Positions 1-64,000 of a stretch of 64,000 nucleotides of DNA are shown here, in pieces; within the stretch, counting starts at the first letter, position 1, and each line of letters starts with the position of its first letter. The translations under genes were made by a program, and so were the position numbers. The notes below the pieces were generated by a model. It saw only the letters and a list, made by a program, of their open reading frames with translations. It made no database searches and was not told the origin of the DNA. Source of the stretch: Acidobacteriota bacterium (GTDB lineage: Bacteria; Acidobacteriota; Blastocatellia; Pyrinomonadales; Pyrinomonadaceae); the NCBI GenBank assembly GCA_003223935.1, contig QHXQ01000043.1:62001-126000 (forward strand), in the 5' to 3' direction.

Positions 1-1
1 T

Positions 2-220
2 GGCACGGGCTGCACGCTCGCCGCCGCCATCGCTGCCTGTCTCGCGCGCGGTTTGAGTCTGCCCGCCGCGATTGAGACGGCGAAACGTTTTGTGACCGCC
101 GCCATCCGGCGCGCGCCGCAACTCGGGCGCGGGACTGCTCCGATCAATCACACTGTGCCGGTGCGCTTCACACAGGCAGGCGTCTTTGTTGCTGATGAAC
201 TTGACGAGAAAAAAACTTGA
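2..220 (+). CDS. thiD: ThiD C-terminus (partial, hydroxymethylpyrimidine/phosphomethylpyrimidine kinase)
   Basis: This is the last 72 codons of a gene that begins before the window. The readable frame opens with GTGCTLAAAIAACLARG, which matches the conserved anion-hole motif (GTGCTLSAAIA) near the C-terminus of ThiD. In that family the motif binds the ATP phosphates during successive phosphorylation of HMP and HMP-P in thiamine biosynthesis. The downstream helix (AIETAKRFVTAAIRRA) also fits ThiD. The stop codon is TGA at 218-220. No other thiamine gene is visible in the window, so operon membership cannot be judged. Confidence 0.85.
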   Translation, partial: GTGCTLAAAIAACLARGLSLPAAIETAKRFVTAAIRRAPQLGRGTAPINHTVPVRFTQAGVFVADELDEKKT

Positions 221-228
221 GCGCCGCA

Positions 229-2805
229 TCAGGCGACGCATTCAGCGTTGGCGGGCAGCAGGCGCATGGCAGGGTCGAGCGCGTGCTTGAGTAGTTGTTC
301 TGTCTGCGCAACGTCTTGCGGCGGGGAGAAGAGATAGCCTTGCGCGTAGGCGCAAGCGAGCAGGCGCAAGGTGGCGAGTTGCGCGGGCGTCTCGACGCCT
401 TCGGCGATCACGTCCTTGCGCATGTTGCGCGCGAGCAGAATGATCGTACGGACGATCTCACGGTTCTCGTCGTCGTCGCGCATGATGAACGAGCGATCAA
501 TCTTCAAAGTCTGAATGGGGAAGCGGCGCAGGTAACTTAGGCTTGAGTAGCCCGTGCCGAAATCATCAATCGCCAGTTCGACGCCGAGGTCGCGCAGGCG
601 GCTGAGCATCGGCACGATTGAACGCGCGTTCTCCATCAAGACGCTCTCCGTGATCTCCAATTGCAGACAGCGCGGATCGAAGTTCGTGACCGCGAGCGTG
701 TGCTCGATCTGCTCGCACAGGTCTGCCTGCGCGAACTGCTTGCCCGATAGATTGACGCTCAGTTTCAACTGCCCATGCTGCGGCGACAACGCTTGCCAAC
801 GTTTCATCTGCGCACAAGCGGCGCGCAAGACCCAACGACCGAGCGGAATGATCAAGCCCGTCTCTTCAGCCACAGGGATAAACTCGGCCGGCTGAATCAA
901 GCCGCGCTCCGGGTGCTGCCAACGCACGAGCGCCTCAAAGCCTGTGACGCGCCCGTCGGTGAGCGCAACGATGGGTTGATAATGCAGACAGAATTCCGCG
1001 CGCTCGATGGCGCGGCGCAGATCGTTCTCCAGTTGCAACAGCGCGACGACGCGCGCGTGCATCACCATGTCGAAGACTTCATAACGCGCTTTGCCTTCAG
1101 CCTTCGCGCGATACATCGCCGTGTCGGCGTCGCGCAAGACGTCCTCGGCCGTCTCATAGCGATTGTTGCTCAAGGCGATGCCGATTGAAGCGGTCGTGAA
1201 GACCTCGTGCCCGTCGAGATTAAACGGCAACTTCAACTCGCGCAGCACGCGCTCGGCCACGCGAATCGCATCATCGAAGTGCGCGATGTCGTTCAAGAGG
1301 ATCGCAAACTCGTCGCCGCCGAGCCGCGCGACCGTATCGCCCGCGCGCAGGCAGCCTTCGAGTTGGCGCGCGATGGTGACGAGCAATTGATCGCCGACGG
1401 TGTGGCCCAAACTGTCGTTGATCATCTTGAAGCGGTCGAGGTCGAGGAAGAGGACGGCGAAACGTTGTTCGGGGTGGCGGCGGGCCTGTTCGACGGCGAG
1501 GTGCAAGTGATCCGTGAAGAGGACGCGATTGGGCAGGCCCGTCAAAGCATCCGAGAGCGCGTGCTGGCGCAAACGCTCCTCAGCCTGTTTGCGCTCCGTG
1601 ATGTCGCGCGCGATCCCTTGCACGCCGACCGCGCGACCATCCTGAAAGATGAGGCGCGTGCTGATCTCCAATGGCACGTGGCGGCCGTCCTTCGCTATGA
1701 TCTCAAGCTCATAGACTGTGGACTCGCCTGCCGCCTGCTTGCGCCCGATCATTTCGCGGGCCATTTGCAGATGTTCCGGCGCAACCACCTGCGCGATGTT
1801 CATCTCGACGGCCTCCGCGCGCGTGTAGCCCGTGGCGCGCTCGCCCGTCTTGTTCAAACTGGTGAAGTTGCCTCTCAGATCGTGCGTATAGACGATGTCG
1901 TTGGCGTTCTCGAATAGCTCGCGGTAGCGTTCCTCCGATTCGCGCAGTGCCGCCTCGGCCCGCTTGCGTTCGGTGATGTCGCGCGCGATGCCTTGCACGC
2001 CGACCGCGCGGCCGTGTTGGTAGATGAGTTGCGTGCTGACCTCCAAGAGCACACGCGCGCCCGCGCGGTTCACGATCTCGATCTCGTAGAAGGTCGTCGT
2101 CTCGCCGCCGTTGAGTTTACGTTCCATCATCCCGCGTGAGAGCGGGAGGTGTTCGGGCGCGACGAGTTGGGCGAAGTTCATCTGGCACAACTCGGCTTGG
2201 CTGTAGCCTGTTACATGTTCGCCGACTTTGTTGACCGACGTGTAGCGGCCCTCTAAGTCCATCGTATAGATGACGTCGTTCGCGTTCTGGAACAGGTTGC
2301 GATAACGCTCCTCACTATCGCGCAGCGCCTGTTCCGCTTGCTTCTGCGCCGTAACATCTTCGACGCTGCCCTCGTAGTAGAGCAGTTGGCCGTGCTGACC
2401 CGAAACGGCATGTACGTTCTCGCGCGTCCAGATGGTCGTGCCGTCTTTGCGGCGCACCTGCACCTCGAAGCCTTGCACCACACCGCGCCCTGAGAGCAAC
2501 GCCAGAAACTCTGCGCGCGCGAGCGGCTCGGCGTAGTAGTCGAGCGCAATATCGGTGCAACTGGCGATCATGTCGGCGGGCGAATCGTAACCGAGCATGC
2601 GCGCGAGCGCCGGGTTGACGTTGAGGAAACGGCCCGCAGGCGTTGATTGATAGATGCCGTGGATCGCGTTCTCGAAGATCGAGCGATACCTTAGCTCAAC
2701 TTGGCGCAGCGTCTCGAAGCTCTCGTCGACGCACACGCGCCCGGCCCTGCTCGCGTCGAGCACAGACGGGCCTGTGAGTTCGATGTCTGATTGGCGAGTG
2801 GTCAT
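229..2805 (-). CDS. PAS-PAS-PAS-GGDEF-EAL sensor, cyclic-di-GMP turnover
   Basis: This is a cytoplasmic multidomain signalling protein with no membrane segment. Three PAS/PAC units follow each other over about residues 40-400; the second and third are nearly repeats of one another (YRNLFQNANDVIYT and YRELFENANDIVYT). A GGDEF domain follows with an intact RLGGDEF active site, and then an EAL domain with intact EALVRW, DDFGTGYSS and LKIDRSF motifs. By family knowledge it could both make and degrade c-di-GMP, with direction set by PAS ligands that the sequence does not reveal. I chose the ATG at 2805; an in-frame GTG at 2841 would give 870 residues, and neither has a good ribosome-binding site. 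The gene converges on thiD with 8 bases between stops. The near identity of PAS2 and PAS3 suggests internal duplication. Confidence 0.93.
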   Translation of the reverse strand: MTTRQSDIELTGPSVLDASRAGRVCVDESFETLRQVELRYRSIFENAIHGIYQSTPAGRFLNVNPALARMLGYDSPADMIASCTDIALDYYAEPLARAEFLALLSGRGVVQGFEVQVRRKDGTTIWTRENVHAVSGQHGQLLYYEGSVEDVTAQKQAEQALRDSEERYRNLFQNANDVIYTMDLEGRYTSVNKVGEHVTGYSQAELCQMNFAQLVAPEHLPLSRGMMERKLNGGETTTFYEIEIVNRAGARVLLEVSTQLIYQHGRAVGVQGIARDITERKRAEAALRESEERYRELFENANDIVYTHDLRGNFTSLNKTGERATGYTRAEAVEMNIAQVVAPEHLQMAREMIGRKQAAGESTVYELEIIAKDGRHVPLEISTRLIFQDGRAVGVQGIARDITERKQAEERLRQHALSDALTGLPNRVLFTDHLHLAVEQARRHPEQRFAVLFLDLDRFKMINDSLGHTVGDQLLVTIARQLEGCLRAGDTVARLGGDEFAILLNDIAHFDDAIRVAERVLRELKLPFNLDGHEVFTTASIGIALSNNRYETAEDVLRDADTAMYRAKAEGKARYEVFDMVMHARVVALLQLENDLRRAIERAEFCLHYQPIVALTDGRVTGFEALVRWQHPERGLIQPAEFIPVAEETGLIIPLGRWVLRAACAQMKRWQALSPQHGQLKLSVNLSGKQFAQADLCEQIEHTLAVTNFDPRCLQLEITESVLMENARSIVPMLSRLRDLGVELAIDDFGTGYSSLSYLRRFPIQTLKIDRSFIMRDDDENREIVRTIILLARNMRKDVIAEGVETPAQLATLRLLACAYAQGYLFSPPQDVAQTEQLLKHALDPAMRLLPANAECVA

Positions 2806-2841
2806 CAGGCAACATGCCGCAGGCAGAACGAGCGACGACAC

Positions 2842-3176
2842 AAACTAACTGGCCGCCGAAGAGTCCTCAGTCCGTGCGGGTTGGATAATCATTATTTGGT
2901 GAACAGCGACGAATCCAGCAGATTGGCAACTGTGGCTGCGACCGGGCGTTTCGGGCAAGTGCGCTAACGGGAGAGGATTGAAACGTTCCTAGCGGACGAA
3001 CAGCCAAAATCAGCTTACTTGATCGGGCAAAATGTTGCAACAATTAAAGACGGTTCGTTGTTCGTGGTCAGTTGTCAATCGTTCTTCTGCCGCGAGTTGC
3101 TCGCTGAAGATGAACACGACAACTAGCGGAACAAGAACAACGGGCAATGGACAACTGACCACGGCCAACCTTTGGT
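2842..3176. other. Intergenic region with a long hairpin
   Basis: There is no gene here. The left part is upstream sequence of the PAS-GGDEF-EAL gene, without a clear -35/-10 pair. The right part, from about 3056, is taken by an imperfect hairpin annotated separately, which ends just before the stop codon of the cyclophilin gene. Confidence 0.6.
3056..3173. repeat. Word-type intergenic hairpin (GTGGTCAGTTGTC arms)
   Basis: The left arm around 3058-3079 contains GTGGTCAGTTGTC and the right arm around 3148-3173 contains its complement GACAACTGACCAC. The pairing extends imperfectly through GTTCTTC-type words. It lies 3' of the cyclophilin stop and belongs to the same class as the hairpins at 27868, 38674 and 45951. 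Confidence 0.65.
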
Positions 3177-3665
3177 TCATTCTTGCTCTATCGTGACCTG
3201 TTCCATCACGACATCCTGTCGTGGGCGGTCGCCGCTCGCGGTCGGGGTGTTGGCAATCGCGTCCACTACGTCTTGGCCTTCGATGACACGCCCGAACTTG
3301 GTGTAACTGGGCGGGAGCGGATAATCAACGTGCATGATGAAGAACTGCGAGCCGTTGGTGTTCGGCCCCGCATTCGCCATCGCCACCGTGCCCTTCGCGT
3401 AAGGGCCGCGATAAAGCTCTGACGTGCGATTGATCTCGTCGCTGAAGCGCCCGCCCCAGACGGACGCGCCGCCGCGCCCCGTGCCCGTCGGGTCGCCGCC
3501 CTGAATCATGAAATTCTTGATGACGCGATGAAAGATCACGCCGTTGTAATAGCCGCGCTCGGCCAGCAGACGGAAGTTCTCCGCCGTCTTCGGCGCATCC
3601 TGCTCCAACAACTCGAAGCGGATCGTGCCCATGTTCGTCTTGATGTTTGCGATGCGATTTGCCAT
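3177..3665 (-). CDS. Cyclophilin-type peptidyl-prolyl cis-trans isomerase
   Basis: This 162-residue protein is the size of a single-domain bacterial cyclophilin (PpiB type). It carries the family core FHRVIKNFMIQGGDPTGTG (catalytic Arg in FHRV, Gln in IQGGD) and the later GSQFFIM and KFGRVIEGQDVVD segments. The family catalyses cis-trans isomerisation of Xaa-Pro bonds during folding. No signal peptide is present, so a cytoplasmic location is likely. An open frame extends upstream to 3872, but the ATG at 3665 is preceded by AAGGAGC at good spacing and begins the family homology. The start is 10 bases from the stop of the HAD phosphatase, so the two are probably co-transcribed. Confidence 0.93.
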   Translation of the reverse strand: MANRIANIKTNMGTIRFELLEQDAPKTAENFRLLAERGYYNGVIFHRVIKNFMIQGGDPTGTGRGGASVWGGRFSDEINRTSELYRGPYAKGTVAMANAGPNTNGSQFFIMHVDYPLPPSYTKFGRVIEGQDVVDAIANTPTASGDRPRQDVVMEQVTIEQE

Positions 3666-3675
3666 GTGTGCTCCT

Positions 3676-4530
3676 TCATAAAATGAACTCTTCAATTGCA
3701 ACGGCCACGCCGTCCTCGTCGTTGCTCGTTGTGACGTGGACGCCTGCGATGTCGTGTAAGCTCGCTTCGGCGTTGGCGACGATGACGCGCGTGCCGGCGA
3801 ATTCGAGCATCTCGATGTCGTTGTGATTGTCGCCGATGGCCAGCACCTCCGCGCGTGCGACCTTGTATTCACGTGCGACCGCAGCTAACCCAGTGCCCTT
3901 CGACACGTCCGGGTGAATCACGTCCACCAGCCCGAAACTCTTCTGCGGGTAGAGCGTGACCATCAGCTTGACCGTGTGCTCAAGTTCCTGCCGCAACACT
4001 TCGCTGAGACTGAGCATCGCCGTGTCCGTGCCGGAGAAGGCGATGTGTACGGGCGGATGATCGAGATACTGTTCAAGCGACGGGACACGCACGACCGCTT
4101 GCTCCGCCTCGTCGCCATGAATCCGCCGCGCCCACTCGATGTATTCGAGCACGGGCCGGTTTGCCTCGTTCAAGTGATCGTAAACCAGGAGGCCCGCGCC
4201 ATCGGCGTCGTCGCTCACGAGCGGGTCGGCCCCGCGCGCGCGCCCAAGACGCAAGACTTCGTGCGCGGCCGTGAGCGGTAAAGGATAAGCCGCGACCGTC
4301 TCAAGTGTGCGCGCGTGTTTGGTGAGCGCGCCGTTGTGTGCGATGACGGGCACGTCTATGCCGAGTTCGAGCGCAAGCGGGCGCGCATCACGAAAGCGCC
4401 GGCCCGTGACGAGCGCGACGCGTACGCCCGCCGCGCGCGCCCGTTCAATCGCGTGCCGGTTGCGCGCCGACACACGGCCGCACGAATCGAGCAGCGTCCC
4501 GTCCAAGTCGAGCGCGAGCAAGCGAATCAT
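3676..4530 (-). CDS. HAD superfamily phosphatase, Cof type
   Basis: This 284-residue protein starts MIRLLALDLDGTLLDS, which is HAD motif I with the nucleophilic Asp (DLDGTL). Motif II is in VALVTGRR. The C-terminal KGTGLAAVAREY supplies the conserved Lys, followed by motif IV in AIGDNHNDIEML. A cap of about 100 residues between motifs II and III makes it the Cof/YbiV (type IIB) subclass, soluble phosphatases acting on sugar phosphates, nucleotides or cofactors; the substrate cannot be read from sequence. The frame is open upstream to 4896, but homology begins at the ATG at 4530. This start is directly preceded by an intergenic hairpin arm (4535-4610) and has no recognisable Shine-Dalgarno sequence. 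Confidence 0.9.
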   Translation of the reverse strand: MIRLLALDLDGTLLDSCGRVSARNRHAIERARAAGVRVALVTGRRFRDARPLALELGIDVPVIAHNGALTKHARTLETVAAYPLPLTAAHEVLRLGRARGADPLVSDDADGAGLLVYDHLNEANRPVLEYIEWARRIHGDEAEQAVVRVPSLEQYLDHPPVHIAFSGTDTAMLSLSEVLRQELEHTVKLMVTLYPQKSFGLVDVIHPDVSKGTGLAAVAREYKVARAEVLAIGDNHNDIEMLEFAGTRVIVANAEASLHDIAGVHVTTSNDEDGVAVAIEEFIL

Positions 4531-4534
4531 AAAA

Positions 4535-4610
4535 ACAGTGCCGAGTGGCAAGTGCTGAGTGACAAGATAAAACTTTTGCTCGGCACTTGTCACTCGGCAC
4601 TCGGCACTGT
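4535..4610. repeat. Word-type hairpin abutting the HAD start codon
   Basis: The arms are ACAGTGCCGAGTGGCAAGTG (from 4535) and its near-complement ending ...ACTCGGCACTGT at 4610. They are built from repeated CGAGTG/AAGTG/GAGTGAC words. The structure covers the region immediately upstream of the HAD phosphatase ATG (4530), so it would lie in the translation-initiation region of that mRNA. Confidence 0.7.
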
Positions 4611-4817
4611 TTTCTGAGGTGCAAGATGTTTGCTCCACCTGACGAATGAAAGTGGCAGGCGTATGATGCGCGGGAGAGATGAGACAGGCAAAGGGCGAGT
4701 GCTTTAGTTGAGCGCATACGCTTGCGTGCGGTCGGCGTGCGAGCCGCCTTATGCCTGTTTTCCAGCGAAATCGCGCAGCCTTTAGTTGCAGCATAAATTC
4801 TGAAAGGATAGGCAAGG

Positions 4818-5984
4818 ATGAACGTGACACATCTCGAATGCGCGGCGTGCGGGCTGCGCCACGAGGCACAACGCTTGCACAACCTCTGCCACGCATGTGG
4901 TAAACCGCTGCTCGTTCGTTACGACCTTGAACGCGCGGCGGTCTCTTTGACGAAAGAAAATTTGATAGGACGACGGAGTGATCTATGGCGTTATCGCGAA
5001 GTGCTGCCCGTCGCGCACGACGAAAATATCGTCGCGCTCGGCGAAGGCTTCACGCCGCTCTTGCACGCCGAGCGGCTGGGCGCGCAGTTGGGCCTCAAGG
5101 AACTCTACATCAAGGACGAGGGACAGAACCCGACGCAGAGTTTCAAAGCGCGCGGCATGGCGACGGCCGTCTCGATGGCGTTGGAGTTGGGCGCGCGGAA
5201 ATTGGCCGTGCCTTCGGCGGGTAACGCCGCCGGAGCGCTCGCAGCCTACGCCGCACGCGCCGGCCTCGCAGCCTACATCTTCATGCCCGAAGACACGCCA
5301 CGCGCCAACGTCGTCGAGTGTGAGCAGACGGGCGCGCACGTCACGTTGATGAAGGGACTCATCACCGACTGCGGCGCAGAGGTCGCGCGGCGCAAAGAGG
5401 CTGAGGGCTGGTTCGACGTTTCGACTTTGAAAGAACCGTATCGCGTCGAAGGCAAGAAAACTTTGGGTTACGAACTCGCCGAACAGATGAACTGGACGCT
5501 GCCCGACGTGATCATCTACCCGACGGGCGGCGGCACAGGTCTCATCGGCATGTGGAAAGCGTTCGCAGAGATGGAACAGTTGGGCTGGATTGACGAGCGC
5601 CGCCCGCGCATGGTCACGGTGCAAGCAAAGGGTTGCGCGCCCATCGTGCGCGCCTTCGAGCAAGGGGAACGCTTCGCCGCAGAGTTCCCCAACGCCGCGA
5701 CGACTGCATCGGGCTTGCGCGTGCCAAAGGCCATCGGCGATTTTCTGATCCTCGACGCTTTGCGCGCTTCCAATGGAACGGCCGTCGCGGTCACGGACGA
5801 AGAGTTGATCGCAGCGACGCGCGAGGTCGGCGCGGCCGAAGGTCTGTTCTGCGCGCCCGAAGGCGCAGCCTGTCTGCCCGCGCTGAAAAAGCTACTCGCT
5901 GCTGGTCAGGTCAAGCAAGACGAGCGCGTCGTGCTCTTCAACACGGGCGCGGGCGTGAAGTATCTGGAGTCTTACGCAGCATGA
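4818..5984 (+). CDS. thrC: Threonine synthase
   Basis: This 388-residue PLP enzyme converts O-phosphohomoserine to threonine. The N-terminus is a zinc-ribbon-like segment (Cys at about 8, 11, 24 and 27) often seen in thermophile and archaeal-type ThrC. The PLP lysine lies in [11 protein letters not shown], the phosphate-binding glycines in SAGNAAGA, and the Gly-rich [12 protein letters not shown] loop follows. A GAAAGGATAGGCAAGG stretch precedes the ATG. The region between the divergent HAD gene and this start (4531-4817) holds the 4535 hairpin and presumably the promoter. No other threonine-pathway gene is present. Confidence 0.95.
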
Positions 5985-6024
5985 AGCGAAAGCATGTCTG
6001 CGGCGAAAGAGTAGTAGGGAAGAG

Positions 6025-7245
6025 ATGAGAAACAGAACGCGGGCATGGATGTTGATCTCGGCATGTTTGCTTGCGCCGGCCAATGTCGTCGCGTTGGGCG
6101 CGCAAGCGGCAGCGCCGCAGGCAACAAATTATCGTCAACAGTTCGGCGATGGCATACTCGATGCCATCGTCACGATTATGATTGAAGATGATGGACAGGC
6201 GCGCGCAGTCGGCTCCGGTCTCGTCGTGCGCGGCGATGGGTTGATCTTAACGGCCTATCATCTGGTCAAAGGCGCGCGCACGGTCGCAGTTCGCTTGCGC
6301 AACGGCGAGACTTTTGATAAAGCCGAGTTGATTGCGATGGACGAGCGCCGCAACGTCGCTATCTTGCGCATCCCCGCGGCCGGTTTGTACCCGATCTCCG
6401 GCGCGGCGACGGAAGAGGCTTGGGTCGGGTCGTCCGTGTCGGTCATCTCGAACGCGACGGGCGAGACGAGCGATGCCCCGTTAGGCATCTTGAGTTCTGT
6501 CAGTCTGGCGGACGAGATATCGGGTGCAGGCAAAGGTTATCGCGTGCTGAGATTCACCGTGCCCATCGCGCCAACTGCCATCGGCGGCGTGCTCGTGGAC
6601 GACAAGGGCCGCGCGCTTGGGTTGGTGACTGCGCTGCCGCAAGCACAGACGCAGAGCTACGCTGTGCCGTTGAGCAGCATCGTCGGCTTGGTGCGCGCCG
6701 TCGGGTTGCCGCAGACGCTAACTGCCTCGCCGTTAGCGAAAGTCTCAACCGCGCCGTATCCGATCCCGCAGAGTCAGGTCTCTGTGCCGCAGCGGCCGGT
6801 CTCGCCGCTAGAAGCGCGCGGGCCCGGTTCTGTGGTCGTCAAGCCTTCGCGGCCGGTGGACGTGCTGCTGGCGTCAAAGACGATCTACGTGACGAGCCGC
6901 ACGACCTTCTTCAAACCGGAACACCTTGTCAACGCGCTCAAGAAACGAGCTGAGCTTGACGCTTGGGGCCTCACGTTCGTTGACGACGAGCAGGTGGCCG
7001 ATCTCGTCTTGACCATAGATCACGTCCTCTTCACCTACAAATTTACTTTCACGCTCACGCATCAACGGACGGGTGTGGTCGTGGCCACCGGCAGCCGGAT
7101 CATCTGGGACGGCAATCTCGGCGCGCCGTACATGGCTGAGCGAGTGGTTGAGAAGTTGACGCAGGTGCGCGCGCAAGCGCCGCCGCCGTCGGCACAGCCC
7201 GACGATAAAAAAGCTAAGAAGAAAAATAGTAAGGATGAGAAGTAA
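6025..7245 (+). CDS. Exported degenerate HtrA/trypsin-like protein (probable pseudoprotease)
   Basis: This 406-residue protein has an N-terminal signal sequence ending near GAQAAAPQA. Residues of about 35-240 have the HtrA/DegP chymotrypsin fold pattern: GSGLVVRGDGLILTAYHLV with the His position kept, DERRNVAIL where the catalytic Asp position is Asn, and PTAIGGVLVDD where the usual GNSGGPL has lost its Ser. Two of three triad residues are therefore absent and proteolysis is unlikely. No PDZ domain follows; the C-terminal 150 residues are a separate region of unknown role with a Lys-rich tail. It lies 40 bases after thrC and upstream of a TPR protein. A scaffold or peptide-binding role is inference. 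Confidence 0.75.
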   Translation: MRNRTRAWMLISACLLAPANVVALGAQAAAPQATNYRQQFGDGILDAIVTIMIEDDGQARAVGSGLVVRGDGLILTAYHLVKGARTVAVRLRNGETFDKAELIAMDERRNVAILRIPAAGLYPISGAATEEAWVGSSVSVISNATGETSDAPLGILSSVSLADEISGAGKGYRVLRFTVPIAPTAIGGVLVDDKGRALGLVTALPQAQTQSYAVPLSSIVGLVRAVGLPQTLTASPLAKVSTAPYPIPQSQVSVPQRPVSPLEARGPGSVVVKPSRPVDVLLASKTIYVTSRTTFFKPEHLVNALKKRAELDAWGLTFVDDEQVADLVLTIDHVLFTYKFTFTLTHQRTGVVVATGSRIIWDGNLGAPYMAERVVEKLTQVRAQAPPPSAQPDDKKAKKKNSKDEK

Positions 7246-7302
7246 GCGCGGCGCACAAGCTTCTGCGCCGCATGGAGCAACGTCATGGCGGGAGAGAGAT
7301 TG

Positions 7303-8661
7303 ATGAAGCAGCGTTCAAAAATTTTGGTTTGGCTGCACGGGTTCGTGCTGCTCGTCGTGATCGCTTTGGCGGTCTATGGCATTGCGCGCGGACAAGCGCC
7401 GACGGCGGCGCAGCCGGGTGTAAACGATAAAACCGCAACGCCGGCAACTTCGACAACAAACGACCCGCCCGACCGCGCGAAGTTCGACGAATTGCGCAAG
7501 GCTGGCTTTGATGCGCTATTGAACCTCGACTACGAGGAGGCGCAGCGCAAGTTCAGAGAGCTGGCGCGCAGCTTTCCGGATCATCCGGCGGGGACGCAAT
7601 GCTTGGCCGCGAGCCTGTGGCTCAAAACTTTGAACCAGTCGCGCCGCTTGCAATCGGGTCTTTACAACTCCGAGTCGTTCTATGCCAAGAACGAGGACAA
7701 GGTTGATCCGGCGCTCGTCGCACAGTTTCGCGAGTTGACGCGGACAGCTAAACAGTTGGCCGAAGCGCGGCTGAAGAAGAATGCGCGCGACACGGAGGCG
7801 CTCTATTTTCTCGGCTTGACGCAAGGCTTGAAAGCTTCGTTCGAGGCGGCGGTCGAGCGGCGCTTCATCGCCGCTTTGCGCGACGGCTCGGACGCGGTTG
7901 ATAAGCACCGCGAAGTGCTCAAGCTCGATCCCAACTACACGGACGCACGCCTGACCATCGGCCTGTACGATTACATCCTCGGTGGCTTGCCCTTCCTTGT
8001 GCGCGCGCCTGCGGGCTTGATGGGTTATCGCGGCTCGAAGAAGCGCGGTCTCGCCACGCTCGAACAGGTCGCGCGCGCAGGCACTTGGGCGCGTGATGAC
8101 GCGAAGGTGTTACTCATCACGCTCTACAAACGCGAGCGGCGCTTTACGGACGCGCTCAAGATCACACGCGAGTTGGCGGCCCTGTACCCGCGCAACTATC
8201 TCTTCAAACTCGAAACCGCCGACGCGCTCGTCTCGCAAGCGGCGCTCGAACGAAAGGCTAACAATACAGCCGCAGCCGAAACTTATGAACGCGAAGCGTT
8301 CGGCATCTTCGACGCGCTGCTGCACGAACGCAACCCGCGCGATACGGCAACGCATCAACTCGATCTGATTCATTATCAATACGGCTCTGTGTTGTTCACG
8401 GCGGGGCAGACGGAGCGCGCGGCGCAGGAGTTCTTGGCGGCGGCGGCAGCGCCCGGCGCGGAGGCCAGTCAGGCGACGTTGGCGCGTTTGCGCGCGGCGC
8501 AGGCGCTCGACCTTGCGGGCAAACGCAAAGATGCGGTCGCGCAGTATCAAGCCGTGCTCGCGCGCCCGAACGTTTACGATTCGCAGGACGAGGCGAAGCA
8601 GGGCTTGCGCGAGCCTTATCACATTAAGACCGAACAGAAAAAACAGGACGATGAAAACTAA
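7303..8661 (+). CDS. Exported or membrane-anchored TPR-repeat protein
   Basis: This 452-residue protein has an N-terminal hydrophobic segment (ILVWLHGFVLLVVIALAVYGIA), followed by a Pro/Thr-rich stretch and helical repeats with the TPR pattern (for example FDALLNLDYEEAQRKFRELARSFPDHPAG). TPRs are protein-interaction modules; no catalytic domain is visible. I place the start at the ATG at 7303, because GGGAGAGAG lies just before it; an ATG at 7285 is in frame but has no ribosome-binding site. Its last 11 bases overlap the next gene, which suggests translational coupling with the phosphodiesterase. Confidence 0.75.
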   Translation: MKQRSKILVWLHGFVLLVVIALAVYGIARGQAPTAAQPGVNDKTATPATSTTNDPPDRAKFDELRKAGFDALLNLDYEEAQRKFRELARSFPDHPAGTQCLAASLWLKTLNQSRRLQSGLYNSESFYAKNEDKVDPALVAQFRELTRTAKQLAEARLKKNARDTEALYFLGLTQGLKASFEAAVERRFIAALRDGSDAVDKHREVLKLDPNYTDARLTIGLYDYILGGLPFLVRAPAGLMGYRGSKKRGLATLEQVARAGTWARDDAKVLLITLYKRERRFTDALKITRELAALYPRNYLFKLETADALVSQAALERKANNTAAAETYEREAFGIFDALLHERNPRDTATHQLDLIHYQYGSVLFTAGQTERAAQEFLAAAAAPGAEASQATLARLRAAQALDLAGKRKDAVAQYQAVLARPNVYDSQDEAKQGLREPYHIKTEQKKQDDEN

Positions 8662-10045
8662 CGAACTTGGGCTGATGTGTTGTCAGACAACATTACAAAG
8701 TATTGGCGCGTTCATGGTCGCGCAGCCGCGCGTGCGCGCTGGCGCGCATGACGAGAACACGCCGCGTCTTGTGGGACACACGCACGGCGCTGCACAGACG
8801 CGCCCGCGCCGTCTGTTGTTATGTCTCGACGGCGTGCCGTTTGAGATCATGCAAGCGGCGCAGGCGCGCGGGCTGTTCGCGGGCTTCAACGAGCCGGCGC
8901 GGCTGCTCTCGCCTTTTCCCACGATGACTAACATCGCGCTCGCCACGATGCTCAAGGCGAGCGTGCCGCTCGGTTATGAGACTGTTTACTTTGATCGCCA
9001 AGCGCAAGAGTTGCGCGGCAGCATCGGCAAATACATCGGCCGGCGCACGCCCGACAAAGTGCCTTCGTCCTACATGGACGAGCTTGATTATCAAGAGCCG
9101 CTGCCGTTCGAGTTTCTGGTCTATGTCGCGCCCGACGCCGTCTGGCGCGCAGACATGCGCCGCTTCCGCGAACGCTTCCGCGCCGCGCCACAGACGCGCG
9201 ACTACTTTGGTTTCTTGAAAGGCACGGACGGGCTGCTGCACATACGCGGCCCCGAAAAGTTGCAACCCGCGCTCGAATCGCTCGACGGAATCTTGCGCGA
9301 ACTGCAAGCGTGGGGCGGGCGCGAGACGGAGATCGTGCTCTTCTCAGATCACGGCATGAACCTCGAAGAGGTGCGCAAGGTTCATTTGCTGACGCACCTG
9401 CGCGAACAAGGCTATGAAGTGAAGTCGGAGTTTCGCGGACGCGGCCCGCGCAAGCTGGCCGTGCCCGCGTTCGGTCTGATCGGCTTCGCCGCGCTCTACT
9501 GTTCTGATGAAACCGATCCGGCCGAAGTCGCCGCCACCCTCGCGCCGCTCGAAGGCGTGGACTTCAGTCTCTATCGTGACGGCAACTCGGCAGTCATCGT
9601 TCACGGCGCGCGCGGACGGGCGCGCATTCGGCGCACGACGAACGGCGCGGGCACGCGCTTCGCCTATGAACAGCTTGACGGCGATCCGCTTGAGCTTGCG
9701 CCCGTGCTCGGCGAGTTGCAGGCTGCGGGCGAAGTGGACGCGCAAGGCTTCGCGGCCGATGCGGCGTGGTTTGCGCGCACGGGCGCGCATACCTACCCGG
9801 ACGCGCTTGCCAATCTCTTCGCCGCCATCCAACACGGCGACCGTGTGCACAATGCCGCCGACGTGCTCGTCAGCACGCGCGACGGCTACTACTACGGCTG
9901 GTCGGCCTTAGAACGCATCGTCCATCTGCATGCCACACACGGCAACGCCCGTCGGCAAAGTACGACCGCGTTCCTGATGTCCACGCATCGCAACTTCACA
10001 CCTTACGTGCGCGGCAGCGAAGCGCGGCCGTTGTTGCGCGAGTGA
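8651..10045 (+). CDS. Alkaline-phosphatase-superfamily phosphodiesterase/nucleotide pyrophosphatase-like protein
   Basis: This 464-residue protein has hallmarks of the type I phosphodiesterase/nucleotide pyrophosphatase fold. RRLLLCLDGVP gives the first metal-binding Asp, PFPTMTNIALATM the nucleophilic Thr region, and LFSDHGMN the later Asp-His metal ligands. These enzymes use two metal ions to hydrolyse phosphomono- or diesters. No convincing signal peptide is visible. The ATG at 8651 overlaps the stop of the TPR gene by 11 bases; the frame is open further upstream, but that part is antisense-like and lacks homology. The substrate is unknown. Confidence 0.78.
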   Translation: MKTNELGLMCCQTTLQSIGAFMVAQPRVRAGAHDENTPRLVGHTHGAAQTRPRRLLLCLDGVPFEIMQAAQARGLFAGFNEPARLLSPFPTMTNIALATMLKASVPLGYETVYFDRQAQELRGSIGKYIGRRTPDKVPSSYMDELDYQEPLPFEFLVYVAPDAVWRADMRRFRERFRAAPQTRDYFGFLKGTDGLLHIRGPEKLQPALESLDGILRELQAWGGRETEIVLFSDHGMNLEEVRKVHLLTHLREQGYEVKSEFRGRGPRKLAVPAFGLIGFAALYCSDETDPAEVAATLAPLEGVDFSLYRDGNSAVIVHGARGRARIRRTTNGAGTRFAYEQLDGDPLELAPVLGELQAAGEVDAQGFAADAAWFARTGAHTYPDALANLFAAIQHGDRVHNAADVLVSTRDGYYYGWSALERIVHLHATHGNARRQSTTAFLMSTHRNFTPYVRGSEARPLLRE

Positions 10046-10048
10046 TAT

Positions 10049-10627
10049 TTATATCTGATTGTTGGTCGTTGCGTAGGGATAATCCATCTGCCGCGCGATG
10101 AGCGCACGGACTTCCGCGCCCGCGAACCGCTCGACGAGATACAAGCCCAGATCGATACCAGCCGTGACGCCGCCTGCGGTGACGACATCGCCGTCGGCAA
10201 CGATGCGCTCATATGTGACCGATGCGCAGCAGGGCGCGAGGTCTCGGTAGGCGCTTGGGTGTGTGGTCGCGCGTCGGCCTGCGAGGAAGCCGGCCGCGCC
10301 GAGCAACAGCGAGCCGGTGCAGACTGAAGTTTTCAACGGACACGGGGCGGCCGTGCGTAACCACGCGATGAACGCAGCGTCGTGCATCAGGGCGCGCGTG
10401 CCGTAGCCACCGGCGACGACGATTGCATCGTAGCCGGTGAGTGGTTCGTCAACTTTAGTCGCAGTGAAGCGCAGGGCGCGGTCGTCTGTGAGTTCGCGGG
10501 TGCGGGCACAGATGTCCCAGCGCAGTTCAGGCATGAAGTTCATCGTCTTAAGCCGCGTGAGCGGATCATAGACGCCGACGAAATCGAGCGCAGTCATCTG
10601 ATCGAAAATGACGAAGGCGATCTGCAT
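10049..10627 (-). CDS. DJ-1/PfpI family protein, isonitrile-hydratase-like
   Basis: This 192-residue class I glutamine-amidotransferase-like protein has the nucleophile elbow SVCTGSLLLGAAGFL, with the reactive Cys, and the downstream ATTHP segment typical of the isonitrile hydratase (InhA) branch of the DJ-1/PfpI family. The N-terminus QIAFVIFDQMTALDFVGVYD also fits that branch. The substrate is uncertain, as many relatives are annotated only as PfpI. The ATG at 10627 lies directly next to the hairpin arm at 10637-10710 and lacks a clear Shine-Dalgarno. The stop faces the phosphodiesterase stop with 3 bases between. Confidence 0.85.
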   Translation of the reverse strand: MQIAFVIFDQMTALDFVGVYDPLTRLKTMNFMPELRWDICARTRELTDDRALRFTATKVDEPLTGYDAIVVAGGYGTRALMHDAAFIAWLRTAAPCPLKTSVCTGSLLLGAAGFLAGRRATTHPSAYRDLAPCCASVTYERIVADGDVVTAGGVTAGIDLGLYLVERFAGAEVRALIARQMDYPYATTNNQI

Positions 10628-10636
10628 GAAGATAGT

Positions 10637-10710
10637 AGGCAGAAGGCAGAAGGCAGTAAGCAGCAAAGGCAGTTTGTTTTAACTGCCTTTGCTGCTTACT
10701 GCCTTCTGCT
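10637..10710. repeat. Word-type hairpin (AGAAGGC words) filling the spacer
   Basis: The right arm, 10681-10710 (AACTGCCTTTGCTGCTTACT...), is complementary to about 10647-10673, with a loop of about seven bases. It fills the whole space between the lamin-tail protein stop and the start of the DJ-1 gene, both on the minus strand. Confidence 0.75.
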
Positions 10711-10712
10711 CT

Positions 10713-12923
10713 TTACGGCAGCGATTCGACGTTGACGAAGAAACGGAACGGGCCGCCTTTGGCGACGCCGAGCAGGAACTGCACGTTGATGACGCCGCCG
10801 TTGACGAGCGGTGTGCTCAAAGTGATCACGCCGGCCGCGAGCGACGAGTTGACGCCGCCGCCGCTCGGTTGGTTGGGCGGTTGCTCCAGCGTCGTCCCGC
10901 GAATCGTCACCGTCGAGCCTGCGCCCGAAGGGCAGCCGGTGCCGACGCTCACGCAGGTGGCGCTGACATCAGTTGAGGTCAACGCGCGCAAGTCGGCTGT
11001 GCCGACTGCGGGCAAAGTGGTGATGTCCACGATGCGGAAGCGCAGCCGCGTGACTTGCGCGCCCGTACTGTTCTTGAAGGCGCGGCGGAGCGAGAGTGTG
11101 CCGAAGGCAGTTGCGCCGCTGCCGGGCGTCGCATCGCGCACGCGCGGGCAAGTGCCGCCGGTAGGATTGTTGTTCGCGCCGGAGGTTGTGCCCGTGCAGC
11201 CCGTGTCAATGAGCGCGACTTTGATGAAGGCGTTGCGTTGGATGGGGCTGCTTGAATTCTCCGGCCCCGGCGCGCCGAGCGTGGACTGCACGCCGCCATA
11301 AGTGCCGCCATCTATTGAGACGAAGACGAAGTCCGCCGCGTTGTTGTCCGTGTCCTGCGGCGTGCCTGAGACAAGCTTGCGCACCCAACTGTATTGCCCA
11401 TCAACCGCACCGGGCGAAGCCAGCCCTGCGTCCTGACAAGCAGTCGCGCCGCCGCCGTCTTCACAATAGAGCGGATTAGTCTCACCGGTGAAGCCGACCG
11501 CATCGAGGCGCGTACTCGCGTTGACGTTCCCGGTGTTAGCAGTATTGAAGAGAGCGATCCCGCTGTCGTCGGGAATGTCCATGCCGAGCGGGAAGAACGC
11601 CCCCGCATCGGTGTTGGCGTAGCTGGTCAAGACGTAACCGCTGCCGTTGCCGATCAGGTAGTGACCGCGTGCGGGTATCGCCGTGCCATTCGGCACGACG
11701 AACGCGCGCGGCAGCGGCGTCGGTGTCGGCGACGGACTGGGTGATGGTGTCGGCGTGGGCACTGCTCTTGAGGCTTGCAATAACCAACCTGATGAACCGT
11801 CGGTTGTATTGACGACAAGAGTTGCGTTGGTGTTGTTATATAACTCGACATACTCGTCGAGCGAACCGTTGCCGATGATCCCTGAGGTCGGGCCGCGGAA
11901 ACGGAATTCGCTAATCAGCACGTCGCCGGGATTGGGCACGACGGTGCGAATGAGATTGATGATGAAGTTGCCGTTAAAGGCCCGATTCGATGCGGGGCCG
12001 AAACTCCGACTGGTGGGGAAGAAATTGAAGCCCGACTGCGAAGGCGTGACCGTGTAGTTGTTGCCGGCAGTCAGTCCCGTGAATTGATAGTTGCCATCGG
12101 CAGCAGTCATAACTGTGGCTGTGGCGCTGCCGGTCAGTGCGACCGACACGTCGCTGAGCGGGTTGCCGTCCGGGTCAGTCACACGACCGGCGATGAAGAG
12201 CGGCGCGGGCGCATTCGCGGCGTCGAAGGTGAGCATCAGCCCACTGCGCAGAGGGGTGCTGCCGCCGCATTCGTATTCGATGAACGTGCCGCCCGCCTCG
12301 CGCTGCACGCCGACGCTGGCTTCACGCCCGCCGCCGGATAACGCGCCATAGATGATGTCGAAGCGCGACTGGCCTTCGTAGAGGCGAACTTCAAAATTGA
12401 GGCTGTTGGGCGTGCTGCCAAAAAACGAAGCGCGCCATTCGATGTTAAAGATGCGATTGGGCGCAGTGCCGGACACAGAGGTAAAGATGCCTTCGTTTGT
12501 GCCGCCGACGGTCAGGTCAGCCCAGTGCGGCAGAATAGCGTAGGCCAAACGCGACAAGGGAAAGCAGCCCTCCGCAAAGCCGAAGTAGTCCGTTGAGTTG
12601 CTGTTGAACTGGAGGCTGCCGTTAGTGCCGACATTGGCGGTCGAAAAAGACGCATTGAAGAATGTGTATGTGAAGTCTGTAGGCAGAGTGATCGCGGCCG
12701 TGCCGTCGTCCGTATTGCCTGTCGTCAAAGTCAGCTTGGTCATGCCGGGCACAATCGTGCCGGTGGACTGCGTCACCTGATAACTGTCGCCTGCGGCCGG
12801 CGCAAGCGTCGGTGCGAGTTTGCCGGGGCCGCGCTTGGTCTGCGCTTGTTGGGCCGGCGGCAGACTCGCGCAAAGCGTCAGCACCATGGCGAGCGCGAGG
12901 AAGAGGCGGACAAAAGAACGCAT
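10713..12923 (-). CDS. Secreted protein with carboxypeptidase-regulatory-like and lamin-tail domains
   Basis: This protein of about 736 residues has a signal peptide (MRSFVRLFLALAMVLTLCASLPPA). A beta-rich region comes first. About residues 245-315 form a CarboxypepD_reg-like beta sandwich (VTDPDGNPLSDVSVAL, then DGNYQFTGL). A lamin-tail domain starts at GDVLISEFRFRG and contains DEYVELYNNTN. A Pro-Thr-Ser linker (PTPTPSPSPSPTPTPL) interrupts the lamin-tail domain itself, an unusual place. The C-terminus is beta-rich. The ATG at 12923 has AGGAG at good spacing; an upstream ATG at 12953 does not. It is probably a cell-surface or secreted structural/adhesive protein; no catalytic site is seen. 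Confidence 0.8.
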   Translation of the reverse strand: MRSFVRLFLALAMVLTLCASLPPAQQAQTKRGPGKLAPTLAPAAGDSYQVTQSTGTIVPGMTKLTLTTGNTDDGTAAITLPTDFTYTFFNASFSTANVGTNGSLQFNSNSTDYFGFAEGCFPLSRLAYAILPHWADLTVGGTNEGIFTSVSGTAPNRIFNIEWRASFFGSTPNSLNFEVRLYEGQSRFDIIYGALSGGGREASVGVQREAGGTFIEYECGGSTPLRSGLMLTFDAANAPAPLFIAGRVTDPDGNPLSDVSVALTGSATATVMTAADGNYQFTGLTAGNNYTVTPSQSGFNFFPTSRSFGPASNRAFNGNFIINLIRTVVPNPGDVLISEFRFRGPTSGIIGNGSLDEYVELYNNTNATLVVNTTDGSSGWLLQASRAVPTPTPSPSPSPTPTPLPRAFVVPNGTAIPARGHYLIGNGSGYVLTSYANTDAGAFFPLGMDIPDDSGIALFNTANTGNVNASTRLDAVGFTGETNPLYCEDGGGATACQDAGLASPGAVDGQYSWVRKLVSGTPQDTDNNAADFVFVSIDGGTYGGVQSTLGAPGPENSSSPIQRNAFIKVALIDTGCTGTTSGANNNPTGGTCPRVRDATPGSGATAFGTLSLRRAFKNSTGAQVTRLRFRIVDITTLPAVGTADLRALTSTDVSATCVSVGTGCPSGAGSTVTIRGTTLEQPPNQPSGGGVNSSLAAGVITLSTPLVNGGVINVQFLLGVAKGGPFRFFVNVESLP

Positions 12924-13033
12924 GATCAACTCCTGAATTCGGGCCGGTTGCAAACTGTGTTACTTGGGAAACTGCTGGGGACAGTTGCCGCTTGAGACTA
13001 ACTACGTCGGGCACATATGCCGCAGGGTAGGCA

Positions 13034-13206
13034 GGAAGATAACAAGGCAAAAGGCAAAAGGCAAACGACAGAAAGCAGAAGGCAGTAGGCGGTAGGCCGT
13101 TCAGGAGAAGCGAAGGGCCGTCGGTTGATGCGCGGCTCGTCAAATCATGAAGCGCGTTCAACTGGCGGCCGTCTTTTTTCCTTAACTGCCTACTGCCTGC
13201 TGCTGT
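13034..13206. repeat. Word-type intergenic repeat between the polyamine genes and the lamin-tail gene
   Basis: The left part holds four AAGGCAAAAGGC/AGAAAGCAGAAGGCAG words and the right part (13176-13205) the complement ACTGCCTACTGCCTGCTGCT. About 90 bases of other sequence lie in the loop. The stop codon of the deoxyhypusine-synthase-like gene (13206-13208) lies at the edge of the right arm. Confidence 0.6.
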
Positions 13207-14264
13207 CAAGGCGCTTCAATCGTTAGCTCGCGCGCAAAGATGAAGTTGGGGCGCTTGCGCCCTTTGAGATATTTCGCGCCGGTTTGCGAGAGCGCGGTGA
13301 TGAGGATGGGGAGCGCGATGGTCGCGTCGCAGTTGACGTAGGCGGCCGTGGCACCACGCGCGAGTTTGCCGTAGATGAGCGTCTCGTCGCTGACCGTCCC
13401 CGAGGTGCGCCCGCCCGGATGCGGCGCATCGGTCGAAATCTGGATCGCGTACTTGTGCCCGCGCGCGGGCGTCTTGACGATTTGCGTCGAGACTTCGGTC
13501 TGATGCAAAAAGCTGCGCGACGTGCCGCCGCCGATGTTGATGACGCCAGAGACGCGCGCCCGCGCCGCGATCTGTGCGAGGTCGAGTACGTCCTGCGCAA
13601 GATCGAACAGGAAGTTGTTCTTCTTCTCGAAGCGCGCGGCGGCGATGCCGATGGTGATCGAACTGTCGGCGATGCTCGGGCAAAAGATCGGCACGCGCGC
13701 TTTGTAAGCTGAAGTCAACACGCCGTCGTCCGTTGCGATCTCGGCCAACTCACGGCCCAAGAGATGCAGAAATTCGCGCGTCGCATAGGGGCGCGTCTGA
13801 TCAAGTTGATGGACGAAGCCGCCGACCCATTCTTCCGCCTCACGATACTCTTCTTCGCTCGCCAACACGTCGAGCATCCGGCCGATCTGCGACGCTTCCA
13901 ACTCGGCGTCGGTCATGTTCGGGTGTGATTGATAATGCTGCCGGCCCAAAGTCTCGTGCAGATCGTGAAAGAGCAGCGCGCCGGAGCAGACGAGCACATC
14001 AACGAAGCGGTTCTTGATCACCCAAGCGAGCAGTCGGCGCATGCCGGCGGGGATGAGCGCGCCCGAAGCGGCGACAAAGATGGTCGTGTTATCGCCAAGC
14101 ATGTCGAGCCAGATGCGGTGTGCTTCTGCCAACTGTCGCCCGCCGAAACCCGTGCTCTCCATCTTTTCGAGCAAACCCGCCACCGAGCGGTCGCGATCCA
14201 CCTGCACCGGCTTGGTCGGGGCAGTCAGGTACTTTGAGGGGCGCGGTCTGCGTTGCGTCACCAT
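13206..14264 (-). CDS. Deoxyhypusine-synthase-like enzyme (bacterial polyamine enzyme)
   Basis: This protein of about 352 residues belongs to the deoxyhypusine synthase family. It keeps the NAD-binding GVINIGGGTSRSF loop and the SDETLIYGKLARG segment, where Lys aligns with the catalytic lysine of eukaryotic DHS (SWGK). Bacteria lack the eIF5A substrate, and characterised bacterial homologues transfer an aminobutyl group to small amines, for example making homospermidine. It lies directly downstream of arginine decarboxylase on the same strand, so a polyamine role is strongly supported while the exact product is inferred. I chose the ATG at 14264, since AAAGGTGA sits 9 bases upstream; a GTG and ATG at 14276 and 14273 lie within that signal. 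Confidence 0.88.
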   Translation of the reverse strand: MVTQRRPRPSKYLTAPTKPVQVDRDRSVAGLLEKMESTGFGGRQLAEAHRIWLDMLGDNTTIFVAASGALIPAGMRRLLAWVIKNRFVDVLVCSGALLFHDLHETLGRQHYQSHPNMTDAELEASQIGRMLDVLASEEEYREAEEWVGGFVHQLDQTRPYATREFLHLLGRELAEIATDDGVLTSAYKARVPIFCPSIADSSITIGIAAARFEKKNNFLFDLAQDVLDLAQIAARARVSGVINIGGGTSRSFLHQTEVSTQIVKTPARGHKYAIQISTDAPHPGGRTSGTVSDETLIYGKLARGATAAYVNCDATIALPILITALSQTGAKYLKGRKRPNFIFARELTIEAP

Positions 14265-14287
14265 ATTGGTCATCACCTTTTAGGAAT

Positions 14288-14354
14288 AGTGACGATTGAC
14301 GAGTGACAAGTGGCGAGTTAAGACAACAAAGCTTGTCCCTCGTCAATCGTCACT
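14288..14354. repeat. Hairpin between speA and the DHS-like gene
   Basis: The left arm, 14288-14310 (AGTGACGATTGACGAGTGAC plus AAG), pairs with 14332-14354 around a loop of about 21 bases. It fills nearly the whole spacer between two co-directional genes, so it might act as an attenuator or mRNA-processing site rather than an operon end. Confidence 0.75.
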
Positions 14355-14359
14355 GCTCA

Positions 14360-16309
14360 TCACCATTCACGTCCTTTCCTCTGCTGCCCGTTCACCGACA
14401 GGTATGTGTAAGCGTTGATGCGTGACTCGTAGAACTCGACGAGGCGCGCGGCTTCGGCTTCGGTCAACTCGCCGTGCTTGACGCGCTGAGCCAACTGCCG
14501 ACGAAAGCCGTCGTGCAATTGCCCGCGCTCGTAGCGCGCGGTCTCGACCGCTTCGCCGATGGTCGTGCCGCGTATCACTTTCTTGATCAGATAACCGTCC
14601 TCGTCTATGTGTATATGCGCCTCGTGCGGCGTGCCAAAGAGATTATGGTTATTGCCCATCACCTCTTGATACGCGCCGACGAGCATAAAGGCGATGTAAT
14701 AAGGTTCGCCCGCCAGGAGCGGGTGCAGTTCAAGCACCTGCTTCACGTCGTGCAGGTCAACGAACTTGTCCACGACGCCGTCCGAGTCGCACGTGATGTC
14801 GCAGAGCGTGGCGTAAGCGGTCGGCGGTTTGTTCAAACGATGGATCGGCACGATGGGGAAGAGTTGGTCGAGCGCCCAATGATCCGGCGCGGAACGAAAG
14901 ACCGAAAAGTTCGTCAGGTATTTCACGCGCAACAGTCGCCGCAGATCGTCGAACTCTTCGGAGACGTACTCGGCGGCTTGCGCCAGCTTGTCAGCTTGCT
15001 CGCACACGTCCCAGAACAAGACCTCGCCCTTCGCCCGATCTTCGAGCGAGACGAGGCCGAGGTTGAAGAGCGTGAACAACTCTTCGCGGTGTTCGAGCGC
15101 GTCGTGGTAATACTCGCGATAATTTTTAACGCTGATGGTCTCGCGCAGATCGTAGAGTTCGGTCACGACCTGCGGGTCGTCTTCGTCAATCTCGACCGGC
15201 TGGTGCGTGTCTTCGACCACCGTCTCGATCTCATCCTGCACGTTCGTCACGAGGATCGCGTGATAGGCGGACAAGTACCGGCCCGATTCTTGGATCACGG
15301 TCGGGTGCGGCACGTTCTCGTCGTCGCAGACCTGTTTGATCGTGTAGATGACATCGTTGGCAAACTCTTGTGCGTTGTAGTTGGCGGAAGAATCGAACGC
15401 GGTCTTTGAGCCGTCGTAATCCACGGCCATGCCGCCACCCACGTCCAAGAGATCAATCGGCACTTTCATCTGAATGATCTTGGCATAGACGCGCGCCGCT
15501 TCTTTCATCGCGTTCTTAATGCGTTTGATGTCCGTGAGTTGCGAGCCGATGTGGAAGTGCAGGAGGCGCAGCAACTCGATGCGGCCGGCCTCATGCAAGC
15601 GGCGGATGACTTCGAGGATTTCAGTCGTCGTCAAACCGAACTTCGCGGCCTCGCCGCCCGACTTCTCCCAACGCCCCGATCCCTTCGAGTAGAGCTTCAC
15701 ACGGATGCCGACCATCGGCAGGTCGCCGCCCTCTTCCTCTTCCTGCAATCGCTCGGCGAGGCGCAGCACATGGTCCAGCTCAGACATCTTCTCGATCACG
15801 ATGACGACGCGCTTGCCCGCGCCCGCGCCCGCGAAGGCCAGCTCGATGAACTCTTCATCCTTGAAGCCATTTAAAACGAGCAGACTATCGGGCGACTGTT
15901 CGAACGCGAGCGCCGCGTAGAGTTCAGCCTTCGAGCCGGCCTCTAAACCGAAGTCATAACGCGAGCCTTCGCGCAGGTACTCTTCGACGACCGCGCGCTG
16001 CTGGTTGACCTTCATCGGATAGACGCACATGTGTGAGCCTTGATATTCAAACTCGCGGATGGCGTTGCGGAAAGCGCGTTGCAGCTTGCGCACTTGAGCG
16101 GTGACGAGTTGCGGGAAGCGTAGAAGGACGGGCGTCGAAATGCCGCGCCGTTGCAGGTCGTCTATGATCTCGCGCACGTCGGCAGACGCTTTCGCGTCCG
16201 CTTCGGACGGGTGGACGACGAGGTTACCCTTGCGATTGATGCCAAAGTAGCCGGCCCCCCAGTTCTCTATGCCGTAGGTCTCAAGCGTCTGTTCAATGGC
16301 CGTGGTCAA
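14360..16309 (-). CDS. speA: Biosynthetic arginine decarboxylase
   Basis: This 649-residue PLP enzyme of fold III converts arginine to agmatine. It is the usual length for SpeA. Visible features are the N-terminal GYFGINRKGNL, the PLP lysine segment YPMKVNQQRAVV, the Gly-rich HFHIGSQL and VDLLDVGGGMAVDYDGS-type blocks (here IDLLDVGGGMAVDYDG), and the C-terminal WALDQLFPIVPIHRL. The start codon is TTG at 16307-16309, with a purine-rich GGAGCGGAAG before it. Neither agmatinase nor agmatine deiminase is nearby. The divergent neighbour is glnA. Confidence 0.95.
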   Translation of the reverse strand: MTTAIEQTLETYGIENWGAGYFGINRKGNLVVHPSEADAKASADVREIIDDLQRRGISTPVLLRFPQLVTAQVRKLQRAFRNAIREFEYQGSHMCVYPMKVNQQRAVVEEYLREGSRYDFGLEAGSKAELYAALAFEQSPDSLLVLNGFKDEEFIELAFAGAGAGKRVVIVIEKMSELDHVLRLAERLQEEEEGGDLPMVGIRVKLYSKGSGRWEKSGGEAAKFGLTTTEILEVIRRLHEAGRIELLRLLHFHIGSQLTDIKRIKNAMKEAARVYAKIIQMKVPIDLLDVGGGMAVDYDGSKTAFDSSANYNAQEFANDVIYTIKQVCDDENVPHPTVIQESGRYLSAYHAILVTNVQDEIETVVEDTHQPVEIDEDDPQVVTELYDLRETISVKNYREYYHDALEHREELFTLFNLGLVSLEDRAKGEVLFWDVCEQADKLAQAAEYVSEEFDDLRRLLRVKYLTNFSVFRSAPDHWALDQLFPIVPIHRLNKPPTAYATLCDITCDSDGVVDKFVDLHDVKQVLELHPLLAGEPYYIAFMLVGAYQEVMGNNHNLFGTPHEAHIHIDEDGYLIKKVIRGTTIGEAVETARYERGQLHDGFRRQLAQRVKHGELTEAEAARLVEFYESRINAYTYLSVNGQQRKGREW

Positions 16310-16736
16310 CTTCCGCTCCGCCGCCTCCCCTTGTGTTCGTCTGTCTGTGCCATACGCGCTCGCCCCTTCTTTCGTGCGCGCCGCTTATTGGTGGACAAGT
16401 TCAAGGTTGGAATAACTAAGGCGAGCAATGTAACAAAAAAAACTTGACGGGTCTATAACTTTTTTCGGCGGCGGCGCAAGCGAGCTTTGGCGCTTAAGCT
16501 GACGCCAGCGAACGACTTAGACGCGCACACGAATTTGCTCGGTGCGCCCGTCTGGCGTTCCACGCGCGTGAAACCTTGACAGACGCGGGCGGCTCTTTAT
16601 AATGCGAGCTTTTTAATGGCGCAGAGAAGTTGATGACGCCAAACGCGACGCACGCGCAACCCCGTACGAGCCGCCCAAGCCATGCAAGGGCGGCGAGCAG
16701 ACCCCACACTCCCAAACCACAATTTCAGGAGATATC
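16310..16736. other. Divergent intergenic region between speA and glnA
   Basis: This 427-base region has no gene. It is AT-richer than its surroundings in places, notably around 16425-16465. A consensus-like sigma-70 promoter facing glnA is annotated at 16576-16603. A speA promoter was not resolved. Confidence 0.6.
16576..16603 (+). promoter_or_regulatory. Sigma-70-type promoter of glnA
   Basis: TTGACA at 16576-16581 and TATAAT at 16598-16603 are separated by 16 bases, matching both consensus hexamers exactly. The spacer is one base short of optimal. The promoter lies about 135 bases upstream of the glnA ATG, leaving a leader of about 125 bases. No sigma-54 site was found. Confidence 0.75.
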
Positions 16737-18161
16737 ATGGACGCGAAAACGGCCTTGAAATACGCCGAAGACCAAGGGGCGAAATTTCTATCCGTCAGGT
16801 TCACCGACCTAGTCGGCGCTTGGCAACACTTGACCTTCCCCATCCACGAACTGGACGAAGGCTCGTTTGAAGACGGCTTCGGCTTCGACGGCTCGAGCAT
16901 ACGCGGCTGGGCCTCGATTCACGAATCCGACATGCTACTCGTGCCCGACCCCGTCCGCCTGTGGATGGACCCGTTCACGGAAGAGCCGACCATGTGCATC
17001 ATCGGCAACGCCGTCGATCCGATCACAAAAGAGGGCTACGCGATGGATCCGCGCTCGGTCGCGCAACGCGCCGAGAGCTACCTGCGCTTTACGGGCATCG
17101 CCGACACAGCCTACTACGGCCCCGAAGCCGAGTTCTTCGTCTTCGATTCGGTGCGCTACAACGCGGATCAGAACTCCGCCGGCTACGCTATCGAATCGGA
17201 CGAAGGGCATTGGTCGAGCGGGCGCGCGGGCAATGATGAATTGGGGCCGAATCTCGGTTACAAGGTGCGCGCCAAAGAGGGCTACGTGCCGGTCTCGCCC
17301 ACCGATACACTCGTTGACCTGCGCTCCGAGATCGCGCTGACGCTCGAACGCTGCGGCATCACGGTCGAGTGTCATCACCACGAAGTGGCGACCGCCGGTC
17401 AATGCGAGATCGATTTTCGTTTCTCGACCCTGCTCGGCACGGCCGACAATCTGCAACTCTTCAAGTACATTGTCCGCAACACAGCCCATCAATGGGGCAA
17501 GACGGCGACCTTCATGCCGAAGCCTCTGTACGGCGACAACGGCAGTGGCATGCACTGTCATCAATCTCTCTGGAAGGGCGAGAAGCCGCTCTTTGCCGGC
17601 GACGGCTACGCCGGTCTGTCAGAGCTTGCGCGCTACTACATCGGCGGTCTCTTGAAGCACGCCGCTGCCATCGTCGCCTTTGCCGCGCCGACCACCAACA
17701 GCTACAAGCGCCTCGTGCCCGGCTTTGAAGCGCCCGTGAATCTCGCCTACTCGGCGCGCAATCGCTCGGCGGCGATCCGCATTCCGATGTTCTCCACCAA
17801 CCCGAAACTCAAACGGCTTGAGTTCCGCCCGCCCGACCCGTCGTGCAATCCGTATCTGGCGTTCTCGGCGATGCTCTTGGCGGGCCTTGACGGCATCCAG
17901 AACCGGATCGATCCGGGCGAACCGCTCGATAAAGACATCTACGATCTCGCGCCCGAGCAGTTGAAGGACGTGCCCTCTCTGCCCGGCTCGTTGGACGAAG
18001 CTTTGAGTGCGCTCGAAGCCGATCACGAGTTTCTGTTGAAGGGCGACGTGTTCACGCCGCAGTTGATCGAGCGCTGGATCACGTACAAGCGCGAGCGTGA
18101 GATTCAACCCTTGCGCATGCGTCCACACCCGCTTGAGTTCGCGCTCTACTACGACATTTAA
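16737..18161 (+). CDS. glnA: Glutamine synthetase, type I
   Basis: This 474-residue GSI condenses ammonia and glutamate using ATP. It shows the family blocks: DGSSIRGW near the N-terminus, the metal-binding EAEFF region, the NGSGMH-type block (here [12 protein letters not shown]), NRSAAIRIP and the C-terminal substrate-binding EFRPPD. The adenylylation-site region DIYDLAPEQ near residue 400 keeps the Tyr modified in regulated GSI-beta enzymes. The regulator glnE follows on the same strand, which supports covalent control. GGAGA precedes the ATG at close spacing. Confidence 0.97.
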
Positions 18162-18167
18162 GGAAAA

Positions 18168-18252
18168 CGATGAACGCGGAATGATAAACGGTGAATGAAA
18201 GACAATCTGTTTTTAATTCATCGTTCATCGTTCCGCCTTCATCATTTCTCCT
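18168..18252. repeat. Word-type hairpin (GATGAA/GGAATGAT words) between glnA and glnE
   Basis: The left arm AACGATGAACGCGGAATGAT (about 18169) pairs with the right arm ATCGTTCATCGTTCCGCCTT (about 18220-18240), with a T-run in the loop. It lies in the spacer of two genes that should be co-regulated and could reduce read-through into glnE. Confidence 0.7.
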
Positions 18253-18283
18253 GCGCGCGTCGGCCGCGTAAGATAGATGTGCT

Positions 18284-21200
18284 TTGGCCGGCGCGACAGA
18301 CAAAATCGAAACGCTCGTGCGCGACTTGCCCGACGCGGCGGGCGCAAGCCGTTTTTATGAGCGACTGGCGAGCGAGCACCCGCGCGCCGCCGAACGGCTC
18401 GCGCGCGCTGATGGCCTGCTCGCCGACGTGCTCACGCTCGCGGCTTGGAGTCCGCTACTCGCGACGACGCTCGCGCAGTCGCCCGAATACATCGCTTGGC
18501 TTGCGCGCGAACGCACGGACACGCACGGCCGCACGACCGAAGAGTTGCACGAATCGCTCGCGCGCTTCGCCTTAACGCACACGCAACTCGCGCCGCACGT
18601 TCTGTTCGCACGCTTTCGGCGCCGCGAACTCCTGCGCATCTACCTGCACGACATACGTCGCATCGCCACGGTCGTCGAGACCACCGAAGAACTCTCGAAC
18701 CTCGCCGACGCAGTGCTCACCTACGCGCTCGATCTCGCGCGCCAAGAGTTAGACAATCGCCATGGCCCGCCGCTCGCAGTGGACGCGCGCGGGCGTACCA
18801 CGAACGCCAGTTTCATCGTCGTCGCGCTCGGCAAACTCGGCTCGCGCGAGTTGAACTATGCCTCCGACATAGACCTGCTCTTTCTCTACTCCGACGATGG
18901 ACACACTTCGGGCGCGGGCACACACGACGCGACGACCAATCGCGAATACTTCAATCGCCTCGCCGAACGTATCGCGCGGCTCACAGGCCAACAGTCCGGT
19001 GAAGGCGCGGCTTATCGCGTTGACCTGCGCCTGCGCCCGCACGGCCGCGACGGCGCTTTGAGCGTCTCGCTCGGCGAAGCTCTGCGCTATTACCGCGAGA
19101 CGGCGCAGGCTTGGGAGTTGCAAGCGTTGATTCGCGCGCGCGCGTCGGCCGGCTCAGCGCAACTCTTCGCGCGCTTCAGTGAAGGCGTGCGCGCGCGCGT
19201 CTATACGCACGCGGGCACGGTCGCGCTGGCGCTCAAGAACGTGCGACTGGCGAAGCAGAAGATTGATCGGCAACACGCACAAGAGGCGCGCGGCTTCAAC
19301 GTCAAACTCGGGCGCGGCGGCATCCGCGAGATCGAGTTCATCGCGCAAGCTCTGCAACTCGCGCACGGCCGTCATGATCAATGGTTGCAGCATGCGCCGC
19401 ACACGCTCGTCAGTCTCGGTCGGCTGGCCGACCGCGCGCTCATCAACGAGCGCGAGCGCAGCGAATTGTCCGACGCTTACATCTTCCTGCGTATGCTCGA
19501 ACATCGCTTGCAGATGGAGCACGGCCTGCAAACGCACACCGTCCCCGACGATCCAGCGCGCCGCACCACGCTCGCCCGCCGCATGAACTTCACAGGCACA
19601 GACGAAGCAGCACTCGCCGCCTTCAGCCGCGCGCTCGAACGGCACACGACGCACGTGCGCGCCGCCTATGACCGCGTGTTCAGCCAGACGGCCGTGCCGA
19701 CAGACGACGCGGACACGAACGCGAGCAAGAACGCGAACACGGGCGCTAATTTGGTTGAGGGCTTGCGCGGGTCAGACGCTGCATCGGCCCCGCACAGTGC
19801 GCCGCACGTTGAAGTTGTGGGCGAGACGGCGACGGAGCAGGCGCTTGCGCGCGCGGCCGCGTACGTATTTGCCACGCATCTCGCTAATGACGACGAGCAC
19901 GAACCGGCGCGCGCAACCATCGAGGCGCGCACGGCGCACGTCGCATCATTGCTGCATACGGCAGCACGTGCCGCACTCAATGCGCAACGCGCGTTGACGC
20001 TCACGGCGCGCGTCGCCGCGTCGCTCGACAAGACGGGCGCGCAAGTTGCATTGACTGAAACAAACTTGCGCGCACTCGTTCGCTTGTGCGGCGCGTCGGA
20101 GTTGTTGGGTGAGATGCTGGCGAGTAATCCGTCTTTGATCCCTGCGCTCGTTGAGGATGCGCAGCCGAACATCTTTGAGCGCGACTATCGCGCGTTGTTG
20201 CGCGCACAGATTGATCGAGAGAAAAGTTTTGCCGCCGAGTTGTCAGCTTTGCGCCGTGCTTGGGCGCGGCTGTTGTTGGAAACGGCCGCGCGCGATGCGG
20301 CGGCCGCGCTCACGCTCGCGGAATCGAATCGCTTGCAGACGGAACTTGCCGTCGCGAGCATCAACGCCGGTTACTTGATCGCGCGGCGCGAGTTGGCGCG
20401 GCGCTTTGGCAAACTAGATGCCGGCCCACGTCTCGTCGTGCTCGGTCTCGGCCGATTGGGTAGCGGCGGCATGGACTACGGTTCAGACCTAGACCTCGTG
20501 CTCGTCTATGATAGCGACGTGCCATCGCCCGTTGCCGCGCTCACGCGCGATGAAGCTTACGCGCGGCTCGGTGAGCTGCTAACCGCCGCGCTCTCAAGCA
20601 TCACACGCGCGGGTCATCTCTATCGTGTTGACTTGCGCTTGCGCCCCGACGGACAGAAGGGGCCGCTCGTGCGCAGCGCCGTCTCGTTCATTGAATACCT
20701 GCGCACGCGCGCGTCTATCTGGGAATGGCTTGCTTATGTGAAACTGCGCGCCGTCGGCGGCGACCTCGAACTCGGCCGCGCAGTCGAGCGTGATGCACGC
20801 CGCGCCATTCATGAAGCCGCGCGCCGTTGCGACCTTGAAGCGTTGCGCACAGAGACGCGCCGCATTCGCGAACGCTTGGAGCATGAACGAGCCACACGCA
20901 CATCGCGCGGTCTTGACATCAAGTTCGGCGCGGGCGGCATGCTCGACGTCTATTTCGCCGCGCGTTATCTACAACTGCGCGACGACGTACCCGACGTAGG
21001 CGCAGATCGTTCCACACCTGCGACACTCGCTGCCTTGCGCGCCGCCGGTTCACTTGATGAGACAGATCATCGCGCGCTCACAGACGGTTACGCCTGCTTA
21101 CGTGCGCTCGATCATCACCTGCGCCTCATCGCCGGTCGCTCCGCGCGTCTGCCCAACGCACCCGACCACCCCTTGCTCGCAGACCTCGCGCGCGCGACCA

Positions 21201-21289
21201 AGCATGAGTCTGTCGCACATCTACTCGATGCGGTCAACGCGTACAAGCAAGCGATCCGCGCGGCTTACGACCGCATTACTTTGTCATGA
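18284..21289 (+). CDS. glnE: Bifunctional glutamine synthetase adenylyltransferase/deadenylylase
   Basis: This 1001-residue protein has the two-nucleotidyltransferase layout of GlnE. The N-terminal half has GSRELNYASDIDLLFLY, the deadenylylase site, and the C-terminal half has GSGGMDYGSDLDLVLVY, the adenylyltransferase site. Each is followed by an RLRP-type block and a GGIREIEF-type helical domain (GRGGIREIEFIAQ; GAGGMLDVYFAA). It attaches or removes AMP at the Tyr of GlnA in response to glutamine and PII. No glnB/glnD is in the window. The start is TTG at 18284 without a strong ribosome-binding site. The stop is 3 bases from the convergent small zinc-ribbon gene. Confidence 0.94.
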   Translation: MAGATDKIETLVRDLPDAAGASRFYERLASEHPRAAERLARADGLLADVLTLAAWSPLLATTLAQSPEYIAWLARERTDTHGRTTEELHESLARFALTHTQLAPHVLFARFRRRELLRIYLHDIRRIATVVETTEELSNLADAVLTYALDLARQELDNRHGPPLAVDARGRTTNASFIVVALGKLGSRELNYASDIDLLFLYSDDGHTSGAGTHDATTNREYFNRLAERIARLTGQQSGEGAAYRVDLRLRPHGRDGALSVSLGEALRYYRETAQAWELQALIRARASAGSAQLFARFSEGVRARVYTHAGTVALALKNVRLAKQKIDRQHAQEARGFNVKLGRGGIREIEFIAQALQLAHGRHDQWLQHAPHTLVSLGRLADRALINERERSELSDAYIFLRMLEHRLQMEHGLQTHTVPDDPARRTTLARRMNFTGTDEAALAAFSRALERHTTHVRAAYDRVFSQTAVPTDDADTNASKNANTGANLVEGLRGSDAASAPHSAPHVEVVGETATEQALARAAAYVFATHLANDDEHEPARATIEARTAHVASLLHTAARAALNAQRALTLTARVAASLDKTGAQVALTETNLRALVRLCGASELLGEMLASNPSLIPALVEDAQPNIFERDYRALLRAQIDREKSFAAELSALRRAWARLLLETAARDAAAALTLAESNRLQTELAVASINAGYLIARRELARRFGKLDAGPRLVVLGLGRLGSGGMDYGSDLDLVLVYDSDVPSPVAALTRDEAYARLGELLTAALSSITRAGHLYRVDLRLRPDGQKGPLVRSAVSFIEYLRTRASIWEWLAYVKLRAVGGDLELGRAVERDARRAIHEAARRCDLEALRTETRRIRERLEHERATRTSRGLDIKFGAGGMLDVYFAARYLQLRDDVPDVGADRSTPATLAALRAAGSLDETDHRALTDGYACLRALDHHLRLIAGRSARLPNAPDHPLLADLARATKHESVAHLLDAVNAYKQAIRAAYDRITLS

Positions 21290-21292
21290 TGC

Positions 21293-21493
21293 TTAGGCTT
21301 GTCGCGGTGTGTCTGTCGCTTCGTACCAGCAGCGCGTGCACCAGCGATGGCGCGCGGCCCGTTCATCAAGCGTCTGCCCGGCCGACGCAGGCAACCGCCG
21401 CACGACCTCGCGTTCTTCATCGCTCAACTCGCGCCACGCGCGCAAGCGTCCCGCGCCACAACGCGGGCAAGTGTTTTGGTTCGACTCGCTCAT
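21293..21493 (-). CDS. Small zinc-ribbon protein
   Basis: This 66-residue protein has a CPRCGAG knuckle near residue 8 and a second WCTRCW knuckle near residue 50, which together could bind one zinc. It is acidic/Arg-rich between them. I do not recognise a named family. The start is ATG at 21493, with a GTG codon directly before it. Support comes from the paired Cys knuckles, the tight convergent fit with glnE and the lack of any other gene in this gap; it could still be a chance frame. Confidence 0.5.
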   Translation of the reverse strand: MSESNQNTCPRCGAGRLRAWRELSDEEREVVRRLPASAGQTLDERAARHRWCTRCWYEATDTPRQA

Positions 21494-21636
21494 CACGCTC
21501 TCATCTCATGAATCTCACCGGCAATATAAACCGCGCCGCACATATGCCGGAACTCAAACAGCGCGCCGAATTTGAGAATCACATGCCGCGCGCGTTATCA
21601 TCGGCGCGCTCCCACATCCCAACGGAGAACTTTTAG

Positions 21637-24627
21637 ATGATCAAGATCGGTCGCCGCTCGTCGCTCGTCCTGCTCTGCCTGCTGCTCACAACGATCACAA
21701 CCTTCGCGCAACGCGATGACTCGCGCTTCGATTTCTACGCGCGCGGCCCTTACCGCGACACTGTGCCGCGCCCGCAGACCGTCACGCACTTCGATGTGGG
21801 CGAGTTTCACACGAACTACGCGACGATGGAGCGTTGGCTTGAGCGGGTCGCAGTCGCCGCGCCTGACCGCGTGCGCGTGACCGACATCGGCGAGACGAAC
21901 GAGCATCGCATGATGCACCTCGTCATCATCACCGCGCCGGAGAACTTGCAGCGCATAGATCAGATCAAAACGAACCTCGCACGCCTGAGCGATCCACGCA
22001 CACTCTCGGATGCGGACGCGCAAGCAATGATCAACTCGACGCCGGTCGCGGTCATGTTGGCTTACGCGATCCACGGCAACGAGTCGGCGTCGTTCGAGGC
22101 GATGATGCAAGTCGTCTATCAACTCGCGGCGTCGAACGAACAGGCGACGCTCGACATCTTGAAGAACTGTGTGGTGCTCGTGAACGTCTGCGAGAACCCG
22201 GACGGGCACGAGCGTTTTGTGACTTGGTACAACTCGATTGCGACGGGCAATCCTGAGCCGTTGGCGGCCGAGCATCGCGAGCCTTGGTCGGTCTATGGGC
22301 GCTTGAATCGTTATCGCTTCGATCTCAATCGCGACAACATCGCGTCGAGCCAAGTCGAGACGCACAACATGCAGCGCGCCTACCTTGACTGGCATCCGCA
22401 AGTCTTGGCGGATCATCACGGGCAACCATCGCAGTTTTTCTTTCCGCCAGACGCGCTGCCGATCAATCCGAATCTGCCGCCAGAGCAGACCGCGCGTTGG
22501 TTGACTGCGTTCGGGCGCGCCAACGCCGCGCAGTTCGATCAGCACAACTGGGATTACTACGTGCGCGATATATTCGATCTCTTCTATCCGGGCTACTGGG
22601 ATTCTTGGCCCGCCTTGAACGGCGCGACCGGCATGACCTTTGAGACCGACGGCGGCGGCTTCAAAGGCATCAACTGGCGACGCGACGACGGCACCATCGT
22701 CACACTGCGCTCCGGCATCGCCAAACACTTCATCGCCTCGATGACCACGCTCGACACCGCATCGGCCAACCACACGGCGCGGCTCGCGGACTATTATCAG
22801 TTTCGCAAGAGCGCGATTGAAGAAGGGCGCGCGGGCCAGATGCGCCGGATCGTCTTGCTGCCGGGCAACGATCCGGGTCGCGCAGCCGAGTTGGTAGAAA
22901 ATCTTGTGCGTGCAGGCATCGAGGTCGGCGTCGCAGGTGTGCCGTTCCGCTCGACTGCCGCGCACAGCTTTATGGACGAGCACACGTCTGCGGCGCACGA
23001 GTTTCCGGCGGGCGCTTACGTCGTCGATCTCGCGCAGCCGCAGAAGCGACTCGCCAAAGCTCTGCTTGAGCCGCACACGGAACAGGACGCGGCGTTCATC
23101 CGCGAACAACTCGCGCGTTTCGCACGCAACGAACGGCGCGGGCGCAGCGCCCCGCAAGAGGATTACGGCTTCTACGACATCACCGCTTGGTCGCTCCCGC
23201 TCGCCTTCAACGTCGAAGCTTACTGGACAGAAGATGCAGGAGCGGTCTCGGTTAATCCGGTACTGTTACCGCCGCCACCCCATGAAGGGACGCGGACGAT
23301 TAGTGATACGACCATATCGTTTGGGCATCCCGAACTACAATTTTTAGTCTTGGGTTCGACAATCACGCCACCGGGCAGCGTCACAGGTCGCGCGCAGGTC
23401 GCGTACATCATTCCGTATGAGCGGAACGGCGCGGCGGCGCTCGTCTATCGTTTGGAGCGCGAAGGGTTCAAATTAGCGGTGGCGACGCGGACGCTGACGG
23501 CGGGCGGGCGCGAGTGGCCGCGCGGCACGGTCATCGCGCGTGTGTCGCGCAACCCTGAGACGTTGCACGATGCGATGGCGCGGCTCGCGCGTGAGACGGG
23601 CGTTGACGTGACGGCGGTGAACAGTGGTTTTAGTGAAGCGGGCGATACGGTGATCGGCTCGGAGAATGTCGTCTCGCTGAAGCGACCGCGCATCATCGTC
23701 GTGGCGGATGAAGCGGTCAGCCAGACGAGCTACGGCGCGATCTGGTGGACGTTTGATCGTTACGGCGTGGACTTTACGCCGATGACGATTGCGAACCTGA
23801 AGCGCGCGAACCTAGACGAGTACAACGTCGTCATCATGCCGGACGGTTCGACGGGCGGCTACTTCGCGGCGCTCGGCAAGTCGGGCGTTGACGGCTTGCG
23901 CGCGTGGGTCGAGCGCGGCGGCACGCTCGTCTGCATCAAAGGCGCGGCCGTCTTCGCGGCGCTCAAGGATGTGAACTTCACTTCGTCGCGGCTGGTCGGC
24001 AGCGCCGACGACGATCAGGCAGGTGCAAAAGGCGGCGAGGCCGAAGCGAAAGCGACGCCAACCCCATCACCTTCTCCTGTGCCCAGCCCGACACCGCAAG
24101 ACACGAACGTCCAGCAAGAGCAGACGGCCGCGCGCAGAGGACGCAGACAAGCCGCGCCGCAGAATGCAACCGAGCAGCAGCGCGAAGTGGCCAACCAGAC
24201 CGAAAAACTCGAAGGCGCAGCGCCCGTGCTGCCGCCGATCATCTCGCCGTCGGCGCGTCCCGGTCGTGTGCCCGAAGCTGTGCCCGGCGCGATCTTCCGC
24301 GCCACAGTTGATCGCACGACGCCGCTCACTTACGGTTATGAAGACCCGACATTGCCCGTGCTGCTTGATTCCGCGTTCTTCTTCCGCCCATCGAAAGAAG
24401 GCACAAACGCGGTCGTCTTCGCGGACGACAATCGCCCGTTGCGGCTGAGCGGTTTCATCTGGCCGAACAACACAGAGCGCTTGTTGCGCGGCACGGCTTA
24501 CGTGATCGAAGAGCCGACGGGGCGCGGGCACGTCGTCCTCTTCGCCGAAGACCCGAACTTCCGCGCCATCTTTCGCAGCACGACGCGGCTGTTCTTCAAC
24601 TCGTTCCTGTTTCAACCAACGTTCTGA
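21637..24627 (+). CDS. Secreted zinc carboxypeptidase, peptidase M14 family
   Basis: This 996-residue protein has a signal peptide (VLLCLLLTTITTFAQ). An M14 domain spans about residues 50-380. The zinc ligands are probably H146 and E149 in YAIHGNESAS and a His at about 260 in LADHHGQ; NRYRFDLNRDN matches the NPDG/NxR substrate-binding region, and MTFETDGG holds the likely catalytic Glu. After it comes a long region with a glutamine-amidotransferase-like fold pattern (residues about 680-780), interrupted by a Pro/Thr linker near 810, and a C-terminal beta region. It is predicted to be a periplasmic or secreted metallopeptidase. GGAGA precedes the ATG. Confidence 0.88.
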   Translation: MIKIGRRSSLVLLCLLLTTITTFAQRDDSRFDFYARGPYRDTVPRPQTVTHFDVGEFHTNYATMERWLERVAVAAPDRVRVTDIGETNEHRMMHLVIITAPENLQRIDQIKTNLARLSDPRTLSDADAQAMINSTPVAVMLAYAIHGNESASFEAMMQVVYQLAASNEQATLDILKNCVVLVNVCENPDGHERFVTWYNSIATGNPEPLAAEHREPWSVYGRLNRYRFDLNRDNIASSQVETHNMQRAYLDWHPQVLADHHGQPSQFFFPPDALPINPNLPPEQTARWLTAFGRANAAQFDQHNWDYYVRDIFDLFYPGYWDSWPALNGATGMTFETDGGGFKGINWRRDDGTIVTLRSGIAKHFIASMTTLDTASANHTARLADYYQFRKSAIEEGRAGQMRRIVLLPGNDPGRAAELVENLVRAGIEVGVAGVPFRSTAAHSFMDEHTSAAHEFPAGAYVVDLAQPQKRLAKALLEPHTEQDAAFIREQLARFARNERRGRSAPQEDYGFYDITAWSLPLAFNVEAYWTEDAGAVSVNPVLLPPPPHEGTRTISDTTISFGHPELQFLVLGSTITPPGSVTGRAQVAYIIPYERNGAAALVYRLEREGFKLAVATRTLTAGGREWPRGTVIARVSRNPETLHDAMARLARETGVDVTAVNSGFSEAGDTVIGSENVVSLKRPRIIVVADEAVSQTSYGAIWWTFDRYGVDFTPMTIANLKRANLDEYNVVIMPDGSTGGYFAALGKSGVDGLRAWVERGGTLVCIKGAAVFAALKDVNFTSSRLVGSADDDQAGAKGGEAEAKATPTPSPSPVPSPTPQDTNVQQEQTAARRGRRQAAPQNATEQQREVANQTEKLEGAAPVLPPIISPSARPGRVPEAVPGAIFRATVDRTTPLTYGYEDPTLPVLLDSAFFFRPSKEGTNAVVFADDNRPLRLSGFIWPNNTERLLRGTAYVIEEPTGRGHVVLFAEDPNFRAIFRSTTRLFFNSFLFQPTF

Positions 24628-24628
24628 A

Positions 24629-24722
24629 AATGATGAAGGCGGAATGATGAATGCTGAACTGAAAGCTAAAGCCAACCATCCCGGTATTCAATTCATCACT
24701 CCGCCTTCATCATTCATCATTT
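24629..24722. repeat. Word-type hairpin (GATGAAGGCGGAATGATGAA)
   Basis: The left arm begins two bases after the M14 peptidase stop and pairs with CATCACTCCGCCTTCATCAT at about 24693-24713. The same words occur at 18168. The right arm ends just before the Shine-Dalgarno of the next gene. Confidence 0.75.
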
Positions 24723-24732
24723 GAGGTGCTTC

Positions 24733-25218
24733 GTGTTTCAGATCAAAGCGGGCTACGACGAGCAACTGGAGATCAGGACGACGCTGGAGCAGGCGCGAAC
24801 GTTTTTCGGCGACCTGCGCAACTTCGCAGAGTTGATGCCGGGCGTCGAGAGCATCAAGGCGGAGGCGGGCGGCGTGGTGCGTTGGCTGATCCGTGCGGAG
24901 ATTCCTATGATCGGCGCGATCCGGCAAGCGTTCGCCGTCGAGCAGACGGAGAACGAACTCGCACGCATCGAATGGTCGCCCGCGCCGCAAGAGCGCGGCA
25001 ACTTCCTGCGCTACGCGGCGCAGTTCGAGCAACGTGGCGCGCGCGTGCTAGTGAAGATCGTGCAGCGCGTCGAACTGCGCCGCCAACACGCGCGCGAACT
25101 GCACATGCTCGCCGGTCTCGTCGGCGCAGCACGCCTCAGTGCCGAGATGCAGCGCGGCGTCGCCGACATGATGCGCACCTTCTTACAGCGCGCCCGCGCG
25201 AAGCTCGAAAGGCAGTGA
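24733..25218 (+). CDS. SRPBCC/START-like domain protein
   Basis: This 161-residue protein has the pattern of a Bet v1/SRPBCC fold: DEQLEIRTTLEQARTFFGDLRNFAELMPGVESIKA at the N-terminus, a beta-rich middle and a long C-terminal helix. Such domains bind hydrophobic ligands in a deep cavity; the ligand is unknown. I place the start at the GTG at 24733, since GAGGTG lies 6-8 bases upstream; an in-frame TTG at 24721 is possible. It follows the M14 peptidase across a hairpin. Confidence 0.7.
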   Translation: MFQIKAGYDEQLEIRTTLEQARTFFGDLRNFAELMPGVESIKAEAGGVVRWLIRAEIPMIGAIRQAFAVEQTENELARIEWSPAPQERGNFLRYAAQFEQRGARVLVKIVQRVELRRQHARELHMLAGLVGAARLSAEMQRGVADMMRTFLQRARAKLERQ

Positions 25219-25225
25219 CAAATAA

Positions 25226-25377
25226 CTATAGCGAGTTGCGATTGCATGTAGCCCGCCGGGTAAAAAGGTATAGTCAGTACCGCCTGCGGTAGCGGGCGGG
25301 TCTCAGCCGCGACCAAGACCCGCCCGCTACCGCAGGCGGTACTGACCTGAGCTACTCCCAATTGCAAACGGCTATAG
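25226..25377. repeat. Nested inverted repeat with a perfect 31-bp core
   Basis: The core arms 25273-25303 and 25316-25346 are exact reverse complements (31 bases, loop of 12), beginning GTCAGTACCGCCTGCGGTAG. Around them is an outer, imperfect pair: CTATAGCGAGTTGCGATTGC at about 25226 and its counterpart ending GCTATAG at about 25377. It lies between two convergent genes, so the core could act as a bidirectional terminator; the outer arms look like ends of a small non-autonomous element. The core recurs at 29539 and, as one arm, at 59813. Confidence 0.8.
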
Positions 25378-25456
25378 AAGCAGTCAGCGATCAGCTTTCA
25401 GCTATTAACTAAGGATAATAAACTGATAGCTGAAAACTGACTGCTGATCGCTTCTA
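25374..25456. repeat. Second hairpin at the same convergent site
   Basis: The left arm TAGAAGCAGTCAGCGATCAG (25374 on) pairs with the right arm ending CTGCTGATCGCTTCTA at 25456, separated by an AT-rich loop. It abuts the nested repeat and ends just before the stop of the minus-strand gene. Confidence 0.75.
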
Positions 25457-25466
25457 GTTACTGCTC

Positions 25467-25943
25467 TTAAAATTCCACCAATAGATCGAAGATGCGCCGA
25501 TGTGAGCGCACGTCCACGTGGTCTTGTGTGACCTCGACGCTGACAAGGCGATTGCAGACGAGCAGTAGCACGCGCTTGCAACCTTCGAGTTCCGCGCCCG
25601 GCGTGAACGTGATGCGGAAGGCGCGCGCCATGATCGTGTAGCGCCCGCCGAGACGCGCGGGCACACGGATGACCAAGCCCTCACGATGTAGATCACAGAG
25701 CACGCGCGCACCCGCAGCAAGTGTGAACGTGCCGCCGTCGGGCGCGTCCGGCGTGAACACAAGATCACCGCGCGCGCGCAGGTTCGCCAACTCGCTGGCG
25801 TCCGCCTGCGGCGCAAACACGCGCACGAAATCAACCACAGGGACGCGGAAGCGCCCGCGCGCGTGCCCTTCGTGCATGCGTGCGATCAACTCGTGCGCGA
25901 CCGGCCGCATCTCAGGCCATTTGAGATGAAGGAAAGGCAGCAT
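25467..25943 (-). CDS. Hypothetical protein, about 158 residues
   Basis: I do not recognise this protein. It starts MLPFLHLKWPEMRPVAHELI, is Arg-rich with alternating strands and no signal peptide or membrane segment, and ends RRIFDLLVEF. The frame is open upstream to 26213, but that part is antisense to the 26083 gene, so the ATG at 25943 is the better start. It is divergently placed to the small gene at 26083. Codon use resembles its neighbours, which favours a genuine gene. Confidence 0.6.
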   Translation of the reverse strand: MLPFLHLKWPEMRPVAHELIARMHEGHARGRFRVPVVDFVRVFAPQADASELANLRARGDLVFTPDAPDGGTFTLAAGARVLCDLHREGLVIRVPARLGGRYTIMARAFRITFTPGAELEGCKRVLLLVCNRLVSVEVTQDHVDVRSHRRIFDLLVEF

Positions 25944-26082
25944 GCCGTGTGTCTGTTCTTGTTTGCAGCTTGTGCCGCAATTTAGCACGCAGCACGGACG
26001 CGCGGCGAGCCGACCGGACGCTGGCAGAACCGTTGTGCGGTCGGCTAGAATGAGTGCAACTTCTTTCAGGAGAGCAGGCGAG

Positions 26083-26361
26083 ATGGCTACAGACATGACG
26101 CGCAAGCCACAGACGCGACCGAGTCTCAAGCGTCGCGTGGCGCGCGCGAGCGGCAGGCGTTTGGCGATGCGTTTGATTAAGCCGATCCCAGTCATCGGCA
26201 CGGCGGTCGCCATCGGTCTCGCCGGTTATGAGATCAGAAAGAAGGGCCTCCGCAACGGCCTCATCCACGTCGGGCTTGATCTCACACCAATCGTCGGCTC
26301 AGTCAAAGACGTAATCGAATTCTTCACCGGCGATCTCATCCCAGATAAAGACGCGCGTTAG
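26083..26361 (+). CDS. Small hypothetical protein with a hydrophobic hairpin
   Basis: This 92-residue protein has a basic N-terminus (RKPQTRPSLKRRVARASGRR), a hydrophobic stretch PVIGTAVAIGLAGYEI, and a second moderately hydrophobic segment LIHVGLDLTPIVGSVKDVI. A strong CAGGAGAGCAGGCGAG ribosome-binding region precedes the ATG at 26083; the longer frame back to 25942 overlaps the divergent gene. It is possibly membrane-associated. No family was recognised. Confidence 0.65.
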   Translation: MATDMTRKPQTRPSLKRRVARASGRRLAMRLIKPIPVIGTAVAIGLAGYEIRKKGLRNGLIHVGLDLTPIVGSVKDVIEFFTGDLIPDKDAR

Positions 26362-26417
26362 TTACTAGCCGCATGAACATCATGCGGCCCGCCTTGCGTC
26401 CTTTGCGGTTAAGTTTT

Positions 26418-27866
26418 TCAGTCACTCGCAGCGCAGACAGGCGGGCGGGCGTCTATCGGGTGCGCTTGTTCGTAGGCGTGGGCGAGGCGCAGCAGTATGG
26501 CTTCGCTCCAGTGCGGGCCGAGTAGTTGCAAGCCGATGGGCAGACCGGCGTTTGATAACCCGCAGGGGATGGAGATGCCGGGCACGCCCGCGAGATTGGC
26601 CGTGACCGTGTAGATGTCGTTCAGATACATGGCGAGCGGGTCGTCCACCTTCTCGCCGATCATGAATGCGGTCGTCGGTGCCGTGGGCGTGATGATGGCG
26701 TCGCATGTCTCAAACGCGCGGCGAAAGTCGTCTTTGATGAGCGCGCGCACCTTCTGCGCTTTGAGATAATAGGCATCGTAATAGCCGGACGAGAGCACGT
26801 ATGTGCCGAGCATGATGCGGCGTTTAACTTCGGGGCCGAAACCCGCTTCGCGCGTGCGCCGGTACATCGCGCGCAAGTTTTCTGACTCTTCGGCGCGGAA
26901 GCCGTAGCGCACGCCGTCGTAGCGCGCGAGATTCGACGACGCTTCAGCCGTTGCGATGATGTAATAGACCGCAATCGCATACGGCGCGGTCGGCAGATCA
27001 ACTTCGACGATCTCCGCGCCCAACTCGCGATAAGCTTCAATTGCCGCCTCGATGCTCGCACGCACCTCCGCGTCCAGACCTTCGCCGAGCAGCGCACGCG
27101 AGACGCCGAGCCGCGCGCCTTTGATCTCGCCGGTCAACTCAGACGCATAATCAGGCACAGGCACGTCTGCGGTCGTCGCGTCGTGCGCGTCGCGGCCGGC
27201 GATGACGCTGAGCACTGTCGCAGCGTCGCGCACGTTCGCGGCCAGGACGCCGACCTGATCGAGCGACGAGCCGAAGGCGACGAGTCCATAACGCGACACG
27301 CGCCCGTAAGTCGGCTTCACGCCGACGACGCCGCAGAGCGCAGCCGGCTGACGCACTGAGCCGCCTGTGTCCGACCCAAGCGCGACCGGCACGATACGCG
27401 CCGCCACGGCCGCAGCCGAGCCGCCGGACGAGCCGCCCGGCACGCGCGCAGTGTCCCAAGGGTTGCGCACCACGCCGAACGCAGAGTTCTCGTTCGACGA
27501 TCCCATCGCAAACTCGTCGCAGTTGGTCTTGCCGATGATAACTGCGCCCGCTTGGTTAATGCGCTCGACGACGGTCGCATCGTAAGGCGCATGATAGTTG
27601 CCAAGGATGTGCGAGCCACACGAGGTCTGCAAGCCGCGCACGCAGATGTTGTCCTTGATCGCAACCGGCACACCCGCGAGCGCGCCCGCCGTCTCGCCGC
27701 TCGCATCCAACTCCGCCGCGCGCTTCGTCGCCCCCGCCCGATCAATTTGCAGAAACGCATTCAACGTCTCGTTCAGAGACTCGGCTGCGTTCACCGCAGG
27801 CTCAACAACTTCGCGCACGCTCACGCCGCTTGCGCGTCGTTCTTTGATTCGTTCGATAGTGTTCAT
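26418..27866 (-). CDS. gatA: Glutamyl-tRNA(Gln)/aspartyl-tRNA(Asn) amidotransferase subunit A
   Basis: This 482-residue amidase-signature enzyme has the Ser-cis-Ser-Lys triad: VAIKDNI (Lys), [12 protein letters not shown] (cis-Ser) and [13 protein letters not shown] (nucleophile Ser). GatA releases ammonia from glutamine for transamidation of mischarged tRNA by GatB, with GatC as linker. The gatC gene lies directly upstream; gatB is not in the window. The ATG at 27866 is next to the hairpin that fills the gatC-gatA spacer, with no clear Shine-Dalgarno. Confidence 0.96.
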
Positions 27867-27867
27867 A

Positions 27868-27953
27868 ACTCAGTGGTCAGTGGTCGGTGGTCAGTGATCA
27901 ATGCGGACAGTTTTTGTTTTAACTGATCACTGACCACCGACCACTGACCACTT
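27868..27953. repeat. Word-type hairpin filling the gatC-gatA spacer
   Basis: The left arm is CTCAGTGGTCAGTGGTCGGT and so on, and the right arm GATCACTGACCACCGACCAC and so on. The loop is T-rich. The structure occupies essentially all bases between the gatC stop and the gatA ATG. Confidence 0.8.
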
Positions 27954-27956
27954 GTT

Positions 27957-28253
27957 TCACAAAACCTTCGGCACGCGGAAGTGGCCGGCGGCCGGGTCGG
28001 GCGCTTCTGCGAGGGCGAGTTGTTGGCCGAGCGAAGGGCGCGGGGTGTCGTCGCGCGTCGTCTCAGTGCGTTCGCCTGCGGGCGTGAGACCGCCGATGGC
28101 CGGTTCGACTGCGCTCGTGTCCAGTTCATTCAACTGCTCGACGTAAGCGACAATCGAAGCGATCTGCGGCGTCAACGCGCGGCGCTCTTCGTCCGTGATC
28201 TCCAGATGCGCGAGTTGCGCGATCTTGTCAATGTCTGCTTCGGTGATAGGCAT
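27957..28253 (-). CDS. gatC: Glutamyl-tRNA(Gln) amidotransferase subunit C
   Basis: This 98-residue protein is the usual size of GatC. It has the family start ITEADIDKIAQLAHLEITDEE, the SIVAYVEQLNELDTS middle and a C-terminal DPAAGHFRVPKVL. GatC wraps around GatA and GatB and stabilises the transamidosome. It is first in a gatC-gatA pair interrupted by a hairpin spacer. Confidence 0.95.
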   Translation of the reverse strand: MPITEADIDKIAQLAHLEITDEERRALTPQIASIVAYVEQLNELDTSAVEPAIGGLTPAGERTETTRDDTPRPSLGQQLALAEAPDPAAGHFRVPKVL

Positions 28254-28260
28254 GATTCGT

Positions 28261-28332
28261 AAGTAGCCAGTAGTCAGTAGAAAAGCATCTTGTTCTTCTG
28301 CTGACTACCGGCTACTGGCTACTGACTACTGC
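28261..28332. repeat. Word-type hairpin between the dciA-like gene and gatC
   Basis: The left arm AGTAGCCAGTAGTCAGTAG (about 28263) pairs with the right arm TGACTACCGGCTACTGGCTA (about 28302). It fills most of the spacer between two minus-strand genes. Confidence 0.75.
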
Positions 28333-28793
28333 CTTTCTTGTGCATCAATGTAGCAACCGGCGGCGAGCAGGAAGCGCTGGCGCAAGGTTTCGTCACGGAT
28401 TGCGCGGGCGGCTTCTGCGAGCGCGCGGGCACAGTGGAGCGCGCGTCGTTCTTGGGTCGCGCGATCAATTTCGCGGCCGCGTAGGCGCGCGCGTTCGATG
28501 CGGACGGTCTGCGGGTCAATGCGAAACTCTATGTAGGTGACGAGCGGCTGGCTCAACACGGAGTTCAAACGAAAGAGCAACTGCCCGCTCATCTGTTCGA
28601 GTTGCTTCTGCCACGTCGCATCGGCGACGGCCACAGTCAGCGTCTTGCGATACAGACGAAACGGTACGGCCTGAGTGCGCAACTGCTCGCCCGCGACGCG
28701 CCGCCAAGCGGCGAGCGCCGCCGCCTCCGCGACCTCTTCCGCCTCGCCGGCCGCGCGCAGCAGTTCAGGCAGTGCTCGAAACAGATCGTCCAT
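28326..28793 (-). CDS. DUF721/DciA-like protein
   Basis: This 155-residue protein has the DUF721 core: AALAAWRRVAGEQLRTQAVPFRLYRKTLTVAVADATWQKQLEQ, a KH-like fold. Members include DciA, the bacterial replicative-helicase operator/loader, and relatives with unclear roles. The C-terminal 60 residues are Arg/Ala-rich helix. The gene end touches the hairpin at 28261-28332. It is upstream of gatC on the same strand, which need not be a functional link. Confidence 0.78.
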   Translation of the reverse strand: MDDLFRALPELLRAAGEAEEVAEAAALAAWRRVAGEQLRTQAVPFRLYRKTLTVAVADATWQKQLEQMSGQLLFRLNSVLSQPLVTYIEFRIDPQTVRIERARLRGREIDRATQERRALHCARALAEAARAIRDETLRQRFLLAAGCYIDAQERQ

Positions 28794-28799
28794 CGGATG

Positions 28800-28885
28800 A
28801 ACTGATGCATTGAGTCATTTGTCCATTGATTCATTGACTTAATGCCCTAGTCGAGCGTTAAATCTTAATGAATCAATGGATCAAG
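28800..28885. repeat. Word-type hairpin (ATGAATCAATG words) between divergent genes
   Basis: It contains ATTGATTCATTGACTTAATG on the left and TTAATGAATCAATGGATCA on the right. It lies between the divergent dciA-like and maf genes, so it covers the only space available for their promoters. Confidence 0.6.
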
Positions 28886-28889
28886 CTTC

Positions 28890-29516
28890 GTGAGTGTAAT
28901 GGAAACCAAGCGCACGTCACAAGTCGCAGAGCAAAACGGCAAGTTGCCGCAGGCGCGTGAGACGCTCGTGCTGGCCTCGCGCAGTCCGCGCCGCGCAGAC
29001 ATCTTGCGCGCCGTTGCTTGGCCGTTTGAAACGGAAGCGGCCGATGTTGACGAAGCGTTGCGCGGCGGCGAGTCGGCGGCCCGCTACGTCGAGCGGCTGG
29101 CGCGTGAGAAGGCACAGGCTGTGGCCGCGCGGCGGCTGTTTGGACTGGTGCTGGGCGCGGATACGGTAGTCGTGGCAGATGGCGAAATCTTGGGCAAGCC
29201 GGACGACGCAACGGAAGCGCGGCGCATGCTCAGGCGGCTGCGCGGACGTTGGCACGAAGTGCTGACCGGCGTTGCGCTCGTGCGCGTCGAGACGAAGCAG
29301 ACGGTCATAGCGCACGCAGCCACGCGCGTTCGTTTTGCGCCGATGACCGACGCAGAGATCGATTGGTACATCGCAACCAATGAGCCGACCGACAAAGCCG
29401 GCGCTTACGCCGTACAAGGATGTGGCGCACTCTTCATCGAAGCGATTGATGGCGATTATTGGAACGTGGTCGGTTTGCCGATCAGATTGGTTTATGAGTT
29501 GAGCGCGAAGATTTAG
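28890..29516 (+). CDS. maf: Maf-family nucleoside triphosphate pyrophosphatase
   Basis: This 205-208-residue protein has the Maf signature LASRSPRRADIL at the phosphate-binding loop, the DVDEALR segment, LVLGADTVVVADG and the later GAYAVQGCGALFIEAIDGDYWNVVGLP. The family hydrolyses dTTP/UTP or modified nucleotides to monophosphates and is linked to septum control. The subtype cannot be assigned with certainty. The start is GTG at 28890 or ATG at 28899; homology begins after both. Confidence 0.92.
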   Translation: MSVMETKRTSQVAEQNGKLPQARETLVLASRSPRRADILRAVAWPFETEAADVDEALRGGESAARYVERLAREKAQAVAARRLFGLVLGADTVVVADGEILGKPDDATEARRMLRRLRGRWHEVLTGVALVRVETKQTVIAHAATRVRFAPMTDAEIDWYIATNEPTDKAGAYAVQGCGALFIEAIDGDYWNVVGLPIRLVYELSAKI

Positions 29517-29538
29517 CGCGCGGCAAGTAAGCATTAAA

Positions 29539-29610
29539 TCAGTACCGCCTGTGGTAGCGGGCGGGTCTGTGACGAGATCAAGACCCGCCCGCTACCACAG
29601 GCGGTACTGA
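29539..29610. repeat. Perfect 30-bp inverted repeat at a convergent gene end
   Basis: The arms 29539-29568 and 29581-29610 are exact reverse complements, beginning TCAGTACCGCCTGTGGTAGC, with a loop of 12 bases. They differ from the copy at 25273 by a compensated base pair (TGTGG/CCACA versus TGCGG/CCGCA). The site is between maf and the TlpA-like gene, which converge, and could terminate both. Confidence 0.85.
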
Positions 29611-29624
29611 CTGATGGCAGGTGC

Positions 29625-30176
29625 TTACAGCAGCTTGTTCAGACGCGGCGCGAGTTGTTCGACGAGGTTGCCTTCGGGGTCAAGCCCGCCGATGGGCGCG
29701 CCGTCAACTAACCCGTCTTTGTTGATGATGACGAGGGCCGGCAAGACGTTGCGCTCGACGCCCATGTGTTTGAACAGTTCGCCGTCCGGGTCGCGCAGCA
29801 CGGCGATCTTCAACTGGTTGCGATGCGCGAAGGCGCGCAGTTGTTCGTCCGTCGCATAGTTCTTCGACTTCGGCGACTCGGAATCGGTGCTCACCCAATA
29901 GACGCGCAGGTTGCGGTCGGCGTATTCGTCCGCGAGTTTCTGCACCCCTTGCACCTGCGTGCGCGAGAGCGGCAGCCAAGACGCGCCGAACGCCAGCACG
30001 ACCACATCGCCGCGCAGCATCTCGGACGAGATCGTGCCGCCGTCCACCGAGCGCAGAGAGAAGTTGACGGGCTGCGGCGCTTGCGCGACCGCCTGCGTCG
30101 GCGCAAAGACCTGCGCGCCGATAACCAAGAGTGCGAGCGCGAAGACGTTGAACGGCCGTGGGAGTTGCTTGAACAT
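29625..30176 (-). CDS. Exported TlpA/AhpC-like thioredoxin-fold protein without redox cysteines
   Basis: This 183-residue protein has a signal peptide (FNVFALALLVIGAQVFAPTQAVAQA) and a thioredoxin-like redoxin domain: FSLRSVDGGTISSEMLRGDVVVLAFGASWLPLSRTQ, then RVYWVSTDS and VLPALVIINKDG. In TlpA proteins the segment after ASW is CPPC; here it is LPLS, so both redox cysteines are missing. The cis-Pro region (NVLPALVII) is kept. Disulfide chemistry is therefore excluded by this active site; binding or scaffolding remains possible. The ATG at 30176 has AAGGAG 6 bases upstream, better than the ATG at 30191. Confidence 0.8.
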   Translation of the reverse strand: MFKQLPRPFNVFALALLVIGAQVFAPTQAVAQAPQPVNFSLRSVDGGTISSEMLRGDVVVLAFGASWLPLSRTQVQGVQKLADEYADRNLRVYWVSTDSESPKSKNYATDEQLRAFAHRNQLKIAVLRDPDGELFKHMGVERNVLPALVIINKDGLVDGAPIGGLDPEGNLVEQLAPRLNKLL

Positions 30177-30317
30177 AAGTTGCTCCTTCATGCGCGACTG
30201 ACAAACCCGCTTGGGCGCACGCTCTCATGCGGGCGGCATGACGACTGAACGCTGTCATGCCGGAACTTTAGATGTGCGCGATAGTCTAACCGTTGGACGA
30301 AACTCGGACGGGCAAAA

Positions 30318-30944
30318 TCAACTTGACTGCGCCGGCTGCGCCACAGGCGGCGGCGCATGAAAAATCTCTTCGTGCAGCGCACAGTAATCGGCCCAAGTGT
30401 CCATGTCGCGCGTGATGTAAGCAGATGTGACGGGCACGCGCCGCACCTCATCTCTATGCTTGTCGAACAGCGCGCGCAAGCCTCGCGCCGGGTCTAAATT
30501 CAGTAGCTCATCACGGTACGCGAGATCGACGAGCACCGGATGACCGCCGCGCCCTTCGTACTCCGGCACGACGAGCCGCGCGCCCGTCTCTGCTCGCGTC
30601 TCAAGCACGCGCCGAATAACGTCAGGCGTGACGGCAGGCTGATCGCCAAGCGCGATCAAAACGGCCTGCGCCTCATCCGACAACTGCGCCACGCCCCGCG
30701 CGATGGAGACAGACATCTCGCTCTCTGCCGCTTCGTTCACGGCGAAACGCAACGATTGATCATTCAACCGCGTCCGCACCTCAGTAGCGCGATGCCCGAC
30801 AACCAAGACGATCTCACCGACGCCCGCCGCTCGCAGATTAGCAACGCACGTTTCAATCACCGTCCGCGCGCCGAACGGCAACAACGGCTTGAACGCACCC
30901 ATGCGCCGCGACTGGCCGGCGGCCAAGAGAATGGCAGCGATCAT
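30318..30944 (-). CDS. mocA: MocA/MobA-like nucleotidyltransferase (molybdenum cofactor cytidylyltransferase)
   Basis: This 208-residue protein has the N-terminal signature AAILLAAGQSRRMGAFKPLLPFG, the ALGDQPAVTPDVI block and GRGGHPVLVD of the MobA/MocA group. MocA converts Mo-molybdopterin to the cytosine dinucleotide form used by molybdenum hydroxylases of the xanthine oxidase family. Its place directly downstream of hcrB supports this over a sugar-nucleotide role. The ATG abuts the hairpin at 30950. Confidence 0.85.
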   Translation of the reverse strand: MIAAILLAAGQSRRMGAFKPLLPFGARTVIETCVANLRAAGVGEIVLVVGHRATEVRTRLNDQSLRFAVNEAAESEMSVSIARGVAQLSDEAQAVLIALGDQPAVTPDVIRRVLETRAETGARLVVPEYEGRGGHPVLVDLAYRDELLNLDPARGLRALFDKHRDEVRRVPVTSAYITRDMDTWADYCALHEEIFHAPPPVAQPAQSS

Positions 30945-30949
30945 AACAG

Positions 30950-31028
30950 AAGGCAGAAGGCAGAAAGCAGAAAGCAGAAAGCAGAAAGCGGTTTTTTCGA
31001 CTGCCTACTGCCTACTGCTTACTGCCTG
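30950..31028. repeat. Word-type hairpin in the hcrB-mocA spacer
   Basis: Runs of AGAAGGCAGAAAGCAGAAAGCAG on the left pair with CTGCCTACTGCCTACTGCTTAC on the right. The right arm runs into the 3' end of hcrB and encodes its last residues, QQAVSSRQ. Confidence 0.75.
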
Positions 31029-32012
31029 CTGCTCTCTCAACTCTTCCAGCGCGCGCAACACGTAAGGGCGGGCCATCTGCTTGCGCCAGTTCATGACGAA
31101 GTCTGTGTTGTCGAGCGGGCGCGCTTTGACATAACACGCTTCGGCCGCCGCTTGCATTCGTTCATCGTCGAGCGGCGCACCGAGCAAAGCCGTCGCAGCA
31201 TCTTTCACTTCGACGGGCGCGGGCGCGATGCCGCCCAAGATCACTTTCGCATCTTTGATCGTGCCGTCGTCGTCCATGTCTAACTTGATCGCGACACCGA
31301 GCACGGGGAAGTCGAACGCGCCGCGCCGGCGCAGTTTCTTGTAAGTCGCGCGCCAGCCGCCCAGCGCCGGCAGATGAATGTCAACGAGCAACTCGTCGGG
31401 GCGCTTGTGCAAGTAGTTGATGCCGTCGTTATTGTAGAGACCGGCCGCATCCACGATGCGCTCGCCGAGCGTCGAAGCCAAGCGCACGCGCGCGCCCAAC
31501 GCAACCATCAACGGCACGAGATCGGACGACTGCACCGCCCAGCACTTCGCCGAGCCGGGCGCGACCCAACAAATCTCGCCGTCCTTCTTCATGCAGAAGT
31601 TGATCCCTTTACGCCACTCGTAATTTTGATCGTAATAGTTGCAGCGCGTGTCGAGCAGAAGATTCCCGCCAATCGTGCCCATGTTGCGCAGGATCGGCGT
31701 CGAGATCGTCCGCGCCGCCGCCGCGACCATCGGATAATCTCGGTTGATAATCTCGCTCTCGCACACATCGGTCAACGACACGGCCGCGCCGATCCGCACG
31801 CCCGTCTTGCCATCGCCCGTGATCTCATTCAACTCCGGCAATCGCGTCACCGAGATGACCGTCTGCGGCGTCTGCTGTCGCCGCTTCATGTTCGGATACA
31901 AATCCGTCCCACCCGCGACGAACTGCCCTTCAGGGCCAGTATCGCCAATCATCTTTACCGCATCCGTGACGCTTCGCGGCACGCGGTAACTAAATTTCGG
32001 AAGTCGCATCAT
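31005..32012 (-). CDS. hcrB: 4-Hydroxybenzoyl-CoA-reductase-type FAD subunit with extra [4Fe-4S] motif
   Basis: This 335-residue FAD-binding subunit of a molybdenum hydroxylase has the FAD motifs FVAGGTDLYP and TIGGNLLLDTRC. Unlike ordinary CoxM/XdhB subunits it carries an insertion with four cysteines at 124, 140, 148 and 157. The spacing C-x15-C-x7-C-x8-C is that of the [4Fe-4S] cluster described for the beta subunit of 4-hydroxybenzoyl-CoA reductase. That enzyme reductively removes a phenolic hydroxyl from 4-hydroxybenzoyl-CoA. The cluster fits low-potential electron supply; the actual substrate is inferred. It is separated from hcrA and hcrC by a 2.1-kb foreign cassette. Confidence 0.88.
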   Translation of the reverse strand: MMRLPKFSYRVPRSVTDAVKMIGDTGPEGQFVAGGTDLYPNMKRRQQTPQTVISVTRLPELNEITGDGKTGVRIGAAVSLTDVCESEIINRDYPMVAAAARTISTPILRNMGTIGGNLLLDTRCNYYDQNYEWRKGINFCMKKDGEICWVAPGSAKCWAVQSSDLVPLMVALGARVRLASTLGERIVDAAGLYNNDGINYLHKRPDELLVDIHLPALGGWRATYKKLRRRGAFDFPVLGVAIKLDMDDDGTIKDAKVILGGIAPAPVEVKDAATALLGAPLDDERMQAAAEACYVKARPLDNTDFVMNWRKQMARPYVLRALEELREQQAVSSRQ

Positions 32013-32060
32013 AGGCTTGTTATCACCACTTAAAACTACTGAAGGCTGTAGGGACTTTGA

Positions 32061-33578
32061 TCATTCATTCGCACCCATCAAATAGCCTGTAGTCAGCCCG
32101 TTGTTCCTGAACCAATCTTTAACTTCGCTCTTGTTGTCGGCAAGCACGCGGTCAATATCGCTATTTGGAGGCGAACTCCATTGCTTCCAGTGCACAAGTC
32201 GTTCAATCATTTTCTTGATTCGTTCGAGGTCGTCGGGCGAAAGATCACGGTAGAAGGGGCGGGCACGGTCTTCCTCATCCTGAAGCTCAAGCTTCCCGCG
32301 CACGGCGTCACGCAGCAATTCGCTCCACGCCATGATAGATTTGGAGCGGAACAATCTCTCTAATCTTCTCTGATTGCCATCACCCGGCCCCGCCTTATGA
32401 TTCCATGAGCCGAGAGCTAGGTCATGTAGCATATTCATCAATGCGACGTTATTGGCTATTTCTTTGTCACGCTTATACGCATCTGTCGCCATGTTATCGT
32501 CCACTGGTTCTGTATAGAGAAAAGAAGCGAAGATCGATCTGTTTAGCATGTCAATGGTAAGGGGTTTCTCGTCAGTACCTCGGTTGCCGTTGGATACAAA
32601 CCGAGCGGCAAGGTTCTCTTGATCTTCTAAGACAGAGTTATAGAGATAGCTTCTGAATAGCTTGTTGCGTTCTGCCTTCGTCATGGTCTGTGTCGGATCG
32701 CGCTCCAAGAACTTCATGAAACCCGCCTCACTTTTGACCGAGCCGTCTTCAAGGTTCTTGTAAGTCTCGAATTCCGCGCCGAAAACACTGCCGAGCTTAC
32801 TGACCATGATGGAGGAGTAAAATCTAGTTTGTGAGAACTTGTCATGGGCAGAGATGTTGGTCTGGTTTAGGAGACGAGTGTCTGGGTCAAGATAAACTTT
32901 ACACTCAAACTCCCTACGACCAGTCCAAAGTAATGACGCTGCCTTGTGCTGCCCGTCGAAAAGTAAGATGCGCTGATTGTAGATGCGACCAATCGAAGGC
33001 TGTAGCACGGGATGGGTTTGAAAATGTCGGAACAGTTCGAACACTTTTTCTGGGATGAGAAATCTTGGTTGTAGCCCCATTTGACCATTGTCCTCATCAT
33101 CGCTGTCTAGCAGTTCGACGGGCAGAGTTGCATAAAAATACTTCCAGCCGGTCGTTGGGCAAGTGTATAGCGTGTAGGTTTGCTTCTTCCCTCCTTGTGT
33201 CTCAATCTGCACGCTACCCTCAGTTTGCTGTACGACAACATTTTGCCCGTAATCAGTAACATCACCCTTTTGTTTAAGGTAGTCGAGTAGGTGCTTGAGT
33301 GTTAGCGCATCCCCCAGTGAAAAAAAGTCGTCTAACCGGAGCTTTACGCGGAAGTCTTCCAGCGGCAACCTGCCTTTCATTTTGTTGTGCGTCTCGCACA
33401 TAGGCGCAATATTATGCAGTTCGCTCGGCCCGCCATCAGCGAAAGCGCGAATGTGGTCGAACTGAACAGTCTGCCCGATGAGAATGTCATGGCCGGTAGC
33501 AAAGCAAATGCGCCCCTGTCTTGCTATTATCTGCGATTTCTCGGCCTCAGTGAGTTGTCTTTTGAGTGTAATAGCCAT
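32061..33578 (-). CDS. HNH endonuclease-DGQHR-like domain protein (putative defence)
   Basis: This 505-residue protein begins with an HNH nuclease module at about 15-70: C25, the D41-H42 pair in QFDHIRAFADGG, H55-N56 and C61...H64-N65. A ParB/DGQHR-like motif (LLFDGQHKAASLLW, residues 206-218) follows, resembling the DGQHR family that includes DndB of phosphorothioation systems. The C-terminal half is helical and unassigned. Base composition is visibly more AT-rich than the flanking genes and codon choice is less GC-biased, so recent transfer is likely. It sits in the hcr operon next to a toxin-antitoxin pair. A role in phage or plasmid defence is inference from domains and context. Confidence 0.8.
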   Translation of the reverse strand: MAITLKRQLTEAEKSQIIARQGRICFATGHDILIGQTVQFDHIRAFADGGPSELHNIAPMCETHNKMKGRLPLEDFRVKLRLDDFFSLGDALTLKHLLDYLKQKGDVTDYGQNVVVQQTEGSVQIETQGGKKQTYTLYTCPTTGWKYFYATLPVELLDSDDEDNGQMGLQPRFLIPEKVFELFRHFQTHPVLQPSIGRIYNQRILLFDGQHKAASLLWTGRREFECKVYLDPDTRLLNQTNISAHDKFSQTRFYSSIMVSKLGSVFGAEFETYKNLEDGSVKSEAGFMKFLERDPTQTMTKAERNKLFRSYLYNSVLEDQENLAARFVSNGNRGTDEKPLTIDMLNRSIFASFLYTEPVDDNMATDAYKRDKEIANNVALMNMLHDLALGSWNHKAGPGDGNQRRLERLFRSKSIMAWSELLRDAVRGKLELQDEEDRARPFYRDLSPDDLERIKKMIERLVHWKQWSSPPNSDIDRVLADNKSEVKDWFRNNGLTTGYLMGANE

Positions 33579-33612
33579 AATCCCTCCTGAGTGTATTCCT
33601 AATTATGTTCCG

Positions 33613-33660
33613 TTATGAGTGAACGGCGACGCGCGGCATTTCTTTGCCGTCGCCGCCTTC
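33613..33660 (-). pseudogene. Second, diverged copy of the hcrA 3' end
   Basis: Read on the minus strand this stretch encodes EGGDGKEMPRVAVHS and a TAA stop. The intact hcrA ends EGGDGKELPRVAVHS and TAG at 34160-34207. Forty of 48 bases match, and nearly all differences are at third codon positions, so the two copies diverged as coding sequence rather than arising by recent duplication. It has no start codon or upstream body and marks a recombination junction at the edge of the toxin-antitoxin insertion. Confidence 0.85.
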
Positions 33661-33676
33661 AACAATGGCTGCCGCG

Positions 33677-33877
33677 TTAGGCTCTTTTCTTATCCTTGAG
33701 CTTCAACTCAGGGTGACGCGCGAGGAAACCGCCGCGCTTCAGCTTGTAGCGGCCCGGCTTGAGCATATCATCGTCCGTCCAGCCGCGCTTTAAGCCTGCC
33801 TCATAGTCCTCCTGCGTGACTACCAGTTCAACCTCTTCGGGCGTAGGCTCTGATTTCTCATCTTTCTTGTTCTTCAT
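33677..33877 (-). CDS. Putative antitoxin partner of BrnT
   Basis: This 66-residue, highly charged protein (MKNKKDEKSEPTPEEVELVV...) overlaps the end of the BrnT-like gene by 20 bases and has AAGGAAG upstream of its ATG. Its position and size are those of a BrnA antitoxin. However, I do not see the usual BrnA/DUF4415 ribbon-helix-helix sequence; the conserved-looking part is DYEAGLKRGWTDDDMLKPGRY. The antitoxin assignment rests on context. Confidence 0.6.
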   Translation of the reverse strand: MKNKKDEKSEPTPEEVELVVTQEDYEAGLKRGWTDDDMLKPGRYKLKRGGFLARHPELKLKDKKRA

Positions 33878-34136
33878 ATAACTTCCTTTCCGCCGGTGTC
33901 GGCGGGCGTGCCGAGATGATCCGAATTACGTCGTCGCGCCGTTCGGCGAAGACGACGAAGAGCATGCGGCTGGTTGAATATCCAATGATGAAAAAACGCG
34001 CCTCGTCAAATGAGTGTTCGCCGTCCTCGCCCTCCAGTGCGTTCGGATCGTAGAAGACTTCAGTTGCCTCGCCAAAACTGACGCCGTGCCTCTCCAAATT
34101 GGCGAAGGCTTTTTCATCATCCCACTCGAACTTCAC
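33858..34136 (-). CDS. brnT: BrnT-family (DUF497) ribonuclease toxin
   Basis: This 92-residue protein has the BrnT pattern: KFEWDDEKAFANLERHGVSFGEATEVFYDP at the N-terminus, then DEARFFIIGYSTSRMLFVVFAER and IRIISARPPTPAERKLYEE. BrnT toxins have a RelE-like fold and cleave RNA. The start is GTG at 34136 with GAGGAGCG before it; the frame open to 34241 would overlap hcrA. It begins only 23 bases after the hcrA stop and is followed by its probable antitoxin, the toxin-first order known for brnTA. Confidence 0.85.
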   Translation of the reverse strand: MKFEWDDEKAFANLERHGVSFGEATEVFYDPNALEGEDGEHSFDEARFFIIGYSTSRMLFVVFAERRDDVIRIISARPPTPAERKLYEEQER

Positions 34137-34159
34137 TTGGCGCTCCTCGTTCCGGTTCG

Positions 34160-36628
34160 CTACGAATGCACCGCCACGCGCGGCAACTCTTTGCCGTCGC
34201 CGCCTTCGGCGGGCGTGAGCACTTTCAAGGGCGCGGGCCATTCGACTGCGGGCACAGACTTCGGGCCGTAGCGTGGGTCTTTGCCCTGCGCTTTGGCTTT
34301 GAGTGCCGCTAAAACTTTTTCAGGCGTGATCGGCACTTCGTCTATGCGGACGCCGACGGCATCATAAACGGCGTTGGCGATGGCGGGCATGACGGGCAGG
34401 AGCGGCCCTTGCCCGACCTCTTTCGCGCCGTAGGGGCCAGCCGGATCAGGGTCTTCGATCAAGTAGGTGACGACATCGCACATCTCCAAAGTCGTCGGGC
34501 TTTTGTATTCGAGCAGAGAGGGAAACTTGTGCACGACGTTGCGATTGGCGCGATAGGTCATCTCTTCCATGAGCGCCTCGCCCAAGCCCATATAGACCGA
34601 GCCTTCGACTTGACCCATGACAAGGAGCGGATTGATCGAGCGGCCGATGTCGTGCCCGATCCAGATGCGTTCGACTGTGACGAAGCCTGTGCTCGCGTCA
34701 ACATCAACCTCGGCGACCGCCGCCGAATAACTATAAGCAGGCGACGGGCCGACGCCCGCGCCTTTGAAATGCCCCGGCGAGCGCGGCGGCGTGTACGAGC
34801 CAACCGTGCCGATGGTGCCGTACTTCGATTCCGCAAGCACGACCGCTTCGGCAAACGTCACGCCGGTCTCAGGATTTTCGACATCGAAGACGCGCCGCTC
34901 TGCGAACGCGAGATTGTCTGCGGGCACACCGAGTTTTTCCGCGACCGCGATGGCGAGCAGTTCGCGCGCGCGTTCGGCTGCTTGCAGCGCGGCGTTGCCG
35001 GTCATCAACGTCACGCGACTCGAATAGCTGCCGAGGTCAACGGGCGTGAGGTCTGTGTCGGCGGTCAGGATGCGTATGTCGAACGGATCAATGCCGAGCA
35101 CTTCGGCAACAATGTAGGCGAGGACGGAATCAGAGCCTTGCCCGATGTCGGTTGAGCCGCATTGCACGCGCACGCCGCCCTGTCGATCAAGTCCGAGTTG
35201 CACGCCTGAGTGCGGCATGTTGTTCCAGTAGATCGGCAACCCTGCGCCGCAGATGTAACTGCTGCAAGCTAACCCGACGCCGCGCCCGTAGGGGAACTTG
35301 CGATATTTATTTTTCCAATCCGAACCAGCGACCACCTTCTCAATGCACGGGCCGAGACCCATACTGCCAACGCGCAGATAATTCGCCGTGATGGTGTCGG
35401 GCTTGACGAGATGTTTGAGCCGCATCTCGGCCGGATCGAGTTTGAGTTCTTCGGCGAGCTTGTCTAGGTGGACTTCCAAAGCATAGCGCGGTTGCGGCGT
35501 GCCGTGCCCGCGTTTGGGGCCGCACGGCGGCTTGTTCGTAAATGCACGCAAGCCGCGAAAACGATAGCGCGGCACTTCGTAGGTAACGGTTTGCAGCGCG
35601 CCCGTGTAGAACGTCGAGGCAACACCGTATGAGCCGTATGCGCCGCCGTCGAGGAACGACTCAAAGTCCATCGCCGTGATCGCGCCGTCTTTCGTCACGC
35701 CCGTTCTGATCTTCATCAAGACGGGATGCCGGCCGCGATGACAATAGAAAACTTCCTCGCGCGTCAGAGTGATCTTCACAGGCCGGCCTGTCATCATCGC
35801 AAGCTTGCAGACGACGACCTCGTGGTTGAACGGATCGCTCTTGCCGCCGAAGCCCCCGCCGTTCGGCGTGGCGATGACGCGAATGTGCGCGGCCGATAGG
35901 CCCAAGACTTTGGCGAGCGCGCGATGAACATAGTGCGGCGTCTGCGTGGAACTCCACAAAGTGATCTTGTTGTCCGCGTCGTAGTGCGCGACGGCCGCGT
36001 GCTGCTCCATCGGCAGGTGCGTGTTGCCTTCGTAGAAGAAGATGTCTTCGCGGATGAGATCGGCTGCTTTGAAACCTTCATCCAGATCGCCGAATTCGAG
36101 ATGCACTTTCTTGTGGACGTTCGCGCCGTCGCCGTAATCTTGTATGCGCGGCTCGTCAATCATTATTGCCTCTTCGATGTTCGTGATCGTCTGGAGCGGT
36201 TCGTATTCGACCTCGATCAAATTCATCGCCGCAAAGGCCGTATCCTCGTCAATCGCTGCAACGGCCGCGACGGGGTCGCCGATAAAACGCACCTTGTCAA
36301 TGCAGAGCGCGTGCTCGTCCTGACTGACGGGTAGGATGCCGTAAGGCGTCGGCAAATCTCGGCCCGTGATGACGGCATAGACGCCGGGTAGCGCCTCAGC
36401 CTTCGCCGTGTCAATGCTTTTAATCAGCGCATGCGGTTCATGCGAGCGCAACATCTTCGCGTAGAGCATGCGCGGCAGCGTGATGTCGTCGGCAAAGCGC
36501 GTCTGACCTGTGCACTTCGCGCGCGCATCGACTTTGCGGTACGGCTTGCCGACGACTTTTAACGGCGCGCCGTTGCGACCGTTGCGGCCATTCGCGCCAG
36601 CGCCGTTCGATCCGTTATTTGTGGCCAT
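34160..36628 (-). CDS. hcrA: Molybdopterin-binding large subunit, 4-hydroxybenzoyl-CoA reductase/xanthine dehydrogenase family
   Basis: This 822-residue subunit has the family order: an N-terminal aldehyde-oxidase a/b hammerhead (GKPYRKVDARAKCTGQTRFADD), then molybdopterin-binding blocks including GGGFGGKSDPFNHEVVV, GCGSTDIGQGSD-type (here CGSTDIGQGSDSVLAY) and GPYGAKEVGQGPLLP. In the last block the Glu that acts as base in xanthine oxidase (VGEPP) appears as Gln, to be judged by alignment. It overlaps hcrC by 14 bases, so the two are coupled. Its usual partner hcrB is displaced by the cassette. Confidence 0.9.
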   Translation of the reverse strand: MATNNGSNGAGANGRNGRNGAPLKVVGKPYRKVDARAKCTGQTRFADDITLPRMLYAKMLRSHEPHALIKSIDTAKAEALPGVYAVITGRDLPTPYGILPVSQDEHALCIDKVRFIGDPVAAVAAIDEDTAFAAMNLIEVEYEPLQTITNIEEAIMIDEPRIQDYGDGANVHKKVHLEFGDLDEGFKAADLIREDIFFYEGNTHLPMEQHAAVAHYDADNKITLWSSTQTPHYVHRALAKVLGLSAAHIRVIATPNGGGFGGKSDPFNHEVVVCKLAMMTGRPVKITLTREEVFYCHRGRHPVLMKIRTGVTKDGAITAMDFESFLDGGAYGSYGVASTFYTGALQTVTYEVPRYRFRGLRAFTNKPPCGPKRGHGTPQPRYALEVHLDKLAEELKLDPAEMRLKHLVKPDTITANYLRVGSMGLGPCIEKVVAGSDWKNKYRKFPYGRGVGLACSSYICGAGLPIYWNNMPHSGVQLGLDRQGGVRVQCGSTDIGQGSDSVLAYIVAEVLGIDPFDIRILTADTDLTPVDLGSYSSRVTLMTGNAALQAAERARELLAIAVAEKLGVPADNLAFAERRVFDVENPETGVTFAEAVVLAESKYGTIGTVGSYTPPRSPGHFKGAGVGPSPAYSYSAAVAEVDVDASTGFVTVERIWIGHDIGRSINPLLVMGQVEGSVYMGLGEALMEEMTYRANRNVVHKFPSLLEYKSPTTLEMCDVVTYLIEDPDPAGPYGAKEVGQGPLLPVMPAIANAVYDAVGVRIDEVPITPEKVLAALKAKAQGKDPRYGPKSVPAVEWPAPLKVLTPAEGGDGKELPRVAVHS

Positions 36629-37142
36629 AGATGCTTTCTGCGGGGAGCGTCGCGTCTTCGCCGCGCAAGCGTGCGGCGGCGAGTTCGACCGCTTCGTAGA
36701 TTTTGATGTAGCCGGTGCAGCGACAGAGATTGCCGCTCAGGGCTTCTTTGATCTCTGCGCGCGAAGGGTTTGGCTTGTGCGCGAGTAGCTCTTTCGCCAC
36801 GAGCATAAAGCCGGGCGTGCAGTAACCGCATTGCGCCGCGCCCGTGTCGGCGAAGGTCTCTTGCAAAGGATGCAAGCCTTCAGCCGTCGCCATGCCTTCG
36901 ACCGTCTCGACGCGCCGCCCTTCAGCGTCAAGCCCAAGCATCAGACACGACAATACCGCGCGCCCGTCAACGAGCACGGCGCACGTGCCGCACTCGCCAA
37001 GCTCGCACCCGTGCTTCGTGCCGGTCAGATTCAAATCTTCGCGCAAGACTTCCAAGAGCGTCTTGTGCGGCGCAAATGCGACCTCGCACGGCTCGCCGTT
37101 TAAGGTGAATTCAATGTGCGCTTTCTGTTTTCGTTCAGACAT
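36615..37142 (-). CDS. hcrC: [2Fe-2S] subunit of the molybdenum hydroxylase
   Basis: This 175-residue protein has an N-terminal plant-type ferredoxin domain with CELGECGTC and a further Cys in AVLSC, and a C-terminal four-helix [2Fe-2S]-binding domain with CGYCTPGF and CRCTGY. It passes electrons between the FAD subunit and the Mo site. It is first of the hcrC-hcrA pair and overlaps hcrA. The N-terminus has no Tat signal, so the enzyme is cytoplasmic. Confidence 0.95.
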   Translation of the reverse strand: MSERKQKAHIEFTLNGEPCEVAFAPHKTLLEVLREDLNLTGTKHGCELGECGTCAVLVDGRAVLSCLMLGLDAEGRRVETVEGMATAEGLHPLQETFADTGAAQCGYCTPGFMLVAKELLAHKPNPSRAEIKEALSGNLCRCTGYIKIYEAVELAAARLRGEDATLPAESIYGHK

Positions 37143-37208
37143 CAGAAGGATTTTATATGAAGATAGGTGCGGGACTGAAACGCGGACAAGCCGGCGCTGA
37201 CCGGGCGC

Positions 37209-37778
37209 TCAGCGCACTTTCGCGTAGCAGAAGCAATCGCGCGGCTCATTGCTCACGTTTGGGTGCAGCGACCAACGGCGCAGCACGCCCTCGCGCGTCA
37301 TGCCAGCTTTCTCCATGACGCGCGCCGAGGCGAGATTTTCCGTGTCGCAGACGGCCCAGACGCGAAAGATGTCTGCTTGCGCCAGCGCCAACTCGACCAG
37401 CGCGCGCGCCGCTTCAGGCATCAGTCCGCGTCCCCAATACGCACGGGCCAACACGTAACCTAAGCCCACGCGATACTCGCCCGGATGCAGCGCGATCATG
37501 CCGACGAGTCGGCCGTCATCTTTGAGCGTCAGCACCCAAGAGAACTCTTCCGCGCCCGTCTGCCGGCGCACCAAATGACCGCGCAAGAACTCTTCCGTGT
37601 CGGCAACCGAGTTGTGCGGTCGCCAAATGAGATAGCGTGTCACCTCCGGGTCGTGCGCGTACGAGTCGAAGATCGCTTGCGCGTCCGCCATGGTCGGCGC
37701 GCGCAAGGTGAGTCGTGTCGTTTCTATTTGCGTTGGGAATTGCACTGTGGTTGGTCGTCGAGCGGAAGCGGGCTGCAA
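37209..37778 (-). CDS. GNAT-family N-acetyltransferase (RimJ/RimL type)
   Basis: This 189-residue protein has the RimJ-like start ETTRLTLRAPTMADAQAIFDSYAHDPEVTRYLIWRP and the acetyl-CoA loop GLGYVLARAYWGRGLMPEAARALVE, followed by ENLASARVMEKAGMTREGVLR. The family acetylates N-termini of proteins or small molecules; the substrate is unknown. It lies between panC and hcrC on the same strand with short gaps. Confidence 0.88.
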   Translation of the reverse strand: MQPASARRPTTVQFPTQIETTRLTLRAPTMADAQAIFDSYAHDPEVTRYLIWRPHNSVADTEEFLRGHLVRRQTGAEEFSWVLTLKDDGRLVGMIALHPGEYRVGLGYVLARAYWGRGLMPEAARALVELALAQADIFRVWAVCDTENLASARVMEKAGMTREGVLRRWSLHPNVSNEPRDCFCYAKVR

Positions 37779-37791
37779 GGGTGATAAAGGC

Positions 37792-38673
37792 TCAAGGCAT
37801 CTTTAGCGCACCCGTGCCTTTTTGCTTGTTGAGCACGATGTTGTCGATCAGTCGTGTCTGACCGATGCGGGCGGCGACGGCGATCAGCACCGCGCGGTCG
37901 TCGAGTTTGTCGAGGCGTTCGAGCGTGTCGGCGTCTGTGACGCTGACGTATTCGAGGCGGGCGCGCGGCTCGCGCTCGATCTCTGCACGCACGCCTTCGG
38001 CGAGCTTGCGCGCCGAACGCTCGCCGCTCAAATAAGCGGCTTCGGCGCGCGCGAGCGCCCGATAGAGGATCGTGGCGGCGCGGCGGTCTTCGCCGTTCAG
38101 ATAAGCGTTGCGCGAAGAGAGCGCGAGACCGGAGTCTTCGCGCACGGTCGGCAGCACGACGATCTCTGTGTCGAAGGCTAGGTCGCGCACGAGTCGTTTG
38201 ACGATTAAGGTTTGCTGCGCGTCCTTCTGGCCGAAGTAGGCGAAGTCTGGGCGGATGATGTGGAAGAGGACTGTGAGCACGGTGGCGACGCCGCGAAAAT
38301 GGCCGGGGCGCGCCGCGCCTTCGAGTTGATCCGCCAACCCTTCGACATTGACGTAAGTGGCAAAGCCCTTCGGATAGATCTCTTCAGGCGTCGGCGCAAA
38401 GATGTAGTCAACGTTGTAGTCGGCCAGAATCGTCGTGTCTTTGGTGAGGTCGCGCGGGTAGCGTTCAAAGTCTTCGCCGGGCGCAAACTGCGTCGGGTTG
38501 ACGAAGATCGAGACGACGACCACGTCGCACATGCGCCGCGCCTCGCGCACTAAGCTCAAGTGTCCTTCATGCAGCGCGCCCATCGTCGGCACGAGGCCGA
38601 TTGTTTTGTCCTGCTCGCGGCGCACCTTGCGCGCGACCGAAGTCATGCGCTGGCGGCGGTTGATGATTTCCAT
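37792..38673 (-). CDS. panC: Pantothenate synthetase
   Basis: This 293-residue enzyme ligates pantoate and beta-alanine using ATP. The HIGH-like nucleotide motif is in PTMGALHEGHLSL, followed by FVNPTQFAPGEDFERYPRD, the pantoate-binding FGQKDAQQ, and the KMS-like EDSGLALSSRNAYL region. The length is normal. The panB gene lies upstream across a hairpin spacer; panD is absent from the window. The ATG directly follows the hairpin arm without a visible Shine-Dalgarno. Confidence 0.96.
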   Translation of the reverse strand: MEIINRRQRMTSVARKVRREQDKTIGLVPTMGALHEGHLSLVREARRMCDVVVVSIFVNPTQFAPGEDFERYPRDLTKDTTILADYNVDYIFAPTPEEIYPKGFATYVNVEGLADQLEGAARPGHFRGVATVLTVLFHIIRPDFAYFGQKDAQQTLIVKRLVRDLAFDTEIVVLPTVREDSGLALSSRNAYLNGEDRRAATILYRALARAEAAYLSGERSARKLAEGVRAEIEREPRARLEYVSVTDADTLERLDKLDDRAVLIAVAARIGQTRLIDNIVLNKQKGTGALKMP

Positions 38674-38766
38674 AAAAAAGTGGTCAGTGGTCAGTGGTCA
38701 GTGGTCAGTAAAAAGGCAGGAGGAGGCATATTCTCCCTACTGACCACCGACCACCGACCACTGACT
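38674..38766. repeat. Word-type hairpin filling the panB-panC spacer
   Basis: Four GTGGTCA words on the left pair with GACCACCGACCACCGACCAC on the right. It occupies the complete panB-panC spacer, and the panB stop codon (CAG-TAG) is part of its right arm. Confidence 0.8.
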
Positions 38767-39664
38767 ACTGCTTCTCCACCTCTGCGTCGCCCGCTTTGGT
38801 CAACTCCGCTTGCAGTTCGGCGGCTGCGTCCGCCGGGAGCGGGTACGATTCCTGCGTGCCGGGGTAAGCGCCGATGCGTACGTCTTCGGCATAAGCGTTG
38901 ATGGCGTCGGTCATGGCGGCGCGCAAGTCTGCGTACTGGCGGACGAAGCGCGGGCGCGTTGGGCTAAACGAGATGCCGAGCAGATCGTGTATGACGAGAA
39001 TCTGCGCGTCGCAGTGTTCGCCCGCGCCGATGCCGATGGTCGGAATTTGGATGGCGGCCGTGACAAGCTTTGCGATCTCGCGCGGCACAACTTCAAGCAC
39101 AATGGAGAACGCGCCCGCTGCTTCGAGCGCGCGCGCATCTTCGACGAGCGCGCGCGCCGCTTCAGCCGTCTTGCCTTGCAAGCGAAAGCCGCCGAGCTTG
39201 TTGACCGACTGCGGCGTCAAGCCGATGTGCCCCATCACCGGAATCTCTTCGGCGACGAGCCGGCGAATGATCTCCGCGCGCGCCCGCCCGCCTTCGAGCT
39301 TCACGGCTTCAGCGCCGCCTTCTTTGATGAGCCGCAGCGCGGCCCGCACCGCATCGTCCGCGCCCGTGTGATAAGAGCCATACGGCATGTCGGCCACAAG
39401 CAGCGCGCGTTGGACGCCGCGCCGGACGGCGCGCGTGTGCATGACCATCTCGTCGAGTGTGACGGGCACAGTCGTGTCGTAGCCGAGCACGACGTTGCCG
39501 AGTGAGTCGCCGACTAAAATGATGTCAGTGCCGGCTTCGTCAACGATGCGCGCGGTCGGGTAGTCGTAAGCGGTCAAGCAGACGAGCCGCTCGCCGCGTT
39601 CCTTCGTCGCGCGCACCGCCGGCACGGTCACCTTTTCGGGGCGCTGCTGTTTGAGATAAACCAT
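38765..39664 (-). CDS. panB: 3-Methyl-2-oxobutanoate hydroxymethyltransferase
   Basis: This 299-residue enzyme makes ketopantoate from ketoisovalerate and methylene-THF. Conserved segments are CLTAYDYPTARIVDEAG, ILVGDSLGNVVLGYDTT, ADMPYGSY, GHIGLTPQSVNKLGGF and IPTIGIGAG. The frame is open upstream to 40027, but that part is out of homology and overlaps folK; the ATG at 39664 begins the family sequence. It is in a folK-panB-panC order. Confidence 0.96.
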   Translation of the reverse strand: MVYLKQQRPEKVTVPAVRATKERGERLVCLTAYDYPTARIVDEAGTDIILVGDSLGNVVLGYDTTVPVTLDEMVMHTRAVRRGVQRALLVADMPYGSYHTGADDAVRAALRLIKEGGAEAVKLEGGRARAEIIRRLVAEEIPVMGHIGLTPQSVNKLGGFRLQGKTAEAARALVEDARALEAAGAFSIVLEVVPREIAKLVTAAIQIPTIGIGAGEHCDAQILVIHDLLGISFSPTRPRFVRQYADLRAAMTDAINAYAEDVRIGAYPGTQESYPLPADAAAELQAELTKAGDAEVEKQ

Positions 39665-39764
39665 TGGTGGTTGTCGCTTAGCTTGGGCCGAACGGATTTT
39701 ACGGGAGCGGCGAGGATTATAGGGAAGTGGCGCGGGGGAAACAAGGAAGAAACGAAGCGGCTTT

Positions 39765-40265
39765 TCATTCTGGCTGCCACAGGCGGACGCTGGCGTCATC
39801 GCGCAGGTCGGCGAGAAGTTGTTGGACGGTCTGTTTGAGCTTGGGGTGCTCGACTTCGGGTGCAAGTTCGGCGAGCGGTGTGAGCACGAAGCGGCGCAGG
39901 TGCAGGCGCGGGTGCGGGAGCGTGAGTAGTTCGGTCTCTTGTTGCGTATCGCGGTACAGCAAGAGATCGAGATCAATCGTGCGCGGCCCCTTCGCCCGGT
40001 CGCGGCGACGACCGAGCGCATATTCAATGCGGAGCAGACGCGCGAGTACCTGTTCAGGCGTGAACGGCGTGTCGCCCTTCAGTTCTGCGACCATGTTGAG
40101 AAAGGGCGGCTGATCGAGCACGTCCATCGGCTCGGTCTCGTAGATTGAAGACAAACGGGTGACGCACAGACCGGCGGCGAGCATGCCGCGCACGGCGAGC
40201 AGGAGATGGCCGGCGCGGTCGCCGAGATTCGAGCCTAAGCCGACGTAGAGGTGCGCGTGCAGCAT
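39765..40265 (-). CDS. folK: 2-Amino-4-hydroxy-6-hydroxymethyldihydropteridine pyrophosphokinase
   Basis: This 166-residue HPPK has YVGLGSNLGDRAGHL at the N-terminus and GPRTIDLDLLLY with the metal-binding Asp pair, plus HPRLHLRRFVLTPLAELAP. It transfers pyrophosphate from ATP to hydroxymethyldihydropterin in folate synthesis. It is the first gene of the minus-strand array that continues with panB and panC; folate supplies the cofactor of PanB. A good -10-like TATACT lies about 20 bases upstream, without a clear -35. Confidence 0.95.
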   Translation of the reverse strand: MLHAHLYVGLGSNLGDRAGHLLLAVRGMLAAGLCVTRLSSIYETEPMDVLDQPPFLNMVAELKGDTPFTPEQVLARLLRIEYALGRRRDRAKGPRTIDLDLLLYRDTQQETELLTLPHPRLHLRRFVLTPLAELAPEVEHPKLKQTVQQLLADLRDDASVRLWQPE

Positions 40266-40412
40266 GGTTTATGGTCGCGGGCAGTATAGCCGAACAATGT
40301 CGTTGCACCGAGAGGCGCGAACACATCCAAGCGAGTGGCGGCGCGGGCTTTACTCGCGCCGCCCTTTCGTGTAAACAGTGCGGGCAGGCGAACAGCAACT
40401 GTTTCAGTCTCC

Positions 40413-41507
40413 ATGCGCAGCCCGCGAACAATTATCATTATCGTCTGTCTGCTCGCGGCTTTCTGCCCGCCGCCCGCGACTCGTTCCGCCACGCCGTCAG
40501 CGCAGCTTTACCCCGTCGCCAAGGACGACAAGTGGGGCTTCATTGATGAGACGGGCCGCGTAGTGATCGCGCCGCGGTTCGAGAGCGCGGACGGCTTCAG
40601 CGACGGGCGCGCCCGCGTGAGTCTGCGCGGCAAGGGCGAGTACATTGACGCGCAAGGGCATCTCATCCCTCATCCGCCGTTCGATCTAGGCGGTAACTTC
40701 TCCGAAGGACTTGCGCCCATCAACGTCGGGCAGAAGCGCATGCCTCTGGTCGGTCTCATTACGAAGCCGGGTCGTTGGGGCTACATCAACACGTCAGGTG
40801 CGCTCACCATCCCGATGACATTCCAACTAGCGGACGAGTTCAGCGAAGGTCTCGCCGCCGCGCATCAAGGCCACATCTCTGGTTTCATAGATCACACCGG
40901 CCGCTTTGTCTTCGACGCGCCCTTCAATGTCTCTTGGGGCTTCAGCGAAGGCGTCGTACTCGTCAAATCGAATTTGAAGATGATCTATCTCGACCGCACA
41001 GGCCGACGCTTACAGACGCCACCACTCGACGACAACTACAACGGCCATTCATTTCACGATGGCCTCGCCGCCATCCGGATCAAAGACAAGTGGGGCTTCA
41101 TGGACAAAACGGGCCGGCTCATTATCCCAGCAGAGTTCATAGACGTAGGTGATTTCAGCGAGGGCTTGGCCGCAGCCGAAGTGTCGATTGATCAGGACAA
41201 AGAGACGCCGTGTCAGTTCGACGAATATTCACGCTACACTGTCTCTAAAAAATTCGGCTACATGGATCGGACGGGCCGGATGGTTATCCCGCCGCAGTGG
41301 GAATATGCAGGGCCGTTCGTCGGCGGGCTGGCGAACGTGAGCACGTGCAATAAGGCCAGTTTCATAGACAAGACCGGCCACACCGTCATCAAGACGCGAT
41401 TCAACGAGGCTTCACCTTTTTACGGCGCGCTGGCGCGCGTCTACATCGGCAGCATGATCGGCTACATAGACAAGACCGGCAAGGTCATCTGGGAACCAGC
41501 AAGGTGA
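40413..41507 (+). CDS. Exported WG-repeat protein
   Basis: This 364-residue protein has a signal peptide (RTIIIIVCLLAAFCPPPATRSA) followed by about seven WG/KWG repeats of some 45 residues, each of the form WGFIDETGRVVIAPRF...FSDGRA or variants. WG repeats form beta-rich scaffolds of unknown general function. The ATG at 40413 starts the signal peptide; the earlier frame from 40335 overlaps the promoter area of folK. It overlaps the next gene by four bases. Confidence 0.85.
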   Translation: MRSPRTIIIIVCLLAAFCPPPATRSATPSAQLYPVAKDDKWGFIDETGRVVIAPRFESADGFSDGRARVSLRGKGEYIDAQGHLIPHPPFDLGGNFSEGLAPINVGQKRMPLVGLITKPGRWGYINTSGALTIPMTFQLADEFSEGLAAAHQGHISGFIDHTGRFVFDAPFNVSWGFSEGVVLVKSNLKMIYLDRTGRRLQTPPLDDNYNGHSFHDGLAAIRIKDKWGFMDKTGRLIIPAEFIDVGDFSEGLAAAEVSIDQDKETPCQFDEYSRYTVSKKFGYMDRTGRMVIPPQWEYAGPFVGGLANVSTCNKASFIDKTGHTVIKTRFNEASPFYGALARVYIGSMIGYIDKTGKVIWEPAR

Positions 41508-42229
41508 CGGGGCGGCACGCTTTGGTCTGTGGGATGGTGCTACGCGCATTGCTGTTCGCGTTCGGCACGATGCTCGTCGGCGGCTGCGACATTTTCCGTG
41601 AAGCTTATTATCAACGCACCGGCAAATCCGAAGGCACACTCGTCGCCAACATCGGTATGCCGCTCGAAGAAGTGGAAAAGCGTTCGACCCTCAAACTGGC
41701 CAGAGATTTTCGCTATCCGAGCGGCGAAGTGTTGAAGTCGGAGCAGGCTGTCTTCGATCTCGAACTGGCCGGCACAGGTGTGCGCTTCGAGCGTTGTCGG
41801 TACTATTGGTTGCAGACCCGCAAGGATGATTCGCGGCTGGATGAAATAATCATTTATGCCACGCCGTCGGACTGGTCTTGGGCGCAAGTGACTGCGGTGC
41901 AACAGAGCGCGCGGGCGAAGCTGAGCGCCGACGGCTGGACGGCCGGGCGCTTCGTCTATCACACGCCCGAAGCGCAGGCGCTGCACGCTGGCGAGACGGA
42001 CGGCTACGGCGATTACTGGCTCAAGGACGATGTGCTGCTCATGCTCGATCCCAAGCCGACAGCGCCACAGCCGGTCGGCTCAGACCCGCACGCGGGGCAG
42101 TTCACCTTATACTACCGAATCTATCCGCTGCGCTGGGCAGACCACCCCGACTTGGAATTTCCCGGCCATGAACGCCCGACACCTGCGGCCGAATCGAAAA
42201 CGCCACAAGCCAAACCGACGCGCCGATAA
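41504..42229 (+). CDS. Putative lipoprotein
   Basis: This 241-residue protein has a hydrophobic N-terminus ending in a lipobox LVGGC, so it is probably lipid-anchored. The body has no recognised domain; the C-terminal tail is Pro/Lys-rich. The GTG start at 41504 overlaps the TGA of the WG-repeat gene (GTGA), implying translational coupling; an ATG at 41534 is an alternative that still leaves the lipobox. Confidence 0.7.
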   Translation: MTGRHALVCGMVLRALLFAFGTMLVGGCDIFREAYYQRTGKSEGTLVANIGMPLEEVEKRSTLKLARDFRYPSGEVLKSEQAVFDLELAGTGVRFERCRYYWLQTRKDDSRLDEIIIYATPSDWSWAQVTAVQQSARAKLSADGWTAGRFVYHTPEAQALHAGETDGYGDYWLKDDVLLMLDPKPTAPQPVGSDPHAGQFTLYYRIYPLRWADHPDLEFPGHERPTPAAESKTPQAKPTRR

Positions 42230-42273
42230 CATCGCCGCGCTTTGCGCTTGAAGGCAACTTAAGCGCGGCTTGC

Positions 42274-42684
42274 TCAACTCTTAGCGCGGCGCAGACGCAC
42301 TTCAGTCACCGCGCCGCTCTGCACGAAGTAAGTGATCTTAACGGTGTGGCCGGGTTTGAAGTCTGTGAGCGAGATCATCTTGCGGTCGGCCAACTCGGTC
42401 TGCTTGTCTGCGCGCAGCCGCGTCTTGTTGTTCAGGACGATCCTGACTCGCTTCCCATCCTTAGCCACGACCGTCAGCGCATGATCCGGTTCAAATACCT
42501 GAAAAATTCTACCGGTGATGGAGTGTGTGCTGAACGAAGGCTCAGAGTTAATCGCACCTGTGGTCACAGGCGTAGGCGGCGGCGGTGAGGTATCTAGGTT
42601 TGCTATGCCGCCAGCGCCATTGCTTTGCGCCTGCGCGACGACCGGCAACAATAGAAACAGACTGAGCAACAGTAGATGTTTCAT
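42274..42684 (-). CDS. Small exported protein of unknown function
   Basis: This 136-residue protein has a clear signal peptide (MKHLLLLSLFLLLPVVAQA), then a Pro-rich linker and a beta-rich domain of about 80 residues (GRIFQVFEPDHALTVVAKDGKRVRIVLNNKTRL) resembling OB/DUF5666-like folds. The gene converges with the lipoprotein gene. A GAAAGGAGC ribosome-binding site precedes the ATG. Confidence 0.75.
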   Translation of the reverse strand: MKHLLLLSLFLLLPVVAQAQSNGAGGIANLDTSPPPPTPVTTGAINSEPSFSTHSITGRIFQVFEPDHALTVVAKDGKRVRIVLNNKTRLRADKQTELADRKMISLTDFKPGHTVKITYFVQSGAVTEVRLRRAKS

Positions 42685-43168
42685 GGTTCGTGCTCCTTTC
42701 AGCGCGGGCTATTATACGCCCTTGCACGCATAATGCAGTAGCTAGATTTCCTGCTGATGAATTTGCGTTTGACCCAACTCGGCGCGCTTGACTGCTTGAA
42801 GTGGCGTCTATTTTTGCACTCAGGTCGCGCCGCGACAAACCGCAGCGCCGATTATCAGCACCGTCTTTGTGCCGCCGGCCCTCGCCATCCTTGTCGGCTA
42901 CTACGAACAGAGTCTCACAGTCGAGTATGTTATACTAACTTTGTTCGTATGCGCCGCTTACCTTTTGCTTAATCAATGCACAGGCCCGCACGCGCATACG
43001 CTGCGAGCTTTTGACAGGCACGACGCCGTAGCGGGCCGCGATGAGTGAAGTTAGCGCGGCGCACGCTGTCGGCTTGGCGACTTGATTGATATTTTGAATC
43101 CAGCGATGCGCAATTATTTTTGATCGCGCATCCGGGCGGGCAACAGCAGCGGCCCCGTCCAGACACAA
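42685..43168. other. 484-base intergenic region
   Basis: No convincing gene is present. It is divergent between the exported protein at 42274 and the AlbA_2 gene, and contains an AT-rich patch near 42900-42975 with the promoter-like site annotated separately. A minus-strand open frame ending at 42935 shows some protein-like composition but has no start signal or family. Confidence 0.5.
42928..42936 (+). promoter_or_regulatory. Extended -10 promoter candidate
   Basis: TGT followed by TATACT at 42931-42936 forms an extended -10 element in an AT-rich patch. No good -35 is present. It would give a leader of over 220 bases for the AlbA_2 gene. Confidence 0.3.
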
Positions 43169-44479
43169 ATGGCGCGCAGAAAATTTCGCAGCAACCAGCG
43201 GCACGAACCCGTCACGGAACGCTCTTTCCAAGAGTACGTCTTCAACCTGCCCGCGCCCGCTACCTCGCGCACAGAACTACTGCGGCTCGTGCGCGGCGGC
43301 GAGGATACATACCTCGAACTCAAGGTCAAACTTTCTAATCTCGAAAAGATCGCGCAGGAGATTGTCGCGCTCGCCAACACGGGCGGTGGGCTGATGGTCT
43401 TCGGCGTCAGCGACCAACTACGCGTCGAAGGCGTGGACGACGCCGAAGGTGTGCGCGAAGAACTCGTCCGCATCTGCCGCGAACAGATCGTGCCGCCGCT
43501 CGTGCCTTATATTGACTTGGTCGCATTCGACAACGGCCGCCGCGTCGTCGCGCTCGACATCGAAGGCAAGCGCCGCCCATATCAAACGCGCGACGGGCGC
43601 TACTTCATCCGCATCGGCGCGGAGAAGCGCGAGGCTTCGCGCGAAGAGTTGTCGGCGCTGTTGGACGAAGCGCGCCCTCTGCGTTACGAGAACGTGATGG
43701 TCACGGGCGCGAGCGAAACAGACATAGACGAGGCGCACCTGTGGAGCTTCGTGCGCGAGTTCGCGGGTGATGCGTTTAATGAAGAGGCCGCGGGCGGCTA
43801 TCCGACCGGCGAAGTCTTAAAGCGCGACTTGCTGCTCGCTGCCGGCAACATGGGCGAGACCGTGCCGACCGTCGCCGGTCTCCTCCTGTTCGGGCGCGAC
43901 GAGCGCGTCGCCCAACTGCTGCCGCGCTCAAGCATCACCGCCGTCCGTTATGCCGGCGACACGACCCAAGCGCCGGAGATCGAACGCGCGCAACTCACGG
44001 GCAATCTGCACACGCTCTGCGAAGCAGCCCAGCGCTTCATCCGTCGCTACTGCGACCTGTGGGATGCGCGCCCGCGCCCTGTGGCTGCGAGTGGCGACGC
44101 GGGCGAGATGTTGATCGCGCGCGCGAACTATCATCGCGGCGCGGTCGGCGAAGCCGTCGCCAACGCGCTTGTGCACCGCGACCTCGCCCTGCGCGATCAG
44201 CCGACGCGCCTGCACATCTTCGACCGCGCTATCGAGGTGGTCAACGCGCGGCGCACGCTCGGCTTCATGCCCGTCGCCGGGCGCGCGATCCGCTACGGCG
44301 TGCCGCAGCGACTCAACCCGCAACTGGCCGCCATCTTCGCCAACGCTGCTTACGGTCTCGACCTCGCGCCCGGCGGGCTGCCCATGCTGCTGCGCCAAGC
44401 GCGCCTCTTCTCAGGTCGCCGCGCAGACATCAACGCTACCAACGATGAGTTCCGCTTGCGGCTCTATGGAATAGAGTAG
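43169..44479 (+). CDS. AlbA_2 (Schlafen-type) DNA-binding and HATPase_c_4 domain protein
   Basis: This 436-residue protein has an AlbA_2 domain at about 45-150 (EDTYLELKVKLSNLEKIAQEIVALANTGGGLMVFGV) and a C-terminal HATPase_c_4-like region at about 325-410, including YHRGAVGEAVANALVHRD. Proteins of this architecture are often mislabelled as RecG-like and are thought to be regulators or defence-related; the function is unknown. The stop codon lies at the left edge of the hairpin at 44480. Confidence 0.83.
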   Translation: MARRKFRSNQRHEPVTERSFQEYVFNLPAPATSRTELLRLVRGGEDTYLELKVKLSNLEKIAQEIVALANTGGGLMVFGVSDQLRVEGVDDAEGVREELVRICREQIVPPLVPYIDLVAFDNGRRVVALDIEGKRRPYQTRDGRYFIRIGAEKREASREELSALLDEARPLRYENVMVTGASETDIDEAHLWSFVREFAGDAFNEEAAGGYPTGEVLKRDLLLAAGNMGETVPTVAGLLLFGRDERVAQLLPRSSITAVRYAGDTTQAPEIERAQLTGNLHTLCEAAQRFIRRYCDLWDARPRPVAASGDAGEMLIARANYHRGAVGEAVANALVHRDLALRDQPTRLHIFDRAIEVVNARRTLGFMPVAGRAIRYGVPQRLNPQLAAIFANAAYGLDLAPGGLPMLLRQARLFSGRRADINATNDEFRLRLYGIE

Positions 44480-44602
44480 GCAGAAAGCAGAAGGCAGAAG
44501 GCAATCAAGACAGAAAAAGCCGGTTGAGTTTTCGCTCATGAAGTTGAGCGACATTCAACCGGCTATTCTTTTGTCCTTACTGCCTACTGCCTTCTGCTTT
44601 CT
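44480..44602. repeat. Word-type hairpin between convergent genes
   Basis: GGCAGAAAGCAGAAGGCAGA on the left pairs with CTGCCTACTGCCTTCTGCTT on the right; inside is a second palindrome (AGCCGGTTGAGTTTTCGCTC with GAGCGACATTCAACCGGCT). The inner stem followed by T-rich sequence looks like a bidirectional terminator for the AlbA_2 and VWFA genes. Confidence 0.75.
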
Positions 44603-45824
44603 AGCCCTTCGGCGCGTTGTAGAAGCGGCGGTGTTGGACTTCATAGGCGGCGTCGTCGAACTGCCCGTCGCCGTCCACGTCCACTTTGACGACGATCTTG
44701 TGTTGCTTGCCGTCGTGTTTGTCGCCGGGGTTGTAGCCGAGGCTGTACTGGTTGCGCATCAGTGCGTTGATCGAATTGAGCGCCGCTGATAGTTCACCCT
44801 CGAAGGTGATGGGGTAGTACGCGCCGCCGGTCTCTTTGGCAAAGGTCTGGAGCGCGTTCTGCGCTTGGTAGAAGGTCATGCGGCCGGGATCGCCGGCGAT
44901 TGAATCGGTCGGCGTCATCGAATCGCCGTACTTCTTGAAGTACATGTTGGCTGTGCCGATGATGTAGATCGGGATGCCGGCGTTCTGCGCGATCTTGCGC
45001 GCCGTGTCGTAGTTGATCTTGCTGAAGGTATCTATGCCCGAAGAGATCAGAAAGACCGCGCGTCGGCGACCCTCGACGCTGACGAGGCCGGCATAATCGG
45101 TCGTCGCTTGTTTCGAGTCTTCAAGCACGACCGAGTCGGCGCGGCCGCCGACGAGCGTCAGTTTCAGCGCATCGTACAGATTGGCCTCGTTGAAGGCAGG
45201 CCAGTTGCGCGAGAGCAGCGTGATGACCTGATTGATGCGGGCCGGGTCGTTCGTGAAATCGGTGAGCGGTGTGGCGCGCATGTCGTAAGCGACGCACGAA
45301 ATGTAGTCGCCGCGACTGACGGCGTCGCGCATGAACAAGGCCGCCGGCAGGATCACTTCGCGGCGCGGATCGTCCATGCCGCTGCTGCCGTAGTAGCCGA
45401 AGCGGGACGAGAGTTGGCTGAATTCAAGGATGACCGCGACGTTGAGTTTAGCTTCGGGCGTGCTGAAGTTGGTGATCTCTTGTTTGACGCCGTCCTCGAA
45501 GATGGCGAAGTTCTCTTTCTTCAGGCCCGTGACGAGTTGGCGCGTCTTCTTGTTGACGACGGTGGCTTCGACGTTGACCAAGTTGGACTTGACCTTAACG
45601 ACCTCGCCCTCCTGCGGCTTATTGACGATGTCGGGCGGCAGTTGGTCGTCCTGCTTGTCGGTCTGCTGCTTCTCTTCGCCGGGGCGCTGATTCTTCTTCT
45701 GCGGCGTGGTCGGCGGTTGTCGTCGCGATTGCGCGACGACGGGCAGACGAGCCGGCGCGATGCTCAACAACATGGCGCAGACGGACGATGCGACGAGGAG
45801 ACGACGAACGAACAAACTTCTCAT
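44601..45824 (-). CDS. VWFA-related acidobacterial-domain secreted protein
   Basis: This 407-residue protein has a signal peptide (MRSLFVRRLLVASSVCAMLLSIAPA), a Lys/Gln-rich linker, and a domain beginning VVKVKSNLVNVEATVVNKKTRQLVTGLKKENFAIFEDGVKQEI. That is the start seen in the VWFA-related Acidobacterial domain family. The MIDAS-like metal motif is weakened (LEFSQLSSR rather than DxSxS). It is probably extracytoplasmic and adhesive. A sigma-70-like promoter lies 60 bases upstream. Confidence 0.88.
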   Translation of the reverse strand: MRSLFVRRLLVASSVCAMLLSIAPARLPVVAQSRRQPPTTPQKKNQRPGEEKQQTDKQDDQLPPDIVNKPQEGEVVKVKSNLVNVEATVVNKKTRQLVTGLKKENFAIFEDGVKQEITNFSTPEAKLNVAVILEFSQLSSRFGYYGSSGMDDPRREVILPAALFMRDAVSRGDYISCVAYDMRATPLTDFTNDPARINQVITLLSRNWPAFNEANLYDALKLTLVGGRADSVVLEDSKQATTDYAGLVSVEGRRRAVFLISSGIDTFSKINYDTARKIAQNAGIPIYIIGTANMYFKKYGDSMTPTDSIAGDPGRMTFYQAQNALQTFAKETGGAYYPITFEGELSAALNSINALMRNQYSLGYNPGDKHDGKQHKIVVKVDVDGDGQFDDAAYEVQHRRFYNAPKG

Positions 45825-45883
45825 AATACTTAAAACCTCTTTTCGCCGGACGGCGGGCGTGCGCATCCTTGATTGATGCCCCA

Positions 45884-45913
45884 ACTATACGGCGCGCTTC
45901 GGAACGTGGTCAA
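45884..45913 (-). promoter_or_regulatory. Sigma-70-type promoter of the VWFA gene
   Basis: On the minus strand TTGACC (45908-45913) and TATAGT (45884-45889) are separated by 18 bases, both one mismatch from consensus. The distance to the ATG at 45824 is about 60 bases. Confidence 0.55.
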
Positions 45914-45950
45914 GAATTGGATGCGATGAGCGAAAAGATAGATGCAAGAG

Positions 45951-46033
45951 CAGTGGTCAGTAGTCGGTGGTCAGTGGTCAGTTAGAACAAGTTTTTTTAC
46001 TGACCCCTGACCACCGACTACTGACCACTGCCT
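45951..46033. repeat. Word-type hairpin (GTGGTCAGT words)
   Basis: AGTGGTCAGTAGTCGGTGGT on the left pairs with GACCACCGACTACTGACCAC on the right, with a T-rich loop. It directly follows the stop of the 46034 gene and precedes the VWFA promoter. Confidence 0.8.
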
Positions 46034-46849
46034 TTAGCGGTTGCCCGCGAGGGCTTCGGCTTCGACGGTCACGTCGTATGCGCCGGAGTTGTCGGCGAGA
46101 TTGCCTTCGTTGACGCCGAGGAAGAGGCGACCGTCGCGTTTGGCGACGAACTCCGTGTTGGCACCGACGAAGATGAAATCGTCGTTGTCGTCGCCGATGA
46201 CGGCGATCAGTGCGCCGGTCGGTTCGTTGCGCATCAGCTTGTCGTTATCGGCCATGCGGGGCAGACCCGTGGGCGTCGCATAGACGCCATTGCCGAGCGA
46301 GACGCGCCCGGAAGCGTTGATGCGCAGGCGTTGACCCGCGCGCACCATCAAGCCTGAATCAGTCCAACCGTTGTTCGTGTTGTCGGCACGGACGCGGACG
46401 CGGATCGGGAAGAAAGCGGGCGCGCCGGATGATGTCGTCGTGGTCGTCGTGCGCCCGGTCGTGGTTGTTGATGGCTGCGAGATGGTCGGCGCGGGGCGGT
46501 TATCAACGACCGGCGACGTATTGTCGTTCGTGTCCGTGTTCCCGTTGCCGCTCGGGCCGCCGACGACATCGCCGATGCCGGCCGCGCCCGTAGCGGGCTG
46601 TGTGCCGCCGCTCAAGGCGCTATCGAACTCGATGGATTCGACATCCTCAATGTTGAGCGTGAGCCGACTGCGCCGGCCGCGCGTGCCCGCGCCGATGAGC
46701 ACGGTGAACTGTTGATCTTTGAAGGCGATGATCTGGCCGCGTATGGTCGTGCCGTCGCGCAGGCGAATCGTGTCGGCGAGCGCGCTCGCGCTCAAGGCGA
46801 TCATGAACGCGGCGGCTAGGATTGACGTGATGAACTTCTTGGACAGCAT
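46034..46849 (-). CDS. Exported protein with LecA/PA-IL-like C-terminal domain pattern
   Basis: This 271-residue protein has a signal peptide (FITSILAAAFMIALSASALA), a short beta region (TIRLRDGTTIRGQIIAFKDQQFTVLI) like a translocation/assembly SH3 barrel, a Thr/Ser-rich linker (TTTGRTTTTTTSS) and a C-terminal beta-sandwich of about 120 residues (WTDSGLMVRAGQRLRINASGRVSLG...LFLGVNEGNLADNSGAYDVTVEA). That pattern resembles PA-IL-like carbohydrate-binding domains. The ATG at 46849 follows GGGAGGG; the open frame continues upstream to 46984 without signal. Confidence 0.72.
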   Translation of the reverse strand: MLSKKFITSILAAAFMIALSASALADTIRLRDGTTIRGQIIAFKDQQFTVLIGAGTRGRRSRLTLNIEDVESIEFDSALSGGTQPATGAAGIGDVVGGPSGNGNTDTNDNTSPVVDNRPAPTISQPSTTTTGRTTTTTTSSGAPAFFPIRVRVRADNTNNGWTDSGLMVRAGQRLRINASGRVSLGNGVYATPTGLPRMADNDKLMRNEPTGALIAVIGDDNDDFIFVGANTEFVAKRDGRLFLGVNEGNLADNSGAYDVTVEAEALAGNR

Positions 46850-47003
46850 AAAACCCTCCCGTGGGCAACTACGGACGAAGTGAACTGATGGACGTTTACC
46901 AAACCGCACACGCTTTGGCAAGCAGGAGAGCGAACACGGCTCCGAGCAAATGATGTGGCGCAGGCGCGGCGAGGTTGCCTGCAATCTGCAACGCGCGCAC
47001 GGT

Positions 47004-47867
47004 TCAGCCGTTCTGCGCGGACAGTTTTTGCTGAATGGTCTGCGGCACAGGATAGTTAGTAATGAATAGCTCTTTGCCTTTGGGCGCGTAAGTGCGACCG
47101 AAATTGTTCATGCCGTATTGTAGTTGCCACTCGTAGATGTGCGCGCCTGAGATGGCGAAGTTGCGGCGGACGGCGGGCGAGTCGTCGTAGGTGATGAGCC
47201 ACTTGTGCGAGCAGGCGGCGAGCGCGCGGGCGAAGCGCGTGTGATCGAATGAAGTGTGTAGCGCGCCATTCTTGCCGTAGAGTTTCGACTTGGTCGCGCT
47301 CAAGTAGGGCGGGTCGAGGAAGATGAAAACGTCAGCGCCCGGCGCGGTCAACAACGCTTCGTAGTCGAGATTGGTTATGCGCACATCTTGCTTGAGCACA
47401 GCTTCGAGGCGCGCAAGCCGTTCGATGGCGGAGCGGGTGAAGCGCCGCTCGAAGGCTTGCTGCGAGTAGCCGCCCGCTTCGATTGTGCCGGAGAAGGTGA
47501 TGCGGTTGAGGACGAAGAACCTGACCGCGCGCTCGAACGCAGACAACTCAGCCACGCGACAGTTCGTCGTCAATTCCGCGAACAGCTTGCGCCCGTCTGT
47601 CGTCTGGCGCTGAATATCTGCGACGGCTTGCGTCAGTCTGTCGAGACAGGTCTGCGCGATGTGCCAGAAGCAATAGAGGTCGTAGTTGAGATCGTTGATC
47701 CAGATGGGTAGTTGCGCGTGTTGCTGTCTGAGATGGACAAAGAGCGAGCCGCCGCCGACGAACGGCTCGCGGTAACTCGCAAATTGCGCGGGCAGATAAG
47801 GGATGATCTGCCGCAGCGCCTTTGTCTTGCCACCGGGATAACGTAAGGGGCTAGTGATCGTCGGCAT
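47004..47867 (-). CDS. D12-class adenine-N6 DNA methyltransferase (Dam-like)
   Basis: This 287-residue protein has SPLRYPGGKTKAL and FVGGGSLFV (AdoMet binding) and the catalytic FLDPPY motif, in the alpha order of Dam/D12 methyltransferases. The C-terminal LFITNYPVPQ is typical. No restriction endonuclease gene is adjacent, so it appears solitary, either for housekeeping or as an orphan anti-restriction enzyme. The target sequence is unknown. I chose the ATG at 47867, where homology begins. Confidence 0.9.
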   Translation of the reverse strand: MPTITSPLRYPGGKTKALRQIIPYLPAQFASYREPFVGGGSLFVHLRQQHAQLPIWINDLNYDLYCFWHIAQTCLDRLTQAVADIQRQTTDGRKLFAELTTNCRVAELSAFERAVRFFVLNRITFSGTIEAGGYSQQAFERRFTRSAIERLARLEAVLKQDVRITNLDYEALLTAPGADVFIFLDPPYLSATKSKLYGKNGALHTSFDHTRFARALAACSHKWLITYDDSPAVRRNFAISGAHIYEWQLQYGMNNFGRTYAPKGKELFITNYPVPQTIQQKLSAQNG

Positions 47868-47931
47868 AGGAACGCACAGTCTATATTTTATGCTCAATGC
47901 TCACGCGGGCCGGTTCGATGCCGCAAACGAA

Positions 47932-47960
47932 ATACGGTAGGCCGTTTTGACCTACCGTAT
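47932..47960. terminator. Hairpin, possible terminator
   Basis: ATACGGTAGG (47932-47941) pairs exactly with CCTACCGTAT (47951-47960) around a T-containing loop. It lies between the gene at 48108 and the methyltransferase, both on the minus strand. A strong T-run is missing, so termination is only likely. Confidence 0.5.
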
Positions 47961-48107
47961 GCGCGCATAGTTGTTGCGCTCGCGGTGTCTGCAAACCTCC
48001 GCGACCGTTAAAGCACAGTGGTGCAGCGCGAGACAATGACAGTTTGCCGGCCCGCACCGCGTCTGTGCGACAACAACCGATCACACAAGTGTGACAGTCT
48101 TATTTGG

Positions 48108-48389
48108 CTACGGAGTAGCGTGCGGCATGCCTTGCATGGCCATCATGCCGCCGGTGACGACTTGGAGAATGATCAGCACGATGATCAAGGCCGTCCAGAT
48201 CAGCATCAAGTTTTTGATGTTGAGCCGGCCCGCGTTCATCCAGCCCCAGATGTAGGTATAAAGCATGCAGATAAAACCCAGAATGCCTTTGAGCGCGCCT
48301 TCATTCTGGAACAGTTTGACCAGCACCATGATCGCGACGATCAAGTCGGCCAGTAATACCACGATATACAGTATGCCTAGAGCACCCAT
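48108..48389 (-). CDS. Small membrane protein, two or three helices
   Basis: This 93-residue protein has hydrophobic segments LGILYIVVLLADLIVAIMVLV, ILGFICMLYTYIWGWM and LMLIWTALIIVLIILQVVTG. No family was recognised. AGGCTGAAAAGAG precedes the ATG. It is likely an inner-membrane protein. The upstream neighbour is a DUF2752 membrane protein on the same strand. Confidence 0.72.
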   Translation of the reverse strand: MGALGILYIVVLLADLIVAIMVLVKLFQNEGALKGILGFICMLYTYIWGWMNAGRLNIKNLMLIWTALIIVLIILQVVTGGMMAMQGMPHATP

Positions 48390-48432
48390 CTCTTTTCAGC
48401 CTCCAGTTTAGCTTGTTAGGTGAACGAGCAGT

Positions 48433-48876
48433 TTAGCCGCGCACGAGGCGGCTCATTGTGTTCGGCGCAAAGAGCAGGCGCGCCAACCAATAACAGATCA
48501 GTCCGATGAGTAACAGGGCGGTTAGCCCCGTGCGTTGTTCGACGGCCGTAACAGTTGCGACGAGCGTGTCGCGCGGGCGCGCGGGCAGCAGTGCCGCGCA
48601 GCCGAACATGATGAGTGCGCAGAGAAAGAAGGGCGCGTAGGCGTGCAGCGCGAGCGCGGTGCGCCAGTCGCCGCGCACGAGCGCGATGGTCGCGCGCGAC
48701 AGACCGCAACCGGGACATGCCACGCCGAGCACGTGCGCAAACGGACAGGGCCAAGCGGGCAAGTTAGCCCAGACCAATGCAGTTTGAATGATGGCGACGA
48801 CAGAGATGACGAGGGCGACGCTCCGGCGTGCGAGCATCGGTGCGAGCGTGGGGGCAAATAGTGTGCGAGCCGACAT
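48433..48876 (-). CDS. DUF2752 membrane protein
   Basis: This 147-residue protein has three or four hydrophobic segments and the DUF2752 signature WPCPFAHVLGVACPGCGLSRA near residue 45, in which CPGCGxxR is characteristic. The function is unknown. It is co-directional with the small membrane protein at 48108. Confidence 0.88.
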   Translation of the reverse strand: MSARTLFAPTLAPMLARRSVALVISVVAIIQTALVWANLPAWPCPFAHVLGVACPGCGLSRATIALVRGDWRTALALHAYAPFFLCALIMFGCAALLPARPRDTLVATVTAVEQRTGLTALLLIGLICYWLARLLFAPNTMSRLVRG

Positions 48877-49151
48877 TCGTCGTTAGCGTTATCGGGGGCG
48901 GTCGCGCGCATCGAGGCGCGGGCGCAGTAGTTGGTTCGAGCGAACGCGCGACGCACATTACTACAAGCCGCAGTTCGTGACAAGACATTTGATCAAGCCT
49001 GCTAGATCAAGATTAAGCTTCGCAGTCCTACGGCTCATAGGCCGCGAAGTTAACCAAACGGTCTACCGCCCGCACGGTCGGGGTCGCACGACTTGCGGGT
49101 AGTGGGGTAACTATTTGTGGGTAATCGTAAAAAACTCTTGACAAGAAGAGA

Positions 49152-49973
49152 TTACTCGGGCGTGGCTGTTGGGGTCGGTTGAGGACTTTTATTATCCTCT
49201 GACGCGGTTGAGATAGCTTTCAGCCTGAATACCTCTTTGTCAGTGTACTGTCGCTGCTGTTCCGCATCATAGATCACCTTCATGTAAGCGAGGGTAGGTA
49301 GGAGGGTTAAAACCACAAATATCCTCACATAGCGTTTGCGCTTTGGAAATCTTTGGCGTTCTCGCATGAAACGTCTCGTCACTAATCCGAAGATGATGAG
49401 GAAAACGCAGCTTGCTCCCGCCCCGATTACATCCTTCCACATCCATCCTACATATTTTGAAGCCAAATCCTGAAGTTCCGGCGTGAAGTCATTGGCCTTG
49501 TCCGTCAGATATATTCTGTTCAAGACCAAGAGGACAGCCAACCCTGCGTGTAGAGCGAGCACAAAAAACCAATAATAAGGCAACCTCTCTATTTCGCTCT
49601 CCGAGTGCCCCTTTTGTTCATTCCCTTGCGGGGGTAGAATGCCAAAAAGCCGTAGCGCAAGAATAGCGAAGAGACAGAACTCGGTAATTCCCATCAGCGT
49701 GGGAAGAATTGAATCCCACACATCCGCTTTGGAGTTTGTAAGCAAGACGCCTCTCCCCCAAGTCATCAGCGTGACCATCGTAGCCATTAGTGATGCGATC
49801 CACGGGAGAAGTCGTAACTTTTGTTTATTGTAATTTGCGAGAATATGAAGGAGCACGATGGTAGCCGCCGCCCACACCACGCTTCGCATAAAGCCGCCGA
49901 TATACAGATACCTGTCTTGAGGGAAACTGAATAAACGCTCGGCAATCTGATTTACGGTGATTGGTGCTGACAT
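49152..49973 (-). CDS. Hypothetical membrane protein, probably acquired
   Basis: This 273-residue protein has about six hydrophobic segments (for example VVWAAATIVLLHILANY, FCLFAILALRLFGIL, YWFFVLALHAGLAVLLVL, ASCVFLIIFGLVTRRF) and a soluble tail ending SPQPTPTATPE. No family was recognised. Its base composition is clearly more AT-rich than genes at either side of the island, which suggests transfer. It is adjacent to the IS transposase. Confidence 0.7.
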   Translation of the reverse strand: MSAPITVNQIAERLFSFPQDRYLYIGGFMRSVVWAAATIVLLHILANYNKQKLRLLPWIASLMATMVTLMTWGRGVLLTNSKADVWDSILPTLMGITEFCLFAILALRLFGILPPQGNEQKGHSESEIERLPYYWFFVLALHAGLAVLLVLNRIYLTDKANDFTPELQDLASKYVGWMWKDVIGAGASCVFLIIFGLVTRRFMRERQRFPKRKRYVRIFVVLTLLPTLAYMKVIYDAEQQRQYTDKEVFRLKAISTASEDNKSPQPTPTATPE

Positions 49974-50057
49974 TCGGGCGCTTCTCCTTCAGTCGAGATG
50001 ACGGCGGCTCAGCGAGAGTAGATACTTATTATAGCCTAATCTTACGAGATAAGGGCG

Positions 50058-50097
50058 AAAAGGTCAGGCCGCTGTCAGGCAGACGGCCTGACCTTTT
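50058..50097. terminator. Strong bidirectional hairpin 3' of the transposase
   Basis: AAAAGGTCAGGCCG (50058-50071) and CGGCCTGACCTTTT (50084-50097) are exact complements, with a 12-base loop. The A-run and T-run at the ends make it an intrinsic terminator on either strand. It lies 10 bases downstream of the transposase stop. Confidence 0.75.
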
Positions 50098-50106
50098 GAC
50101 TTTATC

Positions 50107-51060
50107 CTAGTACGCGAGCAAGTCTTTCAACTCCCACACGCGCTTCGTGACCCCGGCCTCCATCGCGGGCGTACATCTCAGCGTCTTGTGGATACGACAG
50201 AAGTTATAGTACGCGAAGTGCAGCGCGTAGGCCGCGCGTAGATTCTCCCGCTTCTTCGAGAACCCGTTGGTCAAGCGCGTCAGGCGACGCATGTGCATCC
50301 TGATGGTTAGGTTCTGCCGCTCGATGTGCGACGTGCAGATCGCCGCCTCGTCAGGCTCGCCGATGCGCGGGTCTTTGATAATCTCCAACACGCGCGACGG
50401 CGAATAGCGTCGCTCACCCTCTGGACTCTGCGAAGGGTGCGCGGCGTGATAGGTCTTGATGAGCCGCGCGTAGTCCACCCGCACGCCCAGACTGAGCGAA
50501 ACCGCGTCCGGGTAAGACTCCCAGCCGTCCGTCGTCAGTTGAAAGTGCCCGGCGGTGGCGCGCTCCAGCTTCTCGATGAAGGCTTCGGTGTCCTCGACGG
50601 TGCGCTGGCCCAGATGCCAAGCCAGCACGAGCTTCGTGTGCCGTTCTATCGCGACGAAGCAGTACGCATCGCCGGTCTCGTCGCCGTAGCCCTTCGCGTT
50701 CTTCGTCTTTTGCTTGCACCAGACGAAGCCCCAGATTTCGTCGGCCTGCACGTCGCGCACCTTAACTTGGCTGATGCGGCGGTCTTGCAGGCGCTCACAT
50801 TTCCGCCCAGCGAGCAGCAGGAGCGAGAGGATCGTTCGCTTCCCGACGCCGGTCACGCGCTCAATGCCTCTGACGCTCATGCCCTCGACCAGCAGATGTA
50901 GGCATGAGAGCGCTCTCTGCACCGAGAGGCGCATCTTGCCGAGCGGTTTGCGATGCCGTTCGATGAAGGTTTTTGTGCAGACCGGACAATACCAGCGTTG
51001 TTGTCTGTATGGATCGTGTCCGTGCCTTTGGCATTTCGACCGACAGTGTATGCAGATCAT
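50107..51060 (-). mobile_element. IS1-family-like transposase (IS element, ends not resolved)
   Basis: This 317-residue protein begins with a zinc-finger segment (CIHCRSKCQRHGHDPYRQQRWYCPVC), followed by a helix-turn-helix (GMSVRGIERVTGVGKRTI) and a DDE-type domain: VQADEIWGFV, LTTDGWESYPDAV and the HIERQNLTIRMHMRRLTR block. This is the layout of IS1-like transposases encoded in a single frame, without the classical frameshift. AAGGGGAAG precedes the ATG. It is intact and plausibly active. I could not find matching terminal inverted repeats; the flanks show a GGTTAGC...GCTAACC hairpin at 51085-51127 and the terminator at 50058. Confidence 0.85.
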
Positions 51061-51142
51061 CGTAGCTTCCCCTTTCGTGCGAGGTTAGCTACAATGAGTG
51101 TTGGTGCATCTCAGCGTGGCTAACCGCCGCGTTTGAGTTACC

Positions 51143-51186
51143 GGCCTCGTCGGTTGCAGCAACAGCCGGCGGGGCCTTCAGTTTTT
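51143..51186 (+). terminator. Intrinsic terminator on the plus strand
   Basis: GGCCTCGTCGG (51143-51153) pairs with CCGGCGGGGCC (51166-51176) allowing two G-U pairs, followed by TTCAGTTTTT. It points away from the transposase reading direction, and no annotated plus-strand gene precedes it within the island; it may protect the element from outside transcription or end a small RNA. Confidence 0.6.
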
Positions 51187-51284
51187 CGTTGACAGGAGTC
51201 GCCCTCCTGACGTAGTATTTTTGAGACAAAAACTCCCTATGCGTGCGTAGGACTCGCCGCCGAAGGAGTCAAGCAGTTATGAGG

Positions 51285-51313
51285 CCGCCGATCTTGCACA
51301 TCGGCGGTCTTTC
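51285..51313 (+). terminator. Second plus-strand terminator-like hairpin
   Basis: CCGCCGAT (51285-51292) pairs exactly with ATCGGCGG (51300-51307), loop of seven, followed by TCTTTCT. It is the second plus-strand stop signal in 150 bases without a gene. Confidence 0.5.
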
Positions 51314-51404
51314 TACTTTATCCCGCCCCAAAGTTTAGCATGGCTACCGTTTGAGCGGCAATCAATTTTTCCCGTAAATTTAACTATTTAGTGCGCTTAC
51401 GACG

Positions 51405-51418
51405 CACCTGTTTAGGTT
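51405..51418. promoter_or_regulatory. XRE-operator-like palindrome, site A
   Basis: CACCTGTTTAGGTT is a variant of the AACCTA-WW-TAGGTT palindrome found near both XRE genes. A shorter relative, ACTATTTAGT, lies at 51383-51392. Confidence 0.5.
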
Positions 51419-51469
51419 ATTATGTCGCCGCCGTCGCGATGCGCGTGCGGCGCAATCTGCGTGACGATG

Positions 51470-51483
51470 TACCTATTTAGGTT
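51470..51483. promoter_or_regulatory. XRE-operator-like palindrome, site B
   Basis: TACCTATTTAGGTT overlaps the last codons of XRE1; on the minus strand CCTAAATAG supplies the final Pro-Lys codons and the stop. Confidence 0.55.
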
Positions 51484-51835
51484 GTTGTGAGCGATAAGAT
51501 TTCATCCGCTTGCGTTTTTTAAGCGAGTCTATACCCATAATCATGTACTTAGCGTGTAGGCCGCCGGGAAGTGATAGCCCATCATCAACCAACACTTCTA
51601 ACGGTATCTGTGCGAGGCGCGCATAGTGCAGAAGAACAATCAGAGGCGGCTCGCGCTCGCCCCGCTCATATTCGGAAATATGGCCGGGGAAAAGTGGCAG
51701 CACGTCGTCACCGGCCGCCTCCATCGCGGCCAGCAGCCGCTCGACCATCTGCTCTTGTGTAAGGGCCAAGTGCAGGCGAATGTAAAAGAGCTTTTCAGGA
51801 AGGCGTCTTGGCATTGGCCGGTGAGAGCGTCCCAT
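51473..51835 (-). CDS. XRE-family helix-turn-helix regulator 1
   Basis: This 120-residue protein has a Cro/C1-type HTH at about 12-75: KLFYIRLHLALTQEQMVERL, an insertion, then ISEYERGEREPPLIVLLHYARLAQIPLEVLVDD. It is paralogous to XRE2 at 54375, sharing the MGR start, the YERGEREPPL-type block and the LLxYARxAxxxxExLxDD end. The start at 51835 has a perfect AGGAGGT 8 bases upstream; that signal lies in an ACCTCCT-GAT-AGGAGGT hairpin. Palindromic sites lie upstream (51881) and across its stop (51470), consistent with autoregulation. Confidence 0.88.
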   Translation of the reverse strand: MGRSHRPMPRRLPEKLFYIRLHLALTQEQMVERLLAAMEAAGDDVLPLFPGHISEYERGEREPPLIVLLHYARLAQIPLEVLVDDGLSLPGGLHAKYMIMGIDSLKKRKRMKSYRSQQPK

Positions 51836-51843
51836 CAGTAATG

Positions 51844-51860
51844 ACCTCCTATCAGGAGGT
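51844..51860 (-). promoter_or_regulatory. Hairpin sequestering the XRE1 Shine-Dalgarno
   Basis: On the minus strand ACCTCCT-GAT-AGGAGGT is a perfect 7-bp stem with a 3-base loop, and AGGAGGT is the ribosome-binding site placed 8 bases before the ATG. Translation of the regulator would be low unless the hairpin is opened. Confidence 0.6.
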
Positions 51861-51880
51861 GGGACAGGTCTCCGCTTGGA

Positions 51881-51905
51881 CACCTATTTAGGTTAAACCT
51901 ATTTT
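51881..51905. promoter_or_regulatory. XRE-operator-like palindrome, site C plus half-site
   Basis: CACCTATTTAGGTT at 51881-51894 is followed by the half-site AACCTATTTT at 51896-51905. It lies about 50 bases upstream of the XRE1 ATG and upstream of the divergent TIR gene, the position expected for an autoregulatory operator. Confidence 0.6.
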
Positions 51906-52161
51906 CAATAATTGAGGCCGACCGGAAGTTATCTAACTGTCCCAGAATTGACTTTGCCATTCCTTACGGCGACCACTGATGTGAGGGTTTATCTTGCCTC
52001 TCTCAGCCCTTGTGTTGCTTGTGAGGCGGCTTGAATGCTGCTCGCATTGTCCATAGCACGTCGCGAATTTTACCACAAACCGGAAATGAACTCATTGGGC
52101 GTGGTTTCCACCTTTTAGGTGATGTACCATCGAGGCGGGCGACAAACAATCAAATTCTGTC

Positions 52162-53292
52162 ATGGCTAAGCGCCGCAAAAAGCAGAGAGTCTTATTGGTC
52201 GGCCTCGACTATTCGGGGCCTATCCGCCGGGGCGTGACCATCGAGACCAAAGGGCTGTGCCGCCCGCAGATCGCGCCCGAGCTGGCCGCCGCCTCGCTCT
52301 ACGACTACGACGTAATCATCATTAACCCGGCCAGCTACTCCCACTTCATCTTCGGCCGACGGGGGCCGCACTCGGACTCGGAGAAAGAGTTGTGGAATCT
52401 AAAGCATGAGAACAACGATCACGATCTGGACAGCGCCTTTGATCGGTGGGGTCGGCAGGACGAGCTGAAGGCGGCCCTTGAGAATGGGACGCGCATCGTC
52501 TGGGTCATGGCGGTCGAGAAGAGAATACATTTCTTCGGCTGGCGCTCGGTCTATCAGGGGTATGTGAGCCACGCGGTTGAGGCGCTGGCCACGGCCGCCA
52601 GCTTTGCGGCGAAGCAATCTGAGAAACTGACCGTTGACAGACCGACACACCCTTTCGCACCTTACTTCAGGCGGCTCACGCGCGACGGCTGGACGCTCTG
52701 CGGCGCGTTCCGTGAGGAGCAAGACTATCTCGTGCTCGCGTCAACGCCGGAGAAGAAGGCGCTGGGGCTGGAGATTGAGGTGGAGGGCGCGCGCGGGTGG
52801 CTCGTCACCCCGCCGCCCTCGGCCGCGGCCCTCCGCCTACTGATCGAGGCGGCAGTTAAGATCAAGCCGCAGCCCGCCCGGCCGCAGTACCACGGCATCT
52901 TCCTCAGCCACACGCACTCGGACAAGCCGTTCGTCCGCCGCTTGAAAGCTGCCCTTAACGAACGCGGCGTCAGCGACGTGTGGGTGGACGAGGCGGAGAT
53001 CATGGTCGGCGACTCTTTAACCAAAAAGATCGAGGAGGGGCTGACCAAGGCCAGATTCTTCGGGGTCGTGCTGTCGCCGCGCTCGGTCAAATCACGCTGG
53101 GTGCAGAAGGAACTGGAGGCGGCAATGAATAAGGAGATCAGGACAGGTTCAGTCGTGGTGCTGCCGCTGCTTTACGAGGAGTGTGAGCTACCGCCGTTTC
53201 TGGAGGGGAAGTTATATGCCGATTTCACGTCGCCGGCGGCGTTCGCCGAGTCGCTGGAAAAACTCCTGAGAAGGCTGGCGTTCACGAGTTAG
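52162..53292 (+). CDS. TIR-domain protein with unknown N-terminal domain (candidate defence NADase)
   Basis: This 376-residue protein has a C-terminal TIR domain from about 243: YHGIFLSHTHSDKPFVRRLKAALNERG, then FFGVVLSPRSVKSRWVQKELEAA, where E317 is at the place of the catalytic Glu of TIR NAD-hydrolases. The first 240 residues have a Rossmann-like start (RVLLVGLDYSGPIRRG) and DYDVIIINPASYSHFIF but match no family I know. Bacterial TIR proteins commonly act in abortive anti-phage systems (for example Thoeris, CBASS, Pycsar). No ThsA or cyclase is adjacent. It is divergent from XRE1 and faces the PIN-like gene. Confidence 0.85.
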   Translation: MAKRRKKQRVLLVGLDYSGPIRRGVTIETKGLCRPQIAPELAAASLYDYDVIIINPASYSHFIFGRRGPHSDSEKELWNLKHENNDHDLDSAFDRWGRQDELKAALENGTRIVWVMAVEKRIHFFGWRSVYQGYVSHAVEALATAASFAAKQSEKLTVDRPTHPFAPYFRRLTRDGWTLCGAFREEQDYLVLASTPEKKALGLEIEVEGARGWLVTPPPSAAALRLLIEAAVKIKPQPARPQYHGIFLSHTHSDKPFVRRLKAALNERGVSDVWVDEAEIMVGDSLTKKIEEGLTKARFFGVVLSPRSVKSRWVQKELEAAMNKEIRTGSVVVLPLLYEECELPPFLEGKLYADFTSPAAFAESLEKLLRRLAFTS

Positions 53293-53337
53293 AAACTCGT
53301 TATAGGTTCGGGCATATAGCGAATAGAATCTGACTCC

Positions 53338-54219
53338 TTATGTTAGACGTGCAAGCAGCTTATGAAGGTGGTCGAGGACTTCAACCCCTTTGTTCGGCAC
53401 TCGGCCATACCAAAAGGCAAAATCGCCGTCATGGGTTACTAAGATGTCCGCTGCGGAGGATAAAAGGGCGTGGTTCAAATCAGGCGGATCGCCTTCGCGT
53501 CGGCGCTTCTTTTCGCTGAACTCTGTAAACACACGGGCATATTGATACGACAAACTTGCGCCGCTGGCGATGGCGAGAGTTTTGAAACTTAACATCCCTT
53601 CAAGCCCGCGCGCCTCACAAGCAGCGAGTAAGCCACCTTGACCACTGTGACTTTCAGCATTTTGAACCAGCTCTCTTAGTCGAGCAATGATCTTCGCTTT
53701 GTAGAAGTCTTCAAATGCCGGTTGTGCATTGCCGAACTCGGCTAGGATTATGGCGCGGTCGTGGGCATTGGCATTGGCGGCCGCAGCATGAAAGGCGGCT
53801 TCTTGTGTTCTTGTGTCGGCTAGGGCCTGTTTCCGTGCTGCGATGTCTCCGGTCGGACTGAACATCCCATCTAAATCGAGAGTGTTTGGCATCAAGGGGT
53901 AAGGGGGGCCATCGCCTTTGGCATAGTTGACGATGTTCAAAAAGAGTAACTCAGGTGGGAATAAGATTACTTCTTCTTGATATAGCAACGACCGGATTAA
54001 AGCCAATTCTTCTTTAGCTGCCGCGGCGGATGGTGCATTGAGGGCGTAAGCAGCTTCTTGAACCTGCACCGCGCTCATCAAGTTGCGAATCTGGCCGTCA
54101 GCTACAGCCGCACGGAGCTTTTCAACGTCGGCAAGAGTAACACCATTGGTCTCAGTTCGCCCGCGCTCAACAGTCAGTATGTGACTCAAAACATTTTTAT
54201 CAAAGTAAACGTCAATCAT
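53338..54219 (-). CDS. PIN-like domain protein (putative RNase)
   Basis: This 293-residue protein begins MIDVYFDKNVLSHIL and has later PIN-type acidic positions in VQVQEAAYAL, DLNHALLSSAADILVTHDGDFAFW. The order Asp, Glu, Asp, Asp fits the PIN metal site, with a large helical insert in the middle. PIN domains are usually RNases, in toxin-antitoxin or defence settings. The ATG at 54219 begins the domain; the frame is open to 54258. It converges on the TIR gene and lies downstream of XRE2 with a perfect 20-bp palindrome between them. Confidence 0.75.
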   Translation of the reverse strand: MIDVYFDKNVLSHILTVERGRTETNGVTLADVEKLRAAVADGQIRNLMSAVQVQEAAYALNAPSAAAAKEELALIRSLLYQEEVILFPPELLFLNIVNYAKGDGPPYPLMPNTLDLDGMFSPTGDIAARKQALADTRTQEAAFHAAAANANAHDRAIILAEFGNAQPAFEDFYKAKIIARLRELVQNAESHSGQGGLLAACEARGLEGMLSFKTLAIASGASLSYQYARVFTEFSEKKRRREGDPPDLNHALLSSAADILVTHDGDFAFWYGRVPNKGVEVLDHLHKLLARLT

Positions 54220-54346
54220 AGTGGCGAGTATAGCAGACCAAGTTTGTGCTCCTTGCACCCGACCTCACGCCAGCAGTAAAGCCATTTCAATTTATGGAGT
54301 AAGCCTCTCACCTATGAAAGAACTCACAATCGGATCGCACTCGACG

Positions 54347-54366
54347 CTTAACCTAAATAGGTTAAG
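54347..54366. promoter_or_regulatory. Perfect palindrome, site D (XRE operator candidate)
   Basis: CTTAACCTAAATAGGTTAAG has perfect 9-bp arms around AA. It lies 9 bases 3' of XRE2 and about 130 bases upstream of the PIN-like gene, and is the most symmetrical of the family. Confidence 0.65.
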
Positions 54367-54374
54367 ACATTTTC

Positions 54375-54716
54375 TCAAACTTTCTTCCCCTTAGTTGAGT
54401 AGTTGTTCCGCGGCGCGGCTGCGCGCCGGACACCTTCACTCTTGCGTCGGGCAGGGAGTTTCGCCGGCAGATCGAGGCGGTCGTCTATGAGGGCTTCGAC
54501 CGAGACGTTGGCCGCCCGCGCATACTCTAAAAGCACCGGCAGCGGCGGCTCCCGCCGCCCCAATTCGTAGCCGGAGATGCTGCTGCGGAACATACCTCCC
54601 GCGTCGCTCAGGCTCAGCCGCGCGAGCATCTCATCTTGGGACAATCCGAGTGCCTGTCGAATGCGGCTCAGCTTCTCCGCAAGGCGGGCTGGCTTGGGGC
54701 GCGGCGCTCTTCCCAT
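54375..54716 (-). CDS. XRE-family helix-turn-helix regulator 2
   Basis: This 113-residue protein is a paralogue of XRE1: MGRAPRPKPARLAEKLSRIRQALGLSQDEMLARLSLSDAG, SSISGYELGRREPPLPVLLEYARAANVSVEALIDD. The HTH covers about 14-70. It lacks XRE1's insertion and has a basic tail. CAGGAGGACAGCCCTG precedes the ATG, resembling the XRE1 leader. A degenerate operator-like core (CTATTTAG, 54777-54784) lies upstream. It probably represses itself and/or the PIN-like gene. Confidence 0.88.
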   Translation of the reverse strand: MGRAPRPKPARLAEKLSRIRQALGLSQDEMLARLSLSDAGGMFRSSISGYELGRREPPLPVLLEYARAANVSVEALIDDRLDLPAKLPARRKSEGVRRAAAPRNNYSTKGKKV

Positions 54717-55005
54717 CAGGGCTGTCCTCCTGACGGGAAAATGGCCTTGGCGGCCCTGACAGCTTGCGCTTGGTAGCTATTTAGTTCTACATTCTCATTG
54801 TGATCGAAGCCCGCCGGAAGCCTGCCCGTTGTTGGCTTCGTGGCGGCGTTCATCACCAGCGCCGCTCAAGCTGTCGTCTCACTCAATCAGCTACCACAGG
54901 TAGTCGTTGGTAGTACGCCGGCTAAGATACCAAAGCGGCCGGCCATCCGTCACCATTACCGATGTGGAGTTAAATAGCCACTTTCGTGATTAAGAGGTAT
55001 TTCGC

Positions 55006-55977
55006 GTGAGCCAGATCGCTTGCCTATCCCTCCTACTACTGTTACTCGTGAGTGCTGCCGCCCAACAGCAGGGCGATGATAGTTTGGCCCGTTACAAGCC
55101 GGGTAAATTGAGCCAAGTCGTCTGGGCGCATACCGAGGATGATCCTGAGCTAGAGCAGAGCGGCATCAAGCTCGGCTCCGACCCGGTCAGGGCGACGGTC
55201 ACTTACGCCGGGCAGTCGCGCCCGACACCGCTCGCCGTCCGCCGCTTCATCACTTCTTACGTCTTCCAAGACGGCACGCCTGAAGATCAGAGCGGCCTCG
55301 CGACGGAGCTGCTCTTCCTAGAAGGCAAGGCGGAGTTCTGGCTGCCGGTGCAGGACAGGCTAGTGCCACAAATCAAGCAGGAGCTACGGCGCGGCGATAC
55401 AGTGGAGCTGTACGCCGTCTGGGTGGGCGCGACCTATCCGGTGGGCGGCCGGCGGGAGCAAGTCTTCCTCGTCAATGAGTTCAGGAAGCCGGGCGCGCAA
55501 CAACGGGCACGAGCCGCGCCCGCGCCGTGGTACACCTTCCGCGGCCCCGACGGCGATTTCACCGTCCAGTTCCCCGAAGAGCCTAAGCGCGAGGCGGACG
55601 TGCCGGGGCTGATCGCGGCGATCCGCCGCTACTATGCGAATAGCATCACTTACTACGTGGGGGTTGAGTACGAGGACGTAGGCCCGGCGGCGAGCGTTCT
55701 CAAGCCGAACCACGAGGCGACGGTCTCGGCGCTCCTGCAAGAGCAGGGGAACAGGATAGTGAGTGTGCGTCGGCTGGCGAAGGACACCTCGCAGATCGAA
55801 CTATGGAGTCCGATGCGGACGCCCAACAGCTTCCTGCACCGAATAGATCGCACCATCGTGCGCAACGGCCGGTCGTACACGCTGAGTTGTGGGTCGCGCC
55901 TTATCGGGCAAGAGGTTAATCGGGCGGCGTGCCGGCGCTTCTTCGATTCGTTCCGCATCATCGGCGTGCCGCAGTAG
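55006..55977 (+). CDS. Exported hypothetical protein
   Basis: This 323-residue protein has a signal peptide (CLSLLLLLLVSAAAQQ). Residues of about 30-165 form one region and a second begins WYTFRGPDGDFTVQFPEEPKRE, a pattern seen in many bacterial secreted proteins whose precise function is unknown. The start is GTG at 55006 after AAGAGG. It follows the XRE2 promoter region divergently. Confidence 0.7.
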   Translation: MSQIACLSLLLLLLVSAAAQQQGDDSLARYKPGKLSQVVWAHTEDDPELEQSGIKLGSDPVRATVTYAGQSRPTPLAVRRFITSYVFQDGTPEDQSGLATELLFLEGKAEFWLPVQDRLVPQIKQELRRGDTVELYAVWVGATYPVGGRREQVFLVNEFRKPGAQQRARAAPAPWYTFRGPDGDFTVQFPEEPKREADVPGLIAAIRRYYANSITYYVGVEYEDVGPAASVLKPNHEATVSALLQEQGNRIVSVRRLAKDTSQIELWSPMRTPNSFLHRIDRTIVRNGRSYTLSCGSRLIGQEVNRAACRRFFDSFRIIGVPQ

Positions 55978-56008
55978 CGACGGAATAAAGCGGTAGAATC
56001 AGCCGTGA

Positions 56009-56392
56009 TCATCGGGCGGGTTTGGAGAAGAGTCGCCTGCCGCCCTCGCTGTGCAGGAACCACCAAGTATAGACGGCCAGCCCCGTGCCGAATGGGAAGA
56101 AGAAGACTGCCGGCACACAGAAGGCGAGCGCCGGCAGTCTGACCCAATGTTTTCTCTTCAAGAACCCGCCGCCCACGACCAGTACGGAAAGTGTGAAGAG
56201 AGACAGCAGGAGCGCGCTAGTCGTCACTAATAGGCCAAGCCAACTCCATTTCGAGAAGTTAAGTGAACGCTCGAAGCTCGCGTCCGGGGCGAGGAGCGCC
56301 CAAGCGAGGAAACCCAACGGCGGGATGCTAAGGAAAGTGCCCGCGGCCAAGTAGATTACCCCTAGCGTTTTGGCATGATCTTGGGGCGTCAT
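56009..56392 (-). CDS. Small membrane protein
   Basis: This 127-residue protein has four hydrophobic segments: LGVIYLAAGTFLSIPPLGFLAWALL, WLGLLVTTSALLLSLFTLSVLVV, LPALAFCVPAVFFFPF and LAVYTWWFL. It resembles bacterial small tetra-helix proteins of unknown role. It converges with the exported protein. The ATG at 56392 is the likely start. Confidence 0.72.
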   Translation of the reverse strand: MTPQDHAKTLGVIYLAAGTFLSIPPLGFLAWALLAPDASFERSLNFSKWSWLGLLVTTSALLLSLFTLSVLVVGGGFLKRKHWVRLPALAFCVPAVFFFPFGTGLAVYTWWFLHSEGGRRLFSKPAR

Positions 56393-56666
56393 AATTTTTC
56401 TTCCAGCTTGTGAGAATGGACGCAGACTAGCAAATGCCACGAACCACTCGCGAACGCCTTAATTATAGCAGGGAGTTTCTGACCCGCCAGCTAAAATCTT
56501 CCTGACCAACAAAGTAATACCCCACTACCAAGTAATACCCCACTACCGACTTGCGCACCGACTTGTTGAGTGTGATACACTGTCCTACGCCTGCAACTGA
56601 GATGTAGCCGCGTCCCAGTTGGCTTCAACGGCCAGCCAGCAACTAGGAAATCGAGGTGAACATAAA
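56393..56666. other. Divergent region with a short tandem repeat
   Basis: It contains two copies of an 18-base unit (AAGTAATACCCCACTACC) at about 56511-56547. No gene was found. A loose promoter (TTGCGC...GATACA, 17-base spacer) near 56556-56584 may serve ssb. Confidence 0.5.
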
Positions 56667-57125
56667 GTGTCGTTCAACAAAATCATCGTCGTCGGTAATC
56701 TCGGCCGCGATCCCGAACTGCGCTACACGCCGCAAGGGACGCCCAACTGCACCTTCAGCCTCGCCAGCAACGAGCGGCGCAAAACGAGCGCGGGCGAGCA
56801 GCAGGACATAACCACTTGGTTTCGCGTGACGGTCTGGGGCAAACGCGCCGAGACGGTTGCGCAATACTTGTCGAAGGGGCGCAGCGTCTATGTCGAAGGG
56901 CGTCTGCACGTCGAGGAGTGGACAGACAGAGACGGCAAGCCGCGCTTCACGCTCGAAGTCAACGCCAGCGACGTGCAGTTCATCGGCAGCGCCAACGAAG
57001 GCGAGCGCGACGGCATCCCCGTCCGCCAGTCGGCGCAGACGAACACGCGCGCCGCCGCCGCCAGCGCGACAAGCAAACGTGCGCCGCAGCCGACGGACGA
57101 CGAAGAAGATTCGATCCCGTTCTAA
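56667..57125 (+). CDS. ssb: Single-stranded DNA-binding protein
   Basis: This 152-residue protein has the OB-fold SSB sequence: SFNKIIVVGNLGRDPELRYTPQG, TWFRVTVWGKRAETVAQYLSKGRSVYVEGRL. An acidic tip DDEEDSIPF follows a disordered Ala/Thr linker; the DDE...IPF tail docks repair and replication partners. The start is GTG at 56667, with GAGGTG 9 bases upstream; the frame is open further to 56619. It opens a run of DNA-processing genes on the same strand. Confidence 0.93.
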   Translation: MSFNKIIVVGNLGRDPELRYTPQGTPNCTFSLASNERRKTSAGEQQDITTWFRVTVWGKRAETVAQYLSKGRSVYVEGRLHVEEWTDRDGKPRFTLEVNASDVQFIGSANEGERDGIPVRQSAQTNTRAAAASATSKRAPQPTDDEEDSIPF

Positions 57126-57168
57126 TGATCGAACCTTCTGACCGAGCAAGCGAGCCGAAGTTCAGCGC

Positions 57169-58581
57169 ATGAGCGAGTCGAGGGTGGTCTTGAGTTTCGA
57201 TGCGGGCACGCTCGTGCTTGAGGGCGTGGCGCGCGAGCGTGCAGTGCCCGCGCCCTTTCGTTGGGACGAGCGCGTGCTACGCCACCGCGCGCCGGCTTGG
57301 GCGTACCGGCACGTCGTCAAAGATTTCATCCGCCGCCAGACCAATTTCTCAGATCAAGCACGCGCTTACCTCAAATTCGATTTTCCCACCAAACTACTCG
57401 TCGAGCCGCGCCCGTATCAACAGCAAGCGATCAGAGAATGGCGCCGCGCCGAACGTTGCGGCGTGATCATCTTGCCGACCGGCGCAGGCAAGAGTCTCGT
57501 CGCGCAGTTGGCGATTGAGTTGTGCGGGCGCTCGACGCTCGTCGTCGTGCCGACGATTGATCTAATGAACCAATGGTACGACCTACTGCTCTCGTGCTTT
57601 CGCGCCGAAGTTGGATTGATCGGCGGCGGCTATTTCGAGATCGGCGCATTGACGATTACGACTTACGCTTCGGCGTTTCGTTTCATGGAACGGCTCGGCA
57701 ATCAGTTCGGGCTGATCATTTTTGATGAATGCCACCATCTGCCTTCGGGCATCCATCGCTACGCGGCCGAGATGTCGCTCGCGCCTTTTCGTCTCGGTCT
57801 CACGGCGACGCCTGAACGCGCCGACGGGGCGGAGCGCGAATTGACGCGCCTCATCGGTCCCGTAGTCTATCGGCGCGGCGCACATGAACTGGCGGGCGAG
57901 TATCTGGCCGATTATAGCGTCGTGCGCATTAACGTGCGGCTCGGTCCAGACGAACGCGCGGCTTACGAGCACGAGCGGGCGATCTTTCGCCGCTTTCTGC
58001 AAGAACAGGGAATTGAACTGAGCACGCTTGACGGCTGGCAACGATTCGTCGCCGCGAGCGCGCGCAGTGAACAGGGGCGACGCGCGCTGCTCGCCTATCG
58101 TGAGTCGAAGCGCATCGCGCTCGGCACAAACGGCAAGCTGCGCGTGCTTGCAGAGTTGTTGCAACGCCATCGGCGCGAGCGCACTTTGATCTTTACGGCC
58201 GAGAACGAGATGGTCTATCGCCTCTCGGAACAGTTTTTCATTCCGGCGATCACGCATCAGACGGGCGTGAAAGAGCGGCGCGAGTGGCTCGAAGCGTTTA
58301 ACGCGGGCGAAGTGCTCGCGCTCGCCACGTCGAAGGTCTTGAACGAAGGCATCAATATCCCTGCGGCTTCGGTCGCCGTCGTGCTCTCCGGCTCAGGCTC
58401 TGAGCGCGAGCACATACAGCGTCTGGGCCGCATCCTGCGCAAGCAACCCGACAAAGAAGCGATCCTCTACGAAGTCGTCGCGGGCGAGACGACCGAAGAA
58501 CATATCAGCCAACGACGCAGCGCGGGCGCACAGTTTAATGATGTGACGTATGAACGACCGCAAGCGCGTCTGATGAGGTAA
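57169..58581 (+). CDS. XPB-like superfamily 2 DNA helicase
   Basis: This 470-residue helicase has an N-terminal damage-recognition-like region, then Walker A LPTGAGKS, DEAH-type DECHH, GLTATPERADG (motif III), and C-terminal motifs QRLGRILRKQ and NEGINIPAASVAVVLSG. It is the size of archaeal XPB. XPB unwinds and distorts DNA at lesions, and in archaea it works with the nuclease Bax1. The next gene is a Bax1 homologue 8 bases downstream, supporting a repair role. Confidence 0.93.
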   Translation: MSESRVVLSFDAGTLVLEGVARERAVPAPFRWDERVLRHRAPAWAYRHVVKDFIRRQTNFSDQARAYLKFDFPTKLLVEPRPYQQQAIREWRRAERCGVIILPTGAGKSLVAQLAIELCGRSTLVVVPTIDLMNQWYDLLLSCFRAEVGLIGGGYFEIGALTITTYASAFRFMERLGNQFGLIIFDECHHLPSGIHRYAAEMSLAPFRLGLTATPERADGAERELTRLIGPVVYRRGAHELAGEYLADYSVVRINVRLGPDERAAYEHERAIFRRFLQEQGIELSTLDGWQRFVAASARSEQGRRALLAYRESKRIALGTNGKLRVLAELLQRHRRERTLIFTAENEMVYRLSEQFFIPAITHQTGVKERREWLEAFNAGEVLALATSKVLNEGINIPAASVAVVLSGSGSEREHIQRLGRILRKQPDKEAILYEVVAGETTEEHISQRRSAGAQFNDVTYERPQARLMR

Positions 58582-58588
58582 GCGAACG

Positions 58589-59803
58589 ATGTTGACGGCC
58601 GATCTTGCACTGAGTTGGCAACGCGGCGACCGTACGGGGCCGCGCTACATTGATCCGGCCGATGCGGATTATTTAAGCGATGCCATTCAACTCATTCAAC
58701 TACTGCAAAACTTTGAGGGGCGCACGCGCGCAGAACTTGACGAAGCGCTTGCAGAGTACGTCGGCGTCGGCACGGACTATCGCATTCAGCGTGGCTTGAT
58801 CAAGCTGTTGCTTGATCGCTGCGCGTTTGAAACCGTCGCTGCGAAAGACCCGGTCGAAATTCGCCGCGCGCTCTTTCGTCGGGCGCGCGAACATTACCCT
58901 TTGCTCGCACACAGTCCGTCCGGTGTTGAATTAGTGGCTGAAGTTGCGCGTGAGCTTGAATGCGCGCCCGACGATCTGCGCGCGAGTCTCTACGCCGACC
59001 TGCCGGAGCGCCAGCGTCTGCTCACGTTCGAGCGCATCGCGCCGCGTGCGCTGCTCGATCTATACAACCTTGCGCAAGCGCAGGCACTTCTATATCGCTG
59101 CGTGCAGATGCAGTTGTGGATTGAGCCGCAAGCGACTGATAGCTATCGGGAGTTGTTCGGCGCGATCAAAGCTTACCGGCTGCTGCACACGATCAAAGGC
59201 AGCGCCGCGCAAGGCTATGAAGTGCGCCTCGATGGCCCCGTCTCTCTGTTCCAACGCTCGCAAAAATACGGCGTGCAGATGGCGGTCTTCTTGCCGGCGC
59301 TGCTGCTCTGCATCGGCTGGCGCATGCGCGCGGAGATCGCTCTGAAGCCGCCGGCCGCAGGGCGCGCCTTCTTCGAGTTAGACAGCAGACAGCGCCGTCT
59401 GCGTTCACACTACTTGCGTGCATCGCTCAGCACGCAGCCTGATAGAGACGAACTCGTCGAACGTTGGGCGCGTCACGACAGCCCTTGGACGCTTGCGGCG
59501 AATCGCGAAGTGATCGATCTCGGCGCGAGCGCTTTCATCTCCGATTACGTGTTGACGCATGCGGACGGGCGGCGCGTCTATCTTGAACTGCTCGGCTTCT
59601 GGACGCCGCAATACTTACATGCGCGGCTGCGCGAGTTCGAGCACGCGGGCTGCGAAAATTTTCTGCTGGCCGCATCGGACGAACTGCGCGGCAGCCGCGA
59701 CGCGCTCGCGCACATGCCCCACCATGCCCTTATCTACAAAACGCGGCTCGCACCTGCGGAGATCGTGGCGGCAATCGAAAGACTATCAACCGATCAACTT
59801 TGA
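58589..59803 (+). CDS. Bax1/DUF790-family nuclease
   Basis: This 404-residue protein matches DUF790 (Bax1): MLTADLALSWQRGDRTGPRYIDPAD at the N-terminus and the C-terminal nuclease-like part DGRRVYLELLGFWTPQYLHARL with later KTRLAPAEIVAAIE. Archaeal Bax1 is a structure-specific nuclease stimulated by XPB. It is immediately downstream of the helicase, spaced by 7 bases. Confidence 0.92.
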   Translation: MLTADLALSWQRGDRTGPRYIDPADADYLSDAIQLIQLLQNFEGRTRAELDEALAEYVGVGTDYRIQRGLIKLLLDRCAFETVAAKDPVEIRRALFRRAREHYPLLAHSPSGVELVAEVARELECAPDDLRASLYADLPERQRLLTFERIAPRALLDLYNLAQAQALLYRCVQMQLWIEPQATDSYRELFGAIKAYRLLHTIKGSAAQGYEVRLDGPVSLFQRSQKYGVQMAVFLPALLLCIGWRMRAEIALKPPAAGRAFFELDSRQRRLRSHYLRASLSTQPDRDELVERWARHDSPWTLAANREVIDLGASAFISDYVLTHADGRRVYLELLGFWTPQYLHARLREFEHAGCENFLLAASDELRGSRDALAHMPHHALIYKTRLAPAEIVAAIERLSTDQL

Positions 59804-59812
59804 AGAGTAGGC

Positions 59813-59844
59813 AGACCCGCCCGCTTGCAGCAGGCGGTACTGAC
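59813..59844. repeat. Single arm of the 30-31-bp inverted-repeat family
   Basis: AGACCCGCCCGCTTGCAGCA and the following GGCGGTACTGAC correspond to the right arm seen at 25316 and 29581, with a few changes in the middle. No left arm is present. It ends two bases before the GTG of the CoiA-like gene. Confidence 0.7.
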
Positions 59845-59846
59845 TT

Positions 59847-60569
59847 GTGATGTTGACTGCGATTCGAGAGCGTGATGGGCAGAAGTTAGGTGCGTGGGAG
59901 GCGCACAGAGATGATCGGCCGTTCGTCTGTTTCTGCTGCCAGCGCGTGGTGACGCTCAGACGCGGCCATATCATTGCGCCGCACTTCGCGCACCAGCCGC
60001 CTGTTACTTGCGAGTACGGCACGGGCGAATCAGAGGCGCACCGGCGTTGCAAGATCGCGATCTATGAAAGCCTGTGCACAGACAGCCGCGTGACCAAGTG
60101 TGAATTAGAACGCAATCTCGGCACAGTCAGACCGGACGTGAGCGCGTACATCAACGGTGTGCCGGTCGCCATAGAGGTGCAACTGAGTACGCTGTCGCTT
60201 GAAAAGATCGCGTATCGCACAAGCGAGTACCGGCGCAAAGGCATCTACGTGCTGTGGCTGCCCGTTTATCATCGCGGCCTAGATCAAGAGCTATACAGCC
60301 CGCGCCCTTGGGAGCGTTGGCTGCACGCGACGTACTTCGGGCGCGTCTATTACTGGCTCGAAGGCGCGACCGTCCTGCCCGTCCGCTTTCGCGATTACTA
60401 CCTACTTCTGCGCGGGCGCACGCGCGACTACCAAAAACTCTCGCGCCGCAAAGTGCTGATCACCGGTCAACCTTTGAACCTGATCGAACATTTCAAACCG
60501 TTCGATAGAGATGCCTGCGCCCGACAACTGCGCGTGCCAAACGCGAAACTCATGATCGCCGTGCAATGA
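59847..60569 (+). CDS. CoiA-like competence/nuclease protein
   Basis: This protein of about 240 residues has a zinc-finger-like CFCCQR near residue 28, PHFAHQPP, then GESEAHRRCKIAIYESL, and a nuclease-type core RPDVSAYINGVPVAIEVQLSTLS with D, E and Q in the CoiA/PD-(D/E)XK arrangement. CoiA is needed for transformation in Gram-positive species; distant relatives are found widely. The start is GTG at 59847 or the ATG at 59850. It follows Bax1 closely; a role with ssb, XPB and Bax1 in DNA processing is inference. Confidence 0.82.
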   Translation: MMLTAIRERDGQKLGAWEAHRDDRPFVCFCCQRVVTLRRGHIIAPHFAHQPPVTCEYGTGESEAHRRCKIAIYESLCTDSRVTKCELERNLGTVRPDVSAYINGVPVAIEVQLSTLSLEKIAYRTSEYRRKGIYVLWLPVYHRGLDQELYSPRPWERWLHATYFGRVYYWLEGATVLPVRFRDYYLLLRGRTRDYQKLSRRKVLITGQPLNLIEHFKPFDRDACARQLRVPNAKLMIAVQ

Positions 60570-60605
60570 TCGGCAAGTGCTCGCGCCGCATGCGAACGCA
60601 CACGA

Positions 60606-63600
60606 TTACAGCGTGAGCGGCGGCAGATTCGCCGCGCGTAGTTGTTCGTTGAGCGCGGGCACGTCCTTAGTCTTGATGTCGCGCCAGCGTTGCAAGAGGC
60701 CGGCGAGCGTGCGTTGAAACTCGTCTGCGGCGGCGGCAGCTTGCATCGTCGGCGGCGCATCGGCGTCCTGTAGCACCTCAAGCAACGAGCCGAAGGACGC
60801 ATTCACTTTCGTCAAGTCTTGTTGGTTGGTTGCATTCGCGCCGCCGCCGCCCGCCACGCTTTCGAGCGCCGCCGCTTTCTGATCGAGCGCCTTCAACGTC
60901 GCAGGCAAAGCGCCCTGCGTCACACGCGCGCTCAAGTCTTTGAGTTGCGCTCTGAGCTTGCGCACCTGTTCGAGCGCCTCGCGGCTCTGACGCATGCCTT
61001 CATACGCGCGCAGCGAGAGCGTGAACTGTTGTTGTAAGCCAAGCAGCGGCGTCTTGACGCGCGGATCGATACGCACGCTGAGCGGTTGCGTGTAGCTGCG
61101 CCCGTTGACCGTGAGCTTGACTGTGTATTGACCGGGCAAGACGAGCGGCCCTTGCGGCGTGGGCGGCGTGTCGCGGTAGTTCGCCGAGATCGGATAGTCG
61201 TAACGATCAACGCGCGGCGGCGGATAGTGCAAATCCCAGACGAAGCGTTGCATGCCGGCGGTGGTCAAGAGCGGCTGCGGCGGGCGTATCCAGTAGGTCG
61301 GCACGTTCATATCTTTTTCGTTGACGGGGACAGGCTCGGGCGGATCGGCGCTCGAAAAATGACGCACGAGTTTGCCCGCGCGATCAAGTATCTCAAGCGT
61401 GACGGGCGTAGTTGCATCCGCCTTCAAATAGTAATCAATGATCGCGCCATCGGGCGGGTTCTGACCCGCAGGCTCTTCGGGCGGGAGCGGCGTGTCTGTG
61501 TTGACGTTGCGGCGGACGCGCGTGGCGAGTTGCGGGCGGAAGAGGTAGGCGTCCGACGCTGCGATCTGCGCGGTGGCCTGTCGGAGCGGCGTGATGTCGT
61601 CGAGAATCCAGAACGAGCGGCCGTGTGTGCCGACAACTATGTCGTCGTCGTGGATGACGAGATCGCGCACGGAAGACGCGCCCATGTTCAAGCGGAGCGG
61701 CTGCCAATCGTCGCCATCGTTGAACGAGACATAGACCGCACGCTCCGAACCGGCGAACAATAATCCTTTGCGCTGCGGGTCTTCGCGCACGGTGTTGATC
61801 GGATCATCAGGCAGCCCGCGCACGATCTCTTGCCAAGTCCGGCCGCCGTCGTGCGTGCGATAGATGTGCGGGTGCATGTCGTCGAGACGAATGCGATTGA
61901 CGGCGGCGTAGGCGGTCAACGTATCGAAGTGGCCGGCATCAATGAGCGAAATCTTGCTCCAAGAAGTTAGGCTCGGCGGCGTCACGTTCTGCCACGTGCG
62001 CCCGCCGTCGCGTGTGACGTGAACAAGGCCGTCGTCCGTGCCGGCCCAGATCAAGTTCACATCTTTTGGCGAAGGCGCGACCGTATAGATCACGCCGCGA
62101 CGCGGCATCGTCGCCATCTCAGGTTTGCGATAGATGCCAATGCTCTCAGGCACGTCGTACTTCTCGCGCGTCAAATCGGGACTGATGATCTGCCAACTCT
62201 GGCCGCCGTTGATGGTTTTGAAAAGGACGTTGCCCGCGTAGTAAAGAATGTGTGGATCAACCGGCGAGAAGACGATGGGCGCGGTGCGCAGGAAACGATA
62301 CTTGCCGCTGCGCACGGCTTCGGGCGCGACCGATTGCGCTTGACCCGTGCGTTTGTCGAAGCGCGAGAGCTTGCCGCCGTAGATGAGGTTCGGATTCAAA
62401 GGATCGGGCGCGATGTAGCCATACTCTTCCGCGCCGACGGTGCGCCAATCGCGGAACGTGATCGCGCCGTTGTCGCCGCGACTCGCCGTGCCGATTGAAC
62501 CGCTCTCCTGTTGCCCGCCATAGACCCAGTACGGATATTGATTGTCTGTGCTGACGTGATAGAACTGCGCGGTCGGTTGGTTGTACCAACTGCTCCAAGT
62601 CTGCCCGCCGTTGACGCTCAAGGTCGCGCCTTGATCGCTGGCGAGCAAAATGATCTCCGGGTTCTCCGGGTTGATCCAGATCGTGTGATAGTCGTCGCCG
62701 CCGGGCGCGCCTTTGAAAGCGTGATAGGTGACGCCTGCGTCGGTCGAACGATACGTCGAGGTGTTGCACGAATAGACAATGTCTTTGTCGCGCGGATCAA
62801 CTTTCACTTCGGCGAAGTCGCTGCCGCGCCCCCAGATGCGCACCTCCGAGTTGACGCGCGTCCAACTCTCGCCCGCATCGTCCGAGCGATAGATGCCGCC
62901 GAGTTGCGGCGCATCAACGTTGGCATACATGCGTTTCGGATCGCTCGGCGCGATGGCGAAACCGATGCGCCCCAAGCCTTGCTCAAACGTCGGCAAGCCC
63001 TTCGTCAACTGCTTCCAAGTGCTTCCGCCATCGGTTGATTTATAGAGGCCGCTGCCCGGCCCTTGCCAAGCGCCGTTCTCCCAAGGCCCTTGGCGCGCAG
63101 CCCACAAGTCCGCGTAGATCGTCTTGGAATTTTTCGGATCAAACGCTAACGCAATCGCGCCCGTGTTCTCGTCCTTGTAGAGCACCTTCTCAAAGGTCGC
63201 GCCGCCATCGGTCGAGCGAAAGACGCCGCGCTCCTCGTTCGGGCCGTAAGGATGACCGAGCACGGCGACAAGGATGCGGTTCGCGTCTTTCGGATCGACG
63301 ATGATCGCGCCGATCTGTTGCCCGGCGCGCAGGCCCAAGTGCAGCCAAGTCTGGCCGCCGTCGGTTGATTTGTAGATGCCGTCGCCGGTCGAGAGATCGG
63401 GCCGTTGCAAGCCCTCGCCGCTGCCGACGTAGATCGTGTCGGGCGCGGAGGGCGCGACGGCGATTGCGCCGATTGAGCCGGTCGGTTGCTCGTCGAAGAG
63501 CGACCGCCAAGTGCGGCCGTAATCATCCGTCTTCCAGACGCCGCCGTTATTGACGCCGATATAAAAAACATTAGGGCGGCCGGGCACGCCGGTCGCGCCC

Positions 63601-63749
63601 ACAGTGCGGCCGGCGCGGAACGGCCCGATCATGCGCCAACGCATGCTTTGATAGAGATGCGGGTCGACAGCTTGCGCGAGCGCGTAGACGCAGAGCAGAG
63701 AAATCGTCAGCAGGTTGAACAGAGCAAGGCGCAGTGTTCGTTTGATCAT
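60606..63749 (-). CDS. Secreted sortilin/BNR-repeat (Vps10-like) glycosyl-hydrolase-type protein
   Basis: This 1047-residue protein has a signal peptide (LFNLLTISLLCVYALAQA). A 10-bladed-propeller-like region of BNR/Asp-box repeats (STDGGQTW, STDGGSTW, SDDAGESW, NGGQTW, THDGGRTW and so on) fills residues of about 35-690. The C-terminal part carries a Fn3/beta segment (GPLVLPGQYTVKLTV) and a helical tail. Such proteins are very frequent in Acidobacteriota and are annotated as glycosyl hydrolases, but I see no catalytic residues, and the substrate is unknown. It converges with the CoiA-like gene. Confidence 0.85.
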   Translation of the reverse strand: MIKRTLRLALFNLLTISLLCVYALAQAVDPHLYQSMRWRMIGPFRAGRTVGATGVPGRPNVFYIGVNNGGVWKTDDYGRTWRSLFDEQPTGSIGAIAVAPSAPDTIYVGSGEGLQRPDLSTGDGIYKSTDGGQTWLHLGLRAGQQIGAIIVDPKDANRILVAVLGHPYGPNEERGVFRSTDGGATFEKVLYKDENTGAIALAFDPKNSKTIYADLWAARQGPWENGAWQGPGSGLYKSTDGGSTWKQLTKGLPTFEQGLGRIGFAIAPSDPKRMYANVDAPQLGGIYRSDDAGESWTRVNSEVRIWGRGSDFAEVKVDPRDKDIVYSCNTSTYRSTDAGVTYHAFKGAPGGDDYHTIWINPENPEIILLASDQGATLSVNGGQTWSSWYNQPTAQFYHVSTDNQYPYWVYGGQQESGSIGTASRGDNGAITFRDWRTVGAEEYGYIAPDPLNPNLIYGGKLSRFDKRTGQAQSVAPEAVRSGKYRFLRTAPIVFSPVDPHILYYAGNVLFKTINGGQSWQIISPDLTREKYDVPESIGIYRKPEMATMPRRGVIYTVAPSPKDVNLIWAGTDDGLVHVTRDGGRTWQNVTPPSLTSWSKISLIDAGHFDTLTAYAAVNRIRLDDMHPHIYRTHDGGRTWQEIVRGLPDDPINTVREDPQRKGLLFAGSERAVYVSFNDGDDWQPLRLNMGASSVRDLVIHDDDIVVGTHGRSFWILDDITPLRQATAQIAASDAYLFRPQLATRVRRNVNTDTPLPPEEPAGQNPPDGAIIDYYLKADATTPVTLEILDRAGKLVRHFSSADPPEPVPVNEKDMNVPTYWIRPPQPLLTTAGMQRFVWDLHYPPPRVDRYDYPISANYRDTPPTPQGPLVLPGQYTVKLTVNGRSYTQPLSVRIDPRVKTPLLGLQQQFTLSLRAYEGMRQSREALEQVRKLRAQLKDLSARVTQGALPATLKALDQKAAALESVAGGGGANATNQQDLTKVNASFGSLLEVLQDADAPPTMQAAAAADEFQRTLAGLLQRWRDIKTKDVPALNEQLRAANLPPLTL

Positions 63750-64000
63750 CGGTTATTGTCTCCGTCCGAGCAAGAGCGTGTGGGTTGCGACAGCACCCTA
63801 TCATAATTTTTTGGAAACTGCTGCAAAGATTTGCCGCCGCCGCCGCTTCGTCAGCCAGATCAAACCACTCGTAACCGCCATCCGCACACTGGTCACATTT
63901 TGCAAACTTGACTGCCCCGTGTGCGTTTAATCGAGCAGAACTTCGCGCTCTCCCCAGAGCTAACTGAACAGCGATTTTGCGCTCGGTGAACTTGGACTGG

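Follow-up and report, generated by a model that had tools for sequence, protein, structure and literature searches.

A locus in the 64-kb window (the whole stretch of DNA analysed here, 64,000 nucleotides of an 88%-complete draft genome of 5.27 Mb) is best read as a small, locally regulated effector unit, in which the XRE-type regulator XRE1 would be an autorepressor and a TIR-domain protein and a PIN-like protein the silenced effectors. We assign this reading a probability of about 0.5. The evidence for it comprises a private operator confined to the locus, conserved catalytic residues, and a correspondence between recognition helix and operator across the XRE family to which both regulators belong. 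The genes and leader open reading frames (ORFs) of the locus, with the adjacent insertion sequence (IS), are as follows.

50107..51060, minus strand: IS1-type transposase, context only
51473..51835, minus strand: XRE1, helix-turn-helix (HTH) regulator and XRE family member (ORF; weak HTH_3 match; 48% identical to XRE2); start taken as the ATG at 51835, with an in-frame GTG at 51883 as a possible alternative
51835..51960, minus strand: leader ORF 1, 41 codons; its stop TGA overlaps the XRE1 ATG
52162..53292, plus strand: TIR-domain protein, 376 aa; tentatively Rossmann-like N-terminal half and C-terminal TIR domain with W313/E317
53338..54219, minus strand: PIN-like protein, 293 aa; motifs and a distant relative, no profile above cut-off
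54375..54716, minus strand: XRE2, HTH regulator (HTH_3, E=1.5e-8); ~23 relatives in the genome
54716..54853, minus strand: leader ORF 2, 45 codons; its stop TGA overlaps the XRE2 ATG

The four ORFs for XRE1, the TIR protein, the PIN-like protein and XRE2, which an earlier note on this DNA had described, were all found at 51473–54716. The two regulators flank the effector genes as that note had it and are paralogous (48% identity over 102 aa), but the arrangement needed correction: both lie on the minus strand, with XRE1 divergent from the TIR gene and XRE2 upstream of and co-directional with the PIN-like gene at a spacing of 155 bp. The TIR and PIN-like genes are convergent, tail to tail, with 45 bp between their ends. 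The similarity of the two XRE leaders is real, and across the XRE family such leaders often carry palindromes inside leader ORFs. The neighbouring IS was also confirmed, while the AT-rich gene said to adjoin the locus was not recovered, GC content being 49–65% across the region with no strongly AT-rich gene seen.

Pattern searches of the genome (5.27 Mb) recovered three copies of ACCTATTTAGG, every one at this locus: one in the leader of XRE1, one at the 3' end of that gene and one in front of the PIN-like gene. The reversed control pattern had 0 occurrences and AACCTAWWTAGGTT had one. The core CTATTTAG has five copies in the 64-kb window (0.34 expected), each of them within 51384–54784. The sites, together with a promoter-like pair, are listed below.

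51384..51391, unstranded: core CTATTTAG, outermost occurrence, downstream of XRE1
51405..51418, unstranded: weaker site CACCTGTTTAGGTT, downstream of XRE1
51470..51483, unstranded: XRE1-type operator TACCTATTTAGGTT, XRE1 3' end
51877..51905, plus strand: promoter-like TGGACA-17-TATTTT, facing the TIR gene, with the site at 51881 between its hexamers
51881..51894, unstranded: XRE1-type operator CACCTATTTAGGTT, inside leader ORF 1
54347..54366, unstranded: perfect 20-bp palindrome CTTAACCTAAATAGGTTAAG, between XRE2 and the PIN-like gene, 128 bp before the PIN ATG
54777..54784, unstranded: core CTATTTAG, XRE2 leader

Since ACCTATTTAGG is confined to the locus, the genes there look wired together. 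Extra close operator copies near other cassettes of the family numbered 0 against 2.2 expected, so the spread of the operator seen here is exceptional. The XRE1 leader palindrome ACCTAAATAGGT, at -52, is not significant when taken alone but gains support from its recurrence; in the XRE2 leader no significant palindrome was detected. The 'paired repressors' of the earlier note therefore stand in part, as a recurring operator of XRE1 type beside an XRE2 leader that lacks a clear palindrome. For the sites at the XRE1 3' end no promoter to be controlled is obvious; they could be local duplications. Promoter-like pairs numbered four against 1.8 expected, making the TIR-facing pair a weak consensus match.

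The strongest evidence that the palindromes may be cognate operators is their correlation with the recognition helix. The palindromes differ between paralogues and track the helix, which predicts the palindrome with a Mantel r of 0.42 (719 between-genome pairs, 41 cassettes; at most 0.18 in 2000 permutations) and with a partial r of 0.39 once the rest of the XRE protein is accounted for. For example, the helix FRSNVSQYEL is associated with TGCTAGATAC..GTATCTAGCA in three genomes, YRGHIGEYET or YRGHVGEYET with TTTGCCCC..GGGGCAAA in two genomes, and TQNRIS with AACCG..CGGTT. The XRE1 helix, GHISEYER, resembles those of PAHISGYER and PAHVSGYER relatives, whose leaders contain the same CCTAAATAGG-type core.

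Of 73 copies, 44 have a palindrome supported by a shuffle test (p at most 0.1) at 30–70 bp before the XRE start, centred at -58, -55, -52, -49, -46, -43, -37 or -31. The centre position is 2 mod 3 in 41 of the 44, the other three being of odd length, and this spacing appears to follow from the leader reading frame: one frame is open over at least 36 codons in all 44 leaders, compared with 1/44 and 11/44 for the other two, and its stop codon is usually a TGA that overlaps the XRE ATG. We read the leaders as translated-looking, start–stop coupled ORFs of ~36–50 codons, and both XRE1 and XRE2 have the coupled leader ORF, ending over the start codon, that defines the cassette family. Two other views of the leader were rejected. 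A microprotein under selection is not indicated: variability across the three codon positions (0.39/0.33/0.36) does not peak at the third, and the leader frame does not have the largest share of synonymous changes. A conserved RNA leader or riboswitch matched no Rfam family and had double changes in just 2 of 10 predicted pairs, so that the coupled ORF is the better reading. A short conserved stem with weak covariation does overlap the leader ORF, which, together with codon statistics that give no sign of selection on the protein, suggests that the product of the leader ORF may not matter.

The claim of a TIR protein with an intact catalytic glutamate held up well. Pfam model PF13676 (TIR_2) matches residues 246–369 with E=1.3e-29, and W313 and E317 are invariant in an alignment of 24 homologous sequences, the aligned members being 46–56% identical to the window protein. 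The structure model is confident (pLDDT 86), and a fold search placed the TIR half closest to the solved AbTir, BtTir and PdTIR. Fold and catalytic glutamate together point to a TIR-domain NADase effector, with NAD+ cleavage as the predicted activity. The N-terminal half has no Pfam match; the fold search was dominated by the TIR half, and a hit to the glutamine-amidotransferase-containing enzyme 8hx8 (E=2.7e-4) hints at a Rossmann-like fold, an assignment that we treat as tentative. Scanning the genome collection with the N-terminal half gave 37 loci, mainly in Proteobacteria with additional members in Nitrospiraceae and Archangium, and two plasmid loci, one of them on a Ti plasmid, bring the family to 39. 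A partner of ~445 aa with an RSAFLHG motif is encoded 3' of the TIR gene in 26 of the 39 loci, several of which are near-identical to each other, and usually overlaps it by a few bases; homologues occur either alone or with this partner, and their hosts include Ti plasmids and many Proteobacteria. PIN or XRE homologues of the present locus were found in 0 of the 39, which indicates that in other genomes this TIR gene forms a module of its own.

The identity of the PIN-like protein fared less evenly. Its motifs FDxN, E, DLNHA and VTHDGDF follow the order D..N, E, D..HA, THD..F, and the same order is present in a 25% identical relative in genome G143; the best Pfam match, PIN_3, falls below the cut-off (E=0.16), a single-sequence fold prediction reached a pLDDT of 39, and no PDB match was obtained. 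We consequently treat the assignment as a motif call, with nuclease activity predicted. The gene is present in one copy in the genome and has two distant relatives among 396 genomes of the phylum; no relatives were found on plasmids or in viral contigs. In G143 the relative lies ~0.9 kb from a TIR gene that is convergent with an AbiV-like gene and the PIN gene, and in G360 the nearest TIR gene is ~2.8 kb from the relative, the two genomes having only two and 17 TIR_2 matches, respectively. Proximity of both relatives to TIR genes is more than chance, and the clustering of defence genes could explain it.

The XRE family is both expanded and taxonomically restricted. The ~23 relatives of XRE2 in this genome are spread over roughly 17 places. 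Of 118 genomes belonging to the same taxonomic family, 45 contain the XRE family, and a 347-genome sample of the phylum yielded no member beyond that taxonomic family at E 1e-18. Comparison of neighbourhoods, for which 60 further loci were fetched, revealed that XRE-family genes usually stand alone or beside a receiver-domain gene. In 28 loci the XRE gene is divergent from a receiver-only response regulator (receiver domain confirmed), and the window TIR gene fills this same divergent slot. The cassettes share common descent, so neither this nor any other cassette count represents independent events. TIR genes form the second commonest neighbour cluster (the window, L046, L145 and L165, with L142 added on inspection); the three adjacent TIR–XRE pairs seen among the 60 fetched loci are a modest excess over the ~0.4 expected by arithmetic from TIR counts in three genomes. 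No PIN neighbour was found among ~80 XRE relatives examined. The co-occurrence check proposed earlier thus returned no conserved quartet and instead recurring pairs, of PIN relatives with TIR genes and of XRE with TIR genes; as a unit the four genes are not conserved elsewhere, while the operator backs the view that here they belong together.

In the mechanism that we propose, an XRE1 dimer would recognise the private palindrome ACCTATTTAGGT, one copy of which lies in the leader of XRE1, another at the 3' end of that gene and a third between XRE2 and the PIN-like gene; from these sites XRE1 would hold itself and the PIN-like nuclease low. Repression would probably extend to the divergent TIR gene, since the site in the leader sits between the hexamers of the TIR-facing promoter-like pair. 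XRE2, from the same cassette family, would have its own operator in degenerate form. Relief of repression, or a trigger acting on the TIR protein's N-terminal half, would let the TIR domain consume NAD+ and the PIN-like protein cleave RNA, and growth of the infected or invaded cell would stop. The NADase, RNase and defence roles are predicted ones. Several observations sit less easily with an effector unit: in other genomes TIR homologues do without PIN and XRE genes, the TIR-facing promoter is a weak consensus match, the XRE2 leader has no significant palindrome, and the PIN assignment comes from motifs, with profile and fold searches giving it no support.

The first of these observations is also what one would expect if the locus were a chance neighbourhood within an accessory island, where a TIR gene complete in itself and a PIN-like gene unrelated to it came to lie beside two self-regulating XRE genes with no functional linkage, and the extra operator sites arose by local duplication. 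The independence of the TIR family in 39 loci, the ~17 genomic places where XRE genes occur with no PIN gene, the IS next door and the two sites lying side by side downstream of XRE1 are all in keeping with such an origin. It accounts poorly, however, for the perfect 20-bp palindrome on the PIN side, which is 2.5 kb from the other sites, across the TIR and PIN-like genes, and for the absence of a comparable operator spread at other cassettes; we consider this explanation unlikely, though it deserves serious attention.

Two narrower partitions of the locus are also conceivable. XRE1 may control just itself, XRE2 and the PIN-like gene, with the TIR protein a self-contained, N-terminally triggered effector that merely sits between them. 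This would agree with the solitary or partner-associated TIR homologues on Ti plasmids and in many Proteobacteria and with the positions of the exact sites (XRE1 leader, XRE1 3' end and before PIN), but the site at 51881 coincides with the promoter-like pair facing TIR, and the TIR gene occupies the divergent slot held by a receiver gene in 28 other cassettes, and we regard this partition as improbable. Alternatively, XRE2 and the PIN-like protein could form a toxin–antitoxin pair, with PIN as the toxin, XRE2 as the antitoxin binding it, and TIR and XRE1 as neighbours. The order and common direction of the two genes, 155 bp apart, would suit such a pair, as would the precedent of CapK/CapS, in which a VapC-like toxin is under a DNA-binding partner (PMC13373217). 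Given that ~80 XRE relatives were examined without a PIN neighbour, and that PIN relatives elsewhere occur without this XRE family, which is absent outside the taxonomic family, we think this pairing very improbable.

Beyond the locally regulated effector unit itself, we tentatively suggest, at somewhat less than even odds, that the dozens of paralogous XRE cassettes are orthogonal, address-specific switches with the operator inside a translated, coupled leader ORF, and that one address was copied to neighbouring genes here, generating a two-effector defence unit (TIR NADase and PIN-like nuclease) that matches no known system. If so, duplicating a short operator would be enough to bring cell-killing effectors under a repressor private to their locus, and the family would constitute a natural library of some 40 repressor–operator pairs with specificity readable from a few recognition-helix residues. 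We could not find such an address-specific regulator set described in the open-access literature, in which we likewise found no report of this locus, of the XRE cassette family or of the pairing of TIR with a HEPN-like protein.

Comparison with known systems revealed partial similarities. The TIR family of the Agrobacterium Ti plasmid (WP_010892463) has the same two-part protein, 46–56% identical, with the same TIR catalytic residues; there, however, it forms a two-gene operon with the ~445-aa RSAFLHG (HEPN-like) partner, whereas the window TIR gene faces a PIN-like gene and XRE genes. The TIR protein passes the Pfam cut-off for ThsB_TIR, recalling Thoeris (ThsA/ThsB), but TIR_2 fits it far better and none of the locus proteins matches the ThsA model. 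With its PIN-type acidic motifs next to a small DNA-binding protein, the locus is reminiscent of VapBC. VapC-type PIN toxins are roughly 130 aa in length, compared with 293 aa for the PIN-like protein; there is no VapB-type antitoxin, the upstream gene being an XRE-family protein 155 bp away, and XRE relatives do not travel with PIN. In CapH/CapP and CapK/CapS, as proposed here, a local DNA-binding repressor keeps a host-killing immune operon low, and XRE2, alone among the locus proteins, has a weak match to the capH profile (E=2.2e-7); the operator and effectors differ, and no CapP protease or CapK kinase was recognised among the locus proteins scanned. RptR, a small non-XRE repressor of a phage-defence island that binds the 6-bp TAGCTA (PMC12255303), likewise stands in front of defence genes with several palindrome copies near its own gene, whereas the palindrome here is longer, paralogue-specific and inside a translated-looking leader ORF. 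By analogy, the layout of the locus resembles those of RptR and CapK/CapS, a likeness rather than membership.

Among the loci compared with that of the window (L numbers; coordinates within each locus), XRE cassettes pair a regulator gene with a leader ORF, and the regulators form a paralogous family of predicted autoregulators.

L035-L049, L123-L182: XRE cassettes, paralogous predicted autoregulators
L037:926-1939 (also L041, L043, L138, L139): tandem XRE copies
L045:1438-3356: XRE copy upstream of a probable DNA methyltransferase gene, same direction
L024:2118-2164: sub-threshold Acido-Lenti-1 (RF01687) match near an XRE gene

A helix-operator code is present across this family, with gene-specific palindromes sited within the coupled leader ORF, and in the tandem arrays the conserved leader is restricted to the first copy. 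A receiver-only response regulator gene lies divergent from XRE in 28 loci (including L035, L037, L040, L041, L043 and L046). The methyltransferase assignment in L045 reflects a sequence motif only. Similar sub-threshold RF01687 stretches occur in L011 and L015, with XRE genes nearby.

The putative effector genes also have relatives in other settings.

L193:7582-9134: PIN-like relative and AbiV-like protein gene, apparent operon
L054:6016-8465 (Ti plasmid NC_002377.1): TIR and partner gene, two-gene operon

A TIR gene is convergent with the L193 apparent operon. The whole 5.27-Mb draft genome containing the window has twenty TIR_2 matches. The TIR operon recurs in 25 more loci (within L060-L091), and its ~445-aa partner, which returned no match in Pfam and PADLOC searches, carries RSAFLHG, an RX4H motif that by eye appears HEPN-like. 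TIR and this partner are a candidate defence pair.
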